From a virus: DNA of 22,563 bases. Made by a program: the position numbers and the translations under genes. Location of the stretch: IMG/VR virus record IMGVR_UViG_3300040751_003480, positions 1 through 22,563 of that record. One strand, 5' to 3'. The notes under the pieces are model-generated. The model was given only the letters and a program-made list of their open reading frames with translations, was not told the DNA's origin and did not search any database. Shown one piece after another: positions 1-22,563 of this stretch; position 1 is the first letter of the stretch, and each line of letters begins with the position of its first letter.

Positions 1-673
1 CAGTAAGAGATACTATCGTCCACCCCTTCCAAGATCCAGGCGGACGGCTATTCCTAAATAGACTGCACAAACCCTTGTAAGCTCTACACGTTAGTGCGCC
101 CTTGCCCGTGGTTACGGGAACCCAAATTACATCGTCCGCTAAAAATAGATTCTCGTTTTCTCTCACAAAATGCAGCAAGTTGGTTCCGCTAAATGTTTTG
201 TTGTCGGGACTCCGCAAATGGAAGCGCCTCGACTTGATATTAGTCGGCCCCTTTTTTGTATTCTGGGAAATCTGTGGCCGCCCTCGGAGTTTTTCTGTAG
301 TGGCCTCCACCGCGTGTATTGGCCTTGCTTTTCCCCTCCGCAATTCGGCTGACCTTTGAACTGCTTTGATGCGAGCGGCTTTAGCTTTGCTGGATGTTTT
401 GTGTGAGTCGGAAATTTTTCGTTTCACGCTGTCCGGCCTTGCTTTGCCTTTCTTGTAATTCAACATGCAGTCAATATCGCAATACTTCCTTTTTTCTTTC
501 GCTCTCGATCTGAAAGTCTTACCACAGCCAGAGCAACGATAATCAATCATTGCTTTAACTGATCTGTATTTAACTGAGCAGTCTGCGGAGCAAAGTAACG
601 CCTTGGGGTTTTTTGAACGGAATAAACACCCGCAAAAAACGCAAGTTTTAGGGTTTTGAGTTTTGTTTTTCAT
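1..673 (-). CDS. zinc-knuckle / NUMOD-like DNA-binding protein, partial (runs off the window)
   Basis: Open from ATG at 673 to the window edge without a stop (224 residues seen), so the 3' end is missing. Two treble-clef-like zinc knuckles are visible: Cys11/14/28/32 and Cys47/50/65/69. A basic stretch at 77-91 (KARPDSVKRKISDSHK) resembles the NUMOD3 DNA-binding motif of homing endonucleases. A C-terminal module at about 151-222 has FHLRSPDN, NLLHFVRENENLF and SWKGWTIVS, a pattern I associate with phage and homing-endonuclease accessory domains. No HNH or GIY-YIG catalytic motif is seen in the visible part. It is the last visible gene of the leftward operon. Sequence-specific DNA binding is inferred. 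It could be a free-standing homing-endonuclease relative with its nuclease domain outside the window, or only a regulator. The start is the first ATG, with a weak ribosome site (cgagag). Confidence 0.72.
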   Translation of the reverse strand, partial: MKNKTQNPKTCVFCGCLFRSKNPKALLCSADCSVKYRSVKAMIDYRCSGCGKTFRSRAKEKRKYCDIDCMLNYKKGKARPDSVKRKISDSHKTSSKAKAARIKAVQRSAELRRGKARPIHAVEATTEKLRGRPQISQNTKKGPTNIKSRRFHLRSPDNKTFSGTNLLHFVRENENLFLADDVIWVPVTTGKGALTCRAYKGLCSLFRNSRPPGSWKGWTIVSLT

Positions 674-709
674 CTCTCGTAACATCGAAGCCGAACAAAC
701 GGATAGACA

Positions 710-940
710 TCAACGCGATAAATCGCGTGATTGATCCAAGCTGTTCGACCCATGAATCGGGCAGCCTTGCCGATAGACAAAAACATCCTCCATACCCATG
801 TATCCTCTCCCGTTGGAGTTTTCTAAGACGGGACACGAGCACCCCATCTTTTGAGCTTCTTCGCTGCCCGGATTGGGCGGATCACTCAAGCGAGGATTGC
901 TCTGACTCGTTCCGTTTTCGTCTTTATCTGTATCGATCAT
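710..940 (-). CDS. small Cys-rich conserved phage protein, copy 1
   Basis: A 76-residue protein of unknown function. Its core (LSDPPNPGSEEAQKMGCSCP, then VLENSNGRGYMGM, FVYRQGCPIH) is nearly the same as that of the gene at 1243-1452, and both match a small orphan family I recognise from many phages (GCxCPVLDNxxGxGY...CPLH). The spaced Cys/His residues (CSCP ... CPIH) suggest one metal site. The variable N-terminus (MIDTDKDENG) and C-terminus differ from the paralogue, which points to constraint on the core. It lies between the DUF551 gene and the zinc-knuckle gene in the operon. The function is not known to me. Confidence 0.72.
   Translation of the reverse strand: MIDTDKDENGTSQSNPRLSDPPNPGSEEAQKMGCSCPVLENSNGRGYMGMEDVFVYRQGCPIHGSNSLDQSRDLSR
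727..925. repeat. direct duplication, copy A (pairs with about 1254-1430)
   Basis: This stretch and the one at about 1254-1430 are alignable along their length with scattered substitutions and small length changes, for example the shared runs tgatccaagctgttc and cttgccgatagacaaaaaca. The copies lie in the same orientation and hold the cores of the two paralogous Cys-rich genes. The boundaries are approximate. Confidence 0.7.
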
Positions 941-967
941 AATTCGCTCGCTGAGTGTCCTTGGGCG

Positions 968-1246
968 TTACGCAGACCGCTCCTCGGTTCCCTCGTCGCT
1001 ACTGCGTGGGGCTTCGGGAATCGGTTGCCAGTGTGTAGCTTCGTCGCCTTTGAAAATATGTTTACCAATCCACTCGCCACGTCCTGACAGGTAGGCTTGC
1101 CGAACGAGAGTTGAACGGAAGGCGACTAAAACAAGTTCAAGAATCTCTGGAGGATTCGACACTGGAATCCAGCCCCCCTTGTTCTGCGTAACGGGCGGGG
1201 CTGAGGCAGTAGGTCTCTGACTTGATTCGGTTGGTTTCTCTTTCAT
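968..1246 (-). CDS. DUF551-domain protein
   Basis: A 92-residue protein with the DUF551 signature: GGWIPVSNPPEILELVLVAF at about 25-44 and THWQPIPEAP near residues 71-80. DUF551 proteins are small, common in phages and prophages, and have no established function. A flexible polar N-terminus of about 24 residues precedes the domain. Its ATG overlaps the stop of the upstream Cys-rich gene (ATGA), indicating translational coupling. It is sandwiched between the two copies of the duplicated gene. Confidence 0.78.
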   Translation of the reverse strand: MKEKPTESSQRPTASAPPVTQNKGGWIPVSNPPEILELVLVAFRSTLVRQAYLSGRGEWIGKHIFKGDEATHWQPIPEAPRSSDEGTEERSA

Positions 1247-1452
1247 TTTTCGCGTGGCTGATCCAAGCTGTTCTCACAATGAAGCGGGCAATCTTGCCGA
1301 TAGACAAAAACATCCTTCATGCCCATATATCCTTTCCCGTGGGCGTTATCTAAGACGGGACATAAGCATCCCATATTTTGAGCTTCTTTGCTGCCTAGAT
1401 TGGGCGGATCACTCAAGCCCTCGTTGTCTGCCGTTGGTTTGCTATCGCTCAT
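1243..1452 (-). CDS. small Cys-rich conserved phage protein, copy 2
   Basis: A 69-residue paralogue of the 710-940 product, sharing LSDPPNLGSKEAQNMGCLCP, VLDNAHGKGYMGM and FVYRQDCPLH. Core residues are kept while the ends differ, and this copy has the more canonical VLDNAHGKGY form. It probably binds one metal ion through CLCP and CPLH (inference). Its stop overlaps the start of the DUF551 gene by four bases. The function is unknown. Confidence 0.74.
   Translation of the reverse strand: MSDSKPTADNEGLSDPPNLGSKEAQNMGCLCPVLDNAHGKGYMGMKDVFVYRQDCPLHCENSLDQPREK
1254..1430. repeat. direct duplication, copy B (pairs with about 727-925)
   Basis: Second copy of the duplicated segment described at 727-925, in the same orientation, about 330 bp away, with the DUF551 gene in between. 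Substitutions are spread along it, so the duplication is not very recent. Confidence 0.7.
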
Positions 1453-1506
1453 TGTATTCGTATCGTTTGCGCGACCGCGATCAGGATCACATCTCTAGGC
1501 GTCCGC

Positions 1507-1821
1507 CTAAAACGGAATGTCGTCGCCTTCGGTCTTGAGATCCTGACTGGGGGAATCTTCCGGTTTCGGCGGAATCGGTGAACCGCTGGCGCTGTTGTCC
1601 CAGCCCCACTTCAGTTCTCCGTTGCCGATGTAGTTCTTCGGCGTCTTGTTTTCCCGCTCCGATTGCGTTTGCTGCTGGCAGATAGAAACCTGCTTCCACT
1701 CTTCCGGTTCCTGCTCGTCTACCCAAATATCGAGATCCAGGTAGGTGCCTTTCTTGCCGTGAAACAATTTCGTCTTGTTGATCTTGGTCACGTCGATTTT
1801 CGCTTTGATTAGTTTGCTCAT
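1507..1821 (-). CDS. SSB-like single-stranded DNA-binding protein
   Basis: A 104-residue protein. The N-terminal part (KAKIDVTKINKTKLFHGKKG, then TYLDLDIWVDE) looks like the first strands of a small phage OB-fold SSB-like family. The C-terminus is an unstructured Pro/Ser/acidic tail ending in GDDIPF, the acidic tip that bacterial SSBs use to recruit partner proteins. It would coat single-stranded DNA during phage replication or recombination. It follows the unknown 150-residue gene with a four-base ATGA overlap, downstream of nuclease and helicase genes, which fits a recombination role. It is shorter than E. coli SSB (178 aa). The fold call is by resemblance; the tail is directly visible. Confidence 0.68.
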   Translation of the reverse strand: MSKLIKAKIDVTKINKTKLFHGKKGTYLDLDIWVDEQEPEEWKQVSICQQQTQSERENKTPKNYIGNGELKWGWDNSASGSPIPPKPEDSPSQDLKTEGDDIPF

Positions 1822-2270
1822 GCAATTTGTTTTGATTGTTCTAGTATTGGTTTGTTTGGAAAGTTATCGAGGACGGGAGGAGTAGATTCTACGATCTCGA
1901 CCGGATCCCATCCTAGTCTCAGCTCGATCACATAATCGTAGTCGATGTCGGAATCAATCTCTCGAAAGATTTTTGCCAGCTTCACCCTGTCCGCTTTTTT
2001 TATATCCTGTGGTATCTTGATTTTACGACCGAGAAGCCGAGATATCTCGTTTTTTGTGATTCGAAGAATTGACGATGTGTATCCGGTGAAAACCGGCAAG
2101 GTTTCCTCGCAATAAGCATCTACCCGGCGCTGCAACAACTCACGATCGGCCTCGGTCAAATCATTGAAGCTCTTCAATTCCGGCTTGTCCAGAATATCCT
2201 TTACCGAGCAAAGATTGAACCTGATGGTTCGGCCGAAAGTGCCTTTGTTGTTGCTGTGGTAGATGTTCAT
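1818..2270 (-). CDS. hypothetical phage protein between nuclease and SSB-like genes
   Basis: The frame is open further upstream, but I place the start at ATG 2270 (MNIYHSNNKGTFGRTIRFNL) because upstream starts overlap the nuclease gene and encode an odd Arg-rich leader. The product is then 150 residues. It is mixed alpha/beta and charged, with a central Leu-rich helical part (NDLTEADRELLQRRVDAYCE) and a segment rich in basic residues (RLLGRKIKIPQDIKKADRVK). I recognise no family. Its stop overlaps the SSB-like start (ATGA). The position suggests a recombination accessory role, but nothing in the sequence proves it. Confidence 0.62.
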   Translation of the reverse strand: MNIYHSNNKGTFGRTIRFNLCSVKDILDKPELKSFNDLTEADRELLQRRVDAYCEETLPVFTGYTSSILRITKNEISRLLGRKIKIPQDIKKADRVKLAKIFREIDSDIDYDYVIELRLGWDPVEIVESTPPVLDNFPNKPILEQSKQIA

Positions 2271-2295
2271 TCGCCCTATACAAGTAAAACACAAT

Positions 2296-3147
2296 TTACT
2301 TCGGCGCCTCTTGGAACCCGTCCATCTCGGCACCGTCCGCATTTTCGGCCCACGATGGCCTTCCGACAAGTGCTACTTTGTCTCCGAATATATTCGGCCA
2401 ATGATTGCGCTCTGTCGCCGTTTTGAGCCTTGAGAGGTGAAACGCTGCCCATTCCTCGCCGGCGGCAATGTCGAATCCAGGGAGCTCTGTTACCGCCACC
2501 TCGTAGGGCGACTCGCTCGACTGCCACACAAACCGAAAGCGCTTTCGCTGGTCGTCTGGATTCTCTTGATTCCAGATTTTCAGATACCACGAAGCTTGGA
2601 TGTTGTAACCGAACTGCGCGATCTTCTTTGAGATGCCTTCAGGCGAAAAGTCGTTTGTGGTCTTAATATCCACAAGATACGGCCGATCTACCGGGACCAC
2701 GTCGATCATGCATTTTGCGCCAACATCGCCGACTTTGGATGTCAGCACCACTTGCGTTTCGCAATCGGTCAAAAGCTCCGCGGCGTTTTTGTTGTTGCGG
2801 ATCTTCATCGCTGCGAGTCGGGCCTGATCGGCTTGTTCTTGCGTCACGATGATCTTGCCGAGTCCAGCCTGTTCTTCTTTCCATTCGCGGGCGTCTTTGG
2901 TCCGAAAATTGTCGAACGGAGACACGACACAAATCGAATCGATCCCGTCGTCTTCGGTCAGCTCCGCATCAACCATACTGCCCCAGTCGGCCGCAGCGGA
3001 TCCTGAGAAGGTTTTCGGCGCATATCGCCACCGATAGAGCGACGAAGTTTTGAGCTCATAGAGGACGCTCTTCGAGAGGTAGCTGTCATCCGCGAAGATG
3101 TTCTCGCGATTGCAGGTTAGTTCGCTGTGGTATTCTTGTGATTTCAT
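2296..3147 (-). CDS. PD-(D/E)XK nuclease, RecE/DUF3799-like exodeoxyribonuclease
   Basis: A 283-residue protein with the phage exonuclease pattern: Glu130, Asp149 in AKCMIDVVPV, the catalytic pair Asp160/Lys162 in YLVDIKTTND, and QFGYNIQASWYLKIW (178-192) as motif IV. The N-terminal SKSVLYELKTSS and SAAADWGSMVD match the helical region that precedes the core in PDDEXK/DUF3799 exodeoxyribonuclease-VIII-like proteins. The family degrades double-stranded DNA ends to make single strands for annealing. No RecT/Redbeta annealase is recognisable nearby; the SSB-like gene two steps downstream may cooperate. It starts 3 bp after the helicase stop, so the genes are co-transcribed. Function is predicted with good confidence from motifs. 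Confidence 0.82.
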   Translation of the reverse strand: MKSQEYHSELTCNRENIFADDSYLSKSVLYELKTSSLYRWRYAPKTFSGSAAADWGSMVDAELTEDDGIDSICVVSPFDNFRTKDAREWKEEQAGLGKIIVTQEQADQARLAAMKIRNNKNAAELLTDCETQVVLTSKVGDVGAKCMIDVVPVDRPYLVDIKTTNDFSPEGISKKIAQFGYNIQASWYLKIWNQENPDDQRKRFRFVWQSSESPYEVAVTELPGFDIAAGEEWAAFHLSRLKTATERNHWPNIFGDKVALVGRPSWAENADGAEMDGFQEAPK

Positions 3148-3150
3148 AAT

Positions 3151-4503
3151 TCAAAGCCAAGCTGGAAGAGTCGCTTGCATCGTCGGATTGTAGTCTAGTT
3201 TTGTCTTGCTTGTTTTGCCTTCGCCAATTGAAAGCCTCATTTGGTTCTTCATCGTATCATGAGAGAGCGCTTTCCTCTCGATCGTCCGCCAAACTGGAAT
3301 CTCGGCGTCTGAAATGAAAACGTGAACATTAACTTGTTTCGTTTGACCAAATCTCCACGAGCGCCTGACGGCCTGGTAAAATGACTCGTAGCTGTAGGAG
3401 ATCGAGGCAAACGCCATGTTCCTGCAATGCTGCCAATTCATCCCAAAGCCGCAAATCTTAGGTTTTGAAATCAAAACCCGGGCCTTACCATTCGTAAAAG
3501 CATTCAACCGCTCCTCTTTTTGCTCGATCGTTTGGCTTCCTTTCACCTCGACCGCGTCTGGGATCAATTTCGCCAGCAATGCGCTTTCGTCGTTGGATTC
3601 GCACCACACAATCCAGGGATCTTCGCTTTTGTTCACCATTTCCGAGACAAGCTGACAACGTTGATCGATAGTCAGTCGCTTTGTCGCGTGGAGATCCGTA
3701 GCGCTCACAGAAGGCATGTGAAAGAGCTCGTCTTGTGATCCTAATTGCAACGGAGTCGCCACGGAGTGCGTGTGGAACTTGATCGGTGGTAGTGCATAGC
3801 CCTCGTCGTCAAATCCAAGGTCGGAAGGCATAGATACGCAAACCGACCAAGATCCGACCCACTCCCAAAAGTCGCGGACGGCATGGCCCTTTAGTCGCCA
3901 GTCTGCGGTATTCGCTGAATCGTGGATGAACCACCGAGTCAGCATCTCCTGAGAGTTCATCACGCCCAAGAACTCGGAATGGTTTCCGAGCTCCGTATGA
4001 TCGTTTGGGGCGGGAGTAGCGGTGCATGCCAGCTTCCACGGCGTGTTTTGAAATGATTTTGTCAACCATGCCCGCATCTTGCCGGTTTGCCCTTTTAGAA
4101 TTGAGGACTCATCAAGCACCACAGCGGAGAACCTTGGAATGTCAAAAAGGTGCGCTCGCTCGTAATTTGTGATTGTAATCCTATCCTTTACGGTCCCGTC
4201 TTTCGAATGCCCGATCTCCATGTCGAGCAACTTATGCGACTCCTCAACAGTCTGCTCAGCGACCGCAAGCGGTGCGAGAATCAGCACGTCGCCGGAGACG
4301 TGGCGAGCCCAGTCGAGCTGTAGAAATGTCTTCCCGAGCCCAGTGTCAAGAAATGCAGCTCCGGTTCCGAAGTCCAGCAGTCTTCGCAGGCTTTCGACCT
4401 GATGAGGCTTGGCATTCGGGTGTGGATCGAAATCGACCTTTTTACGCGTCGACAGCTTCGATCGTTTCTTGCTTTTCAAGAGCTCAAGATAGGCAGGATT
4501 CAT
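3151..4503 (-). CDS. SNF2-like SF2 DEAD/DEAH helicase or translocase
   Basis: A 450-residue superfamily 2 ATPase. Visible motifs: a Q-like region KPHQVESLRRLL (32-43), Walker A DTGLGKT (53-59), Walker B LDESS (130-134), motif III TATPAPND (161-168), motif V-like KPKICGFGMNW (347-357) and motif VI QAVRRSWRFGQT (377-388). The arrangement is that of small SNF2-like phage helicases that often sit beside a DNA methyltransferase. Its ATG overlaps the stop of the methyltransferase by four bases, so the two products are probably made together. The role could be DNA remodelling in replication or recombination, or a partner of the methyltransferase. There is no extra nuclease domain. Confidence 0.85.
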   Translation of the reverse strand: MNPAYLELLKSKKRSKLSTRKKVDFDPHPNAKPHQVESLRRLLDFGTGAAFLDTGLGKTFLQLDWARHVSGDVLILAPLAVAEQTVEESHKLLDMEIGHSKDGTVKDRITITNYERAHLFDIPRFSAVVLDESSILKGQTGKMRAWLTKSFQNTPWKLACTATPAPNDHTELGNHSEFLGVMNSQEMLTRWFIHDSANTADWRLKGHAVRDFWEWVGSWSVCVSMPSDLGFDDEGYALPPIKFHTHSVATPLQLGSQDELFHMPSVSATDLHATKRLTIDQRCQLVSEMVNKSEDPWIVWCESNDESALLAKLIPDAVEVKGSQTIEQKEERLNAFTNGKARVLISKPKICGFGMNWQHCRNMAFASISYSYESFYQAVRRSWRFGQTKQVNVHVFISDAEIPVWRTIERKALSHDTMKNQMRLSIGEGKTSKTKLDYNPTMQATLPAWL

Positions 4504-5387
4504 AGAAGCACCTCCTTTTGAGCTTCTGCTGCTTTCAGATTGGCTTCAGCCTGCGCAAAATAGCTTGGCTTCAGCTCTGTCCCGATGAACTTTCGATCGT
4601 GTTGAACAGCTACGTATCCTTCCGAACCAATTCCGGCAAACGGAGAGAAAACAACGTCGCCGGTATTGCTCCAGAGCACCAGGCACCGCTTGATAAAGTC
4701 GAGTTGCAGCGGGCAAATGTGCTTCTCGTCTTTCTCATCGCGGGCCGACGTCTTGTTGAGCACGTTCGTCTGGTTAATATCCATCCATACTGGGCTCGCC
4801 CATTGCTGCCATTGATCGACAGGGAACTCTTCGGCGGTATGCGTAACCGGTTCTGGATTGTCTCCTGGCTTGTAGAATACAAGCAGGTAATCAGGGTTAC
4901 CCATGCGGCTGCGGCATGAATCCTTTTTGATCTGCTTGTGCAAAAGCCCAAGAGCCTTTGTTCTCTGCATTTCTACGACAGGATCCTTCCAGACCGTCAC
5001 GCGGCAATGGTATATCCACCCTTCCTCGATATGTGCGCGGATGATCTCACCTGAAAAGTCTCGGCGCCCGATATAGCCGTGCATAGTCTTGCTCGTCGGA
5101 AGATCCATGCAATGGACGCATGAGATGCGCCCCGGCTTCGTGATTCTGAAATTCTCTGCAATTAGAAACCGATATTGGTCGAAGAATTGCGCATCGTCCT
5201 CGCAGTTTCCCATGTCCGCTACGCTGTCTCCGTAAATGTATAGATTGGCGAATGGCGGCGAATAGATCGACAGGTCGACGCTGTCGTCAGGCAATCCTTC
5301 CGCGAAGGATACGCAATCCGCGTTATAGACGCTCCAATTCTTACCGTGCGCCTCATTAAGCACTTTTGTTTTTAGCTCTGTTTTCAT
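4500..5387 (-). CDS. DNA methyltransferase, SPPF type (N4-cytosine or N6-adenine)
   Basis: A 295-residue amino-methyltransferase of the beta arrangement: catalytic motif IV SPPF at 43-46 comes before the SAM-binding motif FSPFAGIGSEG at 247-257. The segment EKHICPLQLDFIKRCL (221-236) is the usual motif X equivalent before motif I. SPPF/SPPY often marks N4-cytosine methylation, but related phage enzymes methylate adenine, so the base is open. Ribosome site aaaggtgagat precedes ATG 5387. It is coupled to the helicase by ATGA overlap, and its start overlaps the end of the small upstream gene. No restriction nuclease is seen, so self-protection or antirestriction is likely. Confidence 0.86.
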   Translation of the reverse strand: MKTELKTKVLNEAHGKNWSVYNADCVSFAEGLPDDSVDLSIYSPPFANLYIYGDSVADMGNCEDDAQFFDQYRFLIAENFRITKPGRISCVHCMDLPTSKTMHGYIGRRDFSGEIIRAHIEEGWIYHCRVTVWKDPVVEMQRTKALGLLHKQIKKDSCRSRMGNPDYLLVFYKPGDNPEPVTHTAEEFPVDQWQQWASPVWMDINQTNVLNKTSARDEKDEKHICPLQLDFIKRCLVLWSNTGDVVFSPFAGIGSEGYVAVQHDRKFIGTELKPSYFAQAEANLKAAEAQKEVLL

Positions 5388-5629
5388 ATCTCACCTTTAT
5401 TTTCACGTGTTGTTTTTTCACTCGCGGCACGTAGACAAACGGCCGCGATATCAATCAATTCAAATCTCAATTCTTCCCAATCGCTTTTTTGCAAGGCTTG
5501 CTTGGCCTCGAGGAACTCTTCCTCTAAGACTCCCATGACCTCGTGAAGCGAGGCGTATGGCCCGTAGATAGATTCGGCGCCATCAGCAACATAGATTGCC
5601 TCGTCGATTATCCCCTCTTTAATACCCAT
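5384..5629 (-). CDS. small helical protein, possibly MazG-like
   Basis: An 81-residue all-helical protein. The segment VLEEEFLEAKQAL followed about a dozen residues later by ELRFELIDIAAVCLRAA has the E-x2-E ... E-x2-D spacing of MazG-type NTP pyrophosphohydrolases, which clear modified or non-canonical nucleotides. It is shorter than a usual MazG domain, so the match may be only superficial. It begins 2 bp after the clamp stop and overlaps the methyltransferase start by four bases, within the DNA-metabolism operon. Confidence 0.55.
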   Translation of the reverse strand: MGIKEGIIDEAIYVADGAESIYGPYASLHEVMGVLEEEFLEAKQALQKSDWEELRFELIDIAAVCLRAASEKTTRENKGEI

Positions 5630-5631
5630 TT

Positions 5632-6708
5632 CTAAGCCTTCCGCATCGGCATGATAATATATTGAAGCCCTTTTGCCTCAATCAGCATGGGGCTCATGTC
5701 GTCAATGACCTGGACGGAAACGTATTCTTCCGACAGCGACCCAAGCATGGAAGAAAGATACGCAGGATTGATTGAGATCGTAAAGTCTCCGGCCTCGCAT
5801 TCGACTGTTTCGGTAGCAGTCTCCGAGTTGTTTCGCACCTCCAGGAGGATCCCAGTGGCGCTGCCTGTCATGTGAACAGATGACAGCTTCGGATCCACAA
5901 CAAGCGAAACTCGGCGCAGCGCCGACTTGAGAGTCTCCCGGGGGATATCGCCGACGTGACGCATTTTCGACGCATCCGGAAACACGGCGCGATAGTCAGG
6001 ATATTTGCCCTCAATCACCTTGGACCACATTTCGACGTCATCGCCGACAATGCGTAAATGCGTTTGCCCGATGGAGATCTGGACGACGCCGGTTTCATCG
6101 GCAATGGATTGTGCGATGTCGCAGGCGAGTGTTGGCAAAACGAAATTGAAATCTCCAACGGACTCTGCCTCCAGGTCATACGCTGCGAGCTGGCGTCCAT
6201 CGGTCCCAACTACCCGTATGCCGGCGCCCTCGTGGCTTTCAAACAGCAACCCGTTCAGAATATATCTCGTCTCGTCCGTTGATGCGGCATAGATCGTTTT
6301 GTGGATCCCTTTGGCAAAGATCGGCCCTTCAACGCGAAAGCTCTGCTCGTCTTTAAGATCGGACCACGGAAACTCTTCCGGGTTGAGCCCTTGAATCGTC
6401 GCTCGGAAACGGCCGCTGACGAGCTGGGCGTTCTCTCCATCCGTTTCGATCTCGATACTGCCGGACGACTGCCCGACAATGTCGCTGAGGCGCTTCGCTG
6501 GGACGCACAGCTTTCCTGGCTCATTAATATCGGCCGAGACTCTGATTTTGATTCCTTGGTCGAGGTTGGACGCGTAAACGGTAACTCCGTCGCAATCAGC
6601 CTCAAGCAGGACGTTCCCAAGGATGGGAATATTGCTTTTCCCCGATGTGATTCGAAGCGCGCGTCTCAAGGCGGCTCCAAATGTAGTGTTTTCGATTTCT
6701 GCTTTCAT
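5632..6708 (-). CDS. dnaN: DNA polymerase III beta sliding clamp (DnaN-like)
   Basis: With the start at ATG 6708 (MKAEIENTTFGAALRRAL) the product has 358 residues, close to E. coli beta (366). Family marks are visible along three repeated clamp domains: the N-terminal NIPILGNVLLEA, PAKRLSDIV, GTDGRQLAAYDLE in the middle domain, VIEGKYPDYRAVFP, and the C-terminal IIMPMRKA, which matches the conserved MPMR end. A dimer of this protein would encircle DNA and tether the replicative polymerase. Longer upstream frames overlap the preceding gene, so I reject them. No polymerase or clamp loader is present here, so it probably serves the host Pol III. It lies 4 bp after the preceding gene. Confidence 0.93.
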   Translation of the reverse strand: MKAEIENTTFGAALRRALRITSGKSNIPILGNVLLEADCDGVTVYASNLDQGIKIRVSADINEPGKLCVPAKRLSDIVGQSSGSIEIETDGENAQLVSGRFRATIQGLNPEEFPWSDLKDEQSFRVEGPIFAKGIHKTIYAASTDETRYILNGLLFESHEGAGIRVVGTDGRQLAAYDLEAESVGDFNFVLPTLACDIAQSIADETGVVQISIGQTHLRIVGDDVEMWSKVIEGKYPDYRAVFPDASKMRHVGDIPRETLKSALRRVSLVVDPKLSSVHMTGSATGILLEVRNNSETATETVECEAGDFTISINPAYLSSMLGSLSEEYVSVQVIDDMSPMLIEAKGLQYIIMPMRKA

Positions 6709-6712
6709 AAAA

Positions 6713-7042
6713 TCACAGTTTAAGTCCACGGACTCGGATGCAAGGCGTGTTGGCGTCTCCAAACGCTCTGCACGTTGTGCGATAGATGTGAATTTCCTTC
6801 CCGACCCATTCCGTCATCTCGTTTCCGTGGGCGCGGCGAATTGTCCTCGCATTGGTTTTGTTCAAGACCCACTGTTTTTTCACGCCCTTCAATTTCACAA
6901 TCGGATTTTCTAAAGCACGACCATCGCGGCCCAAGTCCTTTTTTGTCGCCGGCCGAATCGCTTCGATCGTGACTGGAATTTCTTTGCCCTCCGGCAAATC
7001 TTCGGCTTCAAGGAAGCCGGAAAACATTTCAGATACTTTCAT
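6713..7042 (-). CDS. conserved phage protein of unknown function
   Basis: A 109-residue protein with a pattern I recognise from many phage early regions: VSEMFSGFLEAEDL at the start, IPVTIEAIRPA, KKQWVLNKTNARTI in the middle, and EWVGKEIHIYRTT then CIRVRGLKL at the end. The beta-rich layout with a conserved LNKTN motif suggests a small OB-like barrel, but no activity is established. It lies between the zinc protein (14 bp overlap) and the clamp gene, consistent with a replication accessory role. Confidence 0.72.
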   Translation of the reverse strand: MKVSEMFSGFLEAEDLPEGKEIPVTIEAIRPATKKDLGRDGRALENPIVKLKGVKKQWVLNKTNARTIRRAHGNEMTEWVGKEIHIYRTTCRAFGDANTPCIRVRGLKL

Positions 7043-7223
7043 TTATTGACTCCAGCAAATCTTCCAGGTTGACCCGAGGCGTCGACGTCTTCGCTTCGAA
7101 ATCCTTAATGCACTGATTGCAGTTTTGCTGCCGGAGGACGATGTCGACTCCGGCAAACTCAAAGATGACTGCGGGAGTGTCGAACATCACCCCGCACGAT
7201 GCGCAAGATTTTTCAGTTTCCAT
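7029..7223 (-). CDS. small zinc-ribbon-like protein
   Basis: A 64-residue protein with two CxxC pairs, CASC at about 7-10 and CNQC at about 35-38, typical of a zinc ribbon, followed by an acidic tail (NLEDLLESINESI). It could be a DNA- or protein-binding adaptor. It sits 45 bp downstream of dnaB and its end overlaps the next gene by 14 bp. The specific role is unknown. Confidence 0.65.
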   Translation of the reverse strand: METEKSCASCGVMFDTPAVIFEFAGVDIVLRQQNCNQCIKDFEAKTSTPRVNLEDLLESINESI

Positions 7224-7268
7224 CCGACTGGATTATGGCTTCGTTTTCGTTTTCGTCAAACGGTTTTC

Positions 7269-8594
7269 CTAAAAATACTCCCTCTCAACGAAATGCGTCG
7301 TCGGCGAGTGATATTCCATCGAGATGTTTCCGATTTGCCCTCCGCGGCACTTTGCAACGATGCAGTCCACATCGACCACGTCTCCCGGGCTTTCATCGGC
7401 CTGGACTTTCCGATGCAGCAGGAGCACGACGTTTGCGTCCTGCTCGATTGAGCCGCTGTCACGCAGGTCGGAGAGATTCGGAGCCTCGCTGGTCGTATTT
7501 TTTGCGCTGCGTCGATTGAGTTGCGCCAATGCAACGACGCAGATTCCGAGCTCCTTCGCGAGATTCTTGAGTCCGTTGGAAAGGCGCCGGACCGCATCCT
7601 CCCGGCTTCGCGACCCAGACTCCTCGTTGAGCAATTGCAGGTAGTCTACAATAACGACCTTCACGCCTTGCTCCCGCGTGGAGCGACGAGCTGCGATCCT
7701 GACGTCTGAGATCCCCATTCCCGCCCTGTCCAAGATGTGAATCGGAAGGCCAGATAGCTTTGCCAGTGACGTGGAGATCTTGCCGAAATCCTCTTTCGAC
7801 AGGTCCCCGCGCAGCAATCTGAGCCCCTCAACTCCGCTCTCGGAGGAGATAGCGCGGCCGGAGAGCTCGTGGTGCTCCATCTCGGCAGAGCAGAAAAGCA
7901 CCGGACTGCCTCCGCGGGCGCAGGTCTTTGCGAGTTGAAAACCCAGAGCAGTTTTGCCAACACCAGGCCGAGCCCCAATCACCCATAACTGCCCGGGCTG
8001 CAATCCGTTAGTCATTGTGTCAAGCGATTCGAACCCGGTAGAAATGCCAGGGATTTCTCCGCCTGCCTCCATTCGGTTTTGAATCAATTCGACGGTTTCG
8101 CGCAAAGATTGCCGCATGTCGATCAATTCACTCGATGACGAATCCTCCAGCAGCTTGCGGATCGCGGTGTCGATATCCTCGATGACCCTCCCCACGTCGC
8201 TCGATTGGTCGTATGTGTCGCGGATTGAATGATTCAGCGTCGAGATCAGCGATCGCCGTCTCGCGAGCCCTGCGCAACTCTCGAGGTATTGATCCGCGAG
8301 CGCGGGCGACGGTGCATCGGTGAAAAGCTCTGCGAGTCGCAACCTGCCTCCGGCTGGGTCGAGCCTCCCTGATGACTCGAGGGCGACGGAAAGCGTTCCG
8401 ATCTCGATTTGTTTTTGCTCCGATCGCATCGCAAGCGCCGCGGCGTAGATATCCCGATTTCCGGGAATGAAAAACAGGTTGATTCCGCATGGATGCGCTT
8501 CGATCCTGTCGATGTGGTCCGGCCATTGTAAGGCGATCGAGAGCAGGGCCGATTCCGCATCGGTCGAGTGTGGCGTTGTTTCGTCGAATGTCAT
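7269..8594 (-). CDS. dnaB: replicative DNA helicase DnaB
   Basis: A 441-residue DnaB-family helicase. The N-terminal helical domain begins with AESALLSIALQ and NRDIYAAA; the C-terminal RecA-like domain carries Walker A GARPGVGKT (207-215), Walker B VVIVDYLQLL (313-322) and the DnaB signature LSDLRDSGSIEQDAN (374-388), with the usual linker ISTGFESLDTMTNGLQPGQL before Walker A. As a hexamer it would unwind the fork, loaded by the DnaC-like protein encoded at 10348-10953. The length is near normal. The start is preceded by an A-rich leader (ccagaaaaa) without a clear Shine-Dalgarno. Confidence 0.95.
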   Translation of the reverse strand: MTFDETTPHSTDAESALLSIALQWPDHIDRIEAHPCGINLFFIPGNRDIYAAALAMRSEQKQIEIGTLSVALESSGRLDPAGGRLRLAELFTDAPSPALADQYLESCAGLARRRSLISTLNHSIRDTYDQSSDVGRVIEDIDTAIRKLLEDSSSSELIDMRQSLRETVELIQNRMEAGGEIPGISTGFESLDTMTNGLQPGQLWVIGARPGVGKTALGFQLAKTCARGGSPVLFCSAEMEHHELSGRAISSESGVEGLRLLRGDLSKEDFGKISTSLAKLSGLPIHILDRAGMGISDVRIAARRSTREQGVKVVIVDYLQLLNEESGSRSREDAVRRLSNGLKNLAKELGICVVALAQLNRRSAKNTTSEAPNLSDLRDSGSIEQDANVVLLLHRKVQADESPGDVVDVDCIVAKCRGGQIGNISMEYHSPTTHFVEREYF

Positions 8595-8609
8595 TTTTTC
8601 TGGTTTTGG

Positions 8610-9971
8610 TTAAAGTCTAAGTCTTTCAGCGAGTGTTACGAATGCAACCTGCGCGGTCTGAGGAACCACCCCGTTCCCCAGCAGTCGGAGTTCGTCCACT
8701 CTGGAGGTGGACTCAGTCGGGCCGACAGGATCAGGACTCACCCATCCGGGCGGGAGGCCCATGAGATGTTCGACCCATCGTGGGTTGAGTTTTCCGGTAG
8801 ACTGAGACTGTAGATCGCCCCCTCCGCTTACCAAAGTCGGGTTTTTCTTTCTCGGTGCCTGACCACCTAAAACAACTGCGTTTGGTAATGTGTCCATAGG
8901 GTTGCCTTTACGGTCTTGCCTCCCAGCCCCACTTACGCCCTTATAGTCTATAGTAGTAGCGGTGGGCCAATTCTTTTCAACCATCTCAACCTGCTGATTT
9001 ATCGTCTGCGATTGCAGGACGAGTTTACCATCGGGTTGCTTCCTGTAGGCTGACTCTCCTGGTCTGGCGGGTTCGCCGTTCTTTGTGAAAAGAGTCTCTA
9101 CGCGAGCTCCCGCCTCATTGGCGCAGGGAGTTCTCCAGTCAGCACACTCTTGGGGCTTCCCAATCGTGCTGGGATTCTCCGGCGCGGGAGGGCCAGGGTT
9201 GCCACCCTCCTGGTAGACTACCCTCGCAAGTTGATCCACCCTCTTCCTCTGACTTCCATCCGGGTTTTTCGCCTCGGTCGCCATCCCGGGAGTATCTTTC
9301 CAATCCCGCGCCGATGCCGTAGGCCAATTCTCCTTTACTTCCTGGGCTAGGATTTTGCCCCCTTTGCCGTTTGGTCTTGAGCCCGGATTGGCTGCCCTTG
9401 GAGTCGGCCAGCCCAAGGATGAATGTCCGCTTTCTCTGGTGAGGTGCGCCGACTTCAGCCGCACTGAATATTCCTGCCTCTGCTCTGTAACCCACGCGCT
9501 CCAGTTCTCGGAGCACATGGAGCAAAACCGGAGTTCCGGCAGGGTCGCGCCATCCATCTCCCTTGAGTTTCTTGCTGATAATTCCTTCGACGTTCTCCAA
9601 GAAAACAACGGCAGGTCTTGCGATTCGGATTCCTTCGAGGATGGCAGGGAAGAGGTGTCTCGGATCGGAGTCCGCGTCACCTCGCCCCGCTGCTGAGAAG
9701 GGTTGACATGGAAACCCTCCGCTGAGTATGTCAATCCCATTGAAGTCTTTCCAAGGGAATGTGCGAAGGTCAGTCCAGACAGGAGCCGGGGGAATTTCCC
9801 CTGCTTCCATCTTTGCAACCAAGTTCTCGATTGCGAAGGCTTCGATCTCGCTAAAAGCGATTGTTCGCACTGATCGGCCAAAGATTCGATCGAGGGCGAG
9901 GTCGATCCCTCCGTATCCGGCGCAGAGGGATACGTGGGTGAGAGGGGCAGGTTTTTCGGTATTATCCACAT
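8610..9971 (-). CDS. Dcm-overprinting protein with WPT repeats and methyltransferase motif X
   Basis: A 453-codon frame, +1 relative to the Dcm gene, overlapping it for its first 278 codons. The overlap is not a simple shadow: the protein carries SENWSAWVTEQRQEYSVRLK (154-173) and GWPTPRAANPG (187-197), patterns I recall from phage proteins next to Dcm genes. Four W(P/R)T modules start at Trp188, 216, 279 and 335. The unique C-terminus has LNPRWVEHLMGLPPGW (395-410) and LGNGVVPQTAQVAF (431-444), which match the end and motif X of C5-cytosine methyltransferases, exactly what Dcm here lacks. It may be a second methyltransferase subunit with target recognition and motif X, or be joined by frameshifting. 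The true start is uncertain: the ATG at 9971 lies 8 bp inside Dcm, and later starts such as Met78 or Met139 are possible. Confidence 0.75.
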   Translation of the reverse strand: MWIIPKNLPLSPTYPSAPDTEGSTSPSIESLADQCEQSLLARSKPSQSRTWLQRWKQGKFPRLLSGLTFAHSLGKTSMGLTYSAEGFHVNPSQQRGEVTRTPIRDTSSLPSSKESESQDLPLFSWRTSKELSARNSREMDGATLPELRFCSMCSENWSAWVTEQRQEYSVRLKSAHLTRESGHSSLGWPTPRAANPGSRPNGKGGKILAQEVKENWPTASARDWKDTPGMATEAKNPDGSQRKRVDQLARVVYQEGGNPGPPAPENPSTIGKPQECADWRTPCANEAGARVETLFTKNGEPARPGESAYRKQPDGKLVLQSQTINQQVEMVEKNWPTATTIDYKGVSGAGRQDRKGNPMDTLPNAVVLGGQAPRKKNPTLVSGGGDLQSQSTGKLNPRWVEHLMGLPPGWVSPDPVGPTESTSRVDELRLLGNGVVPQTAQVAFVTLAERLRL

Positions 9972-9978
9972 GGTTCAT
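9139..9978 (-). CDS. dcm: C5-cytosine DNA methyltransferase, lacks motifs IX-X
   Basis: From ATG 9978 (MNHVDNTEKP) the product has 279 residues. Motif I SLCAGYGGIDLAL (17-29), motif IV with catalytic Cys91 in GGFPCQPFSAAGRG, motif VI FLENVEG (126-132) and motif VIII APHQRKRTFILG (178-189) are all intact. After motif VIII the chain becomes low-complexity (Gly/Ser/Arg-rich) and stops without a target-recognition domain, motif IX or motif X. A GNGVVPQ motif X lies downstream in the +1 frame of the overlapping ORF. Alone it may be inactive; with the second product it resembles two-chain enzymes such as M.EcoHK31I. An upstream-extended frame to 10125 is rejected because it overlaps the preceding gene. 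Confidence 0.9.
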   Translation of the reverse strand: MNHVDNTEKPAPLTHVSLCAGYGGIDLALDRIFGRSVRTIAFSEIEAFAIENLVAKMEAGEIPPAPVWTDLRTFPWKDFNGIDILSGGFPCQPFSAAGRGDADSDPRHLFPAILEGIRIARPAVVFLENVEGIISKKLKGDGWRDPAGTPVLLHVLRELERVGYRAEAGIFSAAEVGAPHQRKRTFILGLADSKGSQSGLKTKRQRGQNPSPGSKGELAYGIGAGLERYSRDGDRGEKPGWKSEEEGGSTCEGSLPGGWQPWPSRAGESQHDWEAPRVC

Positions 9979-9985
9979 TGGTTTC

Positions 9986-10225
9986 TCAGCTTTGAAAATT
10001 TTCCCACAGCGCCTCAATAGCGGCCCTGGATTCGGATTTTGACAGGTTGCGAGTGGTCCCGTGCTGATCGACAGCATCGAGAATTTCAAACTCGGCTTCG
10101 TCGTCGGGCTCCAGCGGCACTCCAAAACGGTCGCGCTTGCCTCGCATCTCGGAATGATAGACTCCGACGACCTCGATCGCCTCGTCCGCGTCGTCCCATA
10201 TCGTAACTTTAATCTCTTTTTTCAT
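9986..10225 (-). CDS. conserved small phage protein
   Basis: A 79-residue protein from ATG 10225 (MKKEIKVTIWDDADEAIEVV). Features are a beta-rich start, the YHSEMRGKRDRFGVPLEPDD segment, and a C-terminal SESRAAIEALWENF helix. I recall the same layout (RD-x-GVPLEPD ... AIEALWE) in small proteins near phage replication genes, with no known function. The start overlaps the stop of the 36-residue ORF (ATGA), which supports this start over the longer frame to 10279. Dcm begins 7 bp after its stop. Confidence 0.72.
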   Translation of the reverse strand: MKKEIKVTIWDDADEAIEVVGVYHSEMRGKRDRFGVPLEPDDEAEFEILDAVDQHGTTRNLSKSESRAAIEALWENFQS

Positions 10226-10332
10226 GGTTTTCTGATTTCGGTTTTTAGCTCTAGAATGGACTGTTCCGCTGTCATGCATTGCCTTAACCCTAGAAACGCG
10301 TCAGAATCGATTCTGAGGCCTTTACGGGGCAT
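10222..10332 (-). CDS. 36-residue ORF coupled to the next gene
   Basis: Reading from ATG 10332 gives MPRKGLRIDSDAFLGLRQ and a C-terminal helix-like AEQSILELKTEIRKP. The stop overlaps the next start as ATGA, the same coupling seen throughout the operon, and it begins 15 bp after the DnaC-like stop, filling an otherwise empty gap. This spacing is the main support; the product has no recognisable family. Confidence 0.5.
   Translation of the reverse strand: MPRKGLRIDSDAFLGLRQCMTAEQSILELKTEIRKP
10301..10316. repeat. perfect 16-bp palindrome
   Basis: TCAGAATCGATTCTGA is a perfect inverted repeat inside the small ORF after the DnaC-like gene. It could be an operator for a dimeric regulator, or chance. 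No second copy was noticed in the window. Confidence 0.4.
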
Positions 10333-10347
10333 TTCTGCAGGAAGTTA

Positions 10348-10953
10348 TCATTCCGCTTTTTTTGCATAAGAGAATTCAAGTATCCTGCGAGCGATAGCCT
10401 TTCCTCGATCAGACGCCATCGAAGTTTCCATTTCCTTTCTTGAATTGAAATTTGCAGTGATTAGTGTCGAGCGCATTTCAGACGTCCGAGTGTCGATCAA
10501 GTGAAATATCTCCTCCTCGACGGTCGGGGAATTGTTTTGTTTTCCGAGATCGTCAAAAATTAAAACAGGAACACGGCGGAGATAATCAATCCTAGTGCGA
10601 GCGCCAGGATCGGTGAAGTCGAACTGCCGTCGAACCAATCCCGCGAAACCGGCCGAGGAAGTAAAAGCGAATTTCGTCGGAGTGTGATCTTGCAAGCGCA
10701 TCATGATTTCGCAAAGCATCCGAGTTTTGCACTTTCCGCTATCGCCTACGAGCAGAATTCCGATCCCTTCCGGCCGTGGTTTCCATTCCTTGATGCAATT
10801 CCAGACCTCTGGGAAAAGCGACGTGTCATTCTCTTGGAATCGACTGGGAATCTCGGAGGTGACTAAGCTCCACTTTTTCCTCGCCAATTCCAGTTTATGA
10901 GCTCTCTCAAGACGCTGTTCCAAAACAGATAAATTTTCCCCTTTCTTATTCAT
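10348..10953 (-). CDS. DnaC-like helicase loader (AAA+ ATPase)
   Basis: A 201-residue DnaC/IstB-type AAA+ protein: Walker A GDSGKCKT (70-77), Walker B VLIFDDLG (130-137), sensor I STLITANFN (162-170) and a C-terminal IARRILEF (187-194) with a likely arginine finger. It would load the DnaB encoded further down the operon at the adjacent origin, like lambda P or E. coli DnaC. The N-terminus (about 1-40) is a charged helix suitable for DnaB contact. The start codon lies inside the AT-rich repeats of the proposed origin. DnaC is 245 aa in E. coli, so this is a compact version. Confidence 0.88.
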   Translation of the reverse strand: MNKKGENLSVLEQRLERAHKLELARKKWSLVTSEIPSRFQENDTSLFPEVWNCIKEWKPRPEGIGILLVGDSGKCKTRMLCEIMMRLQDHTPTKFAFTSSAGFAGLVRRQFDFTDPGARTRIDYLRRVPVLIFDDLGKQNNSPTVEEEIFHLIDTRTSEMRSTLITANFNSRKEMETSMASDRGKAIARRILEFSYAKKAE

Positions 10954-10985
10954 TGATTATTCTAATTGATTATTCATTGATTATT
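10952..10985. repeat. three AT-rich direct repeats, probable DNA unwinding element
   Basis: ATTGATTATT occurs at 10952-10961, 10965-10974 and 10976-10985, directly beside the iterons. AT-rich repeats next to iterons are where initiators melt DNA in lambda-type and plasmid origins. The first copy overlaps the start of the DnaC-like gene. Confidence 0.7.
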
Positions 10986-10988
10986 TGG

Positions 10989-11097
10989 GTGCACAGAATT
11001 CACCACCCTAGTGCACAGAATTCACCACCCCTAGTGCACAGAATTCACCACCCTAGTGCATTCTGTTCACCACCTAGTGAATTCCGTTCACCACCTT
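10989..11097. repeat. five tandem iterons, probable phage replication origin
   Basis: Five head-to-tail units: 10989-11010 (22 bp), 11011-11033 (23), 11034-11055 (22), 11056-11076 (21) and 11077-11097 (21). The first three share GTGCACAGAATTCACCACC; the last two diverge in the middle. Each has a near-palindromic core GTG(C/A)A-N5-TTCAC. They start inside the 3' end of the winged-helix gene and run to the AT-rich repeats, as in lambda ori inside gene O. Confidence 0.85.
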
Positions 11098-11377
11098 CTT
11101 TACTCGTTTTTATGGTAATTGTATAAACATTCGTTTCCGAGTCCCTAGGTTTCGATGGTCTTTTTTTCACCGAGAGCTCTCCGATTCGCTGCAAATTGGC
11201 AACCGCCTTTATCGCCGACCGCCGACTAATTCCGCAACCTTTCGCAATCGTGGAATACGACGGATGAGCCTGAAGATTTTCATCATCGGCGTAGCTTGCG
11301 ATCACCAGCAAAACGAGACGATCAAGCTTCGTTGAGGAAGATTTTTCCCTCACGAGGTTCACGCTGTGAAATCCCAT
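11045..11377 (-). CDS. winged-helix replication initiator (O-like)
   Basis: A 110-residue protein with a helix-turn-helix of the Rep/O type: LDRLVLLVIASYADDEN, HPSYSTIAKGCGISRRS and AIKAVANLQRIGELSVKKR match the winged-helix fold common to phage replication initiators. The C-terminal tail has two 7-residue repeats, GGERNSL and GGEQNAL, which are encoded by the iterons themselves, and stops where the repeat length changes to 22 bp. It probably binds the iterons and recruits the DnaC-like/DnaB complex. It lacks the C-terminal DnaB/loader-binding domain of full-length lambda O (about 300 aa), so it is either minimal or shortened. Confidence 0.78.
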   Translation of the reverse strand: MGFHSVNLVREKSSSTKLDRLVLLVIASYADDENLQAHPSYSTIAKGCGISRRSAIKAVANLQRIGELSVKKRPSKPRDSETNVYTITIKTSKEGGERNSLGGEQNALGW

Positions 11378-11379
11378 CG

Positions 11380-11631
11380 CTATTTATCGGCGAGCCGATA
11401 TTCGTCGTGGATCGAAAACAATTTGTTCGCGTAGCAGCGGACCCAAACCGCTCCGTAGCCCCAATCCTTCAGCGTCGAAACTTCGACTCTGTCGCCTCTT
11501 TGATCCATCCGAGCCACGGCGTAGCAGATGACGCTCTCAGCGTCAGTTTCCGATAATCCGAGCACCTGCTTCAGCATCTCCTTTGAAAGCTCCAGCTTCG
11601 CCGCTTCAGCTCCACCTTTTTTTTCTTTCAT
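11380..11631 (-). CDS. hypothetical protein upstream of initiator
   Basis: An 83-residue, charged protein: Lys-rich start (MKEKKGGAEAAK), a helical middle (EMLKQVLGLSETDAESVICY) and an aromatic part (LKDWGYGAVWVRCYANKLF). No family is recognised. It ends 2 bp before the initiator start and overlaps the preceding gene by 26 bp, so it belongs to the same transcript. Confidence 0.62.
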   Translation of the reverse strand: MKEKKGGAEAAKLELSKEMLKQVLGLSETDAESVICYAVARMDQRGDRVEVSTLKDWGYGAVWVRCYANKLFSIHDEYRLADK

Positions 11632-11851
11632 CTTTCAGTTTTTGTTCGAAATCCCACTGCTTAGCGGCTTTTTCAAGCGCTGCCAAATTGCCTTCCTCAA
11701 CTTCGGCAACAAGATCTTGAAATGCCTCGGACGATTGAAACACGTCCAGTTTTTGCAGCTCGTTTGCGATTTCCTGCGCGTCTTCGTATCCCACCTCAAG
11801 GCAGACGTTCCGCCCCAAGACCGCGTGAGCTAATTTGTAGCCTAGTTTCAT
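11606..11851 (-). CDS. hypothetical helical protein
   Basis: An 81-residue, mostly helical protein (EDAQEIANELQKLDVFQSS, then AEVEEGNLAALEKAAKQ) with a basic C-terminus (KLKDERKKRWS). No family is recognised. The ribosome site gaacaaaggaa fits ATG 11851. The start overlaps the stop of the previous gene (ATGA). Confidence 0.64.
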   Translation of the reverse strand: MKLGYKLAHAVLGRNVCLEVGYEDAQEIANELQKLDVFQSSEAFQDLVAEVEEGNLAALEKAAKQWDFEQKLKDERKKRWS

Positions 11852-12054
11852 TTCCTTTGTTCACTGATTGCGATCAGAATGTCAGATTGCGTCTCAATGC
11901 CGATCCGGTAAGATTGTTCGACCGCATCTTCAAGATGCGGAAGCAATTCATTCGGCATCGCCGTCTCATAAACAATCGAATAGAGATAGGCCAGCGCGCT
12001 GCGCAATCCCTCGCGCTGCATGTCCACGATTAGATTCATGTCCGATTCGTTCAT
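11848..12054 (-). CDS. hypothetical small helical protein
   Basis: A 68-residue protein predicted to be nearly all helical (MNLIVDMQREGLRSALAYLY, then ELLPHLEDAVEQSYRIG), with no Cys or transmembrane segment. The family is unknown. It is coupled by four-base overlaps at both ends, between the NlpC/P60 gene and the next hypothetical gene. Confidence 0.62.
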   Translation of the reverse strand: MNESDMNLIVDMQREGLRSALAYLYSIVYETAMPNELLPHLEDAVEQSYRIGIETQSDILIAISEQRK

Positions 12055-12524
12055 TTCTTCCTCCTTACGCCGATGATCTTTGAGGAATACGTGGACAACT
12101 TAATCCGTTGCACAGGTTTGCTTTGGGTAGGCCGGTGAATGCACTCCCCGTTCCCAAGATAAATTAGGATGTGACCTGACGCAGAGCGCGGAGATCCGCG
12201 CCAGGTTACGACGACATCCCCCGGGCGCATCGACGAGCGTGGCACAGAATAGCCCCAATTGAGCCACGAGCGTGCCATCATGTGACCTTGAGGCAATCGA
12301 CCGCCGGCAGACTGCACAACTTGACCGACCCAAGCCGCGCACTGGGCCGACACTCCGGGCCTGTAATGCTTACCCTCCCACGACTTGGCTTTCGCAATCA
12401 GCGACGCCGTAGTGAACTGCCCCGTCACGAGCGGCCGGAAATCTCGTTTTTGCCTCTCCTCGCCGCTTGCAATAAAGGCCGCGAGCCCCGACAGGATGAT
12501 GATGATGTAGATCAGATTTTTCAT
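12051..12524 (-). CDS. NlpC/P60-like peptidoglycan hydrolase with N-terminal signal anchor
   Basis: From ATG 12524 the product has 157 residues. Residues 4-19 (LIYIIIILSGLAAFIA) form a signal peptide or signal anchor. The catalytic domain shows nucleophile Cys62 in SAQCAAWVGQVVQSAGG, the MRPGDVVVTW strand, His118 in SASGHILIYLGNG and ECIHRPT, the usual order of NlpC/P60 amidase/endopeptidases. It would act on peptidoglycan in the periplasm. It is the first gene after the early promoter, an unusual place for a lysis enzyme, so entry, exclusion or envelope remodelling are alternatives. The longer frame to 12662 crosses the promoter and is rejected. Confidence 0.8.
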   Translation of the reverse strand: MKNLIYIIIILSGLAAFIASGEERQKRDFRPLVTGQFTTASLIAKAKSWEGKHYRPGVSAQCAAWVGQVVQSAGGRLPQGHMMARSWLNWGYSVPRSSMRPGDVVVTWRGSPRSASGHILIYLGNGECIHRPTQSKPVQRIKLSTYSSKIIGVRRKK

Positions 12525-12560
12525 TGGTTTCAATTTTTCACAGCTCACTGAGCCGTCAGG

Positions 12561-12589
12561 ATTGTAACCGCGAAACGCCCGGTTCACAA
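12561..12589 (-). promoter_or_regulatory. sigma70-type promoter of the leftward operon
   Basis: On the minus strand TTGTGA (12584-12589), a 17-bp spacer and TACAAT (12561-12566) match the -35 and -10 consensus at 4/6 and 5/6 positions. It lies in the divergent gap and would start transcription about 30 nt before the NlpC/P60 start codon. Confidence 0.65.
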
Positions 12590-12631
12590 GCGTGTTTTTT
12601 GCAATCGTCCAAGAATGCGACAGGTTAAAGG

Positions 12632-13120
12632 ATGCGGATATTAGGAATTGATCCAGGAACAACGAAGAGCGGAGTTGCGATTATCAAGGAAGATTGGCGC
12701 CAGAAAGGACCGCTTTCGGCGGGCGTATTGAAGAACGAAGACTTGCTAGCTAACATCGAATCTGGAGCGATTAGCCCAGATTGCACGATCGCAATCGAAA
12801 TGATTAGCTCATACGGAATGCGCGTTGGGCAAACGACTTTCGATACTTGCGTGTTCATCGGCCGATTGTGTCAGGTCTGCTATTCGCGCGGCTTTGACCC
12901 GGTCATGATCAAACGACACGAAGTAAAGAAAGAGATTTGCCCGGGCAAGAAAGCGAACGATTCAATCATCCGACTGAAACTGATAGAGGAGATGGGCTGG
13001 ACAAAAGACGACATAAACAAGCAAAGCAAGCGAACCGGACTCAAATCACACGCGTGGCAGGCGCTCGCTGTTGCAGTGGCTATAGAAAATCGGATCCTGT
13101 CCAACTTATTCCCAATTTAG
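12632..13120 (+). CDS. RuvC-like Holliday junction resolvase
   Basis: A 162-residue protein with the RNase-H-like RuvC layout: LGIDPGTTKSGVAII with Asp7, IAIEMISSYGMRVGQ with Glu56, IGRLCQV, ICPGKKANDSIIRLKLIEE (102-120) and KSHAWQALAVAVAIE (138-152). Phage RuvC-like enzymes cut branched DNA before packaging. At the last catalytic position, where many RuvCs have Asp, this protein has His140 followed by Trp and Gln, so metal binding may differ. Ribosome site gttaaagg precedes ATG 12632. It is the first gene of the rightward block, 55 bp before TerS. Confidence 0.85.
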   Translation: MRILGIDPGTTKSGVAIIKEDWRQKGPLSAGVLKNEDLLANIESGAISPDCTIAIEMISSYGMRVGQTTFDTCVFIGRLCQVCYSRGFDPVMIKRHEVKKEICPGKKANDSIIRLKLIEEMGWTKDDINKQSKRTGLKSHAWQALAVAVAIENRILSNLFPI

Positions 13121-13175
13121 GGACGCACCGCATTTATTTACTGCATTTTACTTGCAATAGAGACCACCACCTGAG

Positions 13176-13589
13176 ATGAAAAAGGCCACCCGCGAATGGA
13201 CCTTGTCGATCGCTGCCGAGCGAGTCCGCATGGACAAGGGCAAATTGTCCCGGCTACTAGAAGAACACGGAGTGGAACCTCGAGTAGTCAAATCGGCGCA
13301 CTACTATGACGTCGACAAATTGGTTCCGATCGTCGTCGACAAGAAGGGAGCCCAATCCTCGACAGATAGGCGTAATGACGCGCAGGCCAGGAAAGCTGAG
13401 GTCGAGACGGGCATCCTTGAAAAGCGATACATCCCAGTCGAGGAGGTAGTCGCTCCCATCCGAGCCGCCATCTCAGCAATGTCTAAGATCGTAGGATCCT
13501 CGAGCATGACCGACGACGAAAAGGCCCGGGTCATCGAGCGGCTCCAGGTTTGCTTAGAGGATTACGAGGAGGGAGAACAAGATGAGTGA
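13176..13589 (+). CDS. terminase small subunit (Nu1-like)
   Basis: A 137-residue protein. Residues 8-37 (WTLSIAAERVRMDKGKLSRL followed by LEEHGVEP) form the winged helix-turn-helix seen in lambda Nu1, and ARKAEVETGILEKRYIPVEE (70-90) matches the family's ATP/dimer region. It would bind the packaging site and position the large subunit. It overlaps TerL by eight bases, and the strong ribosome site gaggaggga for TerL lies inside its last codons. Lambda Nu1 is 181 aa, so this is a shorter member. Confidence 0.83.
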   Translation: MKKATREWTLSIAAERVRMDKGKLSRLLEEHGVEPRVVKSAHYYDVDKLVPIVVDKKGAQSSTDRRNDAQARKAEVETGILEKRYIPVEEVVAPIRAAISAMSKIVGSSSMTDDEKARVIERLQVCLEDYEEGEQDE

Positions 13590-15417
13590 CGACCTCACGA
13601 CATCCCAGACGGCGCTGCTCGCCGCCATTTCTCAGGCTTGCAAGGAATCCATTCGATTCCGCCCGAATATTTCCTTCGTCGACTGGGCACCGCGATTTGT
13701 CGAAAACCCGGACGGAACCCCATTCGCATTCCGAGAAACTCAGCTCCCGATCGCCAGTGATCTTTTCAACCCATCGCTAACGTCCGTCTGTATCCGCGCC
13801 TTTTCCGGCGCCGGCAAAACGTATCTATTCTCGGCCGCCCTCTGCTACGTGGTTGAACAGCTCAGGACCGTCGCAGGGGTCATGTTCCCGAATCAGAACA
13901 TCGCCGAGGACTGGGTGAACAACGAGCTGGTCAAAATGTTTGACGCAACGCCGTCCATCGCCAAGATGCCGATGCACGTCGATCTCAAGCGATTAAAGCA
14001 GTGGAAGAGCGGCGCTGCAATCCATGCACTCGGAGCCAATTCGTCCGGTCAAATGCGACGGCTTCAGGCACCCGTCCTCTACGCCGACGAGATCGACGCG
14101 ATCACCCAGGACGCCAGCGATGAAGGCGACAAGCTAGCGCAGTTTTTCAAACGGTCCCGGGGAGAGCGGAATCAATACAAATGGATGTCCTCCTACCCGA
14201 GCTTGAAAGGGCATAGCAAGATCGACGCAGCCTACGAACAATCCGACCAATGCAGGTGGTATGTCGAGTGCGAGAAATGCGAGCACGAGTATGAGCTACA
14301 CACAAAGCAAATGACGTGGCCCGACGGAAAGCCCGAAGAGGCCGTTTTGCTCTGCCCTTCCTGCGGGACCAGACACAACGACGAGGCCCGGCTGCGGATG
14401 GCTAAGTCTGGCCGATATCTGGACAAAACGCTCTCAGAGCCGAGAGACACTGGGGCACGAGGATTTCACCTTGGATGCATGTCTCACGTCGGAAACTACT
14501 CCTCAGCCTATTCCGGCTATCTGCACGAGGTCGCTGCAGAGATTGAGCGATGCAAAAAAGCCGACTCGCCCGAGAAGGCGAAGCGTGTTTTCGTCAATAC
14601 GATGGATGCCGAAAGTTACGCAGAGGAAGTCGAGGTCAAGCCGGAACCCGATGACCTTTACGCTCGACGCGAGCAATACAAGCCCGAGGAAATGCTTCCG
14701 GCTGGCGTTCTCATGCTAACGGCCGGCGTGGACTGGCAAAAGAACAGAGCCGAACTGATCGTGATGGGATGGGGAAAGAACGCCGAGAGTTGGGGCATTA
14801 CGTATCGCGTAATCCAGGGCAGCCCGATGGAGCTCTCTACGTGGAAGAAGCTAGACGCCGAGCTCGCCCGCCGTTTTCCGCATCCGGTCGCCGGAAGCTT
14901 GGGCATCGTTTGCACGATGATCGACTCAGGAAAGTGGCAGGACGCAATTCTTGCCCAGACACACATGCGGACTAGGCAACGCATCTACGGGTGCAAAGGT
15001 GCGCGGACGATCGACCGCGTATTGATGGATAACAAACCAACCCGAGTCGGATCCGCGAAGATCCTTCAATATCAAATCGGAACACACGAGGCGAAAGAGT
15101 CGATCTATTCTAGGCTCGAGCTCAAACCCGACCCAAAAGGTGAGAGCTACCCTCGAGGCTACATGCATTTCCCACAATCGGCAGAATTTGGCAGGTCAGC
15201 CGGCGGTGACGCTACCGGATTCTTTGAGATGCTACTTGCCGAGGACTCTGTAATTCGCAGAAGCAGTAAAACGGGCGAATTTGTTCGATTCTTTGAGTGC
15301 CCGAGAGGCATCCGCAACGAGGCGCTAGATTGCACGGTCTACGCAATGGCAGCCGAACGCAGGATGATGCCTAAATACGACGAGATTGAGCGAAATATGG
15401 TGAAATCGAGAGCATAG
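13582..15417 (+). CDS. terminase large subunit (GpA-like)
   Basis: A 611-residue lambda GpA-family terminase (lambda gpA is 641). The ATPase half shows Walker A FSGAGKT (74-80) and Walker B VLYADEID (165-172). A zinc-binding insertion follows: Cys230/Cys233 and Cys258/Cys261. The nuclease half begins at TAGVDWQ (380-386, Asp384), with a second acidic site in NEALDCTVYAMAA (Asp583). It pumps DNA into the prohead and cuts at cos-type sites in this family. Its strong ribosome site is unusual for this window. Confidence 0.95.
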   Translation: MSDDLTTSQTALLAAISQACKESIRFRPNISFVDWAPRFVENPDGTPFAFRETQLPIASDLFNPSLTSVCIRAFSGAGKTYLFSAALCYVVEQLRTVAGVMFPNQNIAEDWVNNELVKMFDATPSIAKMPMHVDLKRLKQWKSGAAIHALGANSSGQMRRLQAPVLYADEIDAITQDASDEGDKLAQFFKRSRGERNQYKWMSSYPSLKGHSKIDAAYEQSDQCRWYVECEKCEHEYELHTKQMTWPDGKPEEAVLLCPSCGTRHNDEARLRMAKSGRYLDKTLSEPRDTGARGFHLGCMSHVGNYSSAYSGYLHEVAAEIERCKKADSPEKAKRVFVNTMDAESYAEEVEVKPEPDDLYARREQYKPEEMLPAGVLMLTAGVDWQKNRAELIVMGWGKNAESWGITYRVIQGSPMELSTWKKLDAELARRFPHPVAGSLGIVCTMIDSGKWQDAILAQTHMRTRQRIYGCKGARTIDRVLMDNKPTRVGSAKILQYQIGTHEAKESIYSRLELKPDPKGESYPRGYMHFPQSAEFGRSAGGDATGFFEMLLAEDSVIRRSSKTGEFVRFFECPRGIRNEALDCTVYAMAAERRMMPKYDEIERNMVKSRA

Positions 15418-15463
15418 CCGCCGAAATTTTGCTAAATACGTGCTTTGCGCCTATTGTTTGAGC

Positions 15464-16018
15464 ATGGCGATTGAAGTGCATTCAGCCCCTCCGACCCGCT
15501 TGAATTGCGGAGATGTCTACAAGTGGAAAGACACGCCCGAGCAAATTGCCTCGGTCACTTCCTATGACGTGATTTTCCGATCCGAAGAGAATCCAGACGT
15601 TTCGTTCATTGTGTCCGGCACGGACCAGTCTACCTATTGGGAATTTACCCTGACTGGAGCGACTACCGATATTCTCGACAGCGGAGAGTATCTGGTAACG
15701 AAATCGGTCACTTACTCGTGGGGCCGCGAAAGCGAGGACGCCGGGAAAGTATTTCTTTTACCCAATCCGACTGCCACTCCCGGGAAAACATTCAACGCGA
15801 GAATGGTGGAGCTCTTGGAATGCCATATCGAAGGAAGGCTGCCGGAAGGGCTCGAATCTCACACGATCGGAGGAGTCCCGATTTCAAAGATCCCGCTCCT
15901 CGATGCCCAGCGACTTCTGTCAGACTATAAATCCCGCCTGGAATACGAGCGGAACAAAAATTTCAAAGAGCGGAATCCCGAAAAAGCTTCCGGCAACACT
16001 ATCCACCTGCATTTCTAA
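15464..16018 (+). CDS. probable head-tail connector protein in the gpW position
   Basis: From ATG 15464 (MAIEVHSAPPTRLNCGDVYK) the product has 184 residues. The N-terminal half (to about residue 105) is beta-rich and Ig-like. The C-terminal half (MVELLECHIEGRLPEGLE, then LLDAQRLLSDYKSRLEYERN) is helical and ends in a strand (NTIHLHF), a pattern I associate with small proteins encoded just before lambda-type portals. Its place between terminase and portal is that of gpW. The start further upstream (15440) lacks a ribosome site. Function is inferred from position. Confidence 0.65.
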   Translation: MAIEVHSAPPTRLNCGDVYKWKDTPEQIASVTSYDVIFRSEENPDVSFIVSGTDQSTYWEFTLTGATTDILDSGEYLVTKSVTYSWGRESEDAGKVFLLPNPTATPGKTFNARMVELLECHIEGRLPEGLESHTIGGVPISKIPLLDAQRLLSDYKSRLEYERNKNFKERNPEKASGNTIHLHF

Positions 16019-16021
16019 AAA

Positions 16022-17497
16022 ATGGCATCGCGAATCAAGAACGCATGGAACGCATTCCGCGGAAAGTCCGAGGTGACTCGCCCGAAAGCGTCATTCTTTG
16101 AGGGAGCCGCTCAGACTCGATTCACGTCAGATTGGGTGACGCGGAATGCCTCGCTCGATACACTGCTGGAAACCAACCTCGTCAGGCTCAGAAGCCGATC
16201 CAAGTCGCTTTGCCAAAATGACGGATACGCAGCAAACGCAGCGATGCAATTCGTCCAGAACGTAGTTGGTGAGAGCGGATTCCGAATCAAAGTCCGAGCG
16301 CAAAACAAGAGAGGCGGAATCGACAAGCGCGCATCTCGAGCGATCGAGCAAGCATGGAATGATTTTTGCAAAGCACAGAATTTTACCGTCACAGGGGATA
16401 TCACAGAGCATCAATTCGATACGATCATGGTCCGCTCGATCTTCACGATGGGCGGTGCATTGGCGAGGATGGTCAGGGGATTCTCCGGCAACAGATATCG
16501 CTTCGCTCTGCAAGGAATTGCAATGGAGCGCCTCGACCCCGAGCTATTCGATCATTCTCGGCGCATCTTCATGTCCGTGGAAAAGGATGAGTTTGGAGCC
16601 GTCAGGAAATACCACGTCCTGTCTCAGCACCCGGGCGATCGGTGGATGAACGGAGTTGTAAAAGGACCGCGCGATGAGTACGACGCAAAGGACATCATCC
16701 ACCCGTTTATCAGAGAAGAGTTTTCGCAGAGCCAAGGAAAACCTCTCCTCTCGCCGGTTATCTCTCGGCTTCGTCAGCTCCACGGCTACGAGGAAGCCGA
16801 GCTTATCGCCGCCCGGGCTCATGCGTCCAAGCTTGGATTTTTCATCTCCGATTTCGACTCTCCAGCCGGCGGATATCAAGGGGAAGGGCAAGACAGCTAC
16901 GGGAATATCAAAATGGACGGGAGCCCGGGCACGTTTGAGAATCTGCCTCCAGGCGTCAGGCCCGAGATCATCGACCCGACCCACCCAAACCAAAACCTCC
17001 CCGGCTTTCGCAAAGCGATGCTGCAAGGAGTCGCCGCTGGTCTTGCTATCTCCTACCCACTACTCGGATCCGACCTCGAGGGAGTGAACTACAGCTCGAT
17101 CCGCCAAGGCACACTGAGCGAGCGAGACATGTGGAAACTCATTCAGCGGTGGTATATCGACGAAGTAAAGAAGCCAATTTTCTACCAGTGGCTTGAAATG
17201 GCGCTGATGTCCGGTCAGCTCGAGTATGACATGACCGACTACAACCGGATGGCCTATTGCGAGTTCCAAGGGCGCCGATGGGAATGGATCGACCCGGACA
17301 AAGATTCTCGCGCAGAAGATCGGAGACTCAAAAACCGTCTCACATCTCACCAGCGAATCGCTCGCGGAAAAGGCGAGGACATCGACGAGATCCTCGACGA
17401 GATCGAACAGGACAATCAAGCCGCGAGAGATCGTCAGCTTGATTTGTTCCTGGACCTGCAAGGCATACAACCGGAGCAAGGAGACGCCGAGGAATAA
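16022..17497 (+). CDS. portal protein (lambda gpB family)
   Basis: A 491-residue lambda-type portal. Characteristic stretches: LVRLRSRSKSLCQNDGYAAN near residues 53-72, QFVQNVVGESGFRIKV (77-92), ERLDPELFD (170-178), GKPLLSPVISRLRQLHGYEE (240-259) and LEGVNYSSIRQGTLSERD (351-368). Twelve copies form the ring through which DNA enters the head. It lies 3 bp after the connector gene and starts behind an A-rich leader (ctaaaaa). The acidic C-terminus (DIDEILDEIEQDNQ) fits the family. Lambda gpB is 533 aa. Confidence 0.94.
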   Translation: MASRIKNAWNAFRGKSEVTRPKASFFEGAAQTRFTSDWVTRNASLDTLLETNLVRLRSRSKSLCQNDGYAANAAMQFVQNVVGESGFRIKVRAQNKRGGIDKRASRAIEQAWNDFCKAQNFTVTGDITEHQFDTIMVRSIFTMGGALARMVRGFSGNRYRFALQGIAMERLDPELFDHSRRIFMSVEKDEFGAVRKYHVLSQHPGDRWMNGVVKGPRDEYDAKDIIHPFIREEFSQSQGKPLLSPVISRLRQLHGYEEAELIAARAHASKLGFFISDFDSPAGGYQGEGQDSYGNIKMDGSPGTFENLPPGVRPEIIDPTHPNQNLPGFRKAMLQGVAAGLAISYPLLGSDLEGVNYSSIRQGTLSERDMWKLIQRWYIDEVKKPIFYQWLEMALMSGQLEYDMTDYNRMAYCEFQGRRWEWIDPDKDSRAEDRRLKNRLTSHQRIARGKGEDIDEILDEIEQDNQAARDRQLDLFLDLQGIQPEQGDAEE

Positions 17498-17504
17498 CCC
17501 AAAT

Positions 17505-17533
17505 TTGCGTTCCTTAAAAAACGTGCCTACACT
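17505..17533 (+). promoter_or_regulatory. candidate promoter before the capsid gene
   Basis: TTGCGT, a 17-bp spacer and TACACT match the -35/-10 consensus only partly (3/6 and 4/6). The position, in the longest gap of the head module and before the most abundantly needed gene, is the main reason to list it. Confidence 0.3.
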
Positions 17534-17542
17534 ATAGCGCGG

Positions 17543-17581
17543 ATGGATTGTTTGAGTTGGGGAACTCGACAATCCAAATGA
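17543..17581 (+). CDS. 12-codon leader ORF overlapping the capsid start
   Basis: ATG 17543 reads MDCLSWGTRQSK and stops at TGA 17579-17581, overlapping the capsid ATG at 17578 as ATGA. It may couple translation to the capsid gene, or be chance. No ribosome site is evident. Confidence 0.25.
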   Translation: MDCLSWGTRQSK

Positions 17582-19530
17582 ACGAAAAGACAGGCACAGT
17601 AACGTGGTACAACCTCGCCACCAGCGAGGGTGTCGCAGAGATCTCTATTCACGACGAGATCGGAGCGTTTGGCGTATCAGGGAAAATGTTCTTGGAAGAT
17701 CTTAAGGCGATGCAGGACATCGACGAGATCCGCCTCTCTATTCACTCACCAGGCGGCGACGTCCTAGAAGGATGGGCGATCTACAATGCGATCAAAACTT
17801 TCGACGGTAAAGTCACCGCGAAAGTCGAAGGATTCGCTGGTAGCATGGCATCCGTCATTTTGATGGCCGCGGACGAAATCGTCATGCCTGCCAATTCCTA
17901 TCTCATGATTCACAATCCCTATGTAGGATTGATCGGAGACGCGCAGGCCATGATCGACGCAGCGACCACGTTGGAGAAGATCCAAAACTCAATCGTATCC
18001 GTCTACCAAGAGCGCACCGGACTCGACCGCGAAAAGGTCGAAGACCTGATGAAGCGCGAGACTTTTATGGACGGCGCCGAAGCTGTTGAGCTTGGCTTTG
18101 CCGATCGTGTCGAAGAAAGCTTCAAGGCTGCCGCACTGAAAAAGGAATGGGGCAGCCTGATTCCGCACAACAATTTCCCAAAAGGGCTGGTTTTCGGATC
18201 CACCGAACGGCCCGAACCAGAACCAAAACCAGCACCACCTAAACAACCTCAAAATATGAGTGACGAGCCCAAAACGCCGGAAGCTCCGGCTGTTAACATC
18301 AAAGACATTCGCGACGAAGAGCGCCGGCGGATCAGCGAGATTTCCGCGATCGGCCAGCGTTTCGATGTGTCGGACAAGGAGATCAATTCCGCGATCGACA
18401 ACGGCAAGGACATCAACGAGTTCCGCGCCGAGGTCATGAATGCGTTCGATCCAAGCAAATTCGCGGCAGGAGGATCAAATGAATCCGCCTACGTCGGCGA
18501 GCCCGAGGTGAAGAATTACTCGATCCTTAAGGCCATCAACGAGCAGATCAACGGAGGACTCACCGGAGTTGAGCGCGAAGTCCAAGACGAGCTTTCTCGT
18601 CGTTTCCGCAACGCCACCGGAGACGCCCCGAAGGGGATCCTCATTCCCGGCGAAGTTTCTCACGGACCTGTCCGCAACGCAGCTACCGTCGGAACCGGAA
18701 CCAGCGGAGGAAACACCGTCGCTACCGAGCTCCAGCCTGTCATCGACTACTTCGAGGACTACTCCTTGCTGCCTGCACTCGGTGCCACGATCTTCCGCGA
18801 CGTGACCGGCAACCTGTCGTTCCCTCGCGCCACTGCCGGTTACACCGGAACGTGGGACGCCGAGACGGACACGATCGCCAACGCTGACGCTACCTTCGCG
18901 GCCAACCTCGTGTTGAGTCCCAAGCGAGTCGGTGCCGGAACTGCTGTTTCGCTCCAGCTCCTCCAGCAGTCGTCCGTCGATTTTGAGGGATGGATCCGCG
19001 GCAAGCTTGCCCAGGGCATCTCGATCGCAATCGATCGCGGTGCATTTACCGGAGCAGGCGGAGACGCACCTACCGGCATCCTGAGCGCCAGCGGCACCAC
19101 CGCTTACACGTGGCAGGTCGGCAATTCCGCCCATCAGAACACGATCGACCAGTGGAAGGAACTGCGCGACGCGAAGGTTCCGCTCAACACCGCGAAGTGG
19201 CTTTCCGAGCCCGGCATCACCGCTGACTGGATGAGCACCGTGAAGGAGAGCGGCCAGGCAAACTATGTGATCAACGAGAATCCGACCGGCGCTCAGCGCG
19301 TCCTTGGATATGATTACATGGATCACGTCGACATTACCGCCAACAAGGTCATCTTCGGCGAGTTCAGCTACCTCCTCGTGGCTCTCTTCGGCGGAATCGA
19401 CCTCGTGGTCGATCCTTACAGCTCCAAGAACGCTGGACAGGTCGAGCTCTTCGCAAACGCATTCGCAGACGCAGGACTTGAGCAGCCCTCCGCTTTTGTC
19501 ATCGGAGACAACGGCACGACCCACGCATAA
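17578..19530 (+). CDS. fused ClpP-like prohead protease and HK97-fold major capsid protein
   Basis: One 650-residue frame from ATG 17578 (a TTG start at 17548 is possible). Residues about 1-195 are an S14 ClpP-like protease: RLSIHSPGGDVLEGWAIYNA, nucleophile Ser89 in GFAGSMAS, His112 in MIHNPY, and TFMDGAEAVELGFAD as the acidic motif. A Pro-rich linker (209-226) leads to a charged scaffold-like helix (about 241-260, RDEERRRISEIS), then the HK97-type capsid from about residue 330 (PGEVSHGPVRNAATVGTG and onward). Many phages keep protease and capsid separate. An in-frame Met at 18256 (residue 227), right after the linker, could start a separate scaffold-capsid chain, like Nu3 within lambda C, although no ribosome site is seen. 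Confidence 0.9.
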   Translation: MNEKTGTVTWYNLATSEGVAEISIHDEIGAFGVSGKMFLEDLKAMQDIDEIRLSIHSPGGDVLEGWAIYNAIKTFDGKVTAKVEGFAGSMASVILMAADEIVMPANSYLMIHNPYVGLIGDAQAMIDAATTLEKIQNSIVSVYQERTGLDREKVEDLMKRETFMDGAEAVELGFADRVEESFKAAALKKEWGSLIPHNNFPKGLVFGSTERPEPEPKPAPPKQPQNMSDEPKTPEAPAVNIKDIRDEERRRISEISAIGQRFDVSDKEINSAIDNGKDINEFRAEVMNAFDPSKFAAGGSNESAYVGEPEVKNYSILKAINEQINGGLTGVEREVQDELSRRFRNATGDAPKGILIPGEVSHGPVRNAATVGTGTSGGNTVATELQPVIDYFEDYSLLPALGATIFRDVTGNLSFPRATAGYTGTWDAETDTIANADATFAANLVLSPKRVGAGTAVSLQLLQQSSVDFEGWIRGKLAQGISIAIDRGAFTGAGGDAPTGILSASGTTAYTWQVGNSAHQNTIDQWKELRDAKVPLNTAKWLSEPGITADWMSTVKESGQANYVINENPTGAQRVLGYDYMDHVDITANKVIFGEFSYLLVALFGGIDLVVDPYSSKNAGQVELFANAFADAGLEQPSAFVIGDNGTTHA

Positions 19531-19538
19531 TTCACCTA

Positions 19539-19572
19539 GATCAGCCCGGGGAGAGATCCTCCCCGGGCGATC
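19539..19572 (+). other. strong hairpin after the capsid gene
   Basis: GCCCGGGGA (19544-19552) pairs perfectly with TCCCCGGGC (19560-19568) over a 7-nt loop, and GATC on both sides can extend the stem with one bulged A. No T-tract follows, so it is more likely an RNA-stabilising or pausing structure than a terminator. Confidence 0.6.
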
Positions 19573-19587
19573 ACAACCGCAGATGGC

Positions 19588-19782
19588 ATGAAGATCTATT
19601 TTCCAAAAGACGGCATCAACTACAAAGGCGAGCCCCAACCAGCAGGAACCGTTCTCGACGTGGACAACACGCAGCACAGCGGCGCCCTCCTTGCTGGCGG
19701 ATGCAAAGTCTACAATCCCGACGTTCACAAGGTAAAAGAGCCCAAGCGCTCGCCTGGACGCCCGCCAAAAGACAGTAAATGA
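19588..19782 (+). CDS. small post-capsid protein with AT-hook-like tail
   Basis: A 64-residue protein. The N-terminal MKIYFPKDGINYKGEPQPAG and LLAGGCKVYNPD suggest a small beta fold; the C-terminus KRSPGRPPKDSK contains an AT-hook-like GRP core, often used for minor-groove or nucleic-acid contact. It is placed right after the capsid, where head decoration or completion proteins are common. The function is unproven. The next gene overlaps its stop (ATGA). Confidence 0.65.
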   Translation: MKIYFPKDGINYKGEPQPAGTVLDVDNTQHSGALLAGGCKVYNPDVHKVKEPKRSPGRPPKDSK

Positions 19783-20066
19783 GAACTCGACCGGCATATA
19801 TCGCACCCTGCCCGGGACCGTCGCAAAGCGGCAAAAGTCATTCAATGCTACACGCTTTGAGGACCGGCGCAGGGCTTGCCTACGACACGATCGAAAGGCT
19901 CGAACGTGACGTGGCATTGTGGCGAAAGCTGCCGGCGCAAGACAGAGAGGCAGCCGCGAAAGCTGCCTCGGTCGATGCCGAGAACCTCGAACTTGCGATT
20001 GATTCTATGTCAGCATCGCTGCCGCAAGGATCGCCGCCCAAGAAGATTGTTCCAAAGAAGAAGTAA
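19779..20066 (+). CDS. hypothetical head-region protein
   Basis: A 95-residue protein. It has a helical middle (AYDTIERLERDVALWRKLPA, then REAAAKAASVDAENLELAID) and a basic Lys-rich end (KKIVPKKK). No family is recognised. ATG 19779 overlaps the previous stop, which favours it over the internal Met at about residue 24. It is the last gene before the terminator. Confidence 0.58.
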   Translation: MRTRPAYIAPCPGPSQSGKSHSMLHALRTGAGLAYDTIERLERDVALWRKLPAQDREAAAKAASVDAENLELAIDSMSASLPQGSPPKKIVPKKK

Positions 20067-20105
20067 TTTTCCCCAAGCGCATCAGCGCTCCATCCATCCG
20101 CACCG

Positions 20106-20140
20106 GGGGCGGCGGTGAAAGCCGCCGCCCCTTTTTTTTT
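20106..20140 (+). terminator. intrinsic (rho-independent) terminator
   Basis: A perfect 10-bp GC stem, GGGGCGGCGG (20106-20115) and CCGCCGCCCC (20122-20131), with a TGAAAG loop followed at once by nine T residues (20132-20140). It lies between the head genes and the neck/tail genes. Confidence 0.9.
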
Positions 20141-20148
20141 GAAGAGAA

Positions 20149-20457
20149 ATGGCCAACAACCTAGTCAGAGATCACCTATTAGCGTTTGAGGAGGCGTATG
20201 CCCTCTCTGGCGATTACGTGACGATCGAAGGCACCAAAGTCCGCGCCATTCTCCCGCTGGAACTGAGCGAAACGCAGGCGTTCGGAGACATGGGAGAAAT
20301 GACTTTCACCGGGGAAACCAACCTCACCGTTCTAGTCGCTGACCTTCCGACAATCGACGCGGAAACAATCGTCACGATTGGAACCACCGAATACCGCATC
20401 ACCTCGCTCACCCAGCAAGGCGCAGTCGCCGTGCTTCTAACGATAGAGAAACCGTAA
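20149..20457 (+). CDS. probable head-tail joining protein (FII-like position)
   Basis: A 102-residue, beta-rich protein with a helical start (NNLVRDHLLAFEEAYALSGD) and strand-rich remainder (VTIEGTKVRAILPLEL, TEYRITSLTQQGAVAVLLTI). Size, fold pattern and position between capsid and tail genes fit lambda FII-type head completion proteins; the match is by context, not by a diagnostic motif. Ribosome site gaagag directly follows the terminator T-tract. Its stop TAA overlaps the next ATG (TAATG). Confidence 0.6.
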   Translation: MANNLVRDHLLAFEEAYALSGDYVTIEGTKVRAILPLELSETQAFGDMGEMTFTGETNLTVLVADLPTIDAETIVTIGTTEYRITSLTQQGAVAVLLTIEKP

Positions 20458-20879
20458 TGGCAGATCCGCTTTCCAGACGAGTCGAAACGGTCGTAATCGG
20501 CCTTATTGACGCTGAGTTCCCAACCGCTCAAGTCGTTCAATTTGGCGAGATCGAAAGAGCGGGAAAAACATACATTGCCGTTCGATGCACTCAGGGCGCC
20601 GAGGATCCAGTAGGATCAGGCATCTTTTCTCTCTCGCTTGAGGTGATGGCACACGGCCAGCATTCCCAAGCCGACATCGCCTCGCTTGAAGCGCTTTTTG
20701 ATAACGCATACGGGCTGAGCGCGGCAGTCCGGGCCGCTGCCACAGGATTGTTCGTTCTGCCGCAAGGACAGGCGATCGACGTAGAATCGACCAGCAAAAG
20801 CGGAGAAGCGCTCGATCGCGAATACCTCTATCAATTCACAATTTACGCGCAGACGCAGGAAAACTCCGACTCTGCATAA
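20457..20879 (+). CDS. probable tail completion/terminator protein (gpU-like position)
   Basis: A 140-residue alpha/beta protein: RRVETVVIGLIDAEFPTAQV, then a strand-rich part (KTYIAVRCTQG, FSLSLEVMAHGQ), a helix around ASLEALFDNAYGLSAAVRAA, and a final EYLYQFTIYAQT strand. This layout and the place before the tube gene are typical of tail terminator or neck proteins. There is no diagnostic motif, so the assignment rests on synteny. Confidence 0.58.
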   Translation: MADPLSRRVETVVIGLIDAEFPTAQVVQFGEIERAGKTYIAVRCTQGAEDPVGSGIFSLSLEVMAHGQHSQADIASLEALFDNAYGLSAAVRAAATGLFVLPQGQAIDVESTSKSGEALDREYLYQFTIYAQTQENSDSA

Positions 20880-20891
20880 CCCACCAAAAAA

Positions 20892-21275
20892 ATGGCTACA
20901 CCATCATACATTCAAGCAGGCAACCACGTCCGCGGCATCACGTCCGCAGAAACCGGAATCAACATCTCGTCATTCACCGAGAGTTTCTCCAACGAGAAGG
21001 CACTCATCCTGGACCGATTCGGCGGAACTACAGGATTCGCAACGGACTTCGATCCTCAGTCGACCGTTTCCATCGAGGGAGAGATCACTACATCTCTGGA
21101 CTCCGTAATGTCCGCGGCATTTGCCACGGCGCTCACGATCGCAAACAGCACCGATGGATATGATTCGACCACGGGAGATTACTTCCTCGAGTCGATCGAG
21201 CTCTCGGCGAGCAGGGACGCTTTTCAATCGGCATCAATTGAAGCGGTCCGATACAACGGCGTCACAGCCGTTTAA
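20892..21275 (+). CDS. probable tail tube protein
   Basis: A 127-residue, beta-rich, Ser/Thr-rich protein (DPQSTVSIEGEITTSLDS, FLESIELSASRDAFQSASIE) with a short helical insertion (VMSAAFATALTIA), the pattern of small tail tube proteins. It starts behind an A-rich leader (accaaaaaa) and lies two genes before the tail chaperone, as gpV does in lambda relatives. It is shorter than lambda gpV (246 aa). Confidence 0.58.
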   Translation: MATPSYIQAGNHVRGITSAETGINISSFTESFSNEKALILDRFGGTTGFATDFDPQSTVSIEGEITTSLDSVMSAAFATALTIANSTDGYDSTTGDYFLESIELSASRDAFQSASIEAVRYNGVTAV

Positions 21276-21302
21276 GCGGAATTGGATGGAGCGCGGGGAA
21301 TT

Positions 21303-21995
21303 ATGAATGTTGGAATCGGATTCCGAGCTGTAAGCAACGACAAGGACAGTCGCATCGGGTTTGCCGCCGCCGCTGTCTCCATCGGCTTCGACCTCGTAGA
21401 CAACACGCCAGGCGTCTCCAACGTCTATTCGGCCGAAAACAAATACGAGCCAGAGCAACCGGGCGACGTGCGCTACTACCTGCCTCTGTCATCCGGCGCG
21501 GTGCAGATATCAGAGATTGCATCAGTGTGGCTTGATCCACGGCAGGCATTGGAACGCGCAGAGGCGCTCCCGCAAAGGATCACATCAGCAAACAACGGGC
21601 AGGAATTAGCCAAGATATGTGTCGAGTTCGATTCAATCTATATCGGAGCCGCCGTCGCTCACATGCGCCTTTTTTCACTCTCAAGAATTACTCTTCCAAC
21701 CATTGCACCGACAGACGAAGAGACGCAGGCAGTCGAATACTTGGACGGATTCGCAAGAGCGCTTGAGGACTGCTACGAAGCAAGCGCCAGAAAGAAAGCA
21801 ACCAAAGCGCTCCACCAAAAGTGGAAACCAGCAATGATAAGCTGGATTAGAGCCTATAAAGCAAATTACCTGGAACTTTCGAACCTGTGGAAGGAAGTCC
21901 CGAAGTCTTTGAAAATCGCGCGTGGGAACGGCCTGCCTCCGCTCGTATTACCACAAGGGCCGAAATTTGATCAAATGCTTAAAAGATGGACTTAG
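21303..21995 (+). CDS. hypothetical tail-region protein
   Basis: I choose ATG 21303 (MNVGIGFRAVSNDKDSRIGF), which has ggagcgcgggg upstream, over the TTG at 21282. The product has 230 residues: a beta-like N-terminus, a GDVRYYLPLSSGAV segment, and a long helical C-terminal half (KKATKALHQKWKPAMISWIR, then LELSNLWKEV). No family is recognised. Lambda has no obvious counterpart between its tube and G genes, so this is an accessory tail or lineage-specific gene. It overlaps the start region of the chaperone gene. Confidence 0.62.
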   Translation: MNVGIGFRAVSNDKDSRIGFAAAAVSIGFDLVDNTPGVSNVYSAENKYEPEQPGDVRYYLPLSSGAVQISEIASVWLDPRQALERAEALPQRITSANNGQELAKICVEFDSIYIGAAVAHMRLFSLSRITLPTIAPTDEETQAVEYLDGFARALEDCYEASARKKATKALHQKWKPAMISWIRAYKANYLELSNLWKEVPKSLKIARGNGLPPLVLPQGPKFDQMLKRWT

Positions 21996-22003
21996 GACTG
22001 AAC

Positions 22004-22501
22004 ATGGAAATCAAGGATGGTGAACTCGTCGAGGAGGAGGTCAAGCTCGACCCGCAGGACGAAGCTTTTCTCAAATCGCAATCGGGCAGCAAGGAATTGT
22101 CCTTCGGCGGCCCCGGGGGAAAACCGACTGCGCTTTCTGCATTCAACACCCATCGACAGGTAGCCGCCCAGAAACTCGGCATGGAGTTTTTCAACATGGG
22201 CGAGGAAGCGCTTGAGGAATTTCAAGAACGCGAGACATACAACGGGATCTTTCAAGATGCCGTGATCGTCGTCTACCTTTGCGCGCATCCGATCTCGGTC
22301 GCAAAGAAAGCGCTCCGAGTCCCGGCTAAGGTCATGGGCGAGGCGCTGACGTGGGCAGAGAATTGCGATGTCCGTGTCGGCAACACGAGACACGCAGAGC
22401 TGCTCTCGGCATTCGGCGACATTATCGGAGAGATTATCTCTTCAGTAGCTGATATCGACGAAACCGGAATGGAATCAAGGGACGATAGCCTGGGAAAGTA
22501 A
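22004..22501 (+). CDS. tail assembly chaperone, gpG-like
   Basis: A 165-residue protein from ATG 22004, which has ttaggactgaac upstream (an upstream ATG at 21986 overlapping the previous gene is also possible). The start is acidic (MEIKDGELVEEEVKLDP) and the rest mainly helical (AFNTHRQVAAQKLGMEFF, then RETYNGIFQDAVIVVYLCAH). It occupies the chaperone position before the tape-measure gene. The decisive feature is the GGGAAAG slippery heptamer on its last two codons before TAA, as in lambda G, so a minority of ribosomes should shift to -1 and make a GT-like fusion. Confidence 0.78.
   Translation: MEIKDGELVEEEVKLDPQDEAFLKSQSGSKELSFGGPGGKPTALSAFNTHRQVAAQKLGMEFFNMGEEALEEFQERETYNGIFQDAVIVVYLCAHPISVAKKALRVPAKVMGEALTWAENCDVRVGNTRHAELLSAFGDIIGEIISSVADIDETGMESRDDSLGK
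22492..22498 (+). promoter_or_regulatory. programmed -1 frameshift site (GGGAAAG)
   Basis: The heptamer is in the correct phase (CTG GGA AAG TAA: G GGA AAG), directly before the stop codon. It is the same slippery sequence known from lambda G/GT. The -1 frame then stays open to the window end. Confidence 0.82.
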
Positions 22502-22563
22502 TTGGTTCCGTTTGCGAATATGTTGCGACGATATTAGAGGCCACGCACGGGGCAATGACGATC
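22498..22563 (+). CDS. gpT-like -1 frame extension of the tail chaperone, partial
   Basis: After the slip the reading continues VIGSVCEYVATILEATHGAM to the window end (22 codons) without a stop, whereas the zero frame stops at TAA 22499 and again at 22535-22537. It would be expressed only as a fusion to the gpG-like protein. The C-terminus lies outside the window. Confidence 0.68.

Follow-up and report, generated by a model that had tools for sequence, protein, structure and literature searches.

A single stretch of viral DNA very probably encodes both subunits of a two-chain C5-cytosine methyltransferase, with motifs I to VIII on one protein (alpha) and motifs IX and X, along with the recognition part, on a second protein (beta) read from the same strand in another frame. 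The stretch lies within a window of 22,563 nucleotides, which is the whole of the DNA analysed, and comparison with homologues makes the dual coding of alpha and beta very well supported. In the proposed mechanism, alpha would be responsible for AdoMet binding and catalysis and would end after a conserved WPxR..Q..WExPR element, and beta, whose +1 reading frame begins 7 nt downstream of the alpha ATG, would contribute a variable recognition part followed by motifs IX and X. The two chains would then assemble into one enzyme, which may methylate the phage DNA and so protect it from host restriction.

Gene layout and distribution of the motifs

The initial annotation had described two overlapping reading frames, the second of which overlaps the first for 278 codons and continues for 175 more, and both were found where it had placed them (Table 1). 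The beta frame is an uninterrupted ORF of 453 codons, in the +1 frame relative to alpha. The presence of motifs I, IV, VI and VIII and the lack of IX and X in the Dcm-like product were also borne out: alpha carries these four motifs, with the catalytic PCQ and the ENV of C5-cytosine DNA methyltransferases, and its match to the Pfam DNA_methylase profile PF00145 (E 1.4e-33) spans residues 14-197 only, which correspond to profile positions 2-168 of 324. Alpha also matches phrog_363 (E 2.1e-48), and its AlphaFold2 model resembles M.HhaI in a fold search (E 9e-13).

The two motifs missing from alpha are supplied by beta. Motif X had been reported near the end of the +1 ORF and was located there (8681-8658), and the WPT modules do begin at Trp188 close to the end of motif VIII, the tryptophan lying at 9410, five bases past 9415. 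Motif IX, of which the initial annotation made no mention in this frame, is present in beta as well. On its own it shows a weak similarity of 2 bits to the M.HhaI motif. When alpha 1-188 is joined to beta 188-453, PF00145 covers positions 2-316 of 324 in a profile search, with motifs IX and X in collinear order. A match between beta and phrog_1008, annotated as 'DNA methyltransferase' (E 5.6e-26), extends over residues 111-449 and includes part of the overlap. As a single-sequence query beta found nothing in the viral collection, whereas an alignment-based search of that collection returned hundreds of candidates. The predicted beta model has a mean pLDDT of 55 and one confident helix (154-177); since the model gave no significant match in the fold search and the beta profile none against the PDB, the structure beyond this helix was not used as evidence.

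Table 1. Features of the alpha and beta chains, by position in the window
Feature	Position	Strand	Description
Alpha, C5-cytosine methyltransferase chain	9139..9978	-	279 aa; ATG at 9978, alternative GTG start at 9969-9967
Overlapping starts ATGTG	9967..9971	-	Beta ATG 9971-9969 and alpha GTG 9969-9967 with one base in common; beta start kept here in 58/61 homologues
Alpha motif I region SLCAGYGGI	9907..9933	-	Columns invariant in alignment A2
Alpha motif IV GFPCQPFS	9694..9717	-	Holds the catalytic Cys; columns invariant in alignment A2
Alpha motif VI ENV	9589..9597	-	Columns invariant in alignment A2
Alpha motif VIII QRKRTFIL	9415..9438	-	Columns nearly invariant in alignment A2
Alpha tail element WPSRAGESQHDWEAPRV	9145..9195	-	Followed by the alpha stop; kept in all five homologues with motif X in beta
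Beta, +1-frame protein	8610..9971	-	453 aa; overprints alpha for 278 codons; WPT modules and motifs IX and X; basis: open frame, phrog_1008, stop depletion
Beta N-terminal extension (about residues 1-83)	9724..9971	-	Overprints alpha from motif I to shortly before motif IV; basis: no +1 stop in codons 21-80, selection ratio 0.36
Beta core segment W157-R171	9459..9503	-	Inside the alpha region before motif VIII; W157 and R171 unchanged across the 61 homologues; confident helix 154-177
Beta motif IX LNPRWVEHLMGLPPGW	8742..8789	-	Nearly invariant in alignment A1; collinear with M.HhaI KLHPRECARVMGYPDSY in the concatenated query
Beta motif X LGNGVVPQ	8658..8681	-	PF00145 match on the joined chains reaches profile position 316

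Several other genes of the window have features of their own. A second DNA methyltransferase of the N6/N4 type (PF01555) is located at 4500-5387 (-), in the same replication region as an adjoining helicase gene, and a 660-aa ORF at 17548-19530 (+) combines a ClpP-type protease and an HK97-type major capsid protein in a fusion, with matches to PF00574 and PF05065. Antisense to this protease-capsid gene runs a 480-codon ORF (18475-19917, -), which is probably not a gene, given that an antisense frame as long arises in 12.5% of synonymous shuffles. In an SSB-like gene (1487-1825 and 1507-1821, -) the +2 frame is open over the full length, an extent matched by 0/200 shuffles, although as one result among 60 frame tests this may be due to chance.

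Constraint on the second frame

The homologue set was drawn from 80 IMG/VR homologues of alpha and 80 beta-matching loci, with some contigs common to both, and a cut-off of <85% nucleotide identity left 61 non-redundant viral homologues. Expected stop numbers were obtained by shuffling the synonymous codons of each gene over the catalytic part of alpha. In these homologues the +1 frame holds 18 stops, compared to 188.6±9.1 expected, for a z-score of -18.8 that is descriptive only, since the statistic does not account for the kinship of the homologues; the +2 frame holds 525, compared to 527 expected. Ten of the 18 stops fall in alpha codons 1-20 and eight in codons 81-120. In a first set of 49 homologues, ten +1 stops all occurred at codon 1, preceding the beta ATG, and the remainder at codons 84-114. 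Within the viral family of the window, codons 21-80 are devoid of +1 stops, where about 83 would be expected. Among 115 neighbouring ORFs, used as a control, the observed to expected ratio in the +1 frame is 1.05. For the window itself, the +1 frame of alpha stays open for 277 codons, whereas synonymous-codon shuffles average 126 and 0/200 of them attain the observed length, and alpha is the sole gene out of 12 tested in the window whose +1 frame is open beyond the shuffles. These shuffles and the neighbouring genes rule out that the frame is open because of codon bias or composition.

The beta start is conserved as well. It is located 7 nt downstream of the alpha ATG (9978), at alpha codon 3, and the ORF preceding alpha (10279-9986) stops 7 nt upstream of that same ATG. 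The consensus at this start among homologues is ATGTGG(A/G)T, and almost all of them have a beta N-terminus of the form M-(T)-W-[IV]-[IL]-P, with ATG, GTG or TTG as the start codon; the residues M-W-I-[IL]-P are kept while the alpha residues beneath them vary. Of 58 loci, 34 have just one possible alpha start upstream of motif I, which in 31 cases is a GTG overlapping the beta start by one base. The two chains may thus be translated from neighbouring or overlapping start codons.

Substitutions in close pairs indicate purifying selection on both frames, as would be expected of overlapping genes. Changes that are silent in alpha and alter beta occur at a relative rate of 2.19, compared to 6.04 for changes silent in both (36 close pairs), or about one third as often, and the same comparison in control genes yields 2.83 and 2.82. 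Using 46 independent close pairs, the ratio of beta-altering changes to changes silent in both is 0.36 (CI 0.28-0.46) for the N-terminal extension, 0.49 (CI 0.36-0.73) for codons 81-118 and 0.34 (CI 0.26-0.46) for the beta core. Identity at four-fold sites is 0.50, against 0.31-0.34 in a small number of control gene pairs of similar protein identity. Individual codons follow the same pattern. Alpha Leu159 is encoded by TTG or CTG in 61/61 homologues, even though NTG accounts for 33% of the leucine codons, and beta Trp157 is therefore invariant in all 61; at alpha 173 only NCG codons occur (Ala in 59, Ser in 2), which makes beta Arg171 invariant in the 61 homologues. Alpha 162 varies between V, L and M, but is usually NTG before G, which gives beta Trp160 in 54/61. 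The analysis of synonymous changes in both frames that had been proposed for the homologues therefore finds the second frame constrained, and the suggestion that over 800 bp encode two proteins is upheld by stop depletion, codon invariance, the conserved beta start and purifying selection in close pairs.

The extent of this constraint also bears on how the chains would be produced, for which the initial annotation had proposed either two chains or a +1 frameshift. If ribosomes shifted by +1 after motif VIII and ahead of the first WPT module, alpha 1-188 would be joined to beta 188-453 and the upstream part of beta would be left untranslated. The joined chain does fit the whole C5-methyltransferase profile and Trp188 does sit at the end of motif VIII, but the frameshift is very unlikely, considering that beta upstream of motif VIII is nearly free of stops and under purifying selection, and that the conserved beta start at alpha codon 3 would be left unexplained. 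A programmed +1 frameshift implies a second frame constrained only past the shift site, whereas here the constraint reaches alpha codon 3. Moreover, in most homologues motif X is already in the alpha frame and motif IX in +1, so that one shift would gain IX and lose X. The two-chain enzyme is favoured because the motifs of alpha and beta are complementary and precedents exist; it is further supported by the collinearity of beta motifs IX and X with the profile and by the homologues with X in alpha and IX in beta. Of the two options first offered, the two-chain enzyme is the better supported and the frameshift is disfavoured.

The beta core and the changing position of motif X

Motif IX is found in the +1 frame in 33 of 59 non-redundant bacterial relatives of alpha (contigs L168-L247). 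In these 33, codons 1-80 have a closed +1 frame, with 93 stops against 62 expected, and codons 81-189 a fully open one, with 0 against 90; the N-terminal extension of beta is without constraint in the bacterial relatives. As these frames are open from about codon 81, a core beta which overlaps motifs IV to VIII is widespread, and in bacteria it looks like a widespread overlooked gene. Many of the bacterial +1 products begin M..QLTLF. To this core, the viral family of the window adds an extension that reaches the start of alpha.

In five viral homologues (L023, L037, L048, L070 and L080) beta is interrupted by a stop and resumes at once with an ATG, at +1 codons 113-119 (*KMQYELFS, *RMQLELFD), as if the extension and the core were made as two coupled polypeptides. 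A subclade whose +1 stop falls at codons 113-114 likewise restarts directly with ATG, in keeping with dual coding. A few homologues have stops or restarts of the +1 frame at codons 84-114, a sign that the extension may be separable from the core. It could accordingly be asked whether translation starts internally, around alpha codons 55-115, and yields the core alone, with the upstream +1 frame open for another reason. This would agree with the bacterial relatives, where constraint on the +1 frame sets in only at about codon 81, and with the stop followed by ATG at codons 113-115 in some viral homologues. It is nonetheless unlikely for the family of the window, in which the absence of +1 stops from codons 21-80, the selection on the extension at the amino acid level and the retention of M-W-I-[IL]-P over a varying alpha all speak against it.

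The placement of the last two motifs varies between homologues. In 118 of 158 viral loci motif IX is in the +1 frame and motif X in frame 0. Both motifs are in +1 in 6 of the 158 rows, of which 5 are distinct (the window, L043, L069, L137 and L164), and the window therefore represents a minority arrangement. A tree of the catalytic part of alpha requires four changes of motif X from alpha to beta, and the well-supported branches alone force four, so the move took place in no fewer than four lineages. The distance from IX to X in the majority loci is commonly 62, 83 or 101 nt, all 2 mod 3, and in the five loci with X in beta it is 93, 102, 108 or 111 nt, all 0 mod 3. In each of the at least four origins of the switch, an indel between IX and X brought it about. 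Alpha stops no more than 14 residues past the WPxR..Q..WExPR element in 5/5 of the loci with X in beta, after which frame 0 is full of stops. Independent truncations of alpha at one point argue for selection over decay.

In four relatives (L027, L072, L076 and L122) both frames are shifted together by one base in the region downstream of motif VIII, with IX in +2 and X in +1, which may represent an indel, an error or recoding. Such indel-shifted frame pairs in a few relatives would be compatible with an assembly error or gene decay having split a single-chain enzyme. That origin is extremely improbable for the window, where the 8 frame-0 stops in the 152 codons from the alpha end to motif X are beyond any single indel, and the arrangement has at least four separate origins, alpha ending at the same point in each. 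An assembly error was rejected on account of the frame-0 stops in this interval.

Comparison with known two-chain methyltransferases

It is rare for two long overlapping frames on one strand both to encode conserved proteins that function together, and as one frame here specifies a well-understood catalytic fold, the trade-off between the two can be measured site by site. Alpha and beta fall into phrog_363 and phrog_1008, so that both proteins have already been annotated separately; no statement that proteins of these two families share DNA was found in the literature searched, and a literature search of incomplete coverage found no published dual-frame phage C5-methylases. In phage C75C1, a complete genome and the annotated record closest to the family of the window, only alpha is annotated and the +1 frame is open throughout, which indicates that many beta subunits may have escaped annotation and that the methylation capacity of such phages may be misjudged. 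The split methylases of actinobacteriophages (LHTSCC gp81/gp80, KHumphrey 42/43) likewise consist of two adjacent methyltransferase ORFs, which differ in frame, and the second one carries IX and X; the annotated overlap, however, amounts to no more than about 20-26 nt there, and the first half of alpha has a closed +1 frame.

The beta chain of M.EcoHK31I has 176 aa and is encoded in another frame inside alpha, a nesting also found in the window, where 278 codons are under constraint. The beta of the window differs in its length of 453 aa and in overprinting alpha from its own start codon through motif I. M.EcoHK31I has motifs I to VIII and X in the large chain and IX in the small one (PMC3404938), as do the two chains of the majority of homologues, with IX in beta and X in alpha; the window departs from this division, since X is in beta too. 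In M.AquI the larger subunit holds motifs I to VIII and part of the variable region, and the smaller one the rest with IX and X (PMC3404938), a division of motifs identical to that of the window. Long same-strand overprinting of the catalytic part, present in the window, is not described for M.AquI in that source. The chances are about even that one ribosome-binding site at AUGUG serves both chains, with the subunit ratio fixed by the choice of start codon, and that the repeated passage of motif X from alpha to beta turned EcoHK31I-type into AquI-type enzymes. The family provides natural replicates of a subunit boundary shifting between two architectures that had been known only as separate curiosities. 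New in comparison to these systems are an overprinting that begins at overlapping start codons and takes in motif I, and a motif X that changes chain repeatedly.
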